Origin: Parafrankia irregularis
GTDB taxonomy: Bacteria; Actinomycetota; Actinomycetes; Frankiales; Frankiaceae
Assembly (NCBI RefSeq): GCF_001536285.1
Contig: NZ_FAOZ01000004.1
Span: 186,001 to 250,000 of the forward strand
Direction of reading: 5' to 3'
DNA length: 64,000 bases
The first letter of the stretch is position 1. Each line of letters begins with the position of its first letter. The notes beneath the pieces are model-generated. The model was not told the origin of the DNA, made no database searches, and saw only the letters and a program-made list of their open reading frames with translations. The translations under genes were made by a program, and so were the position numbers. Shown piece after piece: positions 1 to 64,000 of this stretch.

Positions 1-124
1 ACCGGCCGATCCGCTCAACGTCGCCCTGGGTGGTCACCGCGTGGCGGGCGAGTGTCTGCCGGATCTCGACGAGGCTTTCGATGCGGTTCGACCTGGTCGC
101 CTGTTTCTCGGCCTCGACAGACAA
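1..124 (-). CDS. SnoaL/NTF2-like protein, 3' part outside window
   Basis: The reverse strand reads a 41-codon N-terminal piece containing SVEAEKQATRS and EIRQTLARHAVTTQGDVERI. This pattern resembles the first helix of SnoaL/NTF2-fold proteins, small alpha+beta cone proteins that act as isomerases, cyclases or dehydratases. The frame is blocked upstream by TGA at 140-142. The only normal start is therefore TTG at 122-124, with AAGGA about 11 nt before it. The gene runs off the left edge, so no active-site residue can be checked. It diverges from the acyl-CoA dehydrogenase gene, and the palindrome at 213-230 lies between them. The family call rests on a short stretch. Confidence 0.45.
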   Translation of the reverse strand, partial: MSVEAEKQATRSNRIESLVEIRQTLARHAVTTQGDVERIGR

Positions 125-212
125 AATGATTACCGTCCTTCACGACGAACACGACGGGTCGGCGCCTGATGAGCTCCACCGGTCCAGGGCGGGGCTGACC
201 GCGACCAAATGT

Positions 213-230
213 GCTGAACTACTGTTTAGC
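213..230. promoter_or_regulatory. TetR-type operator candidate, copy 1
   Basis: Inverted repeat GCTGAAC-TACT-GTTTAGC: 7-bp arms with one mismatched pair and a 4-bp spacer. It lies between the divergent SnoaL-like gene (start 124) and the acyl-CoA dehydrogenase gene (start 438). The 20 bp at 211-230 recur with one change at 4407-4426. Size and symmetry fit a TetR-family dimer site; the cognate regulator is inferred, not shown. Confidence 0.6.
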
Positions 231-437
231 AGTCGTCTTCAGCACAGTCAACGGTGATCAGCCGTCCGGCTCGGCCAGGCGACAACTTCTCGCATCGTGC
301 TGAACGGTCGATTAGCATCGGCTCCGCTCGCCGGTCCGGCGGGCACCGTCCGGCACCGGGTGAGGCACCTGGCCGGTCGGTCTGGCGCCGTGGTGGCCGG
401 TCCGGCGGCGGGCGCGAATGAGAAAAGCGGAGTAGGT

Positions 438-1736
438 ATGGGCTGGGACTTTGAGACCGATCCCGACTTCCAGGCCGAGCTCGACTGGATCGACTGGTTC
501 GTACGCGCCGAGGTACAGCCGGTCGACATGCTGGTCTCGAATGCGCGTGACGTCCGGGACCCGCTGCGGGCGGAGCTGATCCCACCCTTGCAGGCCAAGG
601 TGCGCGAGCGCGGGCTGTGGGCCTGCCACCTCGGCCCGGAGCTCGGCGGCCTGGGGTACGGCCAGCTCAGGCTTGCGCTGATGAACGAGATCCTCGGCCG
701 GTCGCACACGGCGCCGGTGGTTTTCGGCTGCCAGTCACCCGACTCCGGCAACGCGGAGATCCTCGCCCGCTTCGGCACCGACGTGCTCAGGAAGCGCTAT
801 CTCGAGCCGCTGGTCGACGGCCGGATCGTGTCGGCGTTCTCCATGACGGAGCCCCAGGGCGGCAGCGACCCGACCCAGTTCGTCACCCGCGCCGAGCTGC
901 ACGGCGACGAATGGGTGATCAACGGTGAGAAGTGGTTCTCCAGCCACGCCCGGTACGCGTCGTTCCTGATCGTGCTGGCGGTGACCGAACCGGACGCCGG
1001 CCCGCACCGACGCCAGTCGATGTTCGTCGTCCCGGCGGACACACCCGGCATCACGATCGTGCGCAACGTGGCCGTCGCCGGCCAGGATGCCGAGAGCGGG
1101 GCACATGCCTACATCCGCTACGAGGATGTGCGCGTTCCGGCTGATCACCTGCTCGGCGGGCGCGGGCAGGGGTTCGCGGTCGCGCAGACCCGGCTGGGTG
1201 GTGGCCGGATCCACCACGCGATGCGAACCGTCGGGCTGGTGCGTGAGGCGTTCGCGATGATGTGCGAGCGGGCGCTCAGCCGTGTCACCAAGGGCGAGCC
1301 GCTGGCCCGCAAACAACTGGTGCAGGCGATGATCGCCGACTCGTGGATCGAGATCGAGCAGTTCCGCCTGCTCGTGTTGCGTACCGCCTGGCGTATCGAC
1401 CGCTACAACGACTACGAACGCGTGCGCGCCGACATCTCGGCGGTCAAGGCGGCGATGCCCAAGGTTCTTCACGACGTCGCCGCGAGGGCTCTGCAGATCC
1501 ATGGCTCGCTGGGAGTCTCCAACGAGATGCCGTTCGGGGCCTGGGTGCTGGAGAGCTTCCAGATGGGCCTCGCCGACGGCGCCACCGAGATCCACAAGAC
1601 GAACCTGGCGCGCTCGCTGCTGGCGGAGTACCAGCCGGCCGCGGGGCTGTTCCCGTCCGGTCACCTGCCCGCCCGCCGTGCCGCCGCGCGCGAGCAGTTC
1701 GCCGCGCGGATCGAACGGGCCGTCCATGCCGGCTAG
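438..1736 (+). CDS. Acyl-CoA dehydrogenase, ACAD10/11-like
   Basis: Predicted 432-aa FAD-dependent acyl-CoA dehydrogenase. FSMTEPQGGSDP near residues 134-146 is the flavin/substrate-loop signature. Near the C-terminus LADGATEIHKTNLA has Asp (about residue 380) where classical family members carry the catalytic Glu of the YEGT motif. An ADG-x-x-E-[IV]-H sequence is what I recall for the ACAD10/ACAD11/LvaC-like branch, so this may not be an ordinary beta-oxidation enzyme. The frame is open further upstream, but ATG 438 has GGAG about 6 nt before it and starts the conserved MGWDFETDPDF sequence. The next gene, a kinase-fold protein, follows after 51 bp and is probably co-transcribed. Its substrate is unknown. 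Confidence 0.88.
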   Translation: MGWDFETDPDFQAELDWIDWFVRAEVQPVDMLVSNARDVRDPLRAELIPPLQAKVRERGLWACHLGPELGGLGYGQLRLALMNEILGRSHTAPVVFGCQSPDSGNAEILARFGTDVLRKRYLEPLVDGRIVSAFSMTEPQGGSDPTQFVTRAELHGDEWVINGEKWFSSHARYASFLIVLAVTEPDAGPHRRQSMFVVPADTPGITIVRNVAVAGQDAESGAHAYIRYEDVRVPADHLLGGRGQGFAVAQTRLGGGRIHHAMRTVGLVREAFAMMCERALSRVTKGEPLARKQLVQAMIADSWIEIEQFRLLVLRTAWRIDRYNDYERVRADISAVKAAMPKVLHDVAARALQIHGSLGVSNEMPFGAWVLESFQMGLADGATEIHKTNLARSLLAEYQPAAGLFPSGHLPARRAAAREQFAARIERAVHAG

Positions 1737-1787
1737 GCTGCGCGACCGGCACCGGTCCGGGTACGGGGATCCCCGGGAGGCGGACCG

Positions 1788-2867
1788 ATGACCGGCCCCG
1801 CCGCCGGCATCCCGCCCGAGGTCGCGCCGGTCCGTCCCGGCCAGGACCTGCCCTGGGGACGGATCAGGGACTACCTGGCCCCGCGGCTCGGTGCGGACGG
1901 GCCGATGGACGTGCTGCAGTTCCCGAACGGGGCGGCGAACCTCACCTACCTGGTGCGCTTCGGTGACCACCGGTTCGTCCTGCGCCGCCCACCGTTCGGC
2001 GTGATCGCGCCCGGCGCCCACGACATGCGGCGTGAGTACCGGGTGCTGTCCCAGCTGTGGCAGGCCTATGACCGCGCGCCGCGCGCGTTTCTGCTCTGCG
2101 ACGACCTCGACGTGGCCGGCAGCGAGTTCCTGGTCTCGCAGTACCGCCCCGGCATCGTGGTGTGGGGTGTGATTCCCGACGAGCTCGGCGGGCACGCCGT
2201 GGCCCACCACCTCGGCCTCGCCACCGTGGATGCCCTCGCGGACCTGCACACGGTCGACCCGGCCGCCTGTGGCCTGGACCGGCTCGGACGCCCGGACGGA
2301 TTCCTCGAACGGCAGCTGTCCGGATGGCGTGACCGTTGGGGGCGCGTCGCGCCGTGGGCCGACCGGGCGCACGACGCCGCGATGACGGCCGCAGCCGAAC
2401 TGCTCGCCGAGCGCCTGCCGGTCAGCCAGGCCGCGGCCCTCGTGCACAACGACTTCAAAATCAACAACTGCCAGTTCCTCCCGGGCCACCCGGAGCGGGT
2501 CGCGTCCGTCTTCGACTGGGACATGACCACCCTCGCCGACCCGCTGGTCGACCTGGGCACCCTGCTGAACTACTGGCCCGACCCCGCCGACACGGATGAC
2601 GACCACGCCGCGCACGACCCCGGCATGGAAACGCTGGGACTGCCGACCCGCCGTGAGGTGGTCGACCGCTACGCGGCGCACAGTGACCTCGACCTGGCTG
2701 TCATCGGCTGGTACGAGGCGTTCGCCTGCTGGCGGATCGCGATCATCCGCCAGCAGCTCTACGCCCGCTACGCCCGCGGCGAGTCCACCGACGAACGGAT
2801 GGCGTCACGCGGCCGAAGCTCCGCGATGCTCTCCGCCCGCGCCCTGCGGATCCTGCACGCGGGCTGA
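1788..2867 (+). CDS. Phosphotransferase (APH-fold) partner of the acyl-CoA dehydrogenase
   Basis: This 359-aa protein has an aminoglycoside-phosphotransferase/choline-kinase fold. The catalytic loop VHNDFKINNCQF is near residues 219-230 (Asp about 221) and the metal-binding DWD near 243-245, followed by PLVDLGTLLNYW. It sits 51 bp after an ACAD10/11-like dehydrogenase. In mammalian ACAD10/11 the same two activities are fused. In Pseudomonas levulinate catabolism separate LvaA and LvaC handle 4-hydroxyacyl-CoA through a phosphorylated intermediate. By analogy it may phosphorylate a hydroxyacyl-CoA; antibiotic resistance is unlikely in this context. ATG 1788 follows a GGGAGG-like site. It ends convergent to the CoA-transferase gene. 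Confidence 0.8.
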   Translation: MTGPAAGIPPEVAPVRPGQDLPWGRIRDYLAPRLGADGPMDVLQFPNGAANLTYLVRFGDHRFVLRRPPFGVIAPGAHDMRREYRVLSQLWQAYDRAPRAFLLCDDLDVAGSEFLVSQYRPGIVVWGVIPDELGGHAVAHHLGLATVDALADLHTVDPAACGLDRLGRPDGFLERQLSGWRDRWGRVAPWADRAHDAAMTAAAELLAERLPVSQAAALVHNDFKINNCQFLPGHPERVASVFDWDMTTLADPLVDLGTLLNYWPDPADTDDDHAAHDPGMETLGLPTRREVVDRYAAHSDLDLAVIGWYEAFACWRIAIIRQQLYARYARGESTDERMASRGRSSAMLSARALRILHAG

Positions 2868-2894
2868 CCGAACACTCACCGCTCGCCGGTCCCG

Positions 2895-2920
2895 CGCACG
2901 CGCACGCGCACGCGCGCAGC
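2895..2920. repeat. GCACGC hexamer repeat between convergent genes
   Basis: Three and a half head-to-tail copies of a GCACGC-type hexamer lie in the 77-bp gap between the convergent phosphotransferase and CoA-transferase genes. No clear terminator stem is seen here. Confidence 0.7.
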
Positions 2921-2944
2921 CGGTCATAGCCAACGAGAAGTTCG

Positions 2945-4189
2945 TCAGATGACGCCGTCGCGGCGCCAGTCGATGAGCTCGGCGGACGAGTAGCCGAGCT
3001 CACCCAGCACCGCCGTGGAGTGCTCACCCAGACCCGGCACCTGGCCCATGGGCGGCGTCCAGCCCGCTGCGACCGGCGGCGGCAGCACCGCGCGAAAGGC
3101 GCCATGCGGGGTCGCCACCTCCCGCCAGCGGTCGCGGACAGCCAGCTGTGGATGGTCGATGAGGTCCTGGACACCGTTGAGCCGGGCGTTGCCGAGCCCG
3201 GCGGCGTCCAGAACGTCCTGGGCTTCCTTGAGGGTGACCGTGCTCGTCCACGCGGCGATGGCCTCGTCGACCCGGGCACGCTGCGCCACCCTGCCGGCGT
3301 TGCCGGCCAGGGCGGGGTCGTCGGCGAGGTCGAGGCGTTCGAGAACTGTGCGGGCCAGGCGTTGCCACTCACCGTCGTTGGTCGTTCCGAGCACCACCGT
3401 CTGCCCGTCGGAGGTCGGGTATGTCCCGTAGGGCGCGACCGCGGGCGACCCCACCCAGGCCGGCTCCTGCTCGAGGCCGGTTCCCATCGTGTAGTTGACC
3501 TGGTATCCCATCCATTCCGCGACGACATCGAACATGCCGATCGTGATGGCCTCACCCCGCCCGGTGGAGTGGCGGGCGTGCAGCGCACCGAGGATCCAGC
3601 TCAGCGCGTACATGCCGGTGGCGAGATCGATCATGGCGATGCCGGGTTTCGCGGGCTGGCCCGGCCCGCCCGTGACCGTGCAGGAACCGCCCTCGGACTG
3701 CACGAGCAGGTCGTAGGCACGCTTGCCGGAGAGCGGGCCGCCTTCGCCGTAGCCGGAGATGTCGACCGCGACCAGTCGGGGGTGACGGGCGACGAGCTGG
3801 GACGCGGCGAGCCCTCGGCGTGCCGCCGCGCCGGGGGCGAAGTTCTGGATGACCACGTCGGCGCGGGCGAGCAGGCGCTCCAGGGCGGCCGCGCCACGCG
3901 GGTCGGCGATGTTGAGCGCGAGTGATTCCTTGCCGCGGTTGCACCAGACGAAGTGCGCCGCCATGCCGGCCTGCGCGCTGTCGTAGTGGCGGGTCATGTC
4001 ACCACCGCGCGGATTCTCGATCTTGATTACCCGTGCGCCCATGTCCGCGAGATGGCGGGTCGCGATCGGGGCCGCCACCGCCTGTTCCAGCCCGACCACC
4101 AGCAGCCCGGCCAGTGGGCGTGTACCTACCGCACCGCGCTGTGGGTCCTCGTGCGCCTCGTCCGTTGCCTCGTCCGTCGTGATGGTCAT
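2945..4189 (-). CDS. CaiB/BaiF CoA-transferase family protein
   Basis: Predicted 414-aa class III CoA-transferase, which moves CoA between carboxylic acids through an aspartyl-CoA intermediate. Visible family features are LAGLLVVGLEQAVAAP at the N-terminus, VIKIENPRGGDMTRHYD, NRGKESLALNI, MIDLATGMYAL with the likely catalytic Asp, and a C-terminal GEHS-AVLGELGYS block. The frame is open to 4303, but ATG 4189 has GGAGG 5 nt upstream and is preferred. The gene is convergent to the dehydrogenase/kinase pair. Its upstream region carries the second copy of the palindrome found in front of that pair, so the two units may form one small regulon. Confidence 0.9.
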   Translation of the reverse strand: MTITTDEATDEAHEDPQRGAVGTRPLAGLLVVGLEQAVAAPIATRHLADMGARVIKIENPRGGDMTRHYDSAQAGMAAHFVWCNRGKESLALNIADPRGAAALERLLARADVVIQNFAPGAAARRGLAASQLVARHPRLVAVDISGYGEGGPLSGKRAYDLLVQSEGGSCTVTGGPGQPAKPGIAMIDLATGMYALSWILGALHARHSTGRGEAITIGMFDVVAEWMGYQVNYTMGTGLEQEPAWVGSPAVAPYGTYPTSDGQTVVLGTTNDGEWQRLARTVLERLDLADDPALAGNAGRVAQRARVDEAIAAWTSTVTLKEAQDVLDAAGLGNARLNGVQDLIDHPQLAVRDRWREVATPHGAFRAVLPPPVAAGWTPPMGQVPGLGEHSTAVLGELGYSSAELIDWRRDGVI

Positions 4190-4502
4190 CGGGCCTCCGT
4201 CTTCAGCTGCCTCGTCGCGCCCTCGTGGAGGAGATCCCGCGAACGCCCCGGCGGCAGGTCGACATGTGTACGCACAACGGGCGTCGGACGTCGGCGCCGT
4301 CAAACGATGTTCACGACGGCATGCCCGCCCGGATACGGCGGCGATGTGCGCGATCGCCGATCGCGGCGGCGCTTGCGCACCGATGGTCCACGACGGCCAT
4401 CACAACGTGCTGAACGACTGTTTAGCGCGTTCGCCGGCGAGCAGTCAAGCGATCCGTGGTCATGGCCTCGTCTCGCGATCCGTCAGGGGCGGCGAATCGG
4501 GG
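4190..4502. other. Non-coding gap upstream of the CoA-transferase gene
   Basis: About 310 bp between the CoA-transferase start and the TetR stop. No credible gene is seen. The only clear element is the palindrome at 4409-4426. Confidence 0.6.
4409..4426. promoter_or_regulatory. TetR-type operator candidate, copy 2
   Basis: GCTGAAC-GACT-GTTTAGC, matching the site at 213-230 over 19 of 20 bp when flanks are included. It lies 219 bp before the CoA-transferase start and 77 bp past the TetR stop. Confidence 0.6.
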
Positions 4503-5108
4503 TCAGGAACCGTCGGTGGCGGCCGGCTGGCCGGGTTCGAGCTGTGCGAGCAACCGCTCCACGAGTGCCAGCATCTCCGCGTGGCCCTCGGAGACACCGA
4601 TGGCCTGCTCCGAAACGAACGCACGGCTGACCGCGCCGATCAGAAAGATGAGCGCGGGCGGCGGGATCTCCGCAAGGCCGGGCTCATACTGCGCCATCCG
4701 GCTCGTCAGAAGGTCCGTCAGCTGCCGCCGGGAACGCTTCGAGTACGCGGCGATCTCGTCGCGGATGATCTTTCGGTGGTTTCCCAGTGCCATGAACTCG
4801 GTCAACAGGGCGGTGCGGCCGGCATCGGTGACGAGTGCCCAGACCTCATGCAGCGGCCGCGACGAGGCGAGGAGGGCCTCCTGCCGCTCGAGGTTGCGTT
4901 CGGCGCCACGCCTGAAGAGAGCGACGAACAGATCGTCGAGCGTCGGGAAGTAGTAGTGGATCAGTGCGGGAGTGACCCCGGCGCTCTTGGCCACGGTCCG
5001 TGAGCTGACGGCCGCGTAGCCGTCCTCGCGCATGATGCGCTCGGTGACGTCGAGCAGGAACGCGCGGGTCGCAGAGCTCTCGGTGCCGGTACGGCGCGGG
5101 GTGGCCAT
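4503..5108 (-). CDS. TetR family transcriptional regulator
   Basis: This 201-aa regulator has an N-terminal helix-turn-helix: TRAFLLDVTERIMREDGYAA, then SSRTVAKSAGVTPALIHYYF, with DDLF closing the DNA-binding domain. The C-terminal ligand domain is unassigned. An open frame extends to 5198, but ATG 5108 starts the conserved MATPRRTGTESSATRA segment. It is a clear paralogue of the regulator at 50357-50950: the two share TPRR-GTE, YYFPTLDDLF, LANHRKIIR-like and SEGHAE/STSHAE blocks along their length. It is a natural candidate for binding the palindromes at 213 and 4409, but that is inferred from proximity. Confidence 0.9.
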   Translation of the reverse strand: MATPRRTGTESSATRAFLLDVTERIMREDGYAAVSSRTVAKSAGVTPALIHYYFPTLDDLFVALFRRGAERNLERQEALLASSRPLHEVWALVTDAGRTALLTEFMALGNHRKIIRDEIAAYSKRSRRQLTDLLTSRMAQYEPGLAEIPPPALIFLIGAVSRAFVSEQAIGVSEGHAEMLALVERLLAQLEPGQPAATDGS

Positions 5109-5327
5109 GGAGGCATTCTCCCCGATACCGCGACCCATGCTCGCGCCACGGACGGCGACGCTGACTGGCTGTCCCGTGTGGGATTCCAGAAAGAACATGG
5201 TAGCTGGGCAGCCCTTCCAGCTGCGGCAGCTCCGGCATGGTGACCGTGCGGCAGCGCTTGGCGGCGACCCGGCGGATTTCGTTCACCATCAGCTGCGGAG
5301 TGCCTTGCTCAGGACGTCCACCTCGTT

Positions 5328-6608
5328 TCAGTCGGGCGGGCAGGGGCCTGTCGGCCCTGACTCCCCGGCGGCGAACGCCGCGTAGATCACCGGAAGATCG
5401 CACCCCCGGGCGGGATCGAGCCCGGTCAGCGCCGATGCCCTGCGCAGCCGGTAGTCGATGGTGTTCGGATGAACGTGGAGTCGGTCAGCCGTACGGCGGC
5501 GGTCCAGCCCGCAGGAGAGAAAGGCGCGCAGCGTCTCCAGAAGGTGCGGCCGGGTGGCCAGTGGCCGCAGCAGGGTCGCGAAGTGGTCGCGAGCGGGGCC
5601 GGGCCTGGTCATCTGGTAGTCGAAGGCCACGTCGCCGAGCTGGTAGATCCCGGCCGGCCGGCTGGATGCGCGGGCGACATGGCGGATCTCGGCTGCCAGG
5701 CGGGCGGCGGAGGCGACGGCGTCCGGGCGGGCCGGTACGGCTCCGGCCATGACCTCCGCGCGCGTCACACACCCGAGTCGGTCGGCGAGGACGAGCAGCC
5801 GGTCCCGCTCGTGCGGCGCCAGTGTGTCCGAGGCTGTCCCTCCGGCCGTCTCGTCCAGTGGGATGAGGAGGAGGCCTCCGTCCGCGGACAGCATGTGGAG
5901 CACGGTTCCGGAGGCGGTGCGCTCCACCTCCGTGCGCATCCGGCGCAGCCTGCGGCGCGCGGCGGCGGCCCGATCGCCATCATTCGTGCCGAGTTCGTCC
6001 GGATGCGGCCCGATCTCCAGGCTGATCACGGCGTAACGGGCGGGCAGCTGGACCGCTGCCCGGGCGGCGGCGTCTTCCGGTGGTTGTCCGGCCAGCAGGG
6101 CGGACAGGACAGCCCGGCGTTCCCCGTGTTCCTCGACGGCCGTCGCCAGTCGGCTCTCCAGGTAGCCCGCGAGGACCTCCGGCATGACCTGACCGAGAAA
6201 CCGCAGCAACAGGCACGCGACCTGCAGCGCCGCCGGAAGATCCTCGGGCTCGGCCGCGGTGACGACGCTCTGCGCGCAGACGTCGACGCCGAGGTGGTAG
6301 GCGCTGACCAGCACCTCCAGCGGGATGCCCTCGTCGGCCCAAAGGCTCGCCGACTCCCGGATCTCCCGAAGCTGCCTGCGGCCGGGAGGCTCGCCGGTGC
6401 GCAGTGTGTCGATGAACAATCGCATGCACGACCGCACCAGTCCGGAGGTGTCTCCGTGGAGTCCCGCGGGCGGCCTGGACGCGCAGGTGGACAGCTGCTC
6501 GGACAGTTCGATCACGATCGACGCCGACAGCTCGGAGATCCGTGCGGAAAGCCACCTGTCCACGGAGACGCCGTCGAGACGTAGCCCGGACTCCCTGACG
6601 TCCGTCAT
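5328..6608 (-). CDS. PucR/CdaR-type helix-turn-helix regulator
   Basis: This 426-aa protein ends in the PucR-type HTH: LLETLRAFLSCGLDRRRTAD then LHVHPNTIDYRLRRASALTG. The middle has a GGDEF-like degenerate sensory fold (YAVISLEIGP and the region around residues 200-330) without a cyclase motif. The N-terminal 120 residues are helical. Such proteins usually activate purine, sugar-acid or aromatic catabolism genes. ATG 6608 is fixed by the ATGA overlap with the stop of the preceding SDR gene, implying translational coupling. As the last gene of the long minus-strand cluster it may control that cluster by feedback. Its effector is not predictable. Confidence 0.85.
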   Translation of the reverse strand: MTDVRESGLRLDGVSVDRWLSARISELSASIVIELSEQLSTCASRPPAGLHGDTSGLVRSCMRLFIDTLRTGEPPGRRQLREIRESASLWADEGIPLEVLVSAYHLGVDVCAQSVVTAAEPEDLPAALQVACLLLRFLGQVMPEVLAGYLESRLATAVEEHGERRAVLSALLAGQPPEDAAARAAVQLPARYAVISLEIGPHPDELGTNDGDRAAAARRRLRRMRTEVERTASGTVLHMLSADGGLLLIPLDETAGGTASDTLAPHERDRLLVLADRLGCVTRAEVMAGAVPARPDAVASAARLAAEIRHVARASSRPAGIYQLGDVAFDYQMTRPGPARDHFATLLRPLATRPHLLETLRAFLSCGLDRRRTADRLHVHPNTIDYRLRRASALTGLDPARGCDLPVIYAAFAAGESGPTGPCPPD

Positions 6609-7561
6609 TCGGAGCCGGTTGCCGGCGTCGGTGCCGGTGCCGGTGCCGGTGTCGGTGCCGGTGTCGGCGTGAAGGCGGAGGGGGTGGGGGCACCCTGGAG
6701 GGTCCAGCCGGGGCCGGAACGCAGCCAGCCGGCGGAGGCGGCGGTTCCGCCGTCGACGCTCAGGGTGGTGCCGGTGATGTAGGCGGCACGGTCGGAACAA
6801 AGGAACACGGCCGCGTCGGCGATCTCGGCGGCGATGCCCTCGCGGCCGAGCGGGACGTAACGCTCGATGCCGGGAAGGCGCTCGGCCGGGGGAGGGGGCA
6901 GCGTGTCGGGGTCGACCGGGCCGCGCATGATGCCGCGGATGCCGGCGGTGGCGGTCATGTCAGGGGCGATCGCGTTGATCCGGATGCCGGCCTCGGCGAG
7001 CTCCAGGGCCATCGTGCGGGTGAAGTTGATCATTCCGGCCTTGCAGGCGGCGTAGACCGCGTACATCGGGGCGGCCCGCATCCCCTCGATGCTGGTGATG
7101 TTGACGATCGAGCCGCCGCCCCGCCGAGCGCCCTCGTTCCCGGCGGCGACGGTCTGGGCGATCAGCGGGGCCGCGGTCGAGGTGGCGGCCAGCATGCTGA
7201 CGAGGTTGATGTCGATGTGCCGCCGCCAGCTGCGCTCGCTCTGGTCGAGGAACCGGCTCGCCTTCACCCCGCCCGCGTTGTTGACGAGGATGTCCAGCCG
7301 GCCGAACTCGGCGTGCGTGGCGGTGATGGCGTCGGCGAGCGCCGCGGTGTCCATGACGTTGGCGGGCAGCGCGACGGCCCGCCCGCCCTCCTTCTCGATG
7401 AGTTCGGCGGTGGCGGCCGCCCGGGTCGGGTCGATCTCGACCAGCCCGATCCGCACTCCGGCGGCGGCCAGCCCGCGCGCGATCGCCTGCCCGATACCGG
7501 CGCCCGCGCCGGTCACCACCGCTGCCGTGCCGGCCAGCCCGAGATCAAAACTCGTCGTCAT
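6605..7561 (-). CDS. SDR family oxidoreductase with repetitive C-terminal tail
   Basis: This 318-aa NAD(P)-dependent short-chain dehydrogenase has the cofactor loop TGAGAGIG, NNAGG, a catalytic Ser in NITS and the catalytic YAACK motif. It ends its core at ITGTTLSVDGGTA. The last 40 residues are unusual: after LQGAPTPSAF comes a Thr/Pro/Ala run (TPTPAPTPAPAPAPTP) encoded by a GGTGCC-like hexamer array. The tail reaches the stop that overlaps the PucR start. ATG 7561 (GGGAG 8 nt upstream) and ATG 7579 are both possible; the shorter form is given. It probably oxidises an alcohol intermediate made in the same cluster. Confidence 0.85.
   Translation of the reverse strand: MTTSFDLGLAGTAAVVTGAGAGIGQAIARGLAAAGVRIGLVEIDPTRAAATAELIEKEGGRAVALPANVMDTAALADAITATHAEFGRLDILVNNAGGVKASRFLDQSERSWRRHIDINLVSMLAATSTAAPLIAQTVAAGNEGARRGGGSIVNITSIEGMRAAPMYAVYAACKAGMINFTRTMALELAEAGIRINAIAPDMTATAGIRGIMRGPVDPDTLPPPPAERLPGIERYVPLGREGIAAEIADAAVFLCSDRAAYITGTTLSVDGGTAASAGWLRSGPGWTLQGAPTPSAFTPTPAPTPAPAPAPTPATGSE
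6625..6672. repeat. Hexamer array encoding the (TPAP)n tail of the SDR
   Basis: Near-perfect hexamers of the type GGTGCC/GGTGTC in tandem. They encode the proline/alanine/threonine tail of the SDR at 6605-7561 and sit just before the overlapping PucR start. Confidence 0.7.
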
Positions 7562-7627
7562 CGCATCGACTCCCGTCATTCGTCCCCGGTCTCCCTGTGC
7601 CTGCCCCTGCCCTCGCCGCGCCGTCGT

Positions 7628-8812
7628 TCAGCCGTGCCACGCCACGATCTCGGCCTGGTGGGTGCGGTAGGCCATCAGCTCCTCCTCGAAGCCGCGATGC
7701 AGATGCTGCGGGGCCGGCTCGTTCCGGCCGAACAGCACGTGGTCGACCATCCCGAGGCGCAGGCCGGGCTCGGTGCGGCCGGCGACCCAGAAGTCCTCGC
7801 CGTCGACGACCGTCTCGCAGATCCACGGCGCCATGTCGACCGCCTTGGCATGCTCGGCCTCGCTCAGCCCGGGTCGCAGGTAGGAGGTGTGCACGACTTC
7901 GGAGGACGTCTCGTCGACGGGCAGGACCTGCCAGAGATCGATGTGCCGGGTGTCGAAGGTGAGGCTGACGTTCGGGAACAGCGCGTACTGGTAGCTGAAG
8001 TGCCCGGAGACGTCCCCCCACTCGGCCTCGGGGCGCTCCCGCAGCTCGACGATCGACTTCAACGCCGAGGTGTTGCGCAGGTGCCGGCCGAACGGGTCGA
8101 AGGTCAGCACGCCACCGACGGCGTAGCCGGCGAGGGTGTCCTTGTGCAGGTAGTTGAAGTGGTAGTTCTCCCGGAACGTGTCCAGGGTGACCTTCCAGTT
8201 CGCGCAGACCTGGTGGACGTGCGGCTCGCCGTGCGGTCGCCAGTCGGCGAAGTCCAGCATCGCGAGCTCCTCGGCCAGGCCTGGGCCGAGGTACTCGTCG
8301 ATGTCGATCGGCGAGCCGGGGCGCAGCCGGCCGACGATCAGCCCGTGGCCTTCCGCCACCTCGAGGCGGACCAGGCCGTACTCCGCGCGGTCGATCCCTG
8401 CGAAGCCCTCGGAAACGGGCAGTCGGCCGAGCCTGCCGTCGAGGCCGTAGTTCCAGGCGTGGAACGGGCAGGTCAGCCGGATCGCCTCGCCGGCGCCGTC
8501 GCACAGCCGCACCCCGCGGTGCCGGCAGGCGTTGACGAACGCGTGCACCTGGCCGTCGGCGTCCCTGGTCAGCAGCACCGGGGTGCCGAGGATGTCGACG
8601 GCCCGATAGGTCTCCGGCTCGGGCAGCGCGCCGGACAGGCACAGCACCAGCGGCTGATCGAGGAAAAGCGCGTCGAGCTCCTCACGCTGGCGCGCCGCCG
8701 AGTAGGCGTCGGCCGGGAGCTTCATGACGTCCTCGGCCATGTCCGTCGTGCGCCGCTCGATGTGGTCGAGCAGCCGGCGCGCGATGTCGTGTTCCAGCGC
8801 TGTCCTGTCCAC
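7628..8812 (-). CDS. Rieske non-haem iron oxygenase, alpha subunit
   Basis: This 394-aa ring-hydroxylating-type oxygenase subunit has a Rieske [2Fe-2S] centre: CRHRG (C96, H98) and CPFHAW (C115, H118). The mononuclear iron site appears in ENYHFNYLHKDT (H218, H223), with a downstream acidic DGEDFW segment. The frame is open to 8893, but GTG 8812 has AGGAGA just upstream and leaves a clean junction with the MaoC stop at 8857. No reductase or ferredoxin gene lies in this operon, so electrons must come from a partner elsewhere. The enzyme probably hydroxylates or demethylates an aromatic or steroid-like substrate. Confidence 0.9.
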   Translation of the reverse strand: MDRTALEHDIARRLLDHIERRTTDMAEDVMKLPADAYSAARQREELDALFLDQPLVLCLSGALPEPETYRAVDILGTPVLLTRDADGQVHAFVNACRHRGVRLCDGAGEAIRLTCPFHAWNYGLDGRLGRLPVSEGFAGIDRAEYGLVRLEVAEGHGLIVGRLRPGSPIDIDEYLGPGLAEELAMLDFADWRPHGEPHVHQVCANWKVTLDTFRENYHFNYLHKDTLAGYAVGGVLTFDPFGRHLRNTSALKSIVELRERPEAEWGDVSGHFSYQYALFPNVSLTFDTRHIDLWQVLPVDETSSEVVHTSYLRPGLSEAEHAKAVDMAPWICETVVDGEDFWVAGRTEPGLRLGMVDHVLFGRNEPAPQHLHRGFEEELMAYRTHQAEIVAWHG

Positions 8813-8856
8813 CTTCGTCTCCTGTGTCTCTTTCTCCTCTGGCGCGGGCCGCGCGG

Positions 8857-9396
8857 TCAGTGGATGTAGCGGATGTTCTGCTCGGACACGCACACCGGTC
8901 TGGGGCCGACGGAGGTGAAGGTGTGTCGTAGCCGGGCCTGGACGGCACCGCCCACCTCCTCGACGGCGAGGATCTCGACGCGAAGGCCCAGCGGGTCCGA
9001 GACGAACATCGGCGCGGGGAAGCGCACCCGGTCGAAGCCGTAGAACACCGCGTCGGACGCGCGGACGGCCAGCGCCCGCCGTTCGAGCTCGGCCCCGAGG
9101 GAGAGGGTGAGCAGGCCCTGCACGGTCGCCCGGCCGAGCGGGCTTGCCCGGGCCCGTTCCTGGTCGACGTGCATCCAGTGGTCGGCGCCGGTCATCGTCG
9201 CGAACTCGCGGACCAGGTCCGGACCGACCACCAGCGCCGGCTCGGCGACGAAGACCGCCCCTACATGCCGGGCCAGCTCACGGCTGTCGAGGGACGTCGG
9301 TGTGCCGGGCGTCGGTGTGCCGGATGTCGGCGCACCGGCCACTGCGACCGGCTCCGTGCCGGGTGCTGTCGCCACCGGCTCCGGGTCAGATGTCAT
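8857..9396 (-). CDS. MaoC-like hot-dog dehydratase/hydratase
   Basis: This 179-aa protein carries a single hot-dog domain from about residue 36. The hydratase-2 signature is MTGADHWMHVDQERARASPL (Asp and His of the usual catalytic pair), followed by VQGLLTLSL. The family hydrates enoyl-CoA esters to 3-hydroxyacyl-CoA. Residues 1-35 are a low-complexity Pro/Thr/Gly leader with GTPTPGTPTS. The reading frame overlaps the stop of the upstream SDR by 11 bp, so coupling is likely. In steroid side-chain pathways MaoC proteins pair with acyl-CoA dehydrogenases and DUF35 proteins. Here the DUF35 gene lies in the separate cluster at 29660. Confidence 0.88.
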   Translation of the reverse strand: MTSDPEPVATAPGTEPVAVAGAPTSGTPTPGTPTSLDSRELARHVGAVFVAEPALVVGPDLVREFATMTGADHWMHVDQERARASPLGRATVQGLLTLSLGAELERRALAVRASDAVFYGFDRVRFPAPMFVSDPLGLRVEILAVEEVGGAVQARLRHTFTSVGPRPVCVSEQNIRYIH

Positions 9397-10252
9397 GGAC
9401 GGGTCGCCGGGTCGGGCGCCGGCCGGTGGTGCCCTCGGTGAAACCGACGTACTGCCTGGTCCGGCCGCGGGGATCGGACGTCCCGGTCATCCGTGGGCCC
9501 CAGGCCACCATCCCGCCGTCGGCGAGCACGTGGGTTCCGGTGAGGAAGACGCTGTCCGGGCCGGCGAGGAAGGCGACGACGCCCGCGATGTCCTCCGGGC
9601 GGCCCAGATCCGGCCACGGCTGGAAGGTCGCCAGCTGGGCCTCGATCGCGGCGGCGTCCCGGCCCATCACCAGCGGGGTGTTGACCAGGCCCGGGCAGAC
9701 GGCGTTGATCCGGATGCGGTGTGCGGCGAGCTCGACGGCGGCGTTGGCGGTGAAGTTGATGACCGCGGCCTTGGCCGCCGAGTACGCGGTCAGGCCGCCG
9801 CCTCCACCGACTCCCGCGACGGAGGCGTTGTTCACGATCACCCCACCGCCACCGTGGGCGATCATCGCGCGGGCGGCGTGCTTCGTCCCGAGGAACACCC
9901 CGCGGCCGATCACGGCGAAGGTCCGGTCCCAGTCGGCCGCCTCGGTCTCGACCAGCGGCCCGAACGCGCCGCCGATGCCGGCGTTGTTGAACATGACGTC
10001 GATCCGGCCGAACCCGTCGACGGCGTCACCGACGAGCGCGGCGACGTCCGCCTCGTCGGTGACGTCGGTGGGCACGAACCGCAGGCGCGCAGGGTCCGCG
10101 ACCTCGTCCAGCAGTGCCTGCGCGTTCGCCTCGTTGAGATCGCCGAAGACCACCTGGTCGCCTTCGGCGAGAAAGCGCAGCACGGTCGCCCGGCCGATCC
10201 CGCTGGCCCCGCCGGTCACGACGGTGACCCGGGCGGTTCGCTGGTCAGGCAT
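9386..10252 (-). CDS. SDR family oxidoreductase
   Basis: This 288-aa classical short-chain dehydrogenase shows TGGASGIGRAT for NAD(P) binding, FGDLNE after the second strand, NNAGIGG, the catalytic AYSAAKAA motif and LTGTHVLADGG near the end. The open frame continues far upstream to 11137, but that part is out of phase with the preceding epimerase gene and is not real protein. ATG 10252 (MPDQRTARVTVVTGG) is preferred. GGAGAG lies 24 nt before it, so GTG 10264 is also possible. It overlaps the MaoC gene by 11 bp, consistent with one transcript. Confidence 0.87.
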   Translation of the reverse strand: MPDQRTARVTVVTGGASGIGRATVLRFLAEGDQVVFGDLNEANAQALLDEVADPARLRFVPTDVTDEADVAALVGDAVDGFGRIDVMFNNAGIGGAFGPLVETEAADWDRTFAVIGRGVFLGTKHAARAMIAHGGGGVIVNNASVAGVGGGGGLTAYSAAKAAVINFTANAAVELAAHRIRINAVCPGLVNTPLVMGRDAAAIEAQLATFQPWPDLGRPEDIAGVVAFLAGPDSVFLTGTHVLADGGMVAWGPRMTGTSDPRGRTRQYVGFTEGTTGRRPTRRPVHDI

Positions 10253-10284
10253 CGTGGCGACCACCGGACGATTGCGTCGCTCTC

Positions 10285-11391
10285 CTACCGGCCACGGTGG
10301 TCCGCCTTTCCGGGTTCCTTGGGGTGGGGCATGCTGTGAATCGGCGGGGCCGCATGCTGCTCGACCCTGGCGGCCAGCCGCCGCGCCGCCGTGCGGTACT
10401 CGGTGAGCAGCGCGTCCTCCGTCCGGTAGTCGAACCGGTCGGTGAACGAGGGGCTCGCAGCCGGGTCGAAATCGGGGTGCTCGGCGTACCAGTCGACGAG
10501 CTCGGCCAGTGCGACGACCGGGTCGACGACCGGGAGGTAGCCCAGCTCCCGGCGGGCCTTCTCGGTGCTCACGACGACATGGGTCGCGGTCGTGCCGGCG
10601 AGCGGAAGCAGCGTGGTGGTGGCCTCGACGGCGATCTCCCGGGGCAGCCCGACCAGCTCCAGGTCGCCTCCCATCAGCCGGGCGATCGTCGCGGCCCAGT
10701 CGTGCAGCGACCAGCTCGTCGCCTCGCCCGCGTTGTAGACCTGGCCGGCGGCCACGGTCGGGGCGTTCAACACGGCCAGGACGAACGCGGCCGCGTTGGC
10801 GGCGGCGCAGCGGCTCTGGAGCTGGCCGCCGCCATCGGGAAGGATCATGAAGGGGCGGCCGTCGCGCACCCGCCGCACCACCGACCACTCGGCCGGTCGG
10901 GCGTTGTTCGGGCCGAACAGCGTCGGGAAACGCAGGATCGTCGCCTCCGGGTGGGCGGCGAGGACAGCCGCCTCGGCCTGGGCGAGCCGGTGGGAGAACG
11001 CCAGCGCGGTCGCGTCGGAGCCGTCCCGGACCACCGGATGATCCTCGGTCACCGGGACAGGCAGTGCCAGCTGGCTCGGATGCGGAAAGAAGCCCTGGTA
11101 GACCGGGACTCCGCCAACGGCGACGAACTGGCCGCACCGCCCCGCCAGCGCGGGCGCCAGGTGTTTGAGCCGCCCGTACATGGCCACCACGGCGTCGAAG
11201 ACCCGGGTGCCGAGAGCCTCGTCGATTGACTCCCGGAAGTGCGGGTCGCCGTGGATGTGCTCGACGTCGGCCAGCTCGGGTGGCTCATGGGTGCCCCGAT
11301 GGAAGATCGTGACCTCGTCGCCGCGCCCGAGCAGGCCGCGCACGACGTGCGGACCGGTCGGCCCGGTTCCGCCCACCACCAACACCCGCAC
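10285..11391 (-). CDS. NAD(P)-binding epimerase/reductase-like protein
   Basis: This 368-aa protein has an extended-SDR Rossmann start, MRVLVVGGTGPTGPHVVRGL, followed by VTIFHRGTHEPP and later LRFPTLFGPNN. It resembles NAD-dependent epimerase/dehydratases, but I do not see the usual YxxxK pair: the corresponding stretch reads FSHRLAQAE. It may therefore be an atypical reductase or have lost the classical mechanism. It is 32 bp upstream of the next SDR and 52 bp downstream of the previous one, inside the minus-strand cluster. The substrate is unknown. Confidence 0.75.
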   Translation of the reverse strand: MRVLVVGGTGPTGPHVVRGLLGRGDEVTIFHRGTHEPPELADVEHIHGDPHFRESIDEALGTRVFDAVVAMYGRLKHLAPALAGRCGQFVAVGGVPVYQGFFPHPSQLALPVPVTEDHPVVRDGSDATALAFSHRLAQAEAAVLAAHPEATILRFPTLFGPNNARPAEWSVVRRVRDGRPFMILPDGGGQLQSRCAAANAAAFVLAVLNAPTVAAGQVYNAGEATSWSLHDWAATIARLMGGDLELVGLPREIAVEATTTLLPLAGTTATHVVVSTEKARRELGYLPVVDPVVALAELVDWYAEHPDFDPAASPSFTDRFDYRTEDALLTEYRTAARRLAARVEQHAAPPIHSMPHPKEPGKADHRGR

Positions 11392-11443
11392 CGCTTGTCC
11401 GTCCTCTCCTGCCGGGCCGCCACTGCCTTCTCCCGTGCTGCTG

Positions 11444-12262
11444 CTACCGCCGGTTGAGCTGGCCCGCGTCGACCGGGATGATCGTCCCGGTGATGTAGCG
11501 GGCGTCGTCCGACACCAGCCAGACGATGGCGTTCGAGACGTCGACCGGGTCCACCGCCCAGACCGGCAGCGCGTTCTCCAGCGCGCGGGCGAGCGCGGGC
11601 GGTGCGTGGCCGACGACGGCCTCGCGGTCGCCGTCGGCGGCCATCGGCGTCTTCACCGTGGTCGGGGCGACGCTGGTCACCCGGATGTTGAACTCGGCCA
11701 GGTAGTTGGCCCACGACCGCATCAGGCCGATGACGCCGTGCTTGGCGGCGGTGTAGCCCAGGAAGCCCACATCGGGAATCCCGACGCCGACGAGCCCACC
11801 GGTGGAGCTGGTCAGGACGATCGCCCCGCCCTGGCCGTTCTCAATCATCGACGGGATCGCCACCCGACCGGTGTTCCACACCCCGGTGAGGTTGACGGCG
11901 ACGACGTCGTCCCACTGCTGCTGCGCGGCGATCTGCCCGCCCGGCCCGATACCGGCGTTCGCCAGCACGATCGTGACCGGGCCCAGCTCGGCCGTGCCTT
12001 CGTCGAAGGCCTTCTGCAGCGCGTCGAAATCCCGGACGTCAGCCTGGCGGGCGACGATCCGCCGGCCCAGGCCCTCCACGGCCTTCACGGTCTGGGCGAG
12101 GTCGTCCGGGGTGGCCATGGGGTAGGGCACCGAATCCAGCTGGGCGCAGATGTCCACCGCGATGATGTCGGCGCCTTCTTCCGCTAACCGGATCGCGTGG
12201 CTGCGGCCCTGCCCACGCGCCGCGCCGGTGATGAACGCGACCCTGCCGTCAAGCTTTCCCAT
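11444..12262 (-). CDS. Mycofactocin-coupled-type SDR oxidoreductase
   Basis: This 272-aa SDR begins GRVAFITGAARGQGRSHAIR and continues EEGADIIAVDICAQ. These motifs, together with the insertion after the second strand and FLGYTAAKHGVIGLMRSWAN, are characteristic of the SDR subfamily that keeps NAD tightly bound and passes electrons to mycofactocin. ATG 12262 has a perfect AGGAGG 7 nt upstream. Its presence predicts mycofactocin biosynthesis genes elsewhere in the genome; none are in this window. The 172-bp gap before it contains a 54-bp palindrome, so it could begin a separate transcription segment. Confidence 0.85.
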   Translation of the reverse strand: MGKLDGRVAFITGAARGQGRSHAIRLAEEGADIIAVDICAQLDSVPYPMATPDDLAQTVKAVEGLGRRIVARQADVRDFDALQKAFDEGTAELGPVTIVLANAGIGPGGQIAAQQQWDDVVAVNLTGVWNTGRVAIPSMIENGQGGAIVLTSSTGGLVGVGIPDVGFLGYTAAKHGVIGLMRSWANYLAEFNIRVTSVAPTTVKTPMAADGDREAVVGHAPPALARALENALPVWAVDPVDVSNAIVWLVSDDARYITGTIIPVDAGQLNRR

Positions 12263-12320
12263 CAAAATCCTCCTTCGGGGTTGAGATCGATGCTGGTGGG
12301 TGAATCCGGGGCTGCCTCCA

Positions 12321-12374
12321 AGCAAAACCTGAGGATTTTGGTCGTGGGAACAACGAAAACCCTCAGATCTTGCT
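12321..12374. repeat. 54-bp imperfect palindrome, copy 1
   Basis: The element begins AGCAAAACCTGAGGATTTTG and ends CCCTCAGATCTTGCT, so the two halves pair into a long hairpin. It shares length and core (GGATTTTGGTCGT) with copy 2 at 21730-21783 and is related to copy 3 at 53441-53494. It lies downstream of a P450 gene and upstream of the SDR. No T-run follows, so a simple rho-independent terminator is not certain. Confidence 0.75.
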
Positions 12375-12434
12375 CGGCGGCAAAGGGGGAGTCCGGAGTC
12401 CGGAGCCCCGAGCCCGGGATCTCGCTACCTGATC

Positions 12435-13619
12435 TCAGACGACGACCGGCAGGTTGTTGTAGCCGCGCACCGTGCTGGTGTGCAGCCGCACGGCCCGGTC
12501 GGTGTCGACCTCCCAGGTCGGGAACAGCCGCAGCGTCTCCTCGATCGCGACGCGCCCCTCCAGGCGGGCGAGGGAGGCCCCGAGGCAGAAGTGGATGCCG
12601 TGGCCGAGCGTGACGTGGCTGTCGAACCGCCGGTGGATGTCGTAGCGGTCCGGGTCGGGGTACTTGCGCTCATCGCGCCCGGCGGACCCGGTGAGCAGCA
12701 GAACCTTCGAGCCGGCGGGGAGTGTCGTGTCGTAGAGCGTGACCTCGTCGAGCAGCGTCCGCCCCTGGACGGGGGAGGGCGGCTCGTAGCGCAGGGACTC
12801 CTCGACCGCGCCCGGCACCAGCGACGGGTCGGCCACCAGGTCGGCGCGCTGGTCGGGGTGCTCGGCCAGCAGCCGGCACATCCAGCCGAGCAGCCGTACG
12901 ACCGTCTCGGTACCGGCACTGACCAGCTCGTTGGTGACAGCTCCGGCCTCGGCGGTGGTCAGGCGCCGCGGCCCGTTCTCCGTCGGGACCTCGGCCTCGA
13001 CGAGCGCGGTCATCATGTCGTCGCGCGGGGCCGTGCGCCGGGCGTCGATCTGCTCGCAGAAGTACTCCCGCAGCCTGGTCGCGGCCTGCCGGGAGATGTC
13101 GTTGGCCATCCCGCCGCCCTCCACGATGTGGAAGGTCTCGTCGATCGTCTTCCGGACCTCCTCGCGGTCCTCCTCGGGAACCCCGATCAGCTCGGAGATC
13201 ACCCTGGAGGGAACCTGGGCGGCGAAGTCCTGGATGTAGTCGAATCCGCCCGAGCCGACGAGGGGCTCGAGCAGATCGACGCAGATCTTCCGGACGTTCC
13301 CCTCGAGCGCCGCGACCCGGCGCGGGGTGAAGGCCCGGGACACCAGGCCCCGCAGCGTGTCATGGCTCGGCGGATCCTGGAAGATCATTAAGTTGGACTG
13401 GAGTGGTTCCGGCCCCATGATTTCGAGCAGGGTGCCGTAGGCCGAGCTGTAGAGCTTCGGGCTGCGATGGGCGCGCTCGACGTCCGCATGCCGGGAAAGG
13501 GCGTAGAAGCCGAACTTCTCGTTGTGGTAGAGAGGTTCGGTGTCACGTAACCGGCGCCAGACCGGGTACGGGTCGACATCGATGTCCTTGTCGAACGGGT
13601 CCCAGTACGGATCGACCAT
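12435..13619 (-). CDS. Cytochrome P450 with LxxGxxxCxG haem loop
   Basis: This 394-aa soluble bacterial P450 shows I-helix SAGTETV, K-helix EESLRYE and a meander ending in the Cys loop LGHGIHFCLGASLARLEGRV. The first residue of the usual FxxGxxxCxG haem motif is Leu instead of Phe. ATG 13619 (MVDPYWDPFDKDIDVDPYP) has an AGGAAGG site and is preferred over longer frames. It needs a ferredoxin and a reductase, neither of which is in the operon. It is 42% or so alike by eye to the P450 at 15865 in many blocks, so the two may be old duplicates; that figure is only an impression. Likely role: regioselective hydroxylation of the pathway substrate. Confidence 0.93.
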   Translation of the reverse strand: MVDPYWDPFDKDIDVDPYPVWRRLRDTEPLYHNEKFGFYALSRHADVERAHRSPKLYSSAYGTLLEIMGPEPLQSNLMIFQDPPSHDTLRGLVSRAFTPRRVAALEGNVRKICVDLLEPLVGSGGFDYIQDFAAQVPSRVISELIGVPEEDREEVRKTIDETFHIVEGGGMANDISRQAATRLREYFCEQIDARRTAPRDDMMTALVEAEVPTENGPRRLTTAEAGAVTNELVSAGTETVVRLLGWMCRLLAEHPDQRADLVADPSLVPGAVEESLRYEPPSPVQGRTLLDEVTLYDTTLPAGSKVLLLTGSAGRDERKYPDPDRYDIHRRFDSHVTLGHGIHFCLGASLARLEGRVAIEETLRLFPTWEVDTDRAVRLHTSTVRGYNNLPVVV

Positions 13620-13669
13620 GGCTGACCTTCCTGCCTTCCTGTTCCGGTTCTCGAAAACGTGAGCCGGCG

Positions 13670-14887
13670 TCACGCCACGACGCCACGCACCTTCAGGTCG
13701 AGGATTTCTTCGATGTCGAGACCGAGGCCGGCGAGGATCTCGTCTCCGTGCTCGTTGAACTCGGGTGCCCGGCCGGGCGCGGCGGGCTCCTCGTCGAACT
13801 GCACCGGCGAGGCCACCAGTGAGAACGGGAAACCATCCGCGGTCTCACACGGCTGCAGATAGCCGTTGGCGACGGACTGCGGGTCGTTCGCGGCTTCCAG
13901 GGTGTCCTGCACCACGGCCCACTGCCCGATGAAGTCCGCCAGCGCCGCACGCCATTCGTCCACGGTGCGCTGCGCGAACAGCTCCCGCAGGGCCTCGGTG
14001 GCCTCCGCGCTGTGCGCCATCAGCGATTCGAAGTCGGCGAAGCGGGGGTCGGTGGCCAGATCGGGACGTCCGACGCACTCGCAGAACGGCAGCCAGTAGC
14101 GGCCGGCCTGAAGGCAGGTGAGTGCAAGCCACCGGCCGTCCTTCGTCAGATAGTTGCCGACCAGCGGGTTGCGCCGCGGGGCGTCGCTCGGCGGCGGTGC
14201 CCAGCCCTGGCCGAGCGTGACCGACAGCCCGATCGCCTGCCCCATCGCCCACATGGCGGACGACATGAGCGAGACGTCCACCACCGTCGCCTCGCCGGTG
14301 CGCTCGCGGTGGAACAACGCCATCGCCGTGCCGCCCGCGATGGTCATCGCGCCGATCGAGTCACCGAAGCCCGGCCCCGGGGGAAAGGGCACGTGGCCGT
14401 ACTCGGGCTGCATGATGCCCAGCGCCACACCGGCGCGGGCCCAGAAGGCGAGGCCGTCGTAGGAGCCCTTGTCGGCGTCGGGGCCGCGTTCACCCTGCCC
14501 GGTGCCCCGCACATAGATGATGTCCGGGTTGTGGGCGCGGATGTCCTCGAGGTCGATTTTCAGCTTTTTCCGGACCCGGGGGAGCTTGTTGGTGATGAAG
14601 ACGTCCGAGGTCGCCGCGAGCTTGTAGAGGATCTCGATGCCCTCCGGCGAGGCGATGTCGAGCCCGAGGCTTCGCTTCCCGCGATTGGAGTGCTCAAGCA
14701 GGACGTGCACGTTCTCAGGAACGATCGCTGTCCCGGTCGTCGCCAGCCCACGCATGGCGTCGCCGCGCTCGACGTGCTCGATCTTGATGACTTCCGCGCC
14801 GAGATCGGAGAGGAGTGCCGAGGCGGCGGGCACGAAGGTCTGTTCAGCGACCTCCAGCACGCGCACACCTTTCATGACGGCAGCCAT
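13670..14887 (-). CDS. CaiB/BaiF CoA-transferase family protein
   Basis: This 405-aa class III CoA-transferase starts MKGVRVLEVAEQTFVPAAS, continues EVIKIEHVERGDAMRGL and HSNRGKRSLGLDI, then has VVDVSLMSSAMWAMGQAIGL (catalytic Asp region) and a C-terminal EFNEHGDEILAGLGL block. ATG 14887 follows AGGAAGGAATGAA. It is flanked by the LLM oxidoreductase and the P450 genes with gaps of 31 and 50 bp. It strongly resembles the transferase at 28449 in the plus-strand cluster (VFVPVAGALLADWGADVIRV, NRGKRSVALNL), suggesting that the two clusters activate similar acids. Confidence 0.92.
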   Translation of the reverse strand: MAAVMKGVRVLEVAEQTFVPAASALLSDLGAEVIKIEHVERGDAMRGLATTGTAIVPENVHVLLEHSNRGKRSLGLDIASPEGIEILYKLAATSDVFITNKLPRVRKKLKIDLEDIRAHNPDIIYVRGTGQGERGPDADKGSYDGLAFWARAGVALGIMQPEYGHVPFPPGPGFGDSIGAMTIAGGTAMALFHRERTGEATVVDVSLMSSAMWAMGQAIGLSVTLGQGWAPPPSDAPRRNPLVGNYLTKDGRWLALTCLQAGRYWLPFCECVGRPDLATDPRFADFESLMAHSAEATEALRELFAQRTVDEWRAALADFIGQWAVVQDTLEAANDPQSVANGYLQPCETADGFPFSLVASPVQFDEEPAAPGRAPEFNEHGDEILAGLGLDIEEILDLKVRGVVA

Positions 14888-14918
14888 TTCATTCCTTCCT
14901 GACGGAAACCGAAGGCGC

Positions 14919-15821
14919 TCAGGACACGTACGTCTCGCCGAAGCCCCGGATGAAGTCGACGGTGGCGGCGGGTTCCCGGGTGAAACAGGTGATCATGAGA
15001 TCGGTGACACCGATGCGCTCCAGCTCGGCGATGGCCTCGCGATGGCGGTCGGCGTCGAGGGCCGGGTCCTTGATCTCGTGGTACGAGTACAGGAAGGTCA
15101 GTGGCTCGGTGCGGTCGTTCGCCGCGGCCTGCTCGAGCACCCCGCCGATCATCTCGCCCAGTTCCGCGGTCGAGCCGATCGCGACGGTGCGGGCGGTCGT
15201 CGAGAGCGACGGCGGACCGGACATCGGCATCCAGCCCTGCGCCCGCTCGGCGACGCGCCGCCGGCTCAGTCTCGAGTTCCCGCCGATCCAGATCGGGATC
15301 GGATTCTGCACGGGCCGGGGCAGGGCGATGACGTTGCGGGCGTCGAAATGCCGCCCGGTGTAGCTGAAGGCCTCTCCGCTCCAGTGCAGCGGAAGCGTGT
15401 CGAGCACCTCGTCGAAAAGGGCGTTGCGCTCCTCCATGTCCACGCCGAGGGCGAAGAACTCCGACTTCTGGTAGCCCGCGCCGAGGCCGAGGACGAACCG
15501 CCCGCCGGAGAGCTTGTCGAGGGTGGCCGCCGCCTTCGCGAGGATGAACGGGTTGCGGTAGGGCGCCACAGTGAGGTGGGTGAGCAGGCGCAGCCGTTCG
15601 GTGGCCGCCGCCGCGAACGCGAGGCCGACGAACGGATCGAAGCTCTGATGACCGCCGGAGGTCAGCCACCTGGCACCGGGAATGGGATGATCGGTGAGGG
15701 CGAAGCCCTCGAAACCCGCTCGTTCGGCCTCGGCCGCGATATCACCCGGCGATCCCGGGTCGAGAATGTCGCCTTCGAGCCCGGAGGTCTCCGGGTAGTG
15801 GAAGAAGAACTTCATCGTCAC
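14919..15821 (-). CDS. LLM-class F420-dependent oxidoreductase
   Basis: This 300-aa luciferase-like TIM-barrel protein is of the type that uses coenzyme F420. Visible blocks are FEGFALTDHPIPGARW, GLAFAAAATERLRLLTHLTV, LDKLSGGRFVLGLGAGYQKSE and IPIWIGGNS. It probably carries out a hydride transfer or reduction on an activated intermediate. ATG 15821 or ATG 15815 could be the start. It sits 43 bp after the P450 gene and 31 bp before the CoA-transferase gene. A second, more distant LLM enzyme lies at 52481. Confidence 0.9.
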   Translation of the reverse strand: MTMKFFFHYPETSGLEGDILDPGSPGDIAAEAERAGFEGFALTDHPIPGARWLTSGGHQSFDPFVGLAFAAAATERLRLLTHLTVAPYRNPFILAKAAATLDKLSGGRFVLGLGAGYQKSEFFALGVDMEERNALFDEVLDTLPLHWSGEAFSYTGRHFDARNVIALPRPVQNPIPIWIGGNSRLSRRRVAERAQGWMPMSGPPSLSTTARTVAIGSTAELGEMIGGVLEQAAANDRTEPLTFLYSYHEIKDPALDADRHREAIAELERIGVTDLMITCFTREPAATVDFIRGFGETYVS

Positions 15822-15864
15822 CTCGTCGAGAGTCTCGACATCTTCCTTTTCCGTTGTGGGCCAC

Positions 15865-17064
15865 TCAGCCGATGGTCAGCGGAAGCGTCTCCCAGCCGCG
15901 AACGGTCGAGGTCTGCGCGAGCTTCGCGTCGGCCCAGTCGACGTCCCAGTCGGGGAAGCGGGTGAGCATCTCCTCGAGCGCCACCCGGCCCTCGAGCCGG
16001 GCCAGCGCCGCGCCAAGGCAGTAGTGGGCACCGAAACCGAAGGAGACCTGCTGGCTGATCCGGCGGCGTATGTCGAAGCGGTCCGGGTCGGGGTAACGCC
16101 GGTCGTCCCGGTTCGCCGAGGCGACGAGGAAGATGAGGGCGCTGCCGGCGGGAACCGTCGTGTCATGGAGAACGACGTCCTCGGTGACGTGGCGCGCCAT
16201 GAACGGGGCCGGCGGCTCCATCCGCAGGATTTCCTCGATCGCGTCGGGAATCAGCGACGGGTCGGCGGCCAGCTCGCGGCGTGCCTCCGGCTGCCGGGCC
16301 AGCAGCGACCCGATCCAGCCGATGAGACGGCCGGTCGTCTCGTTGCCGGCGCTCGCGACCACCGTGACGTAGCCCAGTACCTCGTCACGCGTCAGCGTGC
16401 GGGTCGCACCGTTCTCGTCGGTGAACTCGGTGGTGAGCAGGTCGGTCATGAGGTCGTTCGACGGGTGATCCCGGCGCCAGTCGATGTACTCACCGAAGAC
16501 CTCGCCGGACAGGATGGCACCCTCGGAGAGGTCCATCTGCCCGCCGTCCTCGGTCCGCAGCCTGTCGTCGAACTGGTCGCGCAGCGCCGCCTGGTCGCTT
16601 TCGGGGATACCCAGCAGCATGCCGATCACCCGCATCGGCATCTCGGCCCCGACCTCTTTGATCAGGTCGAACCGCCTCTCGCCGACCAGCGGGTCCAAAA
16701 CGAGCCGGCAGTAGTCGCGCACCTTGTCCTCGATCGAGGCGATGCGGCGAGGGGTGAACACCCTCACGAGCAGGCGGCGGTGGATGTCGTGGATGGGCGG
16801 GTCCTCGAAGATCAGTGTGCCCGGGGGAATCTCCAGGCCGGATTTGATCAGCTCGAGAATGCCGCCGCGGGCGGAGCTGAACCTCCGCCAGTCCGGCAGG
16901 CCCTGCTCGCAGTCGGCGAACCGGCTGACCGCGTAGAAGTCGTATTTCTCGTTGTAGTAAAGCGGAGCTTCTTCGCGTAACCGTCGGTAGATCGGGTACG
17001 GATCCACCGCGAACGCCGGGTCGTACGGATCCCAGTACACCGGTTCATCGTCTGTCGTCATCAT
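15865..17064 (-). CDS. Cytochrome P450
   Basis: This 399-aa P450 has an I-helix SAGNETTGR, K-helix EEILRMEPPAPF and a standard haem loop FGFGAHYCLGAALARLEGRV. It is the second gene of the minus-strand cluster, 93 bp after the amidohydrolase. The N-terminus YWDPYDPAFAVDPYPIYRRL matches the sister P450 at 12435 in style. Start may be ATG 17064 or ATG 17061. Together with the Rieske oxygenase this operon holds three predicted oxygenases but no electron-transfer protein. Confidence 0.95.
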   Translation of the reverse strand: MMTTDDEPVYWDPYDPAFAVDPYPIYRRLREEAPLYYNEKYDFYAVSRFADCEQGLPDWRRFSSARGGILELIKSGLEIPPGTLIFEDPPIHDIHRRLLVRVFTPRRIASIEDKVRDYCRLVLDPLVGERRFDLIKEVGAEMPMRVIGMLLGIPESDQAALRDQFDDRLRTEDGGQMDLSEGAILSGEVFGEYIDWRRDHPSNDLMTDLLTTEFTDENGATRTLTRDEVLGYVTVVASAGNETTGRLIGWIGSLLARQPEARRELAADPSLIPDAIEEILRMEPPAPFMARHVTEDVVLHDTTVPAGSALIFLVASANRDDRRYPDPDRFDIRRRISQQVSFGFGAHYCLGAALARLEGRVALEEMLTRFPDWDVDWADAKLAQTSTVRGWETLPLTIG

Positions 17065-17157
17065 GTCTCATCCACGTCGCGTAAGGGCCACACATCTCGC
17101 GCTGGCGATATCGAGACGGTGCCACGGAAGCTCGTCCTGATGACTGTCATTCGTCTG

Positions 17158-18366
17158 CTAGATCCGGTAGAGCCTGGCGGCGTTCCCGCCCATGACTTTC
17201 TCCTGCGTCTCCGGACGCAGACTGGAGATCTTGTCGCTGACCATGCTGAGCGGGTCCGGGTGCAGGCAGGTGGGATGCGGGAAGTCGGTCTCGAACATGA
17301 TGCGGTCCTCGCCGACCTGGTCGATGAGGTGCTGCAGGTCGCCGCGGCCGGTCTCGAACCAGAACGTTGCGTACCAGTTGTCGCGGAAGTACTCCGACGG
17401 CAGCTTGTTCAGCTTCTCCGCGTGCTTGGGAGCGTTCTCCTCAAGCTCGTAGTCCATCGCCTCGAGCATGAACGGGATCCAGCCGATGCCGCTCTCGACG
17501 GAGACCATCTGCAGGGTGGGATGCCGGTCGAACATGCCCGAGTAGGCGCTGTTGAGCAGCACCCGAGAGTTGTTCTGGAACAGCGAGGCGCCGCCGATGG
17601 CCGGCTTGACGTAGGTGTCCTGACTTGGCCAGTAGGTGGTGCCGAAGTAGGACAGCGCCGTCTGGCTGGCGCCGATGTGGAAGTGCACCGGCAGTTTCAG
17701 CCCGGCGCAGACCTCCCAGAACGGGTCCCAGTCGGGGTGGCCGAGGTCGGGGGAGCCGGAGTCCTGCGGGTCGGCGGTCATGTTGACCCCGCGGTAGCCC
17801 AGCGCGGCGCAGCGCTCGGCCTCGCGGACACAGGCAGCGATGTCCCACGCCGGCATGATCGGCATGGGGAGCAGCCGGTTGCCGGACTCGGCCTGCACCT
17901 CGGCCATCGCGTCGTTGTACAGCTCGACGCACAGCCGGAGAAGTACCTCGTCCTTGACCGAGTTGCGCAGGTTCTGGCCGCCGATGCCGATCGCGTTCGG
18001 GTACTGGACCTGCGCGTGGATGCCGAGTTCGTCCATCAGGGCCAGCCGCGCCGCAGGGTCCCATGCCGCGGGGTGCACGTCACCGATGCCCCACGAGCCG
18101 CCCTGCGAGTCGCGGAACGCGTGCTTCTTCCCGTCGTGGTCGACGGTGCCACCGGAGCCTGCCTTGCCGAAGGTCTTGCCCTCGATGACCCACATGTCGA
18201 CCCCGTCGATCTTCTCGACGTGGGGGACCCGGTCCTCGTACCCCTTCGGCGCGCGCTCGGTGAACAGGTCGTGGCGTTCGGTCATGTGGGCGTCGGCGTC
18301 CACCACGCGCAGACCAGCCAGTCCGCTCACGTCGGGCCCTCCTTCGGTCGGTTGGATCACGGTCAT
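17158..18366 (-). CDS. Amidohydrolase-2 family metal-dependent hydrolase/decarboxylase
   Basis: This 402-aa TIM-barrel protein is of the amidohydrolase-2 type. The N-terminus has VVDADAHMTE (metal-site region). The centre contains GLKLPVHFHIGASQ with paired His, and the C-terminus has GEDRIMFETDFPHPTCLHPD, typical of the final Asp/His site. Family members hydrolyse or decarboxylate ring acids. It is homologous over most of its length to the protein at 32938-34155, which also ends with NA-RLYR. It is the first gene of the minus-strand cluster and diverges from the GntR gene; the 89-bp gap contains an inverted repeat. Confidence 0.9.
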   Translation of the reverse strand: MTVIQPTEGGPDVSGLAGLRVVDADAHMTERHDLFTERAPKGYEDRVPHVEKIDGVDMWVIEGKTFGKAGSGGTVDHDGKKHAFRDSQGGSWGIGDVHPAAWDPAARLALMDELGIHAQVQYPNAIGIGGQNLRNSVKDEVLLRLCVELYNDAMAEVQAESGNRLLPMPIMPAWDIAACVREAERCAALGYRGVNMTADPQDSGSPDLGHPDWDPFWEVCAGLKLPVHFHIGASQTALSYFGTTYWPSQDTYVKPAIGGASLFQNNSRVLLNSAYSGMFDRHPTLQMVSVESGIGWIPFMLEAMDYELEENAPKHAEKLNKLPSEYFRDNWYATFWFETGRGDLQHLIDQVGEDRIMFETDFPHPTCLHPDPLSMVSDKISSLRPETQEKVMGGNAARLYRI

Positions 18367-18416
18367 GCTCGCGAGGCACTGAGCGTAGGCTCACTTACCG
18401 GTGCCCTGCAATCTCC

Positions 18417-18448
18417 AATCGCCAATTTTTGATTTTTTATTGACGATC
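18417..18448. promoter_or_regulatory. Inverted repeat in the divergent GntR/amidohydrolase promoter region
   Basis: AATCGCCAAT and ATTGACGATC form 10-bp inverted arms (8 of 10 pairs) separated by 12 bp of A/T-rich sequence, exceptional in this GC-rich window. It lies in the only intergenic region between the 12-gene minus operon and the GntR gene, so it is a good candidate operator or promoter for both. Confidence 0.55.
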
Positions 18449-18455
18449 GGAGGCC

Positions 18456-19163
18456 GTGCCGACCACCATGGGTGGCGTGGTGACTGAGGCTGCGTTCAGG
18501 CGCACCAAGACCAGTGCTGTGGTCGTGGAGTACCTGCAGAAGGAGATCTTCGCCGGCAACCTGCGCTACGGCGACCGCGTCGACGTCGAGCGGATCGGCG
18601 CGACCATCGGGGTGAGCCCCACCCCGGTCCGCGAAGCCCTCGTGCTCCTCGAACGTGACGGTCTGATCGCGACCCGTGTTCACCGGGTGGCGTTCGTTCA
18701 GCACTTCGACGCCCGCACGCTCCGCGCGGACTTCCACGTCCTCGGTCTGCTCAGTGGGGTCTCGGCGGCGCGGGTCGCCAAGGACCGGGACCCCGAGGTG
18801 CTCGCCCAGCTGCAGGACCTCCTACGGACGTTGGCCAACAGTGAGGCGACCGGCGTCCAGCTGCTGGACCTGGCCGAGGAGATCGTGCTGGTCCAGCACC
18901 GCGCGGGATCCACACCGCGCCTGCTCGCGGAGCTGAAGGGGGTGGGTGGCTTCCTGGCGTGGGCGGTGCGTCAGAGCGACCGGCGCACCCGGGAGGAGAT
19001 CGTCGAGGCTCAGCGGCTGGTGATCGACGCGATCGCCGCGGGTGACCCTTCGGAGGCTTCCCGGGCCCGGTTGCAGGACACCCGCGCCGCGGGCGAGGAC
19101 GTGATCCGCGAGCTGACCCGGCGCGGCGTGCTGCGCGAGGACGGCACCAACGCCGCCGGCTGA
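18456..19163 (+). CDS. GntR family transcriptional regulator (FCD type)
   Basis: This 235-aa regulator has an N-terminal winged helix: LQKEIFAGNLRYGDRVDVER, then IGATIGVSPTPVREALVLLE, then RVHRVAFVQHF. A helical FCD-type ligand domain occupies about residues 90-225. GTG 18456 lies only 2 nt after GGAGG, so ATG 18468 or GTG 18480 may be the true start. It diverges from the catabolic cluster and probably represses it, released by a carboxylate or CoA intermediate. The effector cannot be read from sequence. Confidence 0.88.
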   Translation: MPTTMGGVVTEAAFRRTKTSAVVVEYLQKEIFAGNLRYGDRVDVERIGATIGVSPTPVREALVLLERDGLIATRVHRVAFVQHFDARTLRADFHVLGLLSGVSAARVAKDRDPEVLAQLQDLLRTLANSEATGVQLLDLAEEIVLVQHRAGSTPRLLAELKGVGGFLAWAVRQSDRRTREEIVEAQRLVIDAIAAGDPSEASRARLQDTRAAGEDVIRELTRRGVLREDGTNAAG

Positions 19164-19202
19164 CAGCGGGACGTCGCCACCGCAATCATGGCGTTACAAG
19201 TA

Positions 19203-19212
19203 AGTGTTCACT
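19203..19212. promoter_or_regulatory. Short AGTG-TT-CACT palindrome upstream of the P450/AKR pair
   Basis: AGTGTTCACT at 19203-19212 precedes a TTGACT stretch in the gap between GntR and the P450 gene. It may be part of a promoter or operator. It is weak evidence because 4-bp arms occur by chance. Confidence 0.3.
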
Positions 19213-19337
19213 ATGTTGACTGGTCTGGGTGAGCGCCCAGCGAATGCTGAGAGGTCTGCGTCAGGTCTCGGGCCGAACCGCTGGACGGTCCGACCCGTCT
19301 GGGTGGCACGCCGGCCCGCAAGAGCACGAGGTGCGAG

Positions 19338-20565
19338 ATGGAGTCTGCAGAGACCGGCCCGGGCCGGATTGACGACGAATGGGTCGAGAAACATTTCGAC
19401 CATCTGTCGCCCGAACTCGGCCGAGACTTACACGCGACGCTGGCCCGGGCACGTTCCCGGTGCCCGGTGGCACACAGCGACCAGCATGGAGGCTTCTGGG
19501 TCGCCACCCGGAAGGAGGACATCCTCCGTGTTGCCCAGGACTGGAAGACCTTCAGCTCCGAAGACGGAATCACCGTACCGGTCCCACCCGGTCCGCCGAT
19601 GAAGATCCTTCCGGTGACGGTTGACCCGCCGTTGCAGCGGGAGTTCCGGCAGCTGACGAATCCGTATTTCCGTCCGGCGGTTGTCAGTGAATGGGAGGCG
19701 CCGACCCGCGACCTGGTGAACCGTCTCATCGATGGATTCATCGAGGACGGCTCCTGCGATTTCATGGAGGCGTTCGCGCGGCCGTTCCCGGGGCTCGCCT
19801 TCTTCGACCTGGCGCTGCACGCCCCCGCCGAGGACCTTGACGAGGTCAACGGGTACGCCATCATGGCGTCGCAGCTGCACCGTCCGGAGGCGATGGACTG
19901 CCTGATGAAGCTGGCCGGCTGGATCGGTCAGTTCATCGAGAGGCGGCACCGCGAGGGCCCGCGGGGAGACGTCGTCGACGCGGTGCTGGCCGCCGAGATC
20001 GAAGGCCGCCCGATCACCGACGAGGAGGCGGTCGGGACCATCCACCTGCTGGTTCTCGGTGGTCTCGAGACGACGGCCGGTGTGCTGGGGATGGCGATGC
20101 TGCGCCTGTGCGAGCATCCGGAGATCCTGGCGGCGCTGCGGGAGCGGCCGGAACTCATCCCGAACGCCGTCGAGGAGTTCCTGCGGCTCGACGGCTCGTT
20201 CGTCTGCATCGCGCGCACGGCTCGGCAGGACACCGAGGTCGGCGGCCAGCTCATCAGGACGGGTGAACAGGTACTCATGTACTGGGTCTCCGCGAACCGC
20301 GACGAGGCCGAGTTCGAGAACCCGGACCTGTTCGACCTCGATCGGACCAGGAACTCCCACATCGCCTTCGGCGCCGGCCCACACCGTTGCGCCGGCTCCA
20401 ATCTCGCCCGGATGAACCTGCGCATCGCTCTCGACGAGATCGTCCGGCGACTACACGACATCAGGCTCCAACCGGGCGCGGACGTCGGTTTCATGTCGAC
20501 GTTCAACCGGGCGCCGATATCCGTCCCGATCCTTTTCATGCCCGGCGAGAGGCTGGTCGCCGCAC

Positions 20566-20573
<8 letters not shown>
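19338..20573 (+). CDS. Cytochrome P450
   Basis: This 411-aa P450 has I-helix [12 protein letters not shown]-helix [10 protein letters not shown] and haem loop [20 protein letters not shown]. The N-terminal segment [19 protein letters not shown] and the F/G region [15 protein letters not shown] are typical of bacterial class I enzymes acting on terpenoids or fatty acids. AGGTGCGAG precedes ATG 19338. Its stop overlaps the aldo/keto reductase start by 8 bp, so the two are translated together. It is less similar to the P450 pair in the minus operon. Confidence 0.94.
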
Positions 20574-21555
<982 letters not shown>

Positions 21556-21729
21556 GTGATCAGGCCGGCCTCTCCGGTTGACCGCTGGCGCCGACGATCC
21601 GAAGCCGGCACCGATCGGAACGCGGCCGCCCCACCGCCCCGCCGCCCGCACGGCCGCACACCCGGGATCCAGCGCCACGGTCATATCGTACTAATAAGCG
21701 GAAAAGGGGCATCAAACCACCTGGCGGCC

Positions 21730-21783
21730 CGCAAGAGTGAAGGATTTTGGTCGTCCGAACGACGAATACCCTTCACTCTTGCG
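21730..21783. repeat. 54-bp imperfect palindrome, copy 2
   Basis: Starts CGCAAGAGTGAAGGATTTTG, has centre GTCGTCCGAACGAC, ends CCTTCACTCTTGCG. It is the most symmetric copy. The outer 10 bp pair perfectly. It lies about 175 bp past the aldo/keto reductase stop and abuts the TIR-like relic. See copies at 12321 and 53441. Confidence 0.8.
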
Positions 21784-21913
21784 ACTCGCCAAACCAGCCA
21801 CCGGGCTGTCGGGCTCGGAACGACACGATCCGCCCCAGCAGGCCCGGCCGCGGGCAGTCGGTCACCCGGACCGGGACGAGCTTGCCGGCGAAGCCCTGCG
21901 GGTCCACCGCCAG
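21773..21913 (-). pseudogene. TIR-domain-like fragment
   Basis: The reverse strand reads DPQGFAGKLVPVRVTDCPRP then GLLGRIVSF. This resembles the late part of a bacterial TIR domain ([KR]L[IV]PVRV-[ED]DC---GLL---V--DL). The similarity stops abruptly where the 54-bp palindrome begins, and no start or downstream domain exists. TIR domains are NAD-cleaving or signalling modules in defence and STAND-type proteins. The assignment is by motif memory and only 30 residues long, so it is tentative. Confidence 0.45.
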
Positions 21914-22114
21914 ACGCGGTAATGGGAATGACCTGGTCGCCGGACGGCCGCTGGCTCGCCACCGGCAGCACCGACCGTAGCGTGGCCCTCTGGGACATGG
22001 GGAATCCCGAGGCGCCATCACAGTGGCGTCCTCACGGTGGGGTGGTCTCCGGACGGGCGGTGGCTGGTGACCGCAAGCACCGACGGAGCCGCCATGGTCT
22101 GGCAGATCCTCTGA
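21905..22114 (+). pseudogene. WD40-repeat fragment, frameshifted
   Basis: Two adjacent WD40 blades are visible: MGMTWSPDGRWLATGSTDRS followed by VALWDMGNPEAP, and after a +1 frameshift near 22016 HHSGVLTVGWSPDGRWLVTA then STDGAAMVWQIL and a stop at 22112-22114. The second blade is in a different frame, and no N-terminal domain or start precedes the first. This is the 3' end of a broken multi-blade protein. Together with the TIR-like piece it suggests a decayed TIR/WD40-type signalling or defence gene. Confidence 0.75.
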
Positions 22115-22144
22115 CGGGCTGTCGCGTCGGCGCCCGGCGGAGGA

Positions 22145-22864
22145 TCAGGATGTGGCGACGTCGATGAGAGCGTCGGTGACAGCTCGCGGCTCGGTGATCA
22201 TGAGGTCGTGCCCGGTGTCGATGTCCCAGAGCCGGCCGGCCGCGCGGGCCTTCGCCGTCAGCTCCGGGTCCCTGGTCGCCAGGGTGGAGGTGCAGACGAT
22301 GTGGTACTGCGGGATCGCCCACAGGGCGTCCTCGTTGGTGAGGGCCAGCGGCTGCTCGAAGCACCGCCAGGGGTGCGGGGTCAGCCGGTCGGCCATCCAG
22401 GCGATGTCGTCCGGGTCGGTCACCCCGTAGAAGGCGCCGGCCTCGGGGAACGGGATGAGCACGAGCTCGACGCCGTCCACGATCTTCCCCATCGGGCGGG
22501 TGGCGGCGATGATCGGCCCGGCGACGTCGAGCAGCGACTGGCCGTTGACCGGGTTCGCCGCGTCGAGGTAGACGAGGCGCCCGATCCGGTCCGCGGCGCG
22601 GTCGGCGACGCCGGTGATGACCATGCCGCCGTAGCTGTGCCCGACCAGGATCACGTCACGCAGGTTCTCGTGGTGCAGCATCGCGACAACGTCGTGGATG
22701 TGCAGGTCGAGGTCGACGTGCGGGCCGACGAGGTGCGCCCGCTCACCTAAGCCGGTCAGCGTCGGCGTGTACACCTCGTGCCCGGCCGCCCGCAGCAGCC
22801 GCGCCACCGGCTGGTAGCACCAGCCACCGTGGCCGCCGCCGTGTACCAGGACGTATGTAGCCAT
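22145..22864 (-). CDS. Alpha/beta-fold hydrolase (esterase/methylesterase-like)
   Basis: This 239-aa compact hydrolase begins YVLVHGGGHGGWCYQPVARL (oxyanion-hole HGGG), has nucleophile elbow GHSYGG and a C-terminal DTGHDLMITEP carrying the catalytic His. The pattern matches the hydroxynitrile-lyase/salicylate-methylesterase-like group common in actinomycetes. ATG 22864 follows GGAGGAG. It diverges from the TetR gene at 23107 across a 34-bp palindrome, so it is the probable target of that regulator. The natural ester is unknown. Confidence 0.93.
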   Translation of the reverse strand: MATYVLVHGGGHGGWCYQPVARLLRAAGHEVYTPTLTGLGERAHLVGPHVDLDLHIHDVVAMLHHENLRDVILVGHSYGGMVITGVADRAADRIGRLVYLDAANPVNGQSLLDVAGPIIAATRPMGKIVDGVELVLIPFPEAGAFYGVTDPDDIAWMADRLTPHPWRCFEQPLALTNEDALWAIPQYHIVCTSTLATRDPELTAKARAAGRLWDIDTGHDLMITEPRAVTDALIDVATS

Positions 22865-22960
22865 TGATGCCTTCTCCTCCGCATTGATGGTGCTGGCGAG
22901 ATCGCAGGTGCCGGTCGAGCTGGTGCCTCACGGAACCGTCGAAACCTGGACCAACCACCC

Positions 22961-22994
22961 GAGTAACGTGGTTACCAGAGTAACCGTGTTACTC
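22961..22994. promoter_or_regulatory. 34-bp nested palindrome, operator of the TetR/hydrolase divergon
   Basis: GAGTAACGTGGTTACC and its mirror AGTAACCGTGTTACTC face each other around a short centre, giving repeated GTAAC/GTTAC half-sites. It lies in the divergent gap between the hydrolase gene (start 22864) and the TetR gene (start 23107). Its size suits two overlapping TetR dimers. Confidence 0.75.
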
Positions 22995-23106
22995 TGAAGG
23001 CGTCAACCGAGATCGTCGCGGCTGATGCGGCTGATGCGGCGGCTGGGCGCAGGGGGCGTGCTGGCGGGGAGACGGACGCTGGGAACACATCGAGGGGGCC
23101 GGCGCG

Positions 23107-23736
23107 GTGGCGGAGTCACGGTCGGCCGACGCGATCATCGACGTCGTCGTCGGGCTGCTGGAGTCCGAGGGCTACGACGCGGTCCAGCTACGTCTGGTGG
23201 CCCGTGAGGCCCGCGTCTCGCTTGCCACGATCTACAAGCTCTTCGGCACCCGTGACGAACTGATCGTCGCCGCCGTCGAACGGTGGATGGCGCGGAACAA
23301 CTGCGCGCCGGTGCCCGCCCCGCCACCTGGCGAGAGCCTCTACGACGGCCTGATGCGGGTGTTCCGGCACGTCTTCGAACCATGGGAGCACAGCCCGCGC
23401 CTGCTCGAGGCCTACCACAAGGCCCGTGCCACACCGCCCGGTGATCGGCTCGAACAGCAGACCATGACCATCATCGAGCCCGCGGGCCGTGCCGTGCTCG
23501 CGGCCGGTGAGCCCGGCTACGTCAGCGACATCGGCCTCCTGCTGACCAACGTCGCCTACGCCGTCGTCGCCAGGTTCGCCGCCGGAGAGCTCGACATCAC
23601 GGCCATCCTCCCGACACTCGAACGCGCCGCCTACCGGCTCACCGCGAACAACGAACCCGCCGCCAGAGCGGCCGGCGCGCATTCGGTGGAGACCCGCCAG
23701 ACGCAGCGGCAGCCGCGGCACCGCGAGGGCGCATGA
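23107..23736 (+). CDS. TetR family transcriptional regulator
   Basis: This 209-aa regulator has HTH AIIDVVVGLLESEGYDAVQL then RLVAREARVSLATIYKLFGT and DELIVAAVERWM. The C-terminal domain has LLEAYHKARATPPGDRLEQQ. GTG 23107 follows a GAGGGGG stretch. It is divergent from the alpha/beta hydrolase and next to the palindrome at 22961. It likely represses the hydrolase and itself. Its 3' end leads into tandem 16-bp repeats. Confidence 0.9.
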   Translation: MAESRSADAIIDVVVGLLESEGYDAVQLRLVAREARVSLATIYKLFGTRDELIVAAVERWMARNNCAPVPAPPPGESLYDGLMRVFRHVFEPWEHSPRLLEAYHKARATPPGDRLEQQTMTIIEPAGRAVLAAGEPGYVSDIGLLLTNVAYAVVARFAAGELDITAILPTLERAAYRLTANNEPAARAAGAHSVETRQTQRQPRHREGA

Positions 23737-23745
23737 TCGCGCATC

Positions 23746-23783
23746 GGTCCGATGCCGCGTCGGTCCGATGCCGCGTCGGTCCG
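23746..23783. repeat. 16-bp tandem repeat (GGTCCGATGCCGCGTC)
   Basis: Two full identical 16-bp units at 23746-23761 and 23762-23777, plus 6 bp of a third, just past the TetR stop. Confidence 0.85.
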
Positions 23784-23801
23784 CGTTCGCCCACTGTTGC
23801 C

Positions 23802-23849
23802 GCGCTGCTCCAAGGACGCGCTGCTCCAATGATGCGGTGCTCTAAGGAG
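23802..23849. repeat. Second 16-bp tandem repeat (GCGCTGCTCCAAGGAC type)
   Basis: Three 16-bp units with a few substitutions at 23802, 23818 and 23834. The last covers the stop codon of the GH43-like gene. The unit differs from the neighbouring array, yet has the same period. Confidence 0.8.
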
Positions 23850-25200
23850 CAGTGGTGACCCGGCCGAGGCGGACGGCGGAGCGGTCGGCGGGCGTCAACG
23901 CTCCGGCGTCGGGCAGCGGAACGACGACCAGCTGCCGGTCGGCATGCGGATTCTCCGCCGGCTCCCGCCGGTTCCAGGTGTGGAACGCCAGCCACCATGT
24001 TTCCTCGCCAGAGGCCCTGTCGATCGAACGGAACGGTTCCGCGCCACCCGGGCCGACGCCCGCGGTGCCCGTACGCAGCAGCGATTCGGGACGCACCGTG
24101 CACGGACCGAGCGGGCCGGCGCAGGTCGCGCTCCCCGTCGCGTAGTCGGGGCTGTGCCAGTCGCCGGCGGAGAACAGCAGGTCGTAGCTTCCGCCCCGGA
24201 CCAGCATCGCCGGGCCTTCGACGAGGCCGTGCTGCCAGTCGAGCGTCGGCCTGAGCAGGGCGGTCGGCTCGCCGAGCAGCGTGCGGCCGTCGGCGGCGAG
24301 GCGCTGAGCCCAGATGGTCGGTGTGGTCCCGGGCAGGATGCCTTCGCTCTTCCACGTCAGGTACCGCTCGGCCCCGACGGCGTACGGACTGGGGTCGATG
24401 CTTCCGCCCTCGGCTTCCTGGCAGATCGCGGGGCTGGTCGAGACGTCGATGAACGGCCCGGTCGGACTCGTCGCGTGCGCGGTGGAGACGCACTGGTGGC
24501 CGGTCGCGGCGACCCTCGTCACGTAGTACAGGACGTATCCGCCGTCGACCTCGGCGACGGAGGGAGCCCAGGTGGTGAAGCCGGTGTCCTGCGCCCAGCC
24601 GGGCAGGTGCGGCAGGGCGTCGCCGGCGCGCACCCAGCTGCGCAGGCTCGGATCGGTGCTGGTGAGGACGGGCACGTGCGCGCCGTCGGCGTTGGTTCCG
24701 TAGGCGTAGGTGACGCCGTCGATCGTCAGCAGGTACGGATCCGCGAGGTTGGAGCCTCGGACGACCACGGCGGACCGCGGCTGCGCGGGATCCCCGGGGG
24801 TGGGCGTTCCGGCCGGCGGCTCCACCTCGGTCGACCCTGACGACGAGCCGCTCGGGCCTTGGCCCTGGCCGTCGTCGGTGGGAGCAGCACCGGCCTGGGG
24901 CGAGCCTGCCTGGGGCGAGGAGGCGGCGGCGAAAACGCCCTTCACGCCGCTGCCCGTGATCGCCAGCGCGGCGACGACCACCATCAGCACGACCAGGCTC
25001 CCGATGATCACGGTCGCCCGGCGGACTCGCCACCATGGTCGCCGCGCCACCGAGACGCCCGCCGAAACCGCGGTTTCAGCCGGCGTCTCGGTGGCGGAAC
25101 CGAAAGCGAAGCTGTCGGTGGCGGCAGGGTCGGGACAGGGATCAGGCCTGGCCGAGACCGGCACGGTGGCAACCTCCAGGGCGGAGCGCGGTTCGGGCAC
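23842..25200 (-). CDS. Membrane-anchored GH43-like glycoside hydrolase
   Basis: This 452-aa protein has a cytoplasmic N-terminus (about 60 residues), a transmembrane segment VIIGSLVVLMVVVAALAI (about 64-82), and a Ser/Gly/Pro-rich spacer. A five-bladed propeller domain follows from about residue 145. GH43-type acids are visible as ADPYLLTIDG (base), the SIDPSPY Asp, and GLVEGPAML (acid Glu). The propeller probably faces outside and trims arabinose- or xylose-containing glycans. It is convergent to TetR and isolated from the catabolic genes. Confidence 0.8.
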   Translation of the reverse strand: MPEPRSALEVATVPVSARPDPCPDPAATDSFAFGSATETPAETAVSAGVSVARRPWWRVRRATVIIGSLVVLMVVVAALAITGSGVKGVFAAASSPQAGSPQAGAAPTDDGQGQGPSGSSSGSTEVEPPAGTPTPGDPAQPRSAVVVRGSNLADPYLLTIDGVTYAYGTNADGAHVPVLTSTDPSLRSWVRAGDALPHLPGWAQDTGFTTWAPSVAEVDGGYVLYYVTRVAATGHQCVSTAHATSPTGPFIDVSTSPAICQEAEGGSIDPSPYAVGAERYLTWKSEGILPGTTPTIWAQRLAADGRTLLGEPTALLRPTLDWQHGLVEGPAMLVRGGSYDLLFSAGDWHSPDYATGSATCAGPLGPCTVRPESLLRTGTAGVGPGGAEPFRSIDRASGEETWWLAFHTWNRREPAENPHADRQLVVVPLPDAGALTPADRSAVRLGRVTTAP

Positions 25201-25331
25201 TCGTCACCCTGGACGTCTCACATGTGGGTCTGATGTGAAGAACGTTCGAGGCCCGTCAGGGCTGCTCCGGCAACCGGCGTGCGGCCATCGTTCCCTGCCG
25301 ACGAATCAGGTCTGACGGGCTGGGCTGACGT

Positions 25332-26396
25332 TCAGGCGCCGACCGCGGCGAAGACGTCGTGGTCGGCGGCCGCCGTGCCGAGACGCTCCAGCAGCGCCGC
25401 GGTGATGGGCGGGTCGACCTTCACCGTGATGCCCCAGAGGTAGAAGCCGTGCAGGATCCCGCGGCCGATGGCGCGCCACGCCTCGTCCCACTCCGGCGCC
25501 CGCACGCCACCCGCCCGCAGCCGGTCGAGGTAGTGCGCGAGGAGGTCGCGTTCGCTGCGGCGGCGGTCCGCGACGGTCAGCGCGGACGCGATGTGATAGC
25601 CGACGTCGATGTACCAGGGGCCGCGCTGGACCAGCTGCCAGTCCAGAAAGGACGGGCGGCCGGCGCCGTCGAGGAAGACGTTGCCGATGTGCGGGTCCCC
25701 GTGGATCACGGCCCACGGTGACGCGGCGGCGGTTTCGGCGGCCAACCTGCGGTAGGCCGCCACCAGGCGTTCGGCGTCGCGCGTCTCGTCGGGGACTCCC
25801 GCACCGATCCAGCAGGCGAAGTTGGCGGAGATCTCGGGCAGGCCGCGGCTCCGGAGGTATCCGTCCAGGCGGCTCCGCAGCCATCCGACGTCCGCGAGGG
25901 ACGGGTCGGCCCAGGTCGCCGCGTGCAGGGTGGCCAGCTGGTCGAGGCTGTCGGCGGCCTGGTCCGGTGTGTAGTCGCTCAGCCCGTCGAGGAAGACACC
26001 GCCCTCGGCCACCACATCCTCGGTGATGACGATGTTCGCGTCGGTGCGCGCGTCGACGTCCGCGAAGACGCTTCGCAGGGTGCGGACTCCGGTGCGGTCG
26101 GCGAGGTCCCGGTAGAAGCTGGTCTCGGGCACCCCGGCGGGGCTCGCCGACCGGCCGATCTCGCTGAAGTAGCCCTTGGCGCACAGGTGGGGCGACAGGC
26201 CCTTCGGGACCCCGCCGGTGCAGTCGATCCGGAACCGGGCGTTGGTCGAGACCCGGCTGACCACCGGGCCGGGGGTGACCTCGACGATCTCGATCCCCGG
26301 GTAGCGGATCGCCAGCGCCTTGTTGAGCCATCCAGGGGAGAGCACCTCGTGGAGCTCGTCGGGTAAGGCGACCACGGATGCGGATTCAGCGGACAC
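25332..26396 (-). CDS. Phosphotransferase (APH-fold) family protein
   Basis: This 354-aa kinase-fold protein has catalytic loop VIHGDPHIGNVFLD and metal site FLDWQLVQRGPWYIDVGYHI. It also shows PHLCAKGYFSEIG, found in the larger APH-fold group linked to acyl or steroid metabolism and to ecdysteroid-kinase-like proteins. A GTG at 26396 has AGGGGA 5 nt before it and is chosen. Longer frames would start inside a 48-bp tandem repeat. It is downstream of the binding-lipoprotein gene on the same strand, but a 195-bp gap separates them. Its target is unknown. Confidence 0.78.
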   Translation of the reverse strand: MSAESASVVALPDELHEVLSPGWLNKALAIRYPGIEIVEVTPGPVVSRVSTNARFRIDCTGGVPKGLSPHLCAKGYFSEIGRSASPAGVPETSFYRDLADRTGVRTLRSVFADVDARTDANIVITEDVVAEGGVFLDGLSDYTPDQAADSLDQLATLHAATWADPSLADVGWLRSRLDGYLRSRGLPEISANFACWIGAGVPDETRDAERLVAAYRRLAAETAAASPWAVIHGDPHIGNVFLDGAGRPSFLDWQLVQRGPWYIDVGYHIASALTVADRRRSERDLLAHYLDRLRAGGVRAPEWDEAWRAIGRGILHGFYLWGITVKVDPPITAALLERLGTAAADHDVFAAVGA

Positions 26397-26407
26397 GGCT
26401 TTCCCCT

Positions 26408-26455
26408 CTTGTCGGGCATGGCGCTTGTCGGGCACAGCGCTTGTCGGGCATGGCG
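26408..26455. repeat. 16-bp tandem repeat (CTTGTCGGGCATGGCG)
   Basis: Three 16-bp units at 26408, 26424 and 26440. The first and third are identical; the middle one has two changes. The array lies immediately upstream of the phosphotransferase start, covering its leader. Confidence 0.9.
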
Positions 26456-26591
26456 CGCCCGCCCTGGTCAGGCAGGCTCGGAAACGGGTGCTGGGGCGGA
26501 GGCGGGTGGGGGCGCAGCCGGGCCCGACGGCCGCCGGGCCGGTGAAGCCGGCGGGCCGGCGGCGCGCCGGGCCCGGCAGGCCCGGCGCCGG

Positions 26592-27896
26592 TCAGGCCCC
26601 GGCGACCTCGTAGCTCGTCGGGTATCCCTTGTCGTCAAGCGTGCTGATCAGGCCGCCCTGCACGCAGGAGGCGGGCGCTGCGGAGGACGCCTTGCCGCCG
26701 CACTGGAACTTCTGCCCACCCGAGCCGGGCAGCTCCTTCTCCGGCATCGTCTTCAGCGCGTTGATGATCGTCGCGGGGGTGACCTCACCGGTGAGGTCCG
26801 CCAGCGCCGTCTGCAGGCCCGCGACCGCCGTGAAGATGTTGATACCGGCGATCTTGCTTGTGTCGATGTTCTTGCCGTAGGTGGCGGCGACCGCGTTGTA
26901 CAGGCGGGTCGAGGGGTTGTCCGTACCGACCGGGGCGATGGCGGAGATGCTGATGCCCTTGAGCTGGTCGCCGGAGATGGCGGTCCGGGTCGAGTCGGTG
27001 ACGCACTGGGCGATGGCACTGATCGGGCCGGTGAACCCGACCGCGTTCAGCCCGTTGAGAGCGCTGATGCAGAACGAGTCGTTGCCGAGGATGAACACCT
27101 CGCCGTCGTCCTTCGCGATCTGCTGCATCTGCGGTGTCATGTCGGCGGTGCCGATCGGGACGGCGACCAGCTCGAACTCGATGCCCGCCTTCTTGTAGAT
27201 CGCGGGCGCGCTGGCCTCGAGCGCTCCCTTCGCCGCCGGGACGTCGATCACGACGGCGGTGACCTTCTTGACGCCCTCCTTCTGCGCCACCTTGAGCGGG
27301 AGCCCGATGGTGCCGAAGGTCGCGTCGGCGAACGAGAACGTGCTCTTGGAGTCGGCCAGCAACGCGGTGGCGCTGGTGGAGTAGAGGACCACGGGGATGC
27401 CGGCCTCGTGCAGCGGCGTCCAGGCGCTCTCCTGGGCGGCGACGCCGCCGATGATCACCGCGGTGACGTCCTGTTCGATCATGCGGTTCGCGCAGTCGGC
27501 GGTTATGCCGGGATCGGCCTGGGACGCGCAGGTCACCAGCTCGATCGGCCGGCCCGCGATGCCGGAGCGGTGCTCGTTGAGGTAGGCCACGGTCGCCTTG
27601 CCGGCCTCGATCTCGACGGACTGGTCGACGGTCGCCGCCTTCCCGTCGGAGACGAGCCCGATCTTCACCGGCTCGCCGGCGGCCTTCGCCACCGGTCCCA
27701 GTACCTCGGTGGCGTTCGTGGCATCGCCGGTGCCGCTGGCGCCACCGGCCGTGTCGGAGCTGTCGCTGCCACAGGCCGCGACCAGCAGCAGGCAGGCGGC
27801 CAATCCGCCCGCCACAGCGCCTAACCGCACCGCGGCCGGCCGCGGTGCCACCACTCGCCGACGTGTTGTCCCTCGGCGGAAGCCGTTCTGCCGCAT
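26592..27896 (-). CDS. Branched-chain-type ABC transporter substrate-binding lipoprotein
   Basis: This 434-aa exported protein has an Arg-rich n-region, hydrophobic core and lipobox LLVAACGS (Cys about residue 42). The mature part is a periplasmic-binding-protein type 1 fold with VKIGLVSDGKAATVDQSVEI, AYLNEHRSGIAGRPIELV, ADCANRMIEQDVTAVIIGG and LYNAVAATYGKNID. The family binds branched amino acids or small hydrophobic acids and delivers them to an ABC permease. No permease or ATPase gene is nearby, so partners must be elsewhere. ATG 27896. Confidence 0.9.
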   Translation of the reverse strand: MRQNGFRRGTTRRRVVAPRPAAVRLGAVAGGLAACLLLVAACGSDSSDTAGGASGTGDATNATEVLGPVAKAAGEPVKIGLVSDGKAATVDQSVEIEAGKATVAYLNEHRSGIAGRPIELVTCASQADPGITADCANRMIEQDVTAVIIGGVAAQESAWTPLHEAGIPVVLYSTSATALLADSKSTFSFADATFGTIGLPLKVAQKEGVKKVTAVVIDVPAAKGALEASAPAIYKKAGIEFELVAVPIGTADMTPQMQQIAKDDGEVFILGNDSFCISALNGLNAVGFTGPISAIAQCVTDSTRTAISGDQLKGISISAIAPVGTDNPSTRLYNAVAATYGKNIDTSKIAGINIFTAVAGLQTALADLTGEVTPATIINALKTMPEKELPGSGGQKFQCGGKASSAAPASCVQGGLISTLDDKGYPTSYEVAGA

Positions 27897-28448
27897 GGGC
27901 GGAGTACCTCGTTTCGCTTGTCAGCGGTCGACGATCAGGACCGGCGGCCGGTTGTTCCGGGGATCGGGAGGTCGATCGATCGGCGGGTGCGATCGATCGG
28001 TGAGGTGCGATCGGCTGTTCCGATCGGCTGGGTGTGATCGGCCACGACGCCGGGCCGTGCGGTTCGCGGCCCGGGTTCGCGAGTCCCGAGGTCCGCGACC
28101 TGCGATGCCGGCCGCCGGATGACTGTGAGGAGGATCGCAACACCTCCGAGAGAAGTCAACGTTCTACCTAAAACGAGATGGGGTCTTCCCAAATCGCGCC
28201 TAGCCGGCCTACATTCGGGTCGTCAGCTGACTACGGCGCCTCGCTCGTCCGGTCGCGCCCCAGCCCCTGATCGCAAGCCCCTGATCGTTCGCGGGGGCCG
28301 GGCCGCCCTGCCCGCACGGGACTCCGCGTCACCCGCGGGAGGCGCCGTCTCGCCTACGAACCCGTCCCGGCCGAACAGACCGACCGGCAGACGGAACGAC
28401 CGAACGACCGAACGACCGACTGAACCGACGCAGAGGAGGAGGTGCCGC
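27897..28448. other. Long upstream region of the plus-strand catabolic cluster
   Basis: About 550 bp between divergent genes. It contains GATCGATCGG-rich direct repeats (about 27960-28045), a less GC-rich stretch around 28130-28200 likely to hold promoters, and 8-bp tandem repeats of CGAACGAC (about 28393-28420) just before the Shine-Dalgarno of the CoA-transferase. No gene is seen. Confidence 0.6.
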
Positions 28449-29663
28449 GTGGCGAAGGGGGCCTTCGACGGCTTACGTGTCGTCGAGCTCGCCCAGTGGG
28501 TGTTCGTGCCCGTCGCCGGTGCGCTGCTGGCGGACTGGGGCGCCGATGTGATCCGGGTCGAGCGGCCCGAGGGCGACCCCTACCGTGCGCTGGCCACCCA
28601 GGGCATCGGCACCGATGGCGGCGGCGGGGTGAACCTCTCGGTCGCCCTGGCCAACCGGGGCAAGCGCTCCGTCGCCCTCAACCTGCGCACCGAGGCCGGC
28701 CGGGCGGCGCTCGACCAGCTCCTCGAGTCGGCGGACGTCTTCCTGACCAGCTTCCGGCCCGGCGCCCTGGAACGTCTCGGCCTCGGCGCCGACGAGCTCA
28801 CCCGGCGCTTTCCCCGCCTCGTCTACGCCCGAGGGCACGGTTTCGGTGCCCGCGGCCCGGGGGCCGACCGGCCCGGCTACGACTCGTCGGCCTTCTGGGC
28901 GCAGGGCGGTATGGCGCACGTGCTGACGCCACCGGACCGCGACGCGCCGATCGGCCAGCGCGGCGCGATGGGTGACCGCAACGGCGCGATGGCCCTGGCG
29001 TTCGGGATCGCCACCGCGCTGCTGGGCCGCGAACGGACCGGCGAAGGGTCCGTCGTCGACGTCTCACTGCTGGCCACCGCGATGTGGACGCTGTCCTCAG
29101 ACGTGCTGGCGGCCCTCGCGGGTGGGCGGCCGCGGGCCATGTCCGGGCGGCAGGGTTACGTCAACCCGCTCGTCGGGGCGTACCGGACCAGCGACGGGCG
29201 GCACATCCAGCTGGTCTTCCTGGAGGCCGACCGCTACTGGGCCGACTTCTGCCGCCTCGTCGGGCGCGACGACCTCGCCACCGACCCGCGCTTCGCGGAC
29301 CTGCGGGCCAGGGCCGAGAACCGCGAGGCCTGCGTCGCCGAGCTGGAGGCCGAGTTCGCGAAGCGGTCGTTCGACGAGTGGAAGGAGCTGCTCGGCCGGA
29401 TCGACGCGCCGTGGGCTCCCGTGCAGGCCGTGGAGGAGCTGCTCACCGACCCGCAGGTGCTCGCCAACGACTACCTCGGGGAGGTCGTCGTCGAGGGCGG
29501 GCCCAGGTATTCGCTGCCGAACGTGCCCGTACAGCTCGACGGCGCGCCGCCGGCACTGCGCCGGGCCCCGGAGCACGGCGAGCACACGGAGACGGTGCTG
29601 CTCGGCCTCGGCTACACCTGGGAGCAGATCGTGGAGCTCAAGGACGCCGGAGTGATCCCGTGA
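28449..29663 (+). CDS. CaiB/BaiF CoA-transferase family protein
   Basis: This 404-aa class III CoA-transferase has FDGLRVVELAQWVFVPVAGA, DVIRVERPEGDPYRAL, NRGKRSVALNL, VVDVSLLATAMWTL (catalytic Asp) and a final APEHGEHTETVLLGLGYTWE block. GTG 28449 follows GGAGGAGG at 6-7 nt and starts the conserved region; the open frame upstream is not supported. It is the first gene of an 11-kb plus-strand cluster, and its stop overlaps the DUF35 start (GTGA). It is a close counterpart of the transferase at 13670. Confidence 0.92.
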   Translation: MAKGAFDGLRVVELAQWVFVPVAGALLADWGADVIRVERPEGDPYRALATQGIGTDGGGGVNLSVALANRGKRSVALNLRTEAGRAALDQLLESADVFLTSFRPGALERLGLGADELTRRFPRLVYARGHGFGARGPGADRPGYDSSAFWAQGGMAHVLTPPDRDAPIGQRGAMGDRNGAMALAFGIATALLGRERTGEGSVVDVSLLATAMWTLSSDVLAALAGGRPRAMSGRQGYVNPLVGAYRTSDGRHIQLVFLEADRYWADFCRLVGRDDLATDPRFADLRARAENREACVAELEAEFAKRSFDEWKELLGRIDAPWAPVQAVEELLTDPQVLANDYLGEVVVEGGPRYSLPNVPVQLDGAPPALRRAPEHGEHTETVLLGLGYTWEQIVELKDAGVIP

Positions 29664-30136
29664 CGGAACAGCCGCGGACGACCGAAGGTCAGCCGACCCG
29701 GCCGTTGCCGGTTCCGGACGCGGTGTCGGCCGGCTACTGGGAGGCGGCGGCCGGGGGAGTGCTCACCGCGGCCCGCTGCGGACGCTGCGCTGCCTACGCG
29801 ATCCCACCTGGCCAGGTCTGCCCGTCCTGCGGCAGCACCGACCCCGACTACGGCTTCGAGCCGGTCAGCGGGCGGGGCGCGGTGCGGTCCTGGACCGTCG
29901 TCCGTCAGGCGTTCCTGCCCGGGTTCTCCGCCGACGTGCCGTTCGTCCTCGTCGACGTCGAGCTCGCTGAACAGCCTGAACTGCGCATGATCGGCCGGCT
30001 GCTGGACGGGCCCGCGGCCCCCGGGCTGCGGCTCGGCGCCCAGGTGACGGCGGCGTTCGAGGACGTCGCTCCCGGGGTGGCCGTACCGGCCTTCCAGCTC
30101 GCGGACGCGTCCGGGCGGTCTGGGGAGGCGTCATGA
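29660..30136 (+). CDS. DUF35 Zn-ribbon/OB-fold protein
   Basis: This 158-aa acyl-CoA-binding accessory protein has rubredoxin-like zinc ribbon CGRC...CPSC near residues 37-57, followed by an OB-fold with GRGAVRSWTVVRQAFLPGF and VPFVLVDVELAEQPELRMIG. GTG 29660 overlaps the previous stop, and the stop overlaps the next start (ATGA). DUF35 proteins are obligate partners of thiolase-fold enzymes. In steroid side-chain degradation ChsH2-DUF35 pairs with Ltp2 as an aldolase. Here the thiolase-like gene follows directly, so a complex is very likely. Confidence 0.92.
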   Translation: MTEQPRTTEGQPTRPLPVPDAVSAGYWEAAAGGVLTAARCGRCAAYAIPPGQVCPSCGSTDPDYGFEPVSGRGAVRSWTVVRQAFLPGFSADVPFVLVDVELAEQPELRMIGRLLDGPAAPGLRLGAQVTAAFEDVAPGVAVPAFQLADASGRSGEAS

Positions 30137-31335
30137 GCCGCCGGTTCGCGGCGCGCGGCCAGGTCGCGATCGTCGGCTACGCGCACAGCGACGTGTGGCG
30201 CCACGCCCCCCGGCCGCTCGGCGCCCTCGCCGTCGACACCGCGCGCGAGGCCATCGCCGACGCGGGACTCAAGCCCACCGACGTCGACGGGTTCGTGACG
30301 GCGCCGCTGTTCCCGACCGCCGGCGCGCACGCCGTCGAGGACGGGGTCAGCACCGTGACGGCGCAGTGGCTCGCCGAGCATCTCGGTGTCACCCCCGCCT
30401 ACACGTCGGGATTCTCGGGGATCGGGCAGCTTCCCGGGGCGCTGGGCCTGGCGGTCGGTGCCCTTGCCAGCGGCGCCGCCGACTACGTGCTTCTGCACCG
30501 GGCGCTGCACAACCCGCCGGGCCGCTACCACGGCAACCCCATGCGGGAGGCGGCGGGTTCCCAGCAGTGGACGGCCCCGCAGGGCTTCTTCGGCCCGCTG
30601 CCGATGATCGCGCTGCCCTACAACGAATACCTCCAGCGTTACGGCGCCAGCCAGGAGGCGATGGCGGCCGTGGTGACGGAGGCGCGCAAGAACGGCGCGC
30701 GGATCCCGTGGTCCTACTGGCGAGACAGGCCGCTCAGCGCCGAGGAGTACCTCGCCGCGCCGATGATCAGTGACCCGATCCGCCGCTTCGACTGCGACCT
30801 GCCGGTCGACGGGGTGGCGGCGTTCGTCCTGACCTCCGCCGAACGGGCCCGGGACCTGCCGCACCGGCCGGTTCACATCGCCGGGATCGCCACCGCCGCG
30901 CCGCCGCGCCGCCGGCTGCCGCTGCACTGGCCGCTCGACGACATCATGGCCGCCGGCACCGGCCTGGCCGGGCGGCTCTGGGAGGCGGCCGGGGTCGGGC
31001 CGGGCGAGGTCGACCTGCCGCAGCTCTACGACGGCTTCTCGCCGTTCGTCTACTTCTGGCTCGAAGCCCTGGGGCTGTGTCCGGTGGGGGAGGCGCACCG
31101 CTTCGTCCAGGACGGGCGCATCGACAGCGACCGCCCCGACGGGCTGCCGGTGCTCTCCGGTGGCGGCGCCATCGGGAACGGCCGGATGCACGGCATCCCC
31201 CAGATGCTCGAGTGCTACCTGCAGCTGTCCGGCCGGGCCGGGCCGCGCCAGCGCGAACGGGCGACGGTCGGCGTCGCCTGCCAGTCCTCGCCCCACTTCG
31301 GCGGCGCGGTCGTCTACACCACCGAGCCCGCCTGA
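30133..31335 (+). CDS. Thiolase-fold enzyme, possible retro-aldolase (SCPx/Ltp2-like)
   Basis: This 400-aa SCPx-type thiolase-fold protein has the AIVGYAHSDVWRHAP start, IADAGLKPTDVDGFV, DLPQLYDGFSPFVYFWLEAL and a C-terminal SGGGAIGNGRMHGI block. The usual nucleophilic Cys near residue 90 is absent: the stretch reads YTSGFSGIGQLPGAL. That loss, plus the DUF35 partner and the conserved Tyr in LYDGFSPF, fits Ltp2-like aldolases that split 3-hydroxyacyl-CoA to an aldehyde or ketone rather than perform thiolysis. An aldehyde dehydrogenase follows. The activity is an inference. Confidence 0.85.
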   Translation: MSRRFAARGQVAIVGYAHSDVWRHAPRPLGALAVDTAREAIADAGLKPTDVDGFVTAPLFPTAGAHAVEDGVSTVTAQWLAEHLGVTPAYTSGFSGIGQLPGALGLAVGALASGAADYVLLHRALHNPPGRYHGNPMREAAGSQQWTAPQGFFGPLPMIALPYNEYLQRYGASQEAMAAVVTEARKNGARIPWSYWRDRPLSAEEYLAAPMISDPIRRFDCDLPVDGVAAFVLTSAERARDLPHRPVHIAGIATAAPPRRRLPLHWPLDDIMAAGTGLAGRLWEAAGVGPGEVDLPQLYDGFSPFVYFWLEALGLCPVGEAHRFVQDGRIDSDRPDGLPVLSGGGAIGNGRMHGIPQMLECYLQLSGRAGPRQRERATVGVACQSSPHFGGAVVYTTEPA

Positions 31336-31379
31336 GAGGCAGCCCGAGACAGGGCCCGAGACAGGAAGGAGCGAGCACC

Positions 31380-32849
31380 GTGACGGAGATCCTCGCCGAA
31401 CGCCGCTCGTACATCGCCGGACGCTGGGTCGACGGCGAAGAGTCGTTCGACGTCGAGAACCCGGCCGACGAGTCGGTCGTGACGAGCGTGGCGTCGGCGT
31501 CGCCGGCCGATGTGGAGCGGGCCATCCTCGCCGCGCGGGACAGTTTCGACCAGGGCACCTGGGCCGAGATCCCGGTGGCCGAGCGGGCGCGGGTGCTGCG
31601 TGCCCTGCTCGACCACATCGAGACACTGCACGCGCCGCTGGTCGCCAGCATGGTGGCCGAGGCCGGCCAGCCGGTGCTCTTCGCCGAGTTCGCGCAGTAC
31701 GCGGCCGGGCTCATGCTCGCCCGCAACACCATCGACCTGTACCTGTCGATGCCGCACGAGCAGGCCAGCCCCGTCCCGCTCGACGAGCTGGTGCGCGGCG
31801 GGCTCAAGGCGAGTGTGCGCCGCCACGAGCCGGTCGGGGTCGTCTCGGCGATCACCCCCTACAACGGGGCGATCATCATGGCGTTCCAGAAGCTGATCCC
31901 GGCGCTGATGGCCGGCAACTCGGTCGTGCTGCGCCCGAGCCCGCTCACACCGATCTCGTCGCTGGCCTTCGGCGCGGCGGCGGAGGCGGTGGGCCTGCCG
32001 CCCGGCGTGCTCAGCGTCGTGATCGAGGAGGGCTCGGCCGGCGCCGAGCTGCTCACCAGCCACCCGGCGGTGGACATGGTGTCCTTCACCGGCTCCACCG
32101 CGGTCGGCCGGAGCATCCTCGCCCAGGCCGCGCCCACGGTGAAGCGGGTCGCCCTCGAGCTCGGCGGCAAGTCGGCGCAGATCTACCTGCCGGACGCGGT
32201 GGAGAAGGTCGCCGCCGGCGCGGCGGCGGTGGTGGCGATGACCGCCGGGCAGGCGTGCGTCGCGGCCACCCGCATCCTGGTGCCCGCCGATCGCAAGGAC
32301 GAGGTCGTCCAGATCGTCGCGCAGGCCTACTCCGCGCTGACCGTCGGCCCGCCGTCCGATCAGAAGGCCACGATGGGCCCGCTCATCAACGCCGCCGCCC
32401 GCGAGCGCTGCGCCCGGATCATCGCGGCGGCCGAGCAGCACGGCGGCAAGGTCGCCCTCGGCGGCGGCCGCCCGGCCGGGCTGGACCGCGGCTACTACGT
32501 CGAGCCGACCGTCCTCGACCTGCCGGACAACAGCAACCCGGCCGCGCAGGAGGAGATCTTCGGCCCGGTCGTGAGCGTGCTCGGCTACCGCGACCTCGAC
32601 GACGCCGTGCGCATCGCCAACGACAGCCCCTACGGGCTGGCCGGCCAGGTCTACGGCGCCGACCTCGCGGCGGCGACCTCGGTCGCGCGCCGGCTGCGCA
32701 CCGGCGCGGTGAACGTCAACGCCGGCCTGTTCAGCGCGTACGCCCCGAGCGGCGGCTACAAGCAGAGCGGCCTGGGCCGCGAACGGGGACCGGACGGCAT
32801 CCGGGCCTTCCAGGAGGTCAAGCACATCGCCGTCGGCGAGCTGCGCTAG
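31380..32849 (+). CDS. NAD(P)-dependent aldehyde dehydrogenase
   Basis: This 489-aa aldehyde dehydrogenase has FTGSTAVGRSIL (cofactor), catalytic Glu in LELGGKSAQ and catalytic Cys in GQACVAATRI. EEIFGPVVSVLGY and a C-terminal SGGYKQSGLGRERGPDG complete the family pattern. The active-site Asn region reads TPYNGAII, a minor change from the common PWNxP. GTG 31380 has AGGAAGGAG upstream; the longer open frame is not supported. Placement right after the DUF35/thiolase pair suggests it oxidises the aldehyde released there. Confidence 0.95.
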   Translation: MTEILAERRSYIAGRWVDGEESFDVENPADESVVTSVASASPADVERAILAARDSFDQGTWAEIPVAERARVLRALLDHIETLHAPLVASMVAEAGQPVLFAEFAQYAAGLMLARNTIDLYLSMPHEQASPVPLDELVRGGLKASVRRHEPVGVVSAITPYNGAIIMAFQKLIPALMAGNSVVLRPSPLTPISSLAFGAAAEAVGLPPGVLSVVIEEGSAGAELLTSHPAVDMVSFTGSTAVGRSILAQAAPTVKRVALELGGKSAQIYLPDAVEKVAAGAAAVVAMTAGQACVAATRILVPADRKDEVVQIVAQAYSALTVGPPSDQKATMGPLINAAARERCARIIAAAEQHGGKVALGGGRPAGLDRGYYVEPTVLDLPDNSNPAAQEEIFGPVVSVLGYRDLDDAVRIANDSPYGLAGQVYGADLAAATSVARRLRTGAVNVNAGLFSAYAPSGGYKQSGLGRERGPDGIRAFQEVKHIAVGELR

Positions 32850-32937
32850 CGGCTCGCCCGGAGGCCGCGGGCCCGCCCGTCCCGCCTCGCCTCGCCTCGC
32901 CCGGACCTGACCAAGAGCAAGAGCAAGAGCAGGAGAC

Positions 32938-34155
32938 ATGACCTCTGACCCGAACGGCCTGAACCTCGACTGGCTGATCTCGGTCGACGACCACGTTCTC
33001 GAACCGCCGCACCTGTGGGTGGAGCGCGTCCCGGCCAAGGACCGCGACCGCGCTCCGCACATGGAGATCGACGAGAAGGGGATGGATTTCTGGGTCTACG
33101 ACGGCAAGAAGTTCCCCAGCTCCGGCCTGTCCGCGGTGGCCGGCAAGTCGAAGGAGGAGTTCTCCCCGGAGCCCCTCGCCTACAGCGAGATGCGCCCTGG
33201 CTGCTACGACGCCGCCGAGCGGATCAAGGACATGGACCAGGCCGGCGTCCTCGCGTCGCTGTGCTTCCCGACGCTGCCCCGGTTCTGCGGGCAGCTGTTC
33301 TACGAGGCCTCCGACCGGGACTTCGGGCTGGTCTGCCTGAAGGCCTACAACGACTGGATGCTCGAGGAATGGTGCGGCGCGGCCCCCGGCCGGTACATCC
33401 CGCTCGTCCTCATCCCGCTGTGGGACCCGGCGCTGGCCGTGAAGGAGCTGGAGCGCTGCGCCGCGAAGGGCGCGACGTCGTTCGCGTTCTCCGAGAACCC
33501 GGAGCCGCTCGGCCTGCCGACGATCCATGATCCGTCCGGCTACTGGGAGCCGGTGATGGCCGCGGCCAACGACCTGGAGATGGTCGTGTCGATGCACGTC
33601 GGCTCGTCGTCGCAGGTGCCGAAGATCGCGTCGAACACCCCGTTCATGGCGAACCTGACCTGGGGTGCCATGCGTACCTCGGGAACCATGCTGTCCTGGC
33701 TGTTCTCCGGCCTGTTCCAGCGGTACCCGAACCTGAAGATCGCGCTCTCGGAGGGCGAGGTCGGCTGGATGCCCTACTACCTGGAGCGGGCCGCGCAGGT
33801 CGTCGACAAGCAGCGCTACTGGGTCCAGCGGGGCGCGACGTTCGGGGACCACGGTGCCGTGACCAGCGTCGATCTGGACACCTTCGACGTGCGGGCGACG
33901 TTCCGGGACCACGTCTTCGGCTGCTTCATCGAGGACCACCACGGCATCGCCAGCATCGCCGAGATCGGCGAGGACAACATCATGTGCGAGACGGACTACC
34001 CGCACTCCGACTCCACCTGGCCCAACTGCATCCAGACGGTGAAGGGCATCATCAGCCACCTGCCGGCCCAGACCCAGTACAAGCTGCTGCGGGGCAACGC
34101 CGAGCGGCTCTACCGCTTCACGCCTGCCGAGCCGCCCGTGCTCGCGGGGGTCTGA
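32938..34155 (+). CDS. Amidohydrolase-2 family protein
   Basis: This 405-aa metal-dependent TIM barrel opens with LISVDDHVLEPPHLWVERV, has MVVSMHVGSSSQ in the middle and ENIMCETDYPHSDSTWPN near the end (final metal/catalytic Asp and His). Several features mirror the enzyme at 17158: a MDFWVYDGKKF/VDMWVIEGKTF block, GWMPYYLERA/GWIPFMLEAM, and NAERLYR at the end. Such enzymes can be ring-cleaving hydrolases or decarboxylases. ATG 32938 follows AGGAGAC. It is followed by the ferredoxin gene after 1 bp. Confidence 0.92.
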   Translation: MTSDPNGLNLDWLISVDDHVLEPPHLWVERVPAKDRDRAPHMEIDEKGMDFWVYDGKKFPSSGLSAVAGKSKEEFSPEPLAYSEMRPGCYDAAERIKDMDQAGVLASLCFPTLPRFCGQLFYEASDRDFGLVCLKAYNDWMLEEWCGAAPGRYIPLVLIPLWDPALAVKELERCAAKGATSFAFSENPEPLGLPTIHDPSGYWEPVMAAANDLEMVVSMHVGSSSQVPKIASNTPFMANLTWGAMRTSGTMLSWLFSGLFQRYPNLKIALSEGEVGWMPYYLERAAQVVDKQRYWVQRGATFGDHGAVTSVDLDTFDVRATFRDHVFGCFIEDHHGIASIAEIGEDNIMCETDYPHSDSTWPNCIQTVKGIISHLPAQTQYKLLRGNAERLYRFTPAEPPVLAGV

Positions 34156-34156
34156 G

Positions 34157-34393
34157 GTGGCGGTGAGCGGCGCCGTCACGGTCACGATCGACCGGGGGCG
34201 GTGTATCGGCAGCGGGATGTGCGTGATGTACGCGCCCGCGACCTTCGAGCACGACGACACGGCCAAGGTCGTACTCGTCGAGCCGATCGGCGACTCTCCC
34301 GAGACCGTGGAGAACGCGGTGGACGCCTGCCCCACCGGCGCACTGACCCTCGTCCCGGCTGACGCCTCCCCGTTAGAAAGGGAACAAGCATGA
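34157..34393 (+). CDS. 3Fe-4S-type ferredoxin for P450
   Basis: This 78-aa small ferredoxin has CIGSGMCVMYAPATFEHDD and a distal ACPTGAL, the three-Cys pattern of single-cluster ferredoxins that serve bacterial P450s. GTG 34157 starts one base after the amidohydrolase stop. The stop overlaps the SDR start (ATGA). It is the only ferredoxin in the window and probably donates electrons to the P450 at 35189. It could also serve the other P450s. No ferredoxin reductase gene is present. Confidence 0.92.
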   Translation: MAVSGAVTVTIDRGRCIGSGMCVMYAPATFEHDDTAKVVLVEPIGDSPETVENAVDACPTGALTLVPADASPLEREQA

Positions 34394-35181
34394 GTTCCAC
34401 CGCACTGCTCGACGGCAGGAGCGCGATCGTCACCGGCGCCGGCTCAGGTGTCGGGCGGGCGTCCGCGCTGCGCTTCGCCGAGGAGGGCGCCCGGGTCGTG
34501 TGCGCCGACATCGACCTCGGCTCGGCGAAGGAGACGGTCGGGCTGATCGAGGCCGCCGGCGGCACCGCTGTCGCCGTGGCCTGCGACGTCTCCCAGGAGG
34601 ACGACGTGGCGGCGGCGGTCGCGGCCGCCGTGGAAAGCTTCGGCCGGCTCGACATCATGTTCAACAACGCGGGGATCCCGACGCCACGGCTCGGGGCGGG
34701 CTTCACCGACCACACGGTCGCCGACTTCGACCGACTGGTTTCGGTCAACCTGCGCGGGGTGTTCCTCGGCTCCCGGCAGGCCGTGCTGAGGTTCCGCGAG
34801 CAGGGCGACGGCGGGGTCATCGTCAACACCGGCTCGGTCGCCGGCCTCGTCTCCTGGGGTGGCTCCGTCTACGGCGCCACCAAGGCCGGGGTGCACCAGC
34901 TGACCCGCGCCGTGGCCATCGAGGGCGCGCAGTACGGCATCCGCGCCAACGCCATCTGCCCGGCGGGCATGCCGGCGACGAACTTCATGGCCGCCGGCGG
35001 CATGCCGTCCAGCCCGGAGCTGCTGGAGGCGACATCCCGGCAGGTCGGCGCCTCGCACCCGCTCGGCCGCCCGATCACCGCCGAGGACTGCGCCGAGGCC
35101 GCGGTCTTCCTCGCCTCGGACCGCGCCGCCAACATCACCGGTGTGCTGCTGCCCATCGACGGCGGATACGTGGCCAGGTGA
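34390..35181 (+). CDS. SDR family oxidoreductase
   Basis: This 263-aa classical SDR has TGAGSGVGRASALRFAEEGA, a D at the end of strand 2 (CADID, suggests NAD), NNAGIPTP, Ser in NTGSVAGLV and the catalytic VYGATKAG. It ends ITGVLLPIDGGYVAR. Its start overlaps the ferredoxin stop and its stop lies 7 bp before the P450. It likely oxidises a hydroxyl group introduced by that P450. Confidence 0.95.
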   Translation: MSSTALLDGRSAIVTGAGSGVGRASALRFAEEGARVVCADIDLGSAKETVGLIEAAGGTAVAVACDVSQEDDVAAAVAAAVESFGRLDIMFNNAGIPTPRLGAGFTDHTVADFDRLVSVNLRGVFLGSRQAVLRFREQGDGGVIVNTGSVAGLVSWGGSVYGATKAGVHQLTRAVAIEGAQYGIRANAICPAGMPATNFMAAGGMPSSPELLEATSRQVGASHPLGRPITAEDCAEAAVFLASDRAANITGVLLPIDGGYVAR

Positions 35182-35188
35182 CGGACCG

Positions 35189-36430
35189 ATGACAACGACC
35201 CACCTTCTCGACCGCGACCGGGTCCGCCGGCTGTTCGACCTGCGCAGCAGCTACAACGCGATCGCCGGCGGCGACTACACCGACGACCCGTACCCGGCGT
35301 GGCGGCGGCTGCGTGAGCAGGCGCCGGTGCACGAGGGCACCGTCCACGAGCTGACCGGCTACCAGGGCCAGGCCAGCTTCCACGGCCTGCCGGAGCCGGA
35401 CCGCCCGCACTTCTCGACGTTCAGCTTCGCCGTCTGCGACGAGGCCTACCGCAACGAGGAGCTGTTCTCCTCGTCGACGAGCCTCGGCCTGGAGGGCGAC
35501 GTCGGCGTCGGCGCCAGCCTGCTGACGATGGGCGGGAACCGGCACCGCCGCTACCGCGCCCTCGTCCAGCCGTCGTTCGTGCCGGCGAAGGCCAAGTGGT
35601 GGATCAGCCGGTACATCGAGGAGACGGTGCAGCTGCTGATCGACAGCTTCGTCGACGACGGCCGTGCCGAGCTCAACGTCGACTTCTGCGCGGCCATCCC
35701 GGTGCTGACGATCACCAGCAGCTTCGGCGTCCCGGTCGAGGAGGCGCTGGACATCCGCGAGGCGCTGCACCAGCCGGCGAAGGTGATCCAGCACCTCGCG
35801 CCGATCGTCGCCGCCCGCCGCGAACAGCCGCAGGACGACCTGATCAGCATCCTGGTCGAGGCGGAGGTCACCGACGAGGACGGCGTCCGGCACCGGCTGA
35901 CCGACGCCGAGATCTACACGTTCGCCGTCCTGCTGCTGCTCGCGGGTTCCGGGACGACCTGGAAGCAGATGGGCATCACGCTGACCGCCCTGCTGACCCG
36001 CCCCGAGGTCCTGGCCGCCGTCCGGGAGGATCGCTCGCTGCTGCGGCCGGCGATCGAGGAGGCCGTGCGCTGGACGCCCACCGACCCGATGTTCTCCCGG
36101 TGGGTCACCGAGGACGTCGACTTCCACGGTGTGCACCTGCCCAGGGGGTCGGTGCTGCACCTGTGCATCGGAGCGGCGAACCGGGACCCGGCCCGGTGGG
36201 ATCGCCCCGACGAGTTCGACCTGCACCGGCCGATGAAGCGCTCCCTCGGCTTCGGTGGCGGGCCGCACATCTGCCTGGGCATGCATGTCGCCCGCGCCGA
36301 GATGGCGGTCGGTATCGGCGCCCTGCTGGACCGGCTGCCGAACCTGCGGCTCGACCCGGACGCGGCGCCGCCGCGGCTGATCGGGATGTACGAGCGCGGA
36401 GCCACCGAGATCCCCGTGCTGTTCGGCTGA
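35189..36430 (+). CDS. Cytochrome P450 lacking the I-helix acid
   Basis: This 413-aa P450 has K-helix EEAVRWTPTDPMF and haem loop FGGGPHICLGMHVARAEMAV. The I-helix reads LLLAGSGTTWKQMG: the usual Asp/Glu before the Thr is Gly. The acid normally helps deliver protons to the iron-oxygen species, so the mechanism or substrate may differ. I recall the AG-x-G-TTW pattern in some mycobacterial P450 groups, so it may be a family trait. ATG 35189 is preferred over upstream starts. It follows the ferredoxin and SDR genes in one transcript. Confidence 0.94.
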   Translation: MTTTHLLDRDRVRRLFDLRSSYNAIAGGDYTDDPYPAWRRLREQAPVHEGTVHELTGYQGQASFHGLPEPDRPHFSTFSFAVCDEAYRNEELFSSSTSLGLEGDVGVGASLLTMGGNRHRRYRALVQPSFVPAKAKWWISRYIEETVQLLIDSFVDDGRAELNVDFCAAIPVLTITSSFGVPVEEALDIREALHQPAKVIQHLAPIVAARREQPQDDLISILVEAEVTDEDGVRHRLTDAEIYTFAVLLLLAGSGTTWKQMGITLTALLTRPEVLAAVREDRSLLRPAIEEAVRWTPTDPMFSRWVTEDVDFHGVHLPRGSVLHLCIGAANRDPARWDRPDEFDLHRPMKRSLGFGGGPHICLGMHVARAEMAVGIGALLDRLPNLRLDPDAAPPRLIGMYERGATEIPVLFG

Positions 36431-36489
36431 CGACCGCGGTTCGGCTGATCCGCCGGAACTCACCTATCCCCTACCCGAGAGGCGACACC

Positions 36490-36924
36490 ATGAGTTCACC
36501 GGGCTACCAGGCGCCCGACCTCGCTCTTGTCGGCGCCGAGCACGTCCGGCGCTACCGGGAGACCGGCGGCGAGGTCGGCTACGAGTGGAACGGAGTGCAC
36601 ATCCTGCTGCTCACCACCACCGGGCGGAGCAGCGGCCAGCCGCGCACCAATGCGCTGATCTTCGCCCGGGACGGGGACGACTACCTGGTCGTGGCCTCCA
36701 TGGGCGGCGCGCCGGAGCATCCCCAGTGGTACCGGAACCTGCTCGCGAACCCGGCGGCGGAGATCCAGGTGCGGGCGGAGCGCTTCACGGTCCGTGCGGC
36801 GACGGCGTCCGACGCGGAGAAACCACGGCTGTGGGAGATCGTGACGAAGGTGTGGCCGAACTACGACGCCTATCAGGCGCGTACCGAGCGGCCCATTCCG
36901 GTGGTGGTCCTGTCACCGGTCTGA
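36490..36924 (+). CDS. DDN-like F420H2-dependent nitroreductase/quinone reductase family protein
   Basis: This 144-aa split-barrel protein has LLLTTTGRSSGQPRTNALIF, DYLVVASMGGAPEHPQWYRN and PAAEIQVRAERFTVRA, the characteristic blocks of the deazaflavin-dependent nitroreductase family. It may reduce a quinone or enone intermediate using F420H2. ATG 36490 is 60 bp past the P450 stop. With the two LLM proteins it indicates that F420 is available in the cell. Confidence 0.93.
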   Translation: MSSPGYQAPDLALVGAEHVRRYRETGGEVGYEWNGVHILLLTTTGRSSGQPRTNALIFARDGDDYLVVASMGGAPEHPQWYRNLLANPAAEIQVRAERFTVRAATASDAEKPRLWEIVTKVWPNYDAYQARTERPIPVVVLSPV

Positions 36925-36944
36925 GCGCGGGTACTGTTCCTCCC

Positions 36945-37673
36945 ATGGGCTGGGCTGAACGTGCCGCCGACCGGTCGCCGGTGGTGCATCGCTCCCGCTC
37001 CCGCAGCATCCAGCAGACGCGGGGCATCGTGGACGCCGCGCGCCGCCTGATCGCCGTCAAGGGATCCTCCTTCACGACCCAGGAGCTCGTGAAGGAGGCC
37101 GGCGTCGCGATGCAGACGTTCTACCGGCACTTCACGGGAAAGGACCAGCTGCTTCTCGCCGTCATCGAGGACGTCGTGGCGGAGAGCGCCCTGCGGTTCG
37201 AGGAGGCCGCGCGGGCCATTCCCGATCCGCTGTCGCGGCTGCGTTACTACCTGACTACCACGGTGGACGGCCTGTTCGAGGACATCGGCTGGTCCCGGTT
37301 CGTCACCTCCGAGCACTGGCGGCTGCGCGAGCGCTTCCCGAAGGAGATAGCGGACGCCGACCAGCCCTTCACCGACCTGATCGAACGGGAGCTGCGGGCG
37401 GCCCAGGACGCCGGCCTGCTGCCGCCGAGCGATGTGGGCCGGGACGCGGAGATGGTCGCCCGGGTCGTCATGTCCGTGTTCCACCACTACGCGTTCGCCC
37501 ATGGGCGCTGGTCGCCGCAGGACATCGGTGACTATCTCTGGGAGTTCTGCCTGGGCGGGATCAGCCGGGCGGACAACCCCCGGCTGACCGCCCTCACCGT
37601 CGCACCGGGGGCCTCGGCGGGCCTGGAAACCGGTGGCCATCCGGCCGAGGAACAGCAGAACACCACCCCGTAG
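36945..37673 (+). CDS. TetR family transcriptional regulator
   Basis: This 242-aa regulator has HTH QQTRGIVDAARRLIAVKGSS then FTTQELVKEAGVAMQTFYRH and KDQLLLAVIED. A long helical domain follows with TTTVDGLFEDIGWSRFVTSE. ATG 36945 starts 21 bp after the DDN gene. Being embedded in the plus-strand cluster, it probably controls this cluster. No obvious palindrome was found in the 268-bp gap that follows. Confidence 0.9.
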   Translation: MGWAERAADRSPVVHRSRSRSIQQTRGIVDAARRLIAVKGSSFTTQELVKEAGVAMQTFYRHFTGKDQLLLAVIEDVVAESALRFEEAARAIPDPLSRLRYYLTTTVDGLFEDIGWSRFVTSEHWRLRERFPKEIADADQPFTDLIERELRAAQDAGLLPPSDVGRDAEMVARVVMSVFHHYAFAHGRWSPQDIGDYLWEFCLGGISRADNPRLTALTVAPGASAGLETGGHPAEEQQNTTP

Positions 37674-37941
37674 CTGTCGGCCGGGTAGCTGTCGGCCGAA
37701 CGCCCGGCGGGCGAACACCGGCGGCCGAACGCCGGCCGCCCGGTCCACGCTCGCACCACCTGGTCCACACCTGCGCCCGCGGCCGCCGGGCCGCCCGACC
37801 ACGGCTGGACACGGCCGGACACGGCTGGACACGGCCGGACACACCTCCTGGACACCGCGGCGCACCCTCGCGGCGCGGTCCACCCCGACGAGGCCTTGCC
37901 GCGCCGTCTCACCCGGCGCCGCCGTTACCTGAGGAGATCAG
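37674..37941. repeat. Repeat-rich gap before the acyl-CoA ligase
   Basis: Contains a TAGCTGTCGGCCGGG duplication (about 37681-37710) and a 10-bp period array of CTGGACACGG/CCGGACACGG (about 37803-37845). No gene is seen. A Shine-Dalgarno GAGGAG precedes the ligase start. Confidence 0.65.
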
Positions 37942-39636
37942 ATGTCTGCGCACCGGTGGCCCATCCGACCCGTGCCGAGCGAGGTCACCACCGAATGGCG
38001 GCGAGCCGGCCTGTGGGACGACACGACCCTCGGCGTGAAGATCGACAGGGCGCTGCGGAACCACCCCGAGCAGCGGTTCCACGTCCATTCGCTGGAGCGG
38101 CCCTGGGAGGGGACCTTCGGCGAGCTGAGGGAGCGCGCCCTGGCGGTCGCCGGCGGGTTGGCGCAGCGCGGAGTCCGCCCGGGCGACGCGGTCGCCTTCC
38201 AGCTTCCCAACTGGGCGGAGGCCGCCGTCGCCTTCTACGCCACCTCGTTCCTGGGCGCCGTCGTCGTGCCGATCGTGCACTTCTACGGCGTCAAGGAGGT
38301 GTCGTACATCCTGCGCCGGACCGAGGTGGTCGCGTTCGTCACCGCCGCGCGCTTCGGCCGGCGGGACTATCTGGCGGATCTCCCGGCCGTGGTCGACGCC
38401 GCACCATCGGTGCGGGTGGTCGCCGTGGTCGGCAGCAGCGGCCAGGGCGGTGAGGGTGGCGGTGCTGGTGACGGTGCCGGCGGTCTCGCGTTGCCGGCGG
38501 GTGCCATCCCCTTCGAGGGGCTCGAAACGGGGCCCACCCTGCCCGGCCCGGTCGACACCGATCCGGACGGGCCCGCGGTCGTCGCCTACACCTCGGGCAC
38601 GACCTCGGACCCGAAGGGGGTCGTGCACTCCCACAACACGCTCGGCGCCGAGATCGTGCAGCTCGACGACATGAACGCCGGCGGCGGACTGCCGTCCCTC
38701 GTCGGCGCCCCCGTCGGCCATTTCATGGGCATGCTTGGCGCGCTGCTCGTGCCGGCTGTGAACGACATGCCGGTGCATCTGATCGATGTCTGGGACCCCG
38801 CCCGGGTGCTGTCCACGATGCGCACCTGGGGGCTGTCGGCCGGGTCCGGGTCCACCTTCTTCCTCACCAGCCTGCTGGACCACCCCGACCTGACTCCCGA
38901 GCACCTCAGCCTCATGCGGTACGTCGGCCTGGGCGGTTCCGCGGTGCCGGTGGCTGTCGCGGAGCGGGCGACGGCGGCGGGCATCTCCGTGCTGCGCAGC
39001 TATGGCGCGACCGAGCACCCGTCCATCACCGGTTCGAAGCACGATCACGACGCCTGGTCGCGGCTGCGTACCGACGGCCGGCCGATGCCCGGTGTCGAGA
39101 TCCGGCTGCTCGACGACGACGGCCAGCCCGTCCCGCCCGGCACGCCCGGGGAGATCTGGTCACGCGGGCCGGACTGCTGCGTCGGCTACACCGACAGCGA
39201 GATCACCGCCCGCGCGTTCGACGCCGAAGGCTGGTACCGCACCGAGGACGTCGGAGTTCTCGACGACGCCGGCTGCCTGACCATCACCGACCGGAAGAAG
39301 GACATCATCATCCGGGGTGGCGAGAACATCAGCGCCGCCGAGGTCGAGGAACTGCTCCTGCAGGTCGTTCCCGGCCTCGCCGAAGCCGCGGTGATCTCGG
39401 TTCCGGACGCGCGCTTCGGGGAGAAGGTCGGCGCCGTCCTGCGGATGACGCCAGCGGCGCCCGCTCCCGACCTCGACGCAGTCCGCGCGCTGCTCCTCGG
39501 TGCCGGGCTGGGCCGCCAGAAGCTGCCGGAGTATCTCGACACCGTCGACGACTTCCCCCGCACCTCCACCGCAAAGATCATCAAGGCGGAGCTGCGGCGG
39601 AGAATCTCCGCCCGCCTGGTCGCCGCCGGAGGCTAG
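37942..39636 (+). CDS. AMP-dependent acyl-CoA ligase
   Basis: This 564-aa adenylate-forming enzyme has P-loop YTSGTTSDPKGVVHSHN, YGATEHPSI (motif A5 region), GWYRTEDVGVLDDAGCLTIT then DRKKDIIIRGGENISAAEVE, and C-terminal PRTSTAKIIKAELRR. The last motif has Ala in place of the usual Gly before the catalytic Lys, which itself is present. It should activate a carboxylic acid to the CoA thioester that feeds the cluster. ATG 37942 has GAGGAG 7 nt upstream. Confidence 0.94.
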   Translation: MSAHRWPIRPVPSEVTTEWRRAGLWDDTTLGVKIDRALRNHPEQRFHVHSLERPWEGTFGELRERALAVAGGLAQRGVRPGDAVAFQLPNWAEAAVAFYATSFLGAVVVPIVHFYGVKEVSYILRRTEVVAFVTAARFGRRDYLADLPAVVDAAPSVRVVAVVGSSGQGGEGGGAGDGAGGLALPAGAIPFEGLETGPTLPGPVDTDPDGPAVVAYTSGTTSDPKGVVHSHNTLGAEIVQLDDMNAGGGLPSLVGAPVGHFMGMLGALLVPAVNDMPVHLIDVWDPARVLSTMRTWGLSAGSGSTFFLTSLLDHPDLTPEHLSLMRYVGLGGSAVPVAVAERATAAGISVLRSYGATEHPSITGSKHDHDAWSRLRTDGRPMPGVEIRLLDDDGQPVPPGTPGEIWSRGPDCCVGYTDSEITARAFDAEGWYRTEDVGVLDDAGCLTITDRKKDIIIRGGENISAAEVEELLLQVVPGLAEAAVISVPDARFGEKVGAVLRMTPAAPAPDLDAVRALLLGAGLGRQKLPEYLDTVDDFPRTSTAKIIKAELRRRISARLVAAGG

Positions 39637-40720
39637 GAACTGTTTCAGGAGCGCGTCGGAATTCGGGGGCAAACCCGGACTTGACCCGCCGCCTGCCTCG
39701 GCGCCCCCGGGGCCGGGTTGAGCAAGCCGTACGCCAGACTGCGGCGGTGCGTTCCTCGGCCTCGGGCACCGCTCCATGCGATGCGCCGGGCGGAAAAGGG
39801 GCAGGCAGTGGAACGGATAGACGGTGGCTGTTCGGGCGCGCCGGAACTCGCCGTCGATCCTCGGTTGGCAGTAGGCGAATCCGGGGGTCATGGGAATGTG
39901 ATCCCGCGCGCTGCGGTGGATGAGGGCGATCGGCATACCGACCACCTGCGCGGGAAGACGTCGTCGCCCAGCCGGTAGCCATTGGAATGGCTGTGGACAG
40001 TACCGCCTGCGACGATGGCCAGGTTTCCTGATCGGGCCGACGAGGATCGCGCCGGTCTCTGCCGACGACAGCCGCCGCGGGCCAAAGCCGACCAGGGCGT
40101 GGTGGACATATCGGAGAACGCGGTGACCCGCTTCACCGGGACGCGGTTTTCTGCAGTGTGTCGGTGCGGCCCGTCAGTACACCCACCAGCCGATGAGGCG
40201 TGATGCGACAGTGCTGCCGCGGTCGGTCGGGAATTTCAGACGACTTGTATTGCGGCCGGATAGGCTGTTGTATCCATCTCAAAGGAACTCCGTGCCCCTG
40301 GCGCTGCCGGTGTCAGCATCCTGAACGTAGTCCGCCGCGTGCGGAGTAATCACCTCCTTCGCGTTGGACGTCCGTAGGGGCCGGGGCGTGGGTGCCGACG
40401 CTGACACGAACACGGACAGGATTTCCAGGTGTCCGCGGGGCGACTCGTTCGCGGCCGTTCCAAAAAGTCTCGGGCCAGTCGTAGGCATCCCGGAAACGTA
40501 TGTGGCGCGATGCTTTCTCGGATGTGCTTCGGAAGTTTCTCGGCTCGCCCTTCTGTGCCGTGACGAAGCGACGGATGAACGGCTGCCAGGGGCGGGGCAG
40601 AAAACGTCCGTGCGTCGTCTCCCAGCATTACTGCTCCGGTGATCGGCTGCGGGCGGAAGCGTCCCCCGCAGTGCATCGATGTGCCTTCCTGAAGGCAGGC
40701 GAACAGCGAAGAAGGAGACC
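39637..40720. other. 1.1-kb region without a recognisable gene
   Basis: No reading frame here shows family motifs or a good start with Shine-Dalgarno. The segment 39900-40560 is less GC-rich than the coding DNA and has mixed short frames on both strands. It may be a decayed gene or a long regulatory region of the S15-type hydrolase. A region around 40320-40370 (GGAGTAATCACCTCC) looks like a regulatory or ribosome-binding stretch but starts no credible protein. Confidence 0.5.
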
Positions 40721-42676
40721 ATGTTCCACACCAGGGGAAAACCTTTACCGCCGGTCGCGGACGGGGCCTGTCCAGCGACATCCACGAGACGGAACCTGTC
40801 GGTGCGCCACCACTACCGCCGCCACCGGCGGCCCTACCAGCAGCTCCGCCGCCGCCGCGCGCTGGTGGCTGTTCTCGCCGCCGGGGCGACGTTCGCGGCG
40901 GCGACACTGGTCGGGCTGGTCGCCGCCGCACCGGCGCAGGCAGCCACCTCGTGGCCCGGTGGCCGCTGGCAGCCCGGGCCGGCCCAGTACGGAATGACCG
41001 TGGTCTCCGACGTCCCGCTGCGGATGGACGACGGTGTCGTCCTCACCGCCGACATCGGGTACCCGGCGAACCCGCTGACCGGAAAGCGCCTGCCGGGCCG
41101 GTTCCCGGTGCTCGTCCAGCAGAATCCCTACATCTTCGGCGGGGAGCCGGACAGCTTCTTCGTGAGCCGGGGCTACATCTTCGTCTCGGTGGACGTGCGG
41201 GGCACGACGAACTCCCAGGCGCCGGACAACGGCCCGCTGGTCAACCCGCTCTTCGGCCCGCGGATCGCCAGGGACGGCGCGGCGGTGGTCGACTGGGCCG
41301 CCCATGACCTGGCGGGCTCGAACGGAACGATCGGCCTGTACGGCTGCTCCCAGCTGGGTATCAACCAGCTGTTCACCGCCGCCGCGGTGGGCCCGGACTC
41401 ACCGGTGAAGGCGATCATCCCCGCCTGCGCCTCGAACGGCTACGACATCTACTTCGCCGGCGGGGTGCCCTCCGCCACGGTCCCGCTCTTCGCCAACTCC
41501 GCGTTGGGTGCGATAGGCGGCTCCAAACACCTGCCCGAGAACACGGCCTTCGGTGAGGCCCTCGTCGACGAGATCAGCGCCAGCGGCCCGCGCGCCTACA
41601 ACGGGACCTTCTGGCAGGAGCGCACCACCTCCGCCGACATGGCCGAGCAGATTGTCCGCAACGGCATCCCGGCGCTGCTGTGGACCGGATGGCAGGCCTC
41701 CGAGAGCACCGGCGCCCTGGAGTTCTGGACCGCCCTGCAGAACGCCGCGCAAGGCCGCCCGGCTGATGCGTCGATGCGGCCCGGCCAGCCGACCACGGGC
41801 CGTTACCAGCTTCTCGTCGGGAACTGGGGCCACGGCAGCGGGCTGGACAAGAGCATCGAGCTCGAGTGGTACGACACCTGGCTGCGAGGCCAGAACACCG
41901 GCATCGCAGCCACCCGGACGCCCCTGCACCTCTACGAGAAGGGCAGCGACCGGTGGGTCAACGCCGCCAGCTACCCGCTCGTCGCCGACTACAGCCCCTA
42001 CTACCTCGACGAGCGGTCCGGGTTCACTCCGAGGCCGTCCGGATCCGGCGGGACGGACACCGTCTCCTGGGGCCAGCCGGACCAGGCAGGCAACACGCTG
42101 ACCTACACGACCGCGGCCTTCGCCGCCGGCACCACGCTGGCCGGTCCCGTCAGCGCCAGCATCTACGCCAGCTCGACCAACGCGAACATCGGCCTGATCG
42201 CCACCCTGGAGGACGTCGCACCAGGCGGTGCCGCGACCAGGATCACCTCCGGATCGCTGGTCGGCAGCATGAGCGCACTGGACGAGGACTCCTCCTGGCG
42301 TGACAGCAACGGCGACCTGACGCTTCCGGTCCATCCGTACACCGAGGACACGACGGTGCGGCCCGGGGAGGTGGGCCGGTACGACATCAAGATCAATCCG
42401 ACGCTGTGGAGCGTAGCGCCAGGGCACTCTCTCCGGCTCGTCCTGAGCACCCAGGCCAGCTCCGACGACTGCGGTGGTCTCCTCGGCACGCCGCAGCCCT
42501 GCGCCTACACCGCCGCGCAGCAGGCCAGCCTCACCGGTGGCGGCTACCAGATCCAGCGGACCGCCGATCATCGGTCGGTGGTGAACCTGCCGCTGCTCTC
42601 GTACCGGAAGCTGCCCGCCGCCCCCAGCGGCCTGACTCCCACCAGCAACTGGACCGTCCTGCCGCTGGGCTGGTGA
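40721..42676 (+). CDS. Secreted S15/CocE-type hydrolase
   Basis: This 651-aa protein has an Arg-rich N-terminus (RHHYRRHRRPYQQLRRRRAL) with hydrophobic stretch ALVAVLAAGATFAAATLVGL ending AAPAQA-AT, a long export signal possibly of Tat type. The mature part is an alpha/beta hydrolase of the X-Pro dipeptidyl-peptidase/cocaine-esterase family: MDDGVVLTADIGYP, VSVDVRGTTNSQAP, GLYGCSQLGINQLF (Ser nucleophile about residue 211), GNWGHGSGLD and a C-terminal jelly-roll with LRLVLSTQASSDDCGG. AGAAGGAGACC precedes ATG 40721. It probably cleaves extracellular esters or amides. Confidence 0.92.
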   Translation: MFHTRGKPLPPVADGACPATSTRRNLSVRHHYRRHRRPYQQLRRRRALVAVLAAGATFAAATLVGLVAAAPAQAATSWPGGRWQPGPAQYGMTVVSDVPLRMDDGVVLTADIGYPANPLTGKRLPGRFPVLVQQNPYIFGGEPDSFFVSRGYIFVSVDVRGTTNSQAPDNGPLVNPLFGPRIARDGAAVVDWAAHDLAGSNGTIGLYGCSQLGINQLFTAAAVGPDSPVKAIIPACASNGYDIYFAGGVPSATVPLFANSALGAIGGSKHLPENTAFGEALVDEISASGPRAYNGTFWQERTTSADMAEQIVRNGIPALLWTGWQASESTGALEFWTALQNAAQGRPADASMRPGQPTTGRYQLLVGNWGHGSGLDKSIELEWYDTWLRGQNTGIAATRTPLHLYEKGSDRWVNAASYPLVADYSPYYLDERSGFTPRPSGSGGTDTVSWGQPDQAGNTLTYTTAAFAAGTTLAGPVSASIYASSTNANIGLIATLEDVAPGGAATRITSGSLVGSMSALDEDSSWRDSNGDLTLPVHPYTEDTTVRPGEVGRYDIKINPTLWSVAPGHSLRLVLSTQASSDDCGGLLGTPQPCAYTAAQQASLTGGGYQIQRTADHRSVVNLPLLSYRKLPAAPSGLTPTSNWTVLPLGW

Positions 42677-42721
42677 CCAGACAGCCAGTCCCTTCGTGAC
42701 CCGCGCACGCGGACAGACCAT

Positions 42722-42761
42722 CCGGTTCCCATCGGAGACCAGCGTCTCCGGTGGGAACCGG
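42722..42761. terminator. Strong inverted repeat after the S15 hydrolase
   Basis: Arms CCGGTTCCCATCGGAGAC and GTCTCCGGTGGGAACCGG (18 bp, one mismatch) with loop CAGC, 45 bp after the stop of the hydrolase gene. It most likely ends that transcript. Confidence 0.8.
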
Positions 42762-42805
42762 GCTTGCCAGGGTCTCGTCACCTGTGACACCACCGGCACC
42801 GGCAT

Positions 42806-42880
42806 CCGACGTCGTCATCCGCTATCCGACGTCGTCATCCGCTATCCGAGGTCGTCATCCGCTATCCGACGTCGTCATCC
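42806..42880. repeat. 20-bp tandem repeat (CCGACGTCGTCATCCGCTAT)
   Basis: Three full units and three-quarters of a fourth, one base different in unit three. It is contiguous without spacers, so it is not a CRISPR array. It lies between the terminator-like stem and the motif at 42950. Confidence 0.9.
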
Positions 42881-42949
42881 TCGGCCGCGCGATCCTCGGT
42901 GACGGCCTCGTCCGCCGCTCGTACTGCTACCAATCCGCGGGAGGGGGCG

Positions 42950-42972
42950 CTCCGTAGTTTCACGGAGGACTT
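42950..42972 (+). promoter_or_regulatory. CGTAGTT-type upstream motif, locus 1
   Basis: CTCCGTAGTTTCACGGAG followed by GACTT. It contains an inverted repeat CTCCGT/ACGGAG. Twenty-one of 23 bp recur in the minus orientation at 46768-46790, and a weaker version occurs at 61984-62006. The distance to the downstream start is 144 nt (to ATG 43117). Confidence 0.65.
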
Positions 42973-43116
42973 GGGGTGGCGCTGCGGTGCATCGTGTGTC
43001 TGGCCCTGCACAGCTCGCCCTGCACAGCTCTGGAGGGGGGGCTGCCTGCCAGCAGGCGCGACACCATGCCCGCGCCGCCCTCCCGGAGGGCCGCCCTCCC
43101 GAAGGGATATGCCCGC

Positions 43117-44259
43117 ATGCTCACGCCGTTCGACGACTACCCCGTGCACCAGACCGCCCAACCGGTCGCGCACGTCGGTGGCGGGCATCCTGATCACTAC
43201 GACCGCTTCTGGTTCAACGGCTACGACGAGCACATGTTCTTCGCGGTCGCGCTCGGGCTCTACCCGAACCGCGGGATCATCGACGCGGCCTTCAGCGTGG
43301 TCCGCGATGGTGTTCAGCGGTCCGTGTTCGCCTCGGGGCGGGTCCCGCTCGACCGGACCCGGACCAGCGTGGGCCCGATCGCCGTGGACATCGTGGAGCC
43401 GATGCGGGTCAGCCGCATCCGGGTCGACGCGCCGGAGCACGGGTTGGTCGCCGACCTCACCGCCACCGCCCGCACCGCCGCCTACGAGGAGCCGAGGGCC
43501 ACCCGTAACGACGGGACCTACCCGCTGATGGACGTCACGCGGGCAACCCAGATGGTGAGCTGGAGCGGGCAGCTCACTGTCGGCGGGCAGTCCATCCAGC
43601 TGGGCGCGGCGGGCACCGGTGACGGTGAGGTCGGCGTCGTCGGGACGAAGGACCGCTCGTGGGGCGTCCGCGGTCTGGGCGATCCCATTCCCGGCGCGCC
43701 CCGCCGCATGAAGCCCCAGACGTTCTTCCTCTGGGCTCCGCTCAACTTCCCGGACCAGTGCCTGCACTACACGGTGATGGAGGACGAGAACGGGCGGCCC
43801 TGGACGGAGACGGCGGCGGTACTGCCCGTGCTCGGCGACGGCAGCCCGGTCTTCGGGACGGAGGCGGACCTCGGCATCCGACGGCTACGCGGGGTGCGGC
43901 ATGACGTGCGGTGGGTGGCGGGCCTGCGCCGTTCCGAAGGAGCCACCCTGGTTCTCGGGCCGGGCGAGGCGGTGGAGCTGGAACCGCTGCGCACCTTCCG
44001 GATGAAGGGCGTCGGCTACCTGCATCCGGTCTGGGGGCACGGCCGGTGGCACGGTGAGCTGGTCGTCGGCGCGGAGATGCACAAGGAATCCGAGCTGGAC
44101 ACCCTCGCTCCCGACTGCATCCACGTCCAGCAGGTGATGCGGGCCAGGTGGGGTGACCGGGCCGGGCTGGGCGTGCTGGAACAGCTCGTCATCGGTCCGC
44201 ACGCGCCCAGCGGCTTCCGGAAGCTGTTCGACGGCGCCCCGGCGCGCCCGGAGGCCTGA
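43117..44259 (+). CDS. Uncharacterised protein, AttH/CrtC-like beta-barrel suspected
   Basis: This 380-aa protein is of a family I recognise only as hypothetical (DUF7064/7065-like). It has HVGGGHPDHYDRFWFNGYDE, YPNRGIIDAAFSVVRDGVQR, DRSWGVRGLGDP, FLWAPLNFPDQCLHYTVMED and MKGVGYLHPVWGHGRWHGEL. The beta-rich pattern with W/D/H motifs recalls the lipocalin-like AttH/CrtC fold. GTG 42976 and ATG 43066 are alternative starts. ATG 43117 is preferred because it places the upstream motif at the same distance as at the locus before 46625. The next gene, a kinase-fold protein, follows after 6 bp, a recurrent association for this family. Confidence 0.75.
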   Translation: MLTPFDDYPVHQTAQPVAHVGGGHPDHYDRFWFNGYDEHMFFAVALGLYPNRGIIDAAFSVVRDGVQRSVFASGRVPLDRTRTSVGPIAVDIVEPMRVSRIRVDAPEHGLVADLTATARTAAYEEPRATRNDGTYPLMDVTRATQMVSWSGQLTVGGQSIQLGAAGTGDGEVGVVGTKDRSWGVRGLGDPIPGAPRRMKPQTFFLWAPLNFPDQCLHYTVMEDENGRPWTETAAVLPVLGDGSPVFGTEADLGIRRLRGVRHDVRWVAGLRRSEGATLVLGPGEAVELEPLRTFRMKGVGYLHPVWGHGRWHGELVVGAEMHKESELDTLAPDCIHVQQVMRARWGDRAGLGVLEQLVIGPHAPSGFRKLFDGAPARPEA

Positions 44260-44265
44260 GCCACC

Positions 44266-45417
44266 ATGCCGACGAGTCACGAGCCGAGTCACGAGCCGGA
44301 TCACGAGCCGGATCACGACGAGCCGAATCACGGGTGGAACGCCGGCGACCGGGTGCCGGTCGTCGACGATCCGGCCGCGGTGACCCCGCAGTGGTTGACC
44401 GCGGCGCTGCGTGCCGGCGGCACCGAGGCCGAGATCATCGCTGTCAGTCACGAGGCCATCGGTACCGGCCAGCTCGGCGCCAGTTACCGCTTCCACCTGC
44501 AGGCCCGCCCCGGGCAGGACGGGAGCGCCCCGAGCACCGTCGTCATCAAGATGGCCGCCGGTGACCTCAGGACCCGGTCGCTGATCGCCACGGCCTATCG
44601 GCAGGAGACCGGCTTCTACCGCGTGTTCGCCCCGTCGGCCCGGATCCGGGTGCCGCGCTGCTGGTATGCGGGCCTCGCCGACGACGGGCTCAGTTTCACC
44701 CTGGTCCTTGAGGACGCCCATCCCGCGAGCCCGGGACGACAGGTCCAGGGGTGCACGACCGACCAGGCGACCGCTGCCGTGCGCAACCTCGCCGGCCTGC
44801 ACGCGCCGTTCTGGAACGACGACACCCTCACCGAACAGGCGACCTGGCTGCGGCGGACGAGTGAGACGGCGCTGCGCTCCATGCGGGAGGTGCTCGTCAG
44901 CGCGGCCGACACCTTCGTCGCCCGCTTCCGTGCCGACCTCTCGGTGGCGGACGCCGACGTACTGCTCCGAACCGCCGACCAGATCGCGCGGTGGGGCCGG
45001 CGGATCCGGCACCGCACGTCGCTCATTCACGGCGACTACCGCCTCGACAACCTCCTGTTCACGGCCGACGGTCAGGTGGTGACGGTCGACTGGCAGACCC
45101 TTGAGGCCGGCTTTCCCGGCCGCGACCTCGCGTACTTCCTGTCGACGGCGCTCCCTGCCCCGCAGCGCCGTCGACAGGAGACGTCACTGGTGGCCGCCTA
45201 CCATGAGCGGCTCCTGCGGCACGGCGTCACGGACTACCCGCTCGACGCCTGCTTCGAGGACTACCGCCTCGGCACCCTGCACGGACCGATGACGGCGATG
45301 ATCGGCTGCGTGTACGCGCCGGGGACGCCGACGGAGAGCTCGGACCAGATGTTCCTGTCGATGGCGACGAACTGCGCCGCCGCGATCCGCGAGCTGGGCA
45401 CCCTCGATCTGCTCTGA
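44266..45417 (+). CDS. Phosphotransferase (ecdysteroid-kinase-like APH fold)
   Basis: This 383-aa kinase-fold protein has LIHGDYRLDNLLF and VDWQTLEAGFPGRDLAYFLS. The N-terminus is a charged repeat (SHEPSHEPDHEPDHDEPNHG) encoded by 12-bp tandem units; the domain begins near residue 30. The spacing and DLAYFLS motif resemble ecdysteroid-kinase-like and hydroxyacyl-kinase-like groups. It is almost certainly co-transcribed with the preceding uncharacterised gene and could phosphorylate a hydroxylated lipid or terpenoid. Confidence 0.85.
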   Translation: MPTSHEPSHEPDHEPDHDEPNHGWNAGDRVPVVDDPAAVTPQWLTAALRAGGTEAEIIAVSHEAIGTGQLGASYRFHLQARPGQDGSAPSTVVIKMAAGDLRTRSLIATAYRQETGFYRVFAPSARIRVPRCWYAGLADDGLSFTLVLEDAHPASPGRQVQGCTTDQATAAVRNLAGLHAPFWNDDTLTEQATWLRRTSETALRSMREVLVSAADTFVARFRADLSVADADVLLRTADQIARWGRRIRHRTSLIHGDYRLDNLLFTADGQVVTVDWQTLEAGFPGRDLAYFLSTALPAPQRRRQETSLVAAYHERLLRHGVTDYPLDACFEDYRLGTLHGPMTAMIGCVYAPGTPTESSDQMFLSMATNCAAAIRELGTLDLL

Positions 45418-45443
45418 CAGAGAGACCTGCTCTGACGGACAGG

Positions 45444-45481
45444 TGTCGGGGCGGGACGTCGTTCTCCGTACCGCCCCGACA
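45444..45481. terminator. Bidirectional terminator stem
   Basis: TGTCGGGGCGG and CCGCCCCGACA form a perfect 11-bp stem with a 16-nt loop, 27 bp after the phosphotransferase stop and before the convergent AttH-like stop. Confidence 0.75.
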
Positions 45482-45527
45482 GTTCAGTTCAGATCAGATC
45501 GTCAGCAGTCCGCTGTGGATGTCGGGC

Positions 45528-46625
45528 TCAGGCGAACGGGGTCGGCATGATGTGGACGGGCGTGAGCTCCACGTATGACTTGCCGGTGACGGACTGGCCG
45601 TTGATGGTGCCGGTGACCGTCGACGCGCCCTCCCAGTAGGACGACTGCGGAATACCCGGGATGAACAGTTCCTGGCCGGCGAGCCGGGGGGTGACCGTCA
45701 GCGTGCCGCCGGGAACGTTGACCGTCCACTTCGCCGGGTAGACGGCCCCGGTGTCGGGGCTGGTCCAGCTGCCCTGCGGGGTCTCGCTGATCGCCGTCGG
45801 CGCGAGGTTCGTGGTCGAGCCGTTCGCGTTGACCTTTGTTCCGACAACCTGGACGACCTGGCCGTACATGTCCTTGATGAAGTACAGCATGTACTGGGTG
45901 TTGTTCGTCAGCTGGATGCTGAACCAGTCCCAGTTGCCGATGCCGTTGTTGAAGTCACCCCACTGGTGGTCCTGCCAGCCGATACCGGTGATGTACACCT
46001 TCACCCCGTGGTCGGTGACCGTACCCAGGGCCAACAGGTTCGTCTGGGAGTAGTAGGCCGACTCGCCCCACGGGCCGTAGGGGATCACGCCGGCGGTTCC
46101 GTGCAGGGCGGTGGGCGTCGACTGGCACAGCGTTATGTCGAGGGCGTAGCTGTTGTCGGCGAAGCTGCCGGTCAGGTGGTTGACGCCGTTCTTGCCGTCC
46201 GCGTGCAGCAGGCCGACGGTGTTGTCGTAGCCGCCGCCGGCCGGCACGACGTCGGCCTGCGTCGCCACCGTCATGATGTCCTGTTTGAAGGTCTTGCGGG
46301 TGAGGTCGGTGATGGCGAACTGGCCGTTGTAGTCGGCGGTCGCCGGCTCGGTTCCCCGCGCGTCCGAGCGGATGATCGTGTGCTCGAACCCGTACTCGTG
46401 GTACTTGCCGAAGGTGTCGAAGCCCTGCAGGTGCCCGGTGAAGTACCACCACTCCATGGACGAGTCCGGGTGCGCCGCCTCGTCCGCCGGCAGTACGACC
46501 GCGGGCATCGCGGCGGTCGCGCTCTGGCTGTTCAGCACGAGCAGGAGCGGAGTGCACAGGGCGCCGAGGACCAGCCCTAATCGCCTGCGCTGACGCCGCC
46601 CGGGCGATAATTTGGTCAGTTTCAT
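45528..46625 (-). CDS. Secreted AttH/CrtC lipocalin-like protein, paralogue 1
   Basis: This 365-aa exported protein has signal GRRQRRRLGLVLGALCTPLL then LVLNSQSATAA. The mature domain starts PDSSMEWWYFTGHLQG, the hallmark of the AttH/CrtC (carotenoid 1,2-hydratase-like) lipocalin family, and continues HEYGFEHTIIR, IPYGPWGESAYYSQTNLLAL and GWQDHQWGDFNNG. The family binds or hydrates isoprenoid chains. It is about two-thirds identical by eye to the protein at 60690-61823. ATG 46625 has GGGAGG 6 nt upstream. It is divergent from the LuxR-family gene. Confidence 0.9.
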   Translation of the reverse strand: MKLTKLSPGRRQRRRLGLVLGALCTPLLLVLNSQSATAAMPAVVLPADEAAHPDSSMEWWYFTGHLQGFDTFGKYHEYGFEHTIIRSDARGTEPATADYNGQFAITDLTRKTFKQDIMTVATQADVVPAGGGYDNTVGLLHADGKNGVNHLTGSFADNSYALDITLCQSTPTALHGTAGVIPYGPWGESAYYSQTNLLALGTVTDHGVKVYITGIGWQDHQWGDFNNGIGNWDWFSIQLTNNTQYMLYFIKDMYGQVVQVVGTKVNANGSTTNLAPTAISETPQGSWTSPDTGAVYPAKWTVNVPGGTLTVTPRLAGQELFIPGIPQSSYWEGASTVTGTINGQSVTGKSYVELTPVHIMPTPFA

Positions 46626-46767
46626 TTACTGCCTCCCTGGAGGGTGGTGAAAAGGGGAGCGAGAGGTCATGTCGCCCCGCGCTGCATGCGGTCCCGGCCG
46701 CCGGCGGATGTCGCTCTTTCCCCGCCGGTGCGGAACGTGGGGATCAGGATGCCGAGGGCGATGCGGG

Positions 46768-46790
46768 AAGTCCTCAGTGAAACTACGGAC
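46768..46790 (-). promoter_or_regulatory. CGTAGTT-type upstream motif, locus 2
   Basis: The reverse strand reads GTCCGTAGTTTCACTGAGGA then CTT, 21 of 23 bp identical to 42950-42972. It ends 142 nt before ATG 46625. A weak related match, GGTAGTTCGCGGTGAG, lies on the plus strand at 46808-46823, upstream of the LuxR gene. Confidence 0.65.
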
Positions 46791-46857
46791 GATCCGCACG
46801 GCTGATAGGTAGTTCGCGGTGAGTTGACGCCCCTGCCGGCGGGCCCGAGGATGACCC

Positions 46858-49200
46858 ATGCCCGTACGGCCGCTGAATCCCGCACTGCCCGGGGAACGCA
46901 CCAGTTTCGTGGGCCGGGGGCCGGAGCTCACGGAGCTTCGGCGCCTGCTCGGGCGGCACCGGCTGGTGACGGTCACCGGCCCCGGCGGAGTGGGCAAGTC
47001 GCGGCTGGCCCTGCGCGCGGCGGCGAAGGCCCAGCGGACGTACCCGGGCGGTGTCCACGCCGTGGAGCTCGGTGAGCTCCACGACCCCGACCTGCTGGTT
47101 CCCACGGTAGCGGCGGCGCTCGACAGCCGGCCGCGTGACGGTGCGTCCGCCATGGAGGCGCTGAGCGAGCACCTCGCGTCCAGGCTGCTGCTGGTCCTGG
47201 ACAACTGCGAACATCTCGTGGCGGCCTGTGCCCACCTGGCTGACGAGCTGATGGGCCGGTGCCCCGACCTGCGTCTCGCCGTGACCAGCCGGGAGTCCCT
47301 GCGGATCCCGGGCGAGGCCACCTACCTGGTGAAGCCGTTCGACGTCGCGCAGGAGCATGCGCCCGGCCGCGCCGCCGATCGCGACGCGATGATGCTGTTC
47401 CTGGACCGGGCCCAGTCGGTCCGGTCCGATTTCGAGCTCACCGACGGCAACCGGGCCGCGGTCTGGGAGATCTGCCGCCGGCTGGAGGGCATGCCCCTGC
47501 CCATCGAGCTCGCCGCGATACGGACCCGGGCGCTGTCACCGGCGGAGATCCTCGCCCATCTCGCCACCGCCACCGCCACCGGGGCCGGTACCGGTACCGG
47601 TACCAACACCAGGATCCTGCGCCAGGACGGCCGGGGCGTCACCACCGTCCGGCAGAGCTCCCCGCAGGCCTGCGCCGGCTGGAGCTACGAACTGTGCACC
47701 GGGCCGGAACGGCAGTTGTGGGCTCGCCTGTCGGTGTTCGCCGGCGGCTTCGACCTCGACGCGGCCGCAGGTGTCGGCGGTGACGGGCTTGCCGAGCCTC
47801 CACTGGACCTGGTCTTCACCCTGGTGGACAAATCCGTCCTGACGTTCGAGCCGGGACCGGAACGCGGCCGCCTGCGGCTGCCGGAGATGTACCGGGAGTA
47901 CGGGCAGGACAGACTCGCGGAGCAGGGCGAGACGGAGGCGTTGCGGCGCCGGCACCGAGACTGGTTCTCCGCCGTCGTGAGTCAGGCCAGGGACGAGGGT
48001 GCCGGTGCCGGGTGGTCGCGGTGGCTGAGCCGATTACGTCGGGACCACGCGAACCTTGACCGGGCCCTCGGTTACTGTGCCGCCGCGGGTGACGGCGACG
48101 CCGGGCTGGAGCTGGCCAGCTCGCTGCACCGCTACTGGGTGGCCGACGGCCGGTTCGCCGAGGGCCAGCGATGGCTGACCACCTTCGTCGACCAGACCGA
48201 GGGCGAGGGACCGGGCTGTCTGCAGGCCCTGCACACCGCGGGCTGGCTGGCCGCCATGCGCGGTGACATCACCTCCGCCGAACGGCTCCGGCTCGACGCC
48301 GCGCGGCTGTCCGCCCGCGAGGGCAAAAGCGGCGGCGAGGCGCTCATCACCCAGCTCGACGGGCTCGGCGCGCTCTACTCCGGCCGGCCCGGAGCGATCG
48401 AGGCGCTGACACTCGCGCTGGCGCAGTTCCGCCGGGACGGCGAGCTCGACCATCTGCAGGAGACGCTGTCCCTGCTCATGCTCGCGGTCGCGTTCGGCGC
48501 CGACTCCGGCGACGCGGAGGACTACCACCGCGAATGGACCACCATCGCGGCCGCGCTGGACGAACCTCGGCTGCGTTCGTACGCCGACTGGGCCTACTCG
48601 ATCGCCACCTGGAAGGCCGGTGACGCACGGTGCGCCCGCGAGATCGCGCGGGCAGCCCTCGCCGACGGGCGTGGCAGCCTCGACAGGCTGGGTATCGTCC
48701 TGCTGCTGGAGGCCGTGGCCTGGTTCGAGAGCAGCCTCGACGAGCACGCCACCGCCGCCCTGCTGTTCGGCGCCGCGGACAGTCTGTGGGAGCGGATGGG
48801 CACCTCGACCACCGCCCTGCCCGGGCTGTTCCGCTGCCGCCAGCGGGCCGAAGCCACCGCCCGGCGGTCGCTGGGCCGGCGGGCGTTCGAAACGGCCTGG
48901 GCGCGCGGCGCTGTGCTGGAGCTGGAGGAGGCCTGTGCCCACGCGGTCAGCGGCCGGAGTCCCATCGTCGCGGTGCCAGCGGTCACCAGCGGCGGTGCCC
49001 CGACCGTGACCGCCCCGCTGACGGCACGGGAACGCCAGGTGGCCGACCTGCTGGCCCGCGGCCTGAGCAACCGGGAGATCGCGGACACCCTGAAGGTCTC
49101 GCCCCGAACCGCCGAGGCGCACGTCCAGCAGATCCTCAACAAGCTCGGCCTCCCCACCCGCGCCCGGGTCGCCGCCTGGCTCGCCGAACACCGCCTGTGA
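46858..49200 (+). CDS. LuxR-family regulator with N-terminal ATPase domain
   Basis: This 780-aa large regulator has Walker A GPGGVGKSRLAL (about residues 42-53), Walker B LLLVLDNCEHLVAA, and a sensor segment SRESLRIPGEATY. TPR-like helices extend from about 380 to 690, and the C-terminal LuxR HTH is TARERQVADLLARGLSNREI then ADTLKVSPRTAEAHVQQILN. This is the AfsR/MalT/STAND style of signal-responsive ATPase. A Gly/Thr repeat (TGAGTGTGTNT) lies near residue 240. It is divergent from the AttH-like gene; the motif at 46768 is in their shared region. Confidence 0.92.
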   Translation: MPVRPLNPALPGERTSFVGRGPELTELRRLLGRHRLVTVTGPGGVGKSRLALRAAAKAQRTYPGGVHAVELGELHDPDLLVPTVAAALDSRPRDGASAMEALSEHLASRLLLVLDNCEHLVAACAHLADELMGRCPDLRLAVTSRESLRIPGEATYLVKPFDVAQEHAPGRAADRDAMMLFLDRAQSVRSDFELTDGNRAAVWEICRRLEGMPLPIELAAIRTRALSPAEILAHLATATATGAGTGTGTNTRILRQDGRGVTTVRQSSPQACAGWSYELCTGPERQLWARLSVFAGGFDLDAAAGVGGDGLAEPPLDLVFTLVDKSVLTFEPGPERGRLRLPEMYREYGQDRLAEQGETEALRRRHRDWFSAVVSQARDEGAGAGWSRWLSRLRRDHANLDRALGYCAAAGDGDAGLELASSLHRYWVADGRFAEGQRWLTTFVDQTEGEGPGCLQALHTAGWLAAMRGDITSAERLRLDAARLSAREGKSGGEALITQLDGLGALYSGRPGAIEALTLALAQFRRDGELDHLQETLSLLMLAVAFGADSGDAEDYHREWTTIAAALDEPRLRSYADWAYSIATWKAGDARCAREIARAALADGRGSLDRLGIVLLLEAVAWFESSLDEHATAALLFGAADSLWERMGTSTTALPGLFRCRQRAEATARRSLGRRAFETAWARGAVLELEEACAHAVSGRSPIVAVPAVTSGGAPTVTAPLTARERQVADLLARGLSNREIADTLKVSPRTAEAHVQQILNKLGLPTRARVAAWLAEHRL

Positions 49201-49286
49201 GGGAGCACCCCCGCCTGGAAGCATGAGCGCTGGGGGCGCGATCGGAGACCGCGCGCGCAGGGCCGGGCTCCGCTCAGCCTGGCGCG

Positions 49287-50057
49287 TCAGCCTGGCGTGG
49301 AAGCGGCAGCGGCGTAGCGGGCGGTGCCGTCGGCGACCGCGGCGTGGACGGCGCGGGCCAGCCGTGCCCCCCACTCGGAGCGCGGGCCGCAGTACTCGGC
49401 CTGCGCCCGGCTCGCACGCGTGACTTGTGGGCTGTCCGTGGCTCCTGGGCCATCTGGGCAGCAGACCACGATGGCGTCCGACGCGGTGCCGGTGCCGGGC
49501 ATGCCGGCCTCCAGCAGCGCCTGGCTTTTGGCCTCGGTCGCCGTGATGACGGCGTTGACCATCGCGGCGTCGCTCAGCCGCACCGGCAGCAGGCAGACCA
49601 GGTTGACCGTGCCAGGGCGCCATCTGGCCGCCGGCAGCGACAGGCCTTCCGATGCGGCGGCCCAGGTCGGGTACGACAGCCCGACCGTCGCGTCGCAGCG
49701 GACAGCGCCGTCACTGGCACTGGTCATCTGCCGGGTGTTCGCGGCGGTCATCAGCCCTGCACCGGCTCCCGCCGGCAGGCCGAGCCCGGCGGCGATCTCG
49801 CCGAGATGAATGGCAGGGTCGTCACGGCGGTAGTTCAGCGCCACCTCGGCGTTGATGACCCACTGGCCGCGGGTGAGCCCGCCGCCGAGCACCGCGCTGG
49901 AAATCATCCGCACCGGCGCGGCGAACCGCCAGACAAGCACCGGACGCCGCTGCCCGGTGCCGTCGTCGTGGTGCTCGTGCTGGTCGAGCCGCACCGCCAA
50001 GGCCGGATGGGCCGGCACCTCGGGTGCGTCCGCGGTGCTGGTGAGGTCGACGCTCAC
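49287..50057 (-). CDS. cbiZ: Adenosylcobinamide amidohydrolase
   Basis: This 256-aa enzyme of cobinamide salvage removes the aminopropanol from adenosylcobinamide to give adenosylcobyric acid. Characteristic blocks are INAEVALNYRRDDPAIHLGE, AANTRQMTSASDGAVRCDAT, GTVNLVCLLPVRLSDAAMVN and a TATEAKSQALLEAGMPGTGT then ASDAIVVCCP. The open frame runs upstream to 50282 through a low-complexity LGLGLGLG stretch that looks non-native. GTG 50057 (VSVDLTSTADAPEVP) gives the usual family length but has no strong Shine-Dalgarno. No B12 riboswitch or other cobalamin gene is next to it. Confidence 0.85.
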   Translation of the reverse strand: MSVDLTSTADAPEVPAHPALAVRLDQHEHHDDGTGQRRPVLVWRFAAPVRMISSAVLGGGLTRGQWVINAEVALNYRRDDPAIHLGEIAAGLGLPAGAGAGLMTAANTRQMTSASDGAVRCDATVGLSYPTWAAASEGLSLPAARWRPGTVNLVCLLPVRLSDAAMVNAVITATEAKSQALLEAGMPGTGTASDAIVVCCPDGPGATDSPQVTRASRAQAEYCGPRSEWGARLARAVHAAVADGTARYAAAASTPG

Positions 50058-50282
50058 TGTGGTCGCACTGCCGACGTACTCACCGGCGCCGACGAACCGG
50101 TGCGGGAGCCGGACCGGCCTCGCCGAGCGGGGGCGGCAAGCCTGTGGGTTCTGCTTCTCATCGTCATCATCGGCTCCTCGCCACACCTTAGCGAGATCGA
50201 GCCGCCGCCTCCGGCCGAGTCCGAGTCCGAGACCGAGTCCGAGACTGGGGCCAGCGGCGCCATGGTCCGCGGACCCGCCCAT

Positions 50283-50298
50283 CTTTTACGCACGTATA
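50283..50298. promoter_or_regulatory. Operator candidate CTTTTACGCACGTATA
   Basis: TACG-CA-CGTA palindrome preceded by CTTTTA, 58 bp before the TetR start at 50357. Reads like the site at 52362-52380 (reverse strand) with transitions only. Confidence 0.45.
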
Positions 50299-50313
50299 GC
50301 ATTGTGGGCTGGG

Positions 50314-50345
50314 GCTTGAGGCGGCACTGGCTTGAGACGGCACTG
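50314..50345. repeat. 16-bp tandem duplication (GCTTGAGGCGGCACTG)
   Basis: Two 16-bp units differing at one base, at 50314-50329 and 50330-50345, in the promoter region of the TetR gene. Confidence 0.9.
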
Positions 50346-50356
50346 AGAGGTTCCAG

Positions 50357-50950
50357 ATGACGACACCCCGCCGGGTTGGCACGGAGACGTCGAAGACGCG
50401 CGCGGTGCTCTTGGACAGCGCCGAGCGTCTCATGCTCGGCGAGGGGTACGCGGCGGTCACCTACCGCGGCGTGGCAGCCCGGGCCGGGGTGACCTCCGGC
50501 CTCGTCCAGTACTACTTTCCGACGCTGGACGACCTTTTCCTCGCGCTGGTCCGGCGCCGGACGGAGCAGACCCTGAGCACGCTGGTCGAGGCGTTGCAGA
50601 CGGGTCAGCCGCTACGCGCGCTCTGGGAGTTCTCGAACAACCGGACGGCCGGAGCCCTGATCGCGGAGCTGACGGCACTGGCGAACCACCGCAAGATAAT
50701 CAGGGCCGAGATGGCGGCGGTCGGGGAGAAGGTCCGTGCGCTGACGCTCGAGGCGCTGGCCAGATCGTCGAACGACTACACGGTTCCGCTGGAGAACATC
50801 CCGGTCGAGGTGCTCGTCTTCCTGGTGACCAGCAGCCCGCGGGCGATAATCACCGAGCAGTCGGTGGGCATGTCGACGTCCCATGCCGAGACGCTCGAGT
50901 TCGTCGAGCGTTACCTCGACCGAGTCGAGCCCCGCCAGTCGGACAGCTAG
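50357..50950 (+). CDS. TetR family transcriptional regulator, paralogue of 4503
   Basis: This 197-aa regulator begins TPRRVGTETSKTRAVLLDSA, with HTH YRGVAARAGVTSGLVQYYFP then TLDDLFLALV. It is a full-length paralogue of the regulator at 4503-5108, including ELTALANHRKIIRAEMAA and MSTSHAETLEFVERYL. ATG 50357 follows GAGAGG. It may govern the AhpD-like, SnoaL-like and LLM genes to its right, since a related site lies before the SnoaL-like gene. Confidence 0.92.
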   Translation: MTTPRRVGTETSKTRAVLLDSAERLMLGEGYAAVTYRGVAARAGVTSGLVQYYFPTLDDLFLALVRRRTEQTLSTLVEALQTGQPLRALWEFSNNRTAGALIAELTALANHRKIIRAEMAAVGEKVRALTLEALARSSNDYTVPLENIPVEVLVFLVTSSPRAIITEQSVGMSTSHAETLEFVERYLDRVEPRQSDS

Positions 50951-50968
50951 CCCCGACGGCGTTCGCCT

Positions 50969-51559
50969 TCACGTCGCTGTGGGGGTGGATGCCGGTTTCA
51001 GGTCGTCGTCGAGATCGAGTTGCAGCGCTCCCATCATGAATGCGGAGATCTCGTAGGCGCCGACGGTGAGAACGACGTCCAGGAGCTGCTGCGTGTCGAG
51101 CTCGGCCGCGAGGGCCGCCCAGGTCGGGTCCGTGATCGTGCCGCCGGCGATCAGTTCGTCGACGGCGCGCAGCAGCGCGGCGTCGAGGGGCTCCCAGAAC
51201 GGGGCGTCGGGCCCGAGGGCGATACGGCCGATCTCACTCTCGGTGAGGCCGGCGTCCAGGCCGACGGGAACGTTCTGGGCCCAGACATAGCCACACCCGC
51301 GGACGGCCGCCACCCTGATGATGAGCAGGTGCCGCTGCCGCGCGGTGAGGGTGGTGCCCCGCATGACGTGGCCGTTGAGGGTGAAAAGCGCCCGCGCGAG
51401 CTCCGGATGATGGGCGAACGTCCCCAGCGAGTTGAGCGCCCTGGGGCGACCCTCCCGGTAGGTGGCCGGGTGGCGAGGCTCGGGCGGGGTCATCGCGGCC
51501 AGCGCGTCCCGCATCCGCGCCGGCCACTGCCGGGGCGGGATGGGTTCGACTCGTGCCAT
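50969..51559 (-). CDS. AhpD/carboxymuconolactone-decarboxylase-like protein
   Basis: This 196-aa helical protein of the AhpD/CMD fold has LFTLNGHVMRGTTLTARQRH, RVAAVRGCGYVWAQNVPVGL and LDVVLTVGAYEISAFMMGAL. The CxxC of peroxidase-type AhpD is missing, with only one Cys in RGCGYVWAQ, so it is closer to the decarboxylase-type branch with the acid/His proton relay. ATG 51559 follows AAGGAG. It is convergent to the TetR gene and 77 bp downstream of the SnoaL-like gene. Confidence 0.88.
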   Translation of the reverse strand: MARVEPIPPRQWPARMRDALAAMTPPEPRHPATYREGRPRALNSLGTFAHHPELARALFTLNGHVMRGTTLTARQRHLLIIRVAAVRGCGYVWAQNVPVGLDAGLTESEIGRIALGPDAPFWEPLDAALLRAVDELIAGGTITDPTWAALAAELDTQQLLDVVLTVGAYEISAFMMGALQLDLDDDLKPASTPTAT

Positions 51560-51636
51560 TCTTCAGGGCTCCTTCCGGCTTGTCGCTTCGCCGCTTTCCT
51601 GTCGCTTCGCCGTTCGTCGCTCGCCGCTTTTGCCGG

Positions 51637-52287
51637 CTACCAGCGCGCGGGTGCGGGGGAGTCGAGGCGGAGCGGTCGCTGGTAGGCCAGGTCGTGCTGG
51701 TCCCGGGTGCCCTTCAGGTAGCCCTGCCGTTGGAACGCCGGCGTCTGCAGCGCCGAGGCGTCGGCCGTGAGCATGAGCTCGACGGTCGACCGCCGCAGGC
51801 TGATCTTCCAGGTGCCGTCGCGTCGTTCGAGGCGGTCGAGGTAGCGGCCGTTGATCAGGGTCGCGGTCCGGCCGTCGGGGCTGAGCAGGGTGACCAGCAC
51901 GTAGCTTTCGGCGTGCGCGACGTCTCCGTCGATCTCGCAGCTGTGGGTCGTGATGTTGTGCAGGTGCTGCTGTGAGGTGGCCGCGTGCACGGTGTTCGCC
52001 CAGGCGCCGTACTCCGGCCCGGGGTTGGTCTTCGCGCCGTGCTCGTCGACGCCGTCCGGGTGATAGGTGCCCGAGATCAGGTCGAGGTCGTGGCGGTCGC
52101 AGCCACGGGCATGGTCGGCGATGCAGTCGATGATCGCTGTGCGGTCGGTCAGGTACTGGACCTGACGGCGGAGGCCGTCGAGCTCGCCGTGCTCGCTGTT
52201 CTCGCCGTGCTCGCTGTTCTCGCCGTGCTTGCCGTTCTCGCCGTGCTTGCTGTGCTTGCCGTTCTCGCCGTGCTCGTCGTCGGGCAT
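51637..52287 (-). CDS. SnoaL/NTF2-like protein with repetitive N-terminus
   Basis: This 216-aa SnoaL-type cone-fold protein has DRTAIIDCIADHARGCDRHD, DLISGTYHPDGVDEHG, HLHNITTHSCEIDGDVAHAE and NGRYLDRLERRDGTWKISLR. Typical catalytic Asp/His pairs are visible (DRHDLD, HNITTH). Residues 3-34 are an unusual His/Glu/Gly/Asn repeat (EHGENG-like) encoded by an 18-bp array. ATG 52287 follows AGGAG at 4-5 nt and is better than longer frames. It may be a dehydratase or isomerase for a cyclic substrate. Confidence 0.87.
   Translation of the reverse strand: MPDDEHGENGKHSKHGENGKHGENSEHGENSEHGELDGLRRQVQYLTDRTAIIDCIADHARGCDRHDLDLISGTYHPDGVDEHGAKTNPGPEYGAWANTVHAATSQQHLHNITTHSCEIDGDVAHAESYVLVTLLSPDGRTATLINGRYLDRLERRDGTWKISLRRSTVELMLTADASALQTPAFQRQGYLKGTRDQHDLAYQRPLRLDSPAPARW
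52191..52275. repeat. 18-bp tandem repeat coding for (EHGENx)n
   Basis: Four to five degenerate units of CTCGCTGTTCTCGCCGTG type in the N-terminal coding part of the SnoaL-like gene. It stays in frame and gives a hexapeptide repeat. Confidence 0.85.
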
Positions 52288-52361
52288 GCGCGCTCCTTCG
52301 ATGGCCGGAGTCGCTGGCGGGATTCCGGCGGGGTGCGGGCCCTCAGCCCTGCACATCGGGA

Positions 52362-52380
52362 CCATACACATGTATAAAAG
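52362..52380 (-). promoter_or_regulatory. Operator candidate CTTTTATACATGTGTATGG
   Basis: ATACA/TGTAT palindrome with flanking CTTTTA on the reverse strand, 74 bp before the SnoaL-like start. Related to the site at 50283, so the 50357 TetR may bind both. Confidence 0.45.
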
Positions 52381-52480
52381 GATGCGTCCACGATTTTGAG
52401 AGCGTGATTCTCTTGCGCTCGCGGGCTCCGATGAGACCGCGGGCCCGCGAACGCGCTCGGCCCGGCCCCGGGAGGCAGCC

Positions 52481-53404
52481 ATGCGTATCGGTCTGACCGG
52501 AGGCGCGTCGACGCCCGACAAGATCGTCAAGCAGGCCCGCCAGGCGGAGCGGGACGGGTTCCACGCGCTCTGGTACGCCAGCGTCGTCACCGGGGACCCG
52601 CTCGTCGCGATGGCGCTGGCCGGGCGGGAGACGTCCAGGATCGAGCTGGGCACCGCCGTGCTGCAGACCTACCCGTGCCATCCGCTGCTGCAGGCGAACC
52701 GGGCCGCCTCGGTCGTCGCGACCATGGGCCGGCCCGGATTCACGCTCGGCCTCGGGCCGTCGCACGAATCGGTCGTGCGCGACGCGTACGGGATGTCCTA
52801 CGACCATCCGGGGCGCAGCACCGAGGAGTACCTGACGATCCTCGGCCCACTCCTGCGCGGCGAGGACGTCGACTTCCAGGGGCAGGACTGGTCAACCCGC
52901 AGCGCGGGACGGATGACGCCGCTCACCCATCCGGTGCCGGTCCTGCTCGCCGCCCTGTCGCCGCGCCTGCTGCGCATCGCCGGTGAGCTTGCCGACGGCG
53001 TGGTGCTGTGGATGGCCCCGCCGAAGGCCATCGAGACGCACATCGTGCCCCGGCTGTCCGCCGCGGCCTCGGCTGCCGGGCGACCGGCTCCCCGCGTTGT
53101 CGCGGGCCTGCCCGTGGCCGTCCACGATGACCTTGCCGAGGCCCGGGAGGCCACCGCCGCGACCGCTGCCGGGTATGCGGGCATGCCGAACTACCAGCGC
53201 ATTCTCGCTCTCGGTGGCGCCGACACCCCCAGCGACGCCGCCATCGTGGGCGACGAGGCCTCCGTCCGGGCGCAGTTGGAAGCGCTGATCAGCGCCGGCG
53301 CCACCGAGGTCTGGGTGAACATCGTCCCGGTCGGAGACACCCGGGAGGCGCGGGTCGCCTCCCTGCGCCGCACTACCAGCCTGCTGCAGGAGCTCCTCGA
53401 CTAA
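52481..53404 (+). CDS. LLM-class F420-dependent oxidoreductase
   Basis: This 307-aa luciferase-like oxidoreductase has MRIGLTGGASTPDKIVKQAR, DGFHALWYASVVTGDPLVAM, RIELGTAVLQTYPCHPLLQA, FTLGLGPSHESVVRDAYGMS and VPVLLAALSPRLLRIAGELA. The pattern fits F420-dependent members similar to methylene-H4MPT-reductase-like enzymes of actinobacteria. ATG 52481 is preceded by GGGAGG. It is divergent from the SnoaL-like gene and ends about 36 bp before copy 3 of the 54-bp palindrome. Confidence 0.92.
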   Translation: MRIGLTGGASTPDKIVKQARQAERDGFHALWYASVVTGDPLVAMALAGRETSRIELGTAVLQTYPCHPLLQANRAASVVATMGRPGFTLGLGPSHESVVRDAYGMSYDHPGRSTEEYLTILGPLLRGEDVDFQGQDWSTRSAGRMTPLTHPVPVLLAALSPRLLRIAGELADGVVLWMAPPKAIETHIVPRLSAAASAAGRPAPRVVAGLPVAVHDDLAEAREATAATAAGYAGMPNYQRILALGGADTPSDAAIVGDEASVRAQLEALISAGATEVWVNIVPVGDTREARVASLRRTTSLLQELLD

Positions 53405-53440
53405 CGCCTGCCCGGTAGCCCGGTAGCCCGTTTGTCAAGT

Positions 53441-53494
53441 CGCAAGAGTGAACGATTCGGGTCGTTCCGGCGACCGAAATCCTTCTTTCTTGCG
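53441..53494. repeat. 54-bp imperfect palindrome, copy 3
   Basis: Starts CGCAAGAGTGAACGATTCGG and ends CCTTCTTTCTTGCG, with centre GGTCGTTCCGGCGACC. Same length as copies 1 and 2. It lies 36 bp downstream of the LLM gene. Confidence 0.75.
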
Positions 53495-53677
53495 GATCAC
53501 CAAGTGAATCTCTGCCCTTTTTGAGATGAAATGTCGGTGCTGCGCGGCGGTGCGGCGGGATCATCGTTGGGTGGTGGCCGTGGGTCGGGTGTGGCCGCGT
53601 GGGGCGGGCGCCGCCCGTGGGTCGGGCGGACGTATCGTCACGAACGGTTGCCGCGCCGGCACCCTTCCTGGCACGCT

Positions 53678-53700
53678 GCAATTTGTCGTATGCAAATTGC
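53678..53700. promoter_or_regulatory. Paired GCAANTTG sites upstream of the XRE gene
   Basis: GCAATTTGT at 53678 and GCAAATTGC at 53692, a 14-bp step. They lie about 75 bp before the XRE start. The same pair with the same step occurs at 54820-54842, supporting a real operator. Confidence 0.6.
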
Positions 53701-53775
53701 GCATCCGGCCTCCCGGTGGAGTTGAATCCGTCAGGATGAGTACCGACCCAGGGCAGGGAAGGTGAGGCGGCCGCC

Positions 53776-54630
53776 ATGGCGACCAACGCCGTCGTCGCGC
53801 GCAGACGACTTGCGCTGAGCCTCCGGGAACGGCGGCTGCGGGCCGGCCTGACCTTGGAGGAGATGGCCCGCCGGATGGAGTGCTCGCCAGCCAAGATCAG
53901 TCGGATGGAGACCGGGCGCACCGGCGTGCGCGTCGCCGACCTGCGAATGATCGCCGACGTGCTCGGGCTCGGGCCGGCCGACCACGAGGCGATGATCGAG
54001 CTGGTGCGCCAGGCCCGAGGTCGGGAATGGTGGCATGAGTTCGCCGACATCGTCCCCGAGGGGTCGGCCACGCTTTTCGGCCTCGAGGACGGCGCGCCGG
54101 CCATCAGCCAGCACAGCACGTCGATCGTGCCCGGCTTGCTGCAGACCCCCGAGTACGCCCGCGCACTGATCTCCTCGGTGGAGGGGATCACCGCCGACCT
54201 GGTTGAGCGGCGCCTGGCGCTGCGGCTGCGTCGCCAGCACCTGCTGGACCGTCCACAGCCCCCGCGGCTGGACATCGTCCTGGACGAGGCCGTGCTGTGC
54301 CGGGTGATCGGTGGCGCCGAGGTGATGGCTGGCCAGTGCCGCCATCTGCTCGCGCGTGCCGCGGCCCCGCATGTGGTCCTCCGGGTGGTGCCGTTCGACG
54401 CCGCCACGCACGCCGCGGAGGGCGTCGGTTTCATCATCTTCGAGTTCGACGGCGAGGAGGATGTGATGACTCCGGTCGTCTTCGCCGAGCAGCTGAGCCG
54501 GAGCACCTTGATCGATGACCCTGATGAGGCGGGCGGCTACCGGACCGCGCTTGCCGGCGCGCGCAGCGCCGCGCTGACGCCGGAGCGCTCCCTCGAGCTG
54601 ATCGCCGCGCGGGCCGCCGGGCTGCGCTGA
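53776..54630 (+). CDS. XRE regulator with DUF5753
   Basis: This 284-aa actinobacterial regulator has an N-terminal helix-turn-helix, LRAGLTLEEMARRMECSPAK then ISRMETGRTGVRVADLRMIA. A DUF5753 module follows with ISQHSTSIVPGLLQTPEYAR and VLRVVPFDAATHA. It is of the kind that works with DUF397 partner proteins in development or stress control. A DUF397 gene lies convergent at 54942. ATG 53776 has GGAAGG/GAGG upstream. Flanking GCAANTTGC pairs are likely its own operators. Confidence 0.93.
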   Translation: MATNAVVARRRLALSLRERRLRAGLTLEEMARRMECSPAKISRMETGRTGVRVADLRMIADVLGLGPADHEAMIELVRQARGREWWHEFADIVPEGSATLFGLEDGAPAISQHSTSIVPGLLQTPEYARALISSVEGITADLVERRLALRLRRQHLLDRPQPPRLDIVLDEAVLCRVIGGAEVMAGQCRHLLARAAAPHVVLRVVPFDAATHAAEGVGFIIFEFDGEEDVMTPVVFAEQLSRSTLIDDPDEAGGYRTALAGARSAALTPERSLELIAARAAGLR

Positions 54631-54714
54631 CCCGCCGGGCTGTGCCGGTCTGCACAGACCTGTACGGACCGGCGCTGACCTGCGGCCTGCCTCTTGACCC
54701 GCCGGGGGTACCTG

Positions 54715-54757
54715 GGCTCGCCGCCGTCCCTCTCCCCGTGTGGGACGGCGGCGAGCC
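54715..54757 (+). terminator. Perfect 16-bp stem after the XRE gene
   Basis: GGCTCGCCGCCGTCCC and GGGACGGCGGCGAGCC with an 11-nt loop, 84 bp past the XRE stop and followed by TTGCG. It probably terminates the XRE transcript. Confidence 0.8.
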
Positions 54758-54819
54758 TTGCGTCCGGCCGGACGTCTCGGTGGCGGTTGGCCAGATTGCC
54801 GACCAGGCGGAAGCCTCGC

Positions 54820-54842
54820 GCAACTTGCGAGATGCAACTTGC
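54820..54842. promoter_or_regulatory. Paired GCAACTTGC sites between XRE and DUF397 genes
   Basis: Two perfect GCAACTTGC 9-bp palindromes at 54820 and 54834 with a 14-bp step. They are followed by TATTGCGGATGCG, like the sequence after the first pair. The position is downstream of both convergent genes, so it may drive an antisense RNA or be a second binding platform. Confidence 0.6.
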
Positions 54843-54941
54843 AAGCTGCAGTATTGCGGATGCGTCCACCGATCTCAACGAAATGCCGGTCGTGGCCGGA
54901 TGAACTGTGCGACCGGCCGGGTTGGCCGGCCCTCAGGTGAC

Positions 54942-55211
54942 TCAGATCAGCGGCAGCTCGAACTCACCGTTACGAACGCCGCGAAGGAACGCCTCCCATT
55001 CCTCGGGAGTGAAGCGCAGGACCGGCCCGTCGAGGTCCTTCGAGTCGCGCACGCCGACACCACCCGGCTCGAGCTGCACGTCCACACAGGTGTCCGCGGC
55101 GCCCTGACAGAAGCTGCTGCGCAGCCAGGCGCGGTCGGCGGAGGCAGCGGCAGCGGCGGGGGCGGAGGTGACGGGATGCGACGCGCTGTCCAGGTGCGCG
55201 GGGCGGAACAT
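54942..55211 (-). CDS. DUF397 protein
   Basis: This 89-aa DUF397 domain protein has WLRSSFCQGAADTCVDVQL, then GGVGVRDSKDLDGPVLRFTP and EEWEAFLRGVRNGEFELP. A short Ala-rich leader replaces the usual tight N-terminus. ATG 55211 has AGGAG 6 nt upstream. In Streptomyces, DUF397 proteins act with XRE/DUF5753 partners; the partner here is convergent at 53776. Confidence 0.92.
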   Translation of the reverse strand: MFRPAHLDSASHPVTSAPAAAAASADRAWLRSSFCQGAADTCVDVQLEPGGVGVRDSKDLDGPVLRFTPEEWEAFLRGVRNGEFELPLI

Positions 55212-55348
55212 GAACACTCCTTGATGGAAGGCCGGGACGATCGGCCGAGGCGGAGCGAGTCTCGCGGGCTCCGGACCACCGTCGGTGGACACTACGATCA
55301 CACCTTTTCGTGGCCTGTTCCGAAAGGCTGCGCTGGCGCAGTGTCCGG

Positions 55349-56101
55349 TCAGCGCAACCAGGCCGGTGTGCGGCGATAGGCCGCGAACGCGGGCGGTGCG
55401 AGGTAGCCGGCCTGGACGAGGACGTAGAGGTAGTCGGGGTTGGTCAGCCCCACCCGGCGGTGCAGGCCCAGCCGTACCGCCCGCTCGTGGACGTGTCGGA
55501 GCCGTTCCCGTACCGCGCTCTCGCCGATACCGAGGCGGCGGGCGGCGGCGTCGAGCTGCATGGGCTGTGCGGGCAGCCGCGGCGGCCACTGCAGCAGCTC
55601 GTTGAAGACCAGCCGCACCGCCTCCTCCTGCGGGCCGGACAGTGGCAGCGGAGGCTCGGGGCTGACGGTCCAGGTGGTCGTGGGCGGTTGGGCCCGCGGG
55701 CCCTGGGTCGTCACCGTTGCGGTGTCCGCTTCCAGCAGCAGCCAGTGATGGGCCGGATCACTGGTGTCGGGCCCTTGGCGCTTCGCCCCGCCGAGCAGGC
55801 GGATCGCGAGCCGCGGCCAGCGCAGGAACTGGCGCCCGGTGATGCGCTGCGGCGCCTGGCCCCAGGGGTGCAGCATCGCGCCGTTGAGGTTGAGCACGTT
55901 GATGTCCCAGCCGTCCTCGGCGGCCGTCACCTCGATCGCCTTTCGGGAGATCCCCCGGTTGAGGACCTCGACGCCGAGCCTGAGCTCGCCCTCGCGGCCG
56001 ACGACAAGTGTTCGGCCGACCTCGACGGACAGCCCGACGGGCACACACGACCGGCCGGGCTCGTACTCGTAGGCCAGGATCCACCGCTCACCCGCGCTCA
56101 T
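55349..56101 (-). CDS. FHA-like domain protein with C-terminal winged helix
   Basis: This 250-aa protein has a likely forkhead-associated domain: VEVGRTLVVGREGELRLG, then NRGISRKAIEVTAAEDGWDI and NVLNLNGAMLHPW, giving the R/S/N pattern of phosphothreonine readers. The second half resembles a DNA-binding wHTH with MQLDAAARRLGIGESAVRER. ATG 56101 is chosen; the frame is open further upstream without support. It may respond to a Ser/Thr kinase. No kinase gene is adjacent. Confidence 0.7.
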   Translation of the reverse strand: MSAGERWILAYEYEPGRSCVPVGLSVEVGRTLVVGREGELRLGVEVLNRGISRKAIEVTAAEDGWDINVLNLNGAMLHPWGQAPQRITGRQFLRWPRLAIRLLGGAKRQGPDTSDPAHHWLLLEADTATVTTQGPRAQPPTTTWTVSPEPPLPLSGPQEEAVRLVFNELLQWPPRLPAQPMQLDAAARRLGIGESAVRERLRHVHERAVRLGLHRRVGLTNPDYLYVLVQAGYLAPPAFAAYRRTPAWLR

Positions 56102-56418
56102 CGTGCCGATACCCCGCTCTCCCGACTCCGTTTCGGTGGTTGCCGCGCGAACGGTATTTTTTCGATCCACCGCCTCGCCGGGTCCGGCGGGTGCGCCCGC
56201 GATGGCGGGATGATGCTGGGGTGTAGTGACTCCGCGGGTGGGAGCGTCAGGAGATCCCGACAGGTGTCGGCGGCGCGCGGTTCCGCAGGCGGACGACAGC
56301 CTCAGAAGATCGCCGGTGTCCGCCGATGATCGAGGTGAAACCGCATCGGCTCGGTGAGAGTGGACGACTCGGAAATCCCGGATCGCCGCGGTCGGTTCGG
56401 GCGCCCTGAGGCCGGTCG
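56102..56418. other. Gap upstream of the FHA gene
   Basis: About 317 bp with a T-rich stretch (GGTATTTTTTCG, about 56152-56163) that reads as an A-rich promoter segment for the FHA gene. No gene or strong palindrome is seen. Confidence 0.5.
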
Positions 56419-58128
56419 TCATACCTGGTGGGTGGTGACGGATTGCCCGCCCCCGGCCTGCTTGGCCTTGTACATGGACATATCCGCGGCGTTCAGCAGG
56501 CGGTCCGGACTGGTGCGGCCCGCGTCCGAGATGGCGACTCCCGCGCTGGCGGTCACCGTGTGGAGGACGCCCTCCACCGAGATCGCCTCGCCCAGGCGGG
56601 CGATGACCCGGCGGGCCAGCCGCTCCATCTGGCCGCGGTCGCGCACCTCGGTGCAGACGATGGCGAACTCGTCCCCGCCCAGCCGGCCGACGAGATCGGT
56701 GGGCCGGACGGCCCCTGACAGGCGGTTGGCGACGGCGCGCAGAACGGCGTCCCCGGCTGTGTGGCCGTGGTTGTCGTTGATTGTCTTGAAGCCGTCGAGG
56801 TCGAGGAAGATAACCGCGACGGAACGGCCCTGGCCGCGGGAGGGGTCGAGGGCCTGGCCGAGGTGGTCGAGGAGCGCTGCGCGGTTGGCCAGCCCGGTCA
56901 GGTCGTCGTGCTGGGACCGGTACCGTAGCTGGCGTTCCGCGGCCAGCCGCGTGGTGGCGGAGACCAGGACGTCCGCGATGGCCCGAACATGTTGTTCGTC
57001 GTCCGCGACGTCCACAACGTCCGCGGGTGCGCCGGCGGTGTCGGTAGTGGTGTCGGTGTCGGCGCCGGTGCTGGGCCGCTGCACCACGACGACCCGTGCC
57101 GACCGGCGGCCCTGCCCCGCGCCCGCCACCAGTGTCTGCCAGCCTGGGACGACGGACGCGTACCGGATGTCGCCGGCCGCGGGGGTGTCACTGGTTCCGG
57201 CGAGGTGGGCGGCCACGAGGCTGGCCCAGCCGGGGGGTGGGCCCAGCGCCGCTCCGGGCACCGTGCAGGCCATCGGAGCCGTACAGCCGACATCCCACAG
57301 TGAGACGTGCGCGTTCAGTGAACCGGCGAGTGTTCGCACTGCCAGGCGCCACAGTGCGGCCGAGTCGGCGGTCTCAAGAGCCTGATGGGCGAACCGCGCG
57401 ACGACGGCCTGTCGGGTGCGGGTCCGCTCACGGGCCGTGACATCCACCCCCACCCCGACCATCCGGGTCACCTTGCCGTGGGCGTCCAACAACGGGGTGA
57501 GGCTGACATCGACCTGGCCGCCGACGGCGGCGGCGGTGGTACGTGCGACGACGTGGCCGGACTGCGCGTCGCGCAGAAGCTCGATGAGCTCCTTCTCGTC
57601 GGCGAAGACCTCGAAGACGGAGGAGACCGTCGACTGTGCCAGCCCGGCGACAGCTCCCGGGGCGATACCACCGCCACCGATCAGCACCCGCCCGGAGGCG
57701 TCCAGCAACGCGAAGCTGACCGGGCTGTGGGCGAGGATCGTCTGCACCTGCTCGCGCAGCAGGTCGCCGTCGGCGCGGTCCTGGAGGAAGCACGCGCAGT
57801 CAGCGCGTCCGGGCCCTGATGCCAGTCTGGTCATCACGACCGGCATCGCGGAGCCGCCCGGCCGCCGGATCACCATGGCGTGGCGGTCTGGCGAGGAGTG
57901 CTGGTCGCGAGGGAGCAGCTCGTCCCACTCGTCGAAGGACAGCTGGGACATCAGCGGGGTGCCGAGCAGTTCGGGCCGGTCTCGGTCGAACAGGGCGACC
58001 GCGCGGTTGTTGAGATAGGAGATGCGCTCGTCCGGCGGGGTGACCACTACGACGCCGACCGGCAGGTCGTCGACCAGCTTGCGCCATCGCACTGTTCCTC
58101 CCGCCGCCCCGCCGGGTTTCCCATCCAT
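56419..58128 (-). CDS. PAS/GAF-type diguanylate cyclase
   Basis: This 569-aa protein has two PAS-like modules (about residues 10-110 and 125-240, ending VGVGVDVTARERTRT), a GAF-like region (about 250-400) and a C-terminal GGDEF domain. The active site GRLGGDEFAIVCTE is intact and RPTDLVGR supplies the RxxD inhibitory site at the standard distance. It should make c-di-GMP and be product-inhibited. No transmembrane segment is visible, so it is likely a cytosolic sensor. ATG 58128. It is the last gene of a same-strand pair with the binding protein at 58222. Confidence 0.92.
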   Translation of the reverse strand: MDGKPGGAAGGTVRWRKLVDDLPVGVVVVTPPDERISYLNNRAVALFDRDRPELLGTPLMSQLSFDEWDELLPRDQHSSPDRHAMVIRRPGGSAMPVVMTRLASGPGRADCACFLQDRADGDLLREQVQTILAHSPVSFALLDASGRVLIGGGGIAPGAVAGLAQSTVSSVFEVFADEKELIELLRDAQSGHVVARTTAAAVGGQVDVSLTPLLDAHGKVTRMVGVGVDVTARERTRTRQAVVARFAHQALETADSAALWRLAVRTLAGSLNAHVSLWDVGCTAPMACTVPGAALGPPPGWASLVAAHLAGTSDTPAAGDIRYASVVPGWQTLVAGAGQGRRSARVVVVQRPSTGADTDTTTDTAGAPADVVDVADDEQHVRAIADVLVSATTRLAAERQLRYRSQHDDLTGLANRAALLDHLGQALDPSRGQGRSVAVIFLDLDGFKTINDNHGHTAGDAVLRAVANRLSGAVRPTDLVGRLGGDEFAIVCTEVRDRGQMERLARRVIARLGEAISVEGVLHTVTASAGVAISDAGRTSPDRLLNAADMSMYKAKQAGGGQSVTTHQV

Positions 58129-58221
58129 CGGGACCTACCCAGGGCTACGCGGGGGCTATCGCGCCGCTGAGGCTGTCCGCCCGGTGCGTACTGGTCAGGG
58201 GCCGGGCGGACACCGGACGTG

Positions 58222-59544
58222 TCAGGACACGGGCTGCACCTGCCCGCAGATCGGGGCGTCTCCGACGACCTCGAAGTTCTGCCCGCTGGAGTCCACCCGG
58301 ACAAGGTTCAGGCAGGCGCTCGGCAGCGTGTAGTCGGTCAGGTTCGCGGCCGGGCGCACCAGGCCGCCCGCGTCGTACTGCAGGACCGAGCGCAGCGCGC
58401 CGATGAAGCCGTCCCGGGTCGGGCAGGCCCCGGCCGCGTTCAGGCCGCGCAGCATCAGGTCGGCTGCCAGCCAGCCGTTGAGTGCCAGCTGGCCCTGCTG
58501 CGTGGAGACCTCGGGGGCGTACTGCGTGAGCGCCGCGTAGAACTCCTGGTGGGCGGGCAGCTGCAGCTCGAACGGCGCGGTCACCTGCGCGACGTACATG
58601 CCCGCGTACGCGCTGCCGCCGGACCGCAGGGTCTCCTTGTCGTACCCGTTGGGGAACAGCGGGACGGTGATCTGCGCACCCTGTGCCCTGAGCGCCGGTG
58701 CGAGCCCGGCCCAGATCTCAGGGGTGATGACACCGGTCACGATGTCGGCCTTGCTGCTGGCGATGGCCCTGGCCAACGTGGTCATGCTCAGGAGCGGGTC
58801 GAGCTGGAGATTCTGGTAGACGGTCTGGATGCCCTCCCGCTGCATGCTGGCGGCGATGGTGGTGGCCAGCTCCTGCGACGAGGGAACTCCTACCACCGCG
58901 AGCACCGCCGCCCGGGTGCCACCCAGGTTGTGGGCGATCTGGCCCCACGCGCTGGTCACCGCGCCCTGGCTCAGCAGCGAGCTCCAGGTGAACATGTTCC
59001 GGTGCTGGGTCCAGGCGACGGAGGGCCCGACTCCGGTGACCGGCACGCCCTGTTCTTCCAGGTACTGGGCTGAGCTGCCCTCGGCTACCGACGCCTCCAC
59101 GACGGAGAAGACCTGTTCCCCCTCGACGAGTCGCTGGGCCTCGGTGCGGTTGCTGTCCGCGGACGCCTGGTCATCCGCCCAGATGGTGCTGATCTCGCGG
59201 CCGTGGACCCCACCGCGGGAGTTCTCGAGCGCGAAGCGGGCCGTGATCCCGCCGCGAAATCCCTGGAACGACGACGAGAAAGGCCCCGTGTCCGGGTACA
59301 TGACGCCGACCTTGACGGCATCCTGTGTCACCCCCGGTGAGGTGCATGCCTGCGCGGCTTCGCCACCGTCCTTGTCCGCGCCGCCGCCCGTGCAGGCGCC
59401 CGCGACCATCACTGCCGCGCTGAGCAGGGTGGCAGTCACCGACCTGCGTAACCTTCGTCGTCGGTCCCGAGGAGAGCCGGTGCCGACGGTACGACTACGG
59501 GCACCGTTCCCCTCTTCCGGCGCGGCGGTACGCGGCGTGTGCAC
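58222..59544 (-). CDS. Branched-chain-type ABC substrate-binding lipoprotein
   Basis: This 440-aa lipoprotein precursor has an Arg-rich start (SPRDRRRRLRRSVTATLLSA) and lipobox VAGACTGG. The mature type-1 binding fold shows VKVGVMYPDTGPFSSSFQGF, GGVHGREISTIWADDQAS and LVEGEQVFSVVEASVAEGSS. Residues LNGWLAADLMLRGLNAAGAC match the C-terminal lobe. It precedes the cyclase gene by 93 bp on the same strand, which could tie ligand sensing to c-di-GMP; that is speculative. GTG 59544 is the start. No permease gene is near. Confidence 0.9.
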   Translation of the reverse strand: MHTPRTAAPEEGNGARSRTVGTGSPRDRRRRLRRSVTATLLSAAVMVAGACTGGGADKDGGEAAQACTSPGVTQDAVKVGVMYPDTGPFSSSFQGFRGGITARFALENSRGGVHGREISTIWADDQASADSNRTEAQRLVEGEQVFSVVEASVAEGSSAQYLEEQGVPVTGVGPSVAWTQHRNMFTWSSLLSQGAVTSAWGQIAHNLGGTRAAVLAVVGVPSSQELATTIAASMQREGIQTVYQNLQLDPLLSMTTLARAIASSKADIVTGVITPEIWAGLAPALRAQGAQITVPLFPNGYDKETLRSGGSAYAGMYVAQVTAPFELQLPAHQEFYAALTQYAPEVSTQQGQLALNGWLAADLMLRGLNAAGACPTRDGFIGALRSVLQYDAGGLVRPAANLTDYTLPSACLNLVRVDSSGQNFEVVGDAPICGQVQPVS

Positions 59545-59764
59545 AGGAAGCCCCCCACCTGGTGATGCTGGTCGCAGAACTGTCAGTTCGAGGTTCGCGG
59601 ACTATATCGACCAGACCGGGGCGTGGGGTATCCCATCGGGGCAGGTCAGGGCCATCGGGCTGCTGATCAGCGGTCTCCCGTGGGGCTGCGTTTACGCCCG
59701 GGGACTTCCGAACAGACCTGCGTCAGGTGCAGGACGCCGGGCCGCGACGTGGGAGGTTCCGCCG

Positions 59765-60163
59765 ATGATGGCTTTTGGGCCGCGGAGGCCCTGTGACCTG
59801 GGCCGTCGAAGTGACCCGGATCGTCGGAGTGACCTCGGCGGTCGGAGTGACGTCGGCCGTCGGAGTGACCTGGGCCGTCGGAACGGACGGGTCCGGTCAG
59901 CCCTGCTGCTGGCGGCGGGGCTCGGGGCGGGTTTCGCCGGCGGGCGCATCACTCGTGCGCGCGCCCCGGTGGGAAGAGCGCCTGGTGGTGCACTGGCCTC
60001 GGTCGGGGCCGGCGCCGAGCCGACCGATCCGGTGTCGCCGCTGCGCTTCGGGGATCAGCCCGATCTGCTGGCCACCGAGGATGCCGCGAGCCCGCCGTTC
60101 GAAGGACTGTCCGCCAACACCCGTTTCGCCAACGAGGTCCTCGGTGCGGACATGTCAGACTGA
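59765..60163 (+). CDS. Small membrane protein with repeat N-terminus
   Basis: This predicted 132-aa protein has GGGAGG 8 nt before ATG 59765. The first 40 residues are a hexapeptide-type repeat (GRRSDLG-like) encoded by five 18-bp units. A hydrophobic segment, VRSALLLAAGLGAGFAGG, follows, then an acidic tail LLATEDAASPPFEGLSANTR. It ends 5 bp before the dtd gene and may be co-expressed with it. I do not recognise a family, and the repeat region makes coding status less sure. Confidence 0.55.
   Translation: MMAFGPRRPCDLGRRSDPDRRSDLGGRSDVGRRSDLGRRNGRVRSALLLAAGLGAGFAGGRITRARAPVGRAPGGALASVGAGAEPTDPVSPLRFGDQPDLLATEDAASPPFEGLSANTRFANEVLGADMSD
59793..59882. repeat. 18-bp tandem repeat, five units
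   Basis: Units of GTGACCTGGGCCGTCGGA type at 59793, 59811, 59829, 59847 and 59865, each with 1-4 changes. In frame within the small gene at 59765. Confidence 0.9.
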
Positions 60164-60168
60164 AGGTC

Positions 60169-60600
60169 ATGCGGGCGGTGGTGCAGACGGTCAGCCGCGC
60201 GTCGGTCACCGTCGACGGCGATGTCGTCGGCTCGGTGGAGAACGGCCTGCTGGTTCTGGTTGGCGTCACCCACACTGACGCCACGGCAACCGCCGAGAAG
60301 CTCGCGAGCAGAATCCACAATCTGCGGATTCTGGATGGCGGACGGTCGGCCGCGCAGATCGACGCGCCCGTACTGGTCGTCAGCCAGTTCACTCTCTACG
60401 CGGACACCAGCCGCGGCCGGCGTCCAGGCTGGCAGGACGCCGCGCCGGCGCAGATCGCCGAGCCGTTGGTCATGGCCGTCGTCGAGAGGCTGCGCGCCTT
60501 GGGCGCGCGGGTCGAGACGGGTCGTTTCCGCGCGCACATGCTGGTCGAAAGCGTGAACGTCGGCCCGCAGACGATCATTCTCGATGTCGACGGCGCGTGA
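60169..60600 (+). CDS. dtd: D-aminoacyl-tRNA deacylase
   Basis: This 143-aa enzyme removes D-amino acids from tRNA. It starts MRAVVQTVSRASVTVDGDVV and has the SQFTLYAD motif and a C-terminal NVGPQTIILD segment (canonical NxGPxT). Full length and close to the family norm, so it is expected to be active. It is the only clear housekeeping gene in the window. Confidence 0.97.
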   Translation: MRAVVQTVSRASVTVDGDVVGSVENGLLVLVGVTHTDATATAEKLASRIHNLRILDGGRSAAQIDAPVLVVSQFTLYADTSRGRRPGWQDAAPAQIAEPLVMAVVERLRALGARVETGRFRAHMLVESVNVGPQTIILDVDGA

Positions 60601-60610
60601 GCGCGATGTG

Positions 60611-60678
60611 CCGGGGCGGGGGTCCGTGACGGCCGGACCGTGACGGTCGGTCCGGCCTGGTTCGTGTCCCCGCCCCGG
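60611..60678. terminator. Bidirectional terminator between dtd and the AttH-like gene
   Basis: CCGGGGCGGGG and CCCCGCCCCGG form the outer 11-bp stem. GGCCGGAC/GTCCGGCC forms a nested 8-bp stem inside. It lies between convergent genes. Confidence 0.75.
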
Positions 60679-60689
60679 CTGCTCGGCAG

Positions 60690-61823
60690 CTACAGGCCGA
60701 GCGCGTCCTTGATCAGATCGAAGACGAAGCCGCGCTGGAACATGGTGTAGGTCGGCGTCAGCTCCACGTACGACTGGCCGGTGACGGCCTGGCCGTTGAT
60801 GGTGCCGGTGACGCTGGAGGCGCCTTCCCAGTACGACCCGTTCGACAGACCCGAGATCGACAGCTCCTGGTCAAGAAGCTTGGGCGTGATGGTCAGCGTT
60901 CCGCCGGGTACGGTGACGGTCCACTTCGAGTCGTAGGTGTACCCCGTGTGTGGGCTGGTCCAGGTGCCCAACGGGGTTTCACTGACCTGGGTCGGGTTGA
61001 GCTTGACGGTGCTGCCGTCGGCCTTGACGAGGGTGCCGACCGTCTCGACGATCTGCTCGTTCTCGTCCTTGATGAAGTACAGCATGTACTGCGTGTTGTT
61101 CGAGAGCTGGATGGCGAACCAGTCCCAGCCGCCGGTGCCGGGGGCGAAGTCGCCCCACTGGTGGTCCTGCCAGGCGATACCTGTCACGTTTACCAGCACG
61201 CCGTGGTCCCACAGCGTCCCCTTGACCTTCAGGTTGGTCTGCGAGTAATACGCCGACTCGCCGAACGGGCCGTAGGGAATCACCCCGGCGTCACCGTGCA
61301 ACGCGGTCGGGGTGGACTGCGTCAGCGTGAGGTTGATCGACGAGTAGCTGAGGTCCGAGAAGCCGGCGAAGAGGTGGTTCACACCGTTCTTGCCGTCCAT
61401 GTGCGTCGTGCCGACGGTGTTGTTGAAACCGCCGCCGCTGGGCACGACGTCCGGCTGCAGGCCCACCATTGACATGTTCTGCGTGAACGTCCCACGGGTG
61501 ATGTCGCTGATCGCGAGGTGCCCGTTGTAGGCGGCTGCCACCGGCTCGGTCGCGAGGGCGTCGAGGCGGATGTGGGTGACCTCGAACCCGTACTCGTGCT
61601 TCTTGCCGAAGACGTCGGTGCCCTGGAGGTGGCCGGTGAAGTACCACCACTCCATGGTGGTGTCAGGGTGCGCGGCCTCGTCGATCGGCAGCGATACCGG
61701 CGCCATGGTGGCGGATGCGGAGGGGGCAGCCACGAGGAGCAGAAGCGGGGTGCACATCGCGCCGATGGTGACCATCAGGCGCCTACCTCGACGGCGGCCC
61801 GACCATAATCCGCTGATTTTCAT
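60690..61823 (-). CDS. Secreted AttH/CrtC lipocalin-like protein, paralogue 2
   Basis: This 377-aa exported protein has GRRRGRRLMVTIGAMCTPLL then LLVAAPSASAT as signal. Mature blocks are PDTTMEWWYFTGHLQGTDVF, GKKHEYGFEVTHIRLD, IPYGPFGESAYYSQTNLKVK and AWQDHQWGDFAPG. It is strongly similar to 45528-46625, with an extra C-terminal RGFVFDLIKDALGL. ATG 61823 (MKISGLWSGRRRG) has GGGAGG 7 nt before it and is better than longer frames. It carries a weaker form of the CGTAGTT motif 160 nt upstream. Confidence 0.9.
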   Translation of the reverse strand: MKISGLWSGRRRGRRLMVTIGAMCTPLLLLVAAPSASATMAPVSLPIDEAAHPDTTMEWWYFTGHLQGTDVFGKKHEYGFEVTHIRLDALATEPVAAAYNGHLAISDITRGTFTQNMSMVGLQPDVVPSGGGFNNTVGTTHMDGKNGVNHLFAGFSDLSYSSINLTLTQSTPTALHGDAGVIPYGPFGESAYYSQTNLKVKGTLWDHGVLVNVTGIAWQDHQWGDFAPGTGGWDWFAIQLSNNTQYMLYFIKDENEQIVETVGTLVKADGSTVKLNPTQVSETPLGTWTSPHTGYTYDSKWTVTVPGGTLTITPKLLDQELSISGLSNGSYWEGASSVTGTINGQAVTGQSYVELTPTYTMFQRGFVFDLIKDALGL

Positions 61824-61983
61824 CAACTTGCCTCCCAAACGCTGGCTGGTGGTAGAGGCGCGCGACCGTGCGACGACTCTGCGCATCCGTCGACCTGAGG
61901 GAAGAGCCTGAGCCGGCGACGAGGCTTGGCTATTCCTTAAGATCTCCTGGATTCCCGGTCAGCTTCGATGAGAAGGCCGATGA

Positions 61984-62006
61984 CCCGCATCCGTAGAACT
62001 ACGTGG
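61984..62006 (-). promoter_or_regulatory. CGTAGTT-type upstream motif, locus 3
   Basis: The reverse strand reads CCACGTAGTTCTACGGATGC then GGG. It keeps CGTAGTT--ACGGA-G of loci 1 and 2 and contains the palindrome CGTAG-TT-CTACG. It ends 160 nt before ATG 61823. Confidence 0.5.
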
Positions 62007-62043
62007 ATGTCCACGTGCGCCCGCGGAGGTGAAGGCGTCGCCG

Positions 62044-62140
62044 GGCGAGGACGTACCGGCGAGGACGTACCGGCGAGGTCGTACCTGCGGAGGGCGTACC
62101 TGAGGGGATGCGACCGGGACGTACCTAACCAGGGTGTACC
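62044..62140. repeat. 14-15 bp tandem repeat ending in GTACC
   Basis: Six to seven units, three of exact GGCGAGGACGTACC type, then degenerate 15-bp units. It covers the region downstream of the second diguanylate cyclase gene and extends over its stop codon at 62125. Confidence 0.9.
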
Positions 62141-63852
62141 GACCGGGAGCTTCCGTTCTTCTCCTTGCGGCGGCGCTTCGAGTGGTACATCGCGGTGTCA
62201 GCCTGGTGCAGGATATGTTCCGCGCTGGTGGGCCGGCCGTCGGCCAGGGCGAGGCCGATGCTGATCTGGATCTGCGCGGTGTGGCCCGAGAGCGCCACCG
62301 GTTTGGCCATGGCCGCCTTGATCCGTCGTGCGCACTGCTCGCCGGCGACCCGCGGGCTGGTGTCCGGGTCGGGGCCGGAGTCGGCGAGCAGGACGGCGAA
62401 CTCGTCGCCGCCGAGGCGGGCGGCGAGGTCGTCCTGGCGCACGGCGGTGTGCAGCCGGGCCGCCACCGTGCGCAGGAGCTGGTCGCCGGCGTGGTGGCCG
62501 TGGGTGTCGTTGACGGCCTTGAAATGGTCGATGTCGCAGAAGAGGACGACCACCGGCCGGCCATGGTCCTGATGGGTGGCGACCGCGTGTTCGAGTTCCC
62601 GGGTGAACAGGGCGCGGTTGGCGAGCCCGGTCAGTCCGTCGTGGTCCGCCTGATACTGGAGGCGATGGTGCGCCAGCTTCACGTCGGCGACGAGCCGGCG
62701 GTTCTCGGTGACGCTGACGATCTGCCGGAGGCTGACCAGCGCGGCGAGTCCGATCGCCAGGTACAGCGGGAGGTCGCGTAGCGCGCCGTCGCGCACCGCC
62801 GTCGCCAGCACGAGGGAGGCGGCGAGGCTGAGCGGCAGGTAGGGCAGATAGGCGTGCAGCCAGGGGCGGATCTCGGGTCGCCGCCGGCGGCGACTGGTCG
62901 GCGCTGTGCCACGGCCCCGCAGCGGTGGCTGCGCGGGCGCCCGCTCGGGGGCGATCATGGCGAAGGCGACCAGGAGCGGGCCGGCGGCGGCACCGATCCA
63001 CTGCTGCACGGTTGCCCGCACGTCGACCTCGCCGGGCAGGCTGAGCCGGACCAGCGCCGTCTCGGAGACCGCGGTCGCGATGATGCCGCAGGCGAGCAGG
63101 GCGAGCGCGCGGCCGTTGTGGGGCTGGCGGAACGCGGCCACCAGGATCAGAACGACCAGCATCATCGCCGCGGTGAGGATGAAGGCGACAGCGATGATGA
63201 ACGACGTCCCGGTGACCACCGTGGGGGTGAGGTCCCGCAGCTGGGCGTACCAGGCGATCAGGAGCATGGACAGGACGATCAGGAGACTGTCCAGGGTGAT
63301 GATCGTGTGGGAGTAGCGCGGGGTCCAGCGGGTGGCGTGCTGCGGGGGTGCTCGGGTCGGCCGGCCGTCGGCCACCGGCGCCGCCGGCATGCAGATCAGG
63401 CCGACGGTCGTGAGAACCGGGGCGAGCAGGAACAGGCCTTCGATCGGCGTGAACTGGAGCGTCATCGGATTGCCGGAGGAGTACTGGATCGTCCACTCGA
63501 CGGCGGCGGGAATCGAGGACAGCGGGCCCGCCGCGACGAGCAGCCGCCAGCGCCGGTCCACCCCCCGGGTGCGCACGATTCCGATGATCGCGAGAGACGT
63601 CGTCACCACGCTGCAGGTGAGCACGGTGGCCGCCTGCGCGATCAGACGCGGCTGGCCGGGCAGCGCCAGCTGGCCCGTGGCCGACAGCGCGAGCAACGTC
63701 AGGACCGGCACAAACAGAACATGGAAGGTCCGCTCATTTACCGGCCGGACCTGTGTGGCGACGGCGCTCGCGCCTCCCGCGGCGCCGGCTCTGCGCGAGT
63801 CGTCCATCCGCGGTGTTCGGCCTGATCGTGTCTCGATGCCCCCGTCTTCCAA
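62125..63852 (-). CDS. Multi-pass membrane diguanylate cyclase
   Basis: This 575-aa protein has about eight to ten hydrophobic segments in residues 45-385 (for example VLFVPVLTLLALSATGQL and FIIAVAFILTAAMMLVVLIL), then a GGDEF domain with ARLGGDEFAVLLAD intact and VRQDDLAAR supplying the RxxD site. The N-terminal part looks like a MASE-type sensor, but I cannot place it exactly. TTG 63852 is chosen because AGGAGG lies 7 nt upstream; ATG 63807 is an alternative. It should make c-di-GMP at the membrane. Confidence 0.92.
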   Translation of the reverse strand: MEDGGIETRSGRTPRMDDSRRAGAAGGASAVATQVRPVNERTFHVLFVPVLTLLALSATGQLALPGQPRLIAQAATVLTCSVVTTSLAIIGIVRTRGVDRRWRLLVAAGPLSSIPAAVEWTIQYSSGNPMTLQFTPIEGLFLLAPVLTTVGLICMPAAPVADGRPTRAPPQHATRWTPRYSHTIITLDSLLIVLSMLLIAWYAQLRDLTPTVVTGTSFIIAVAFILTAAMMLVVLILVAAFRQPHNGRALALLACGIIATAVSETALVRLSLPGEVDVRATVQQWIGAAAGPLLVAFAMIAPERAPAQPPLRGRGTAPTSRRRRRPEIRPWLHAYLPYLPLSLAASLVLATAVRDGALRDLPLYLAIGLAALVSLRQIVSVTENRRLVADVKLAHHRLQYQADHDGLTGLANRALFTRELEHAVATHQDHGRPVVVLFCDIDHFKAVNDTHGHHAGDQLLRTVAARLHTAVRQDDLAARLGGDEFAVLLADSGPDPDTSPRVAGEQCARRIKAAMAKPVALSGHTAQIQISIGLALADGRPTSAEHILHQADTAMYHSKRRRKEKNGSSRSVHPG

Positions 63853-64000
63853 GGGCTTGCCTCCTTCGATACCTGGCCTCCCACGATGCCCGGTCCGGAG
63901 AAAGCGCGCAGGTCTGACGATCGCGCTTCGTGTTCGAATGGCGCCGGTACGGGTTGTCGAAGGGGCGCGGGGTGGCGTGCTCTACCGGGCCGGTGCCGGG
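63853..64000. other. Right edge, upstream of the cyclase gene
   Basis: Shine-Dalgarno AGGAGG (reverse strand, about 63860-63865) belongs to the cyclase. No further gene is recognisable before the window ends. Confidence 0.6.

Follow-up and report, generated by a model that had tools for sequence, protein, structure and literature searches.

The window analysed here, a stretch of 64,000 nt from the genome of Parafrankia irregularis (G000; 9,536,211 bases in 82 contigs), contains three palindromes of identical length beside genes, and it raises the question of what kind of element they are and how they came to these positions. The original prediction had described copies of 54 nt that begin with (A/C)GCAA and end with TTGC(T/G), a 13-mer common to copies 1 and 2 and the absence of a T-tail at each copy; all of this was borne out when the window was read again, the common 13-mer being GGATTTTGGTCGT. 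A MITE-like mobile element, an RNA stabiliser and a terminator had been offered as explanations. The coordinates of the palindromes and of their neighbour genes are given in Table 1.

Table 1. Palindromes of the window and genes whose 3' ends adjoin them
Feature	Position	Strand	Description
Palindrome copy 1	12321..12374	.	54 nt, CCTGAGGAT sub-family (C); weight matrix and fold
Palindrome copy 2	21730..21783	.	54 nt, sub-family A, GCAAGAGTGAAGGAT; weight matrix and fold
Palindrome copy 3	53441..53494	+	54 nt, sub-family A', C.C mismatch; weight matrix and fold
Longer asymmetric repeat around copy 3	53410..53590	+	Query 1011-1191 matches many other G000 and G001 loci
P450 gene	12435..13619	-	3' end faces copy 1, 60 nt; PF00067
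Aldo/keto reductase gene	20566..21555	+	Upstream of copy 2, 174 nt; PF00248
Luciferase-like monooxygenase gene	52481..53404	+	Upstream of copy 3, 36 nt; PF00296

Genes were called with a codon-usage script trained on the window, without a standard gene caller. Each palindrome lies past the 3' end of a gene, as had been proposed, but copy 1 is also close to the start of another gene, for a short-chain dehydrogenase, and lies 58 nt upstream of its 5' end. The three genes are indeed oxidoreductases; this association, however, is particular to the window and reflects its gene content, the general rule being the gene 3' end. A symmetrised weight matrix derived from 37 copies, the three window copies among them, gave scores of 47.5, 85.4 and 79.2 for copies 1, 2 and 3, with -44.7 for the next best position in the window and -52.9 for the best position in the reversed window. 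Comparison of fold energies with dinucleotide shuffles gave z values of -3.9, -8.4 and -4.5, and for each copy 0 of 200 shuffles folded as well. The inverted repeat of copy 2 is prolonged by its flanks to 21722-21791, and the C.C mismatch of copy 3 was present at this pair in 9 of the 37 copies in alignment A1.

The proposal that these palindromes belong to a dispersed element was supported by searches of the genome with a covariance model and with sequence patterns, which revealed many copies, a fixed length and covariation above that of the controls. A core pattern (up to 3 mismatches allowed) matched 318 times in G000 and 280 times in Parafrankia sp. EUN1f (G001), the reversed-pattern controls giving 0 and 1 matches, respectively. 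The four other congeners gave 2, 1, 1 and 0 matches versus 2, 0, 0 and 0 in the controls, and among the other 144 genomes there were 16 matches in G090 and 5 in G011, with no more than 4 in any of the remaining 142. Extrapolation from an unbiased 400-kb sample of G000, in which 7 copies were found, leads to about 167 copies per genome, fewer than the 318 pattern matches. The first covariance model, which permits gaps, produced at least 150 matches over both strands of G000, all with E below 1e-9, and all but one of those listed span 54 nt. Covariance searches scored the best 99-150 candidates per genome; among the candidates scored, 3 of 58 genomes had a match with the first model and 3 of 35 genomes of the family with a broader one, namely G000, G001 and G011 both times. 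A half-site pattern searched among named genome contigs, a set that possibly leaves out the window's own genome, matched only Parafrankia sp. EUN1f (11 stretches), and a half-site search of viral contigs found no palindrome. Model R1 was built without the half copy L026, and alignment A2 without 5 of 36 listed weaker copies.

Several sub-families could be distinguished: A (GCAAGAGTGAAGGAT), A' (with conserved mismatches), B (AGCAAGAAGTGAGGAT, centre GCTGCAGC) and C, to which copy 1 belongs. Two listed G001 copies, of 53 and 57 nt, are exceptions to the fixed length, and in some cases two copies were located within one intergenic region. The Parafrankia palindrome occupies the central part of a longer, asymmetric repeat of about 165-310 nt. 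In the A copies pairing is 0.81 at 27 nt from the centre, falls to about 0.1 at 28-29 nt and rises again to 0.59-0.85 at 30-35 nt, a stretch in which the longer repeat has partly complementary flanks. Because pairing resumes at 30-35 nt and the longer repeat is a mosaic, the 54 nt need not be the mobile unit.

A second lineage was provided by G090, a single 7.16-Mb contig from another family, where the palindrome has the form CATGATCATC-[34 nt]-GATGATCATG with a variable inner inverted repeat. A half-site pattern matched 59 times in this genome, the control giving 0. Every one of the 20 paired arms was spaced exactly as a length of 54 nt requires, and 19 matches had no listed partner. It is this half-site spacing that tests the length, since an inner spacing of 34 nt was imposed when the set of solo copies was selected, and that set holds no length test. 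A near-perfect 54-nt palindrome (26 of 27 pairs) was also found at locus L082 of G011, which belongs to another genus of the Frankia family. No match for a G090 palindrome, nor for the nuclease protein described below, was obtained in plasmids. L271 of G090 contains a degenerate palindrome twice, 215 bp apart (positions 1660 and 1875), with the same sequence and the same near flanks, probably through a recent tandem duplication.

With respect to genes, 94 G000 copies were located in 44 convergent, 40 tandem and 8 divergent gaps, one further copy being at a locus edge and one overlapping a called gene, and the background of gaps of at least 60 nt in 464 kb consists of 31 convergent, 129 tandem and 47 divergent ones. 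The tandem copies are nearer to the gene 3' end in 36 of 40 cases, and 80 of the 94 copies are at most 300 nt from a gene 3' end. The corresponding values in G001 were 7 of 11 tandem copies and 18 of 34 copies, and in G090 all 28 distinct solo copies, selected with the fixed-spacing pattern, lie no more than 400 nt from a gene 3' end.

In two regions of G090 a pair of palindromes, separated by about 1.05 kb, encloses a single ORF of 322-327 aa; each of these ORFs matches AbiEi_4, and one also shows a match to DUF559 below the cut-off. In P. irregularis itself, a shortened AbiEi-nuclease gene, with its start and its nuclease part in one open frame, was observed between two palindromes (L300:1468-1875, equivalent to L060 on contig C3). 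A gene profile was prepared from the two G090 ORFs and this shortened gene, that is, from units already found beside palindromes, and it gave 32 matches in eight genomes, of which 30 loci were examined. The 11 matches of at least 145 bits are all in palindrome-bearing genomes (G090 7, G000 2, G001 1 and G011 1), and the best matches of the four congeners reached 83-90 bits, comparable to the paralogues of G000 and G001 at 88-91 bits. The complement of G000 consists of one full-length gene, one shortened gene and one unbracketed paralogue, and this low number may indicate that movement is rare or over.

Palindromes on both sides of the gene were found at 11 of the 30 loci, in four genomes and three genera: 8 of the 11 strong matches and 3 weaker G090 matches, with 0 of 10 among congener loci. 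A sequence-blind scan detected ten of them with at least 20 of 27 pairs, at L291, L299, L306, L313, L316, L317 and L318 (G090), L294 (G011), L292 (G001) and L300 (G000). The remaining one, L293 (G000), is bracketed at 18 of 27 pairs; both of its palindromes are recognised as members of the family, each with a score of 55.6, and one is the exact reverse complement of the other (54 of 54). The strict rule (20 of 27 pairs, centre at most 400 nt away) was passed by 9 of the 11 loci, L300 needing 450 nt and L293 needing 18 pairs. Under the strict rule, none of 284 random genes in G000 and none of 273 in G090 was bracketed; at 18 pairs the counts were 5 of 284 and 3 of 273, respectively. A single ORF lies between the palindromes in every unit read. 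The genes of G000 and G001 are 90% identical over 963 bp and the rest of their 18-kb neighbourhoods does not align, so that in both Parafrankia strains the gene stands between palindromes each time, in unrelated neighbourhoods.

The palindromes are also specific to their unit, since identity within one unit is 44-54 of 54 and between units has a median of 22 (range 9-44), random palindromes compared with their own best match giving a median of 20. The closest unit palindromes of the G090 solo copies were those of L299 (24 of 28) and L291 (4 of 28), and those of L300 were the closest for 80 of 95 Parafrankia A copies. Palindromes on one side only were found at L311, L303 (G004), L319 (19 of 27 pairs) and L309 (G003). 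Three loci count against the idea of an element: L311, with its single side; L314, a strong match with stop codons and no palindrome; and L315, a strong match without a matching pair that has only other palindromes downstream.

Some further observations were made at these loci. Overlapping TCACCTGATC palindromes are located beside the AbiEi/DUF559 gene at L315:2427-2547 (G090), and a 54-nt palindrome lies past a DUF559-like remnant at L303:1808-1861 (G004). A TTRTCCACA box, which we take to be the DnaA-box consensus, was found 52-100 nt before 13 of 23 AbiEi-family genes (for example L291, L299, L293, L295 and L296) but in front of none of 299 random genes of G000, and a link to replication is possible. 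This box was kept out of the definition of the unit because unbracketed paralogues have it too.

The original prediction had taken covariation of the arms as a sign of selected structure. Covariation above the controls was indeed found, but it gives no pointer to RNA, as discussed below. In 23 palindromes beside the gene, two-sided changes were present at 25 of 25 pairs, 87.8% of cells pair versus 55.6% in shuffles, and the covariation score was 0.831 versus 0.246 +/- 0.021 in shuffles, with slid versions reaching at most 0.24. Alignment A6 includes one of the two identical palindromes of L293, with two one-sided palindromes (L311, L303) added. In the 22 palindromes that bracket the gene, 0.64-0.68 of positions pair at a distance of 25-27 nt from the centre, and 0.18-0.45 at 28 nt and beyond. 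Within sub-family A alone covariation is modest, with 13 two-sided cells of 925 and 4.3 in shuffles, and the strong signal comes from the comparison of sub-families and units. It fits equally a two-fold symmetric protein site or arm-to-arm copying.

The structure predicted for the full-length protein of G000 (contig C23; mean pLDDT 86.7, pTM 0.82) was compared with known structures. Residues 10-201 of the model resemble the AbiEi antitoxin 6y8q (Z 11.2, 4.8 A, 185 aligned), residues 204-307 the endonuclease-like 3hrl (Z 9.2, 3.5 A, 87 aligned), which was also found by a sequence profile (E 2e-4), and residues 205-307 the catalytic domain of the homing endonuclease I-Bth0305I (Z 8.2, 5.2 A, 92 aligned). 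Among 15 members searched with family models at E of 0.1 or less, 12 matched AbiEi_4, 10 DUF559 and 4 REase_MTES_1575, and PADLOC AbiEi models matched all three proteins scanned. The D, E.DG and H residues are kept in most bracketed members, with E.DS..H in L316-L319; of three unbracketed members of alignment A5, the E.DG..H motif is lost in L307 and L295 and kept in L315. The protein is probably composed of an AbiEi-type winged-helix part and a Vsr/homing-endonuclease-like domain, which makes it a candidate nuclease. Relatives of two of the nuclease proteins searched for in viral contigs were not found. As described in an excerpt of PMC7319586, two monomers of a known AbiEi bind two 23-bp inverted repeats 3 bp apart and bend the DNA, a site close in size to the 25+4+25 palindrome.

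Taken together, we consider it probable that the palindromes represent non-autonomous copies of the terminal parts of a small AbiEi-nuclease element that behaves like the REPIN/RAYT systems with an unrelated enzyme, binding, cutting and mobilisation by the protein being what we infer. The full unit, which lies outside the window, would consist of a 54-nt palindrome, a leader, the AbiEi-nuclease gene and another 54-nt palindrome. By analogy with known AbiEi proteins, a dimer of the AbiEi part would bind the palindrome, and this would account for the fixed length of 54 nt, the joint change of both arms and the possession by each gene of a palindrome of its own. The nuclease part, as modelled, may then nick or cut at the palindrome, and repair or transposition would copy the palindromes, and sometimes the gene too, to other places; insertions at gene 3' ends would survive because they are least harmful there. 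The palindromes may also follow a single-stranded DNA hairpin route. The chances are put at about even for the wider proposal of a new class of mobile DNA in actinobacteria, in which a protein with an AbiEi part and a Vsr/homing-type nuclease would recognise a gene-specific 54-bp palindrome, move its own gene and seed hundreds of gene-free palindromes, as an independent invention of the REPIN/RAYT type with a PD-(D/E)XK-like enzyme. Of the explanations offered by the original prediction, the MITE-like element comes closest, but the likely partner, an AbiEi-nuclease fusion gene, lay outside the stretch on which it was based.

The comparison of both Parafrankia strains bears on this element reading. 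At the site in G001 orthologous to copy 1 the palindrome is absent, with 32 nt in place of 169 nt, and at the site of copy 3 a palindrome of sub-family B is found instead, with flanks about 95% alike. For 19 palindromes of G000 the orthologous site was present in the G001 loci compared, which were mostly picked for carrying copies; 16 of these sites have a palindrome and 3 have none, a proportion that counts against an element. At these three sites the length differences are 129-175 nt, and neither a clean insertion of 54 bp nor a target-site duplication was seen, which also counts against it; judging from the sequence, one of the three absences looks like a deletion between two neighbouring palindromes.

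Other elements were found inside palindromes. A transposase with the palindrome arms far apart was considered for five contig-end half-sites of G000, and these turned out to be a group II intron and an IS-like element. The intron interrupts the palindrome at L161 (end of contig C28), L160 (start of C32) and L162 (start of C29), and was identified by RF01999 in L161 and L160 and by RF00029 and a GIIM domain in L162, its 5' part being at two contig ends and its 3' part at one. The junctions fit one insertion point, GGATTTTGGTC^GT, in both orientations. The second guest breaks the palindrome at one same position at L020 (end of C17) and L159 (start of C10), and its start presumably corresponds to an IS30-type transposase.

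Such insertions suggest that the palindromes might spread by other means and that the AbiEi-nuclease gene is itself a guest that homes into them, like the group II intron with its single insertion point in both orientations and the second element at two contig ends. The resemblance of the nuclease domain to a homing endonuclease also speaks for a guest, but the known guests split the palindrome, whereas an intact palindrome of the same family flanks the nuclease gene on each side in four genomes, and we regard this explanation as rather unlikely.

The palindromes might instead be operators, in which case the AbiEi part would act on the left palindrome to repress the gene that encodes it, and the dispersed copies would serve as a regulon or sequester the protein. 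According to the excerpt of PMC7319586, AbiEi proteins bind to inverted repeats within the promoters of their own genes, and in 8 units of G090 and G011 a distance of 52-76 nt separates the end of the left palindrome from the start codon. In Parafrankia, however, that distance is 284-395 nt, and solo copies shun promoters, with 8 of the 92 intergenic copies in divergent gaps versus 47 of 207 sampled gaps. A nuclease domain with a kept motif would be superfluous for repression, and this function is considered improbable.

A role of the hairpins at the RNA level, in which they would be maintained as terminators or as stabilisers of 3' ends that benefit the host, was also judged to have very low probability, and this part of the original prediction found no support. 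The strong folds and the 3'-end bias described above would agree with it, but an equal bias would be left by selection against harmful insertions. At the three window copies no T-tract was found next to the hairpin (0 of 3), so the combination that characterises intrinsic terminators fails there; a search of the whole window with Rfam at gathering thresholds gave no match, and the four congeners have counts at control level. An RNA hairpin predicts tolerance of G.U pairs, yet G.T versus A.C counts along the gene strand were 69 v 64, 24 v 27 and 34 v 29, with no clear excess in what is a weak test. When copies were oriented by their asymmetric flanks, G.T exceeded A.C (181 v 83), an excess that would be explained by the shared ancestry of sub-family A' without selection. 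Finally, that these are ordinary REP elements moved by a RAYT (HUH tyrosine transposase) is highly improbable in spite of the shared habits of high copy number, extragenic location, palindromic form and compensatory changes, since a search with PF01797 found none in G001, with its 280 matches, and two in G000, both of them more than 1.5 kb away from any palindrome.

In bacteria, the dispersal of short palindromic repeats has been attributed mainly to HUH transposases (RAYTs). REPINs are described, in the excerpt of PMC3116915, as abundant extragenic palindromes with fixed length and compensatory changes, and REPtrons, in that of PMC3733652, as a low-copy RAYT nuclease gene flanked by repeats. 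The system proposed here shares with them the many extragenic copies, the fixed length, the compensatory changes and the low-copy nuclease gene between repeats. The same source defines a REP as a palindrome of 20-40 nt whose foot carries GTAG or CGTC; here the palindrome has 54 nt, no such constant tag was seen by eye at the feet, no RAYT is alongside and the partner is unrelated to HUH enzymes. The palindrome-nuclease system would thus work like REPIN/RAYT and fall outside that family on enzyme and repeat length. TIRtrons, RAYT-like genes between long terminal inverted repeats, some of which form repeat families (excerpt of PMC3733652), are similar in having a gene between inverted repeats, but their enzyme is a tyrosine transposase, whereas here the enzyme is another and each terminal repeat is itself palindromic.

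The likeness to the AbiE type IV toxin-antitoxin system resides in the AbiEi fold of residues 10-201 and in the paired 23-bp inverted repeats of AbiEi (excerpt of PMC7319586); the differences are the extra C-terminal nuclease domain and the single ORF that fills the units read. With Vsr/EDxHD nucleases (I-Bth0305I, 3hrl) the modelled protein shares the predicted fold of the catalytic domain and the acidic/His motif, and no such nuclease fused to AbiEi or tied to palindromic repeats was found in the literature searched. The palindromes resemble MITEs in being short, dispersed, non-autonomous and related to the ends of a coding element, but no target-site duplication was seen at the sites compared and the terminal repeats have no spacer. 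In the literature searched, whose scope did not extend to subscription papers and preprints, no paper was found on this palindrome-nuclease pairing, nor on DUF559 in relation to palindromes and transposition, nor on a 54-bp palindrome.

If the proposed element is real, each gene product is predicted to recognise its own 54-bp palindrome and none of another gene's, and these natural protein-palindrome pairs of differing specificity would be useful for study. AbiEi/DUF559 fusion proteins, labelled in family libraries as antitoxin-like or of unknown function, would gain a role, and a second, unrelated enzyme family with palindromes of its own would mean that the REPIN-like life style evolved more than once.
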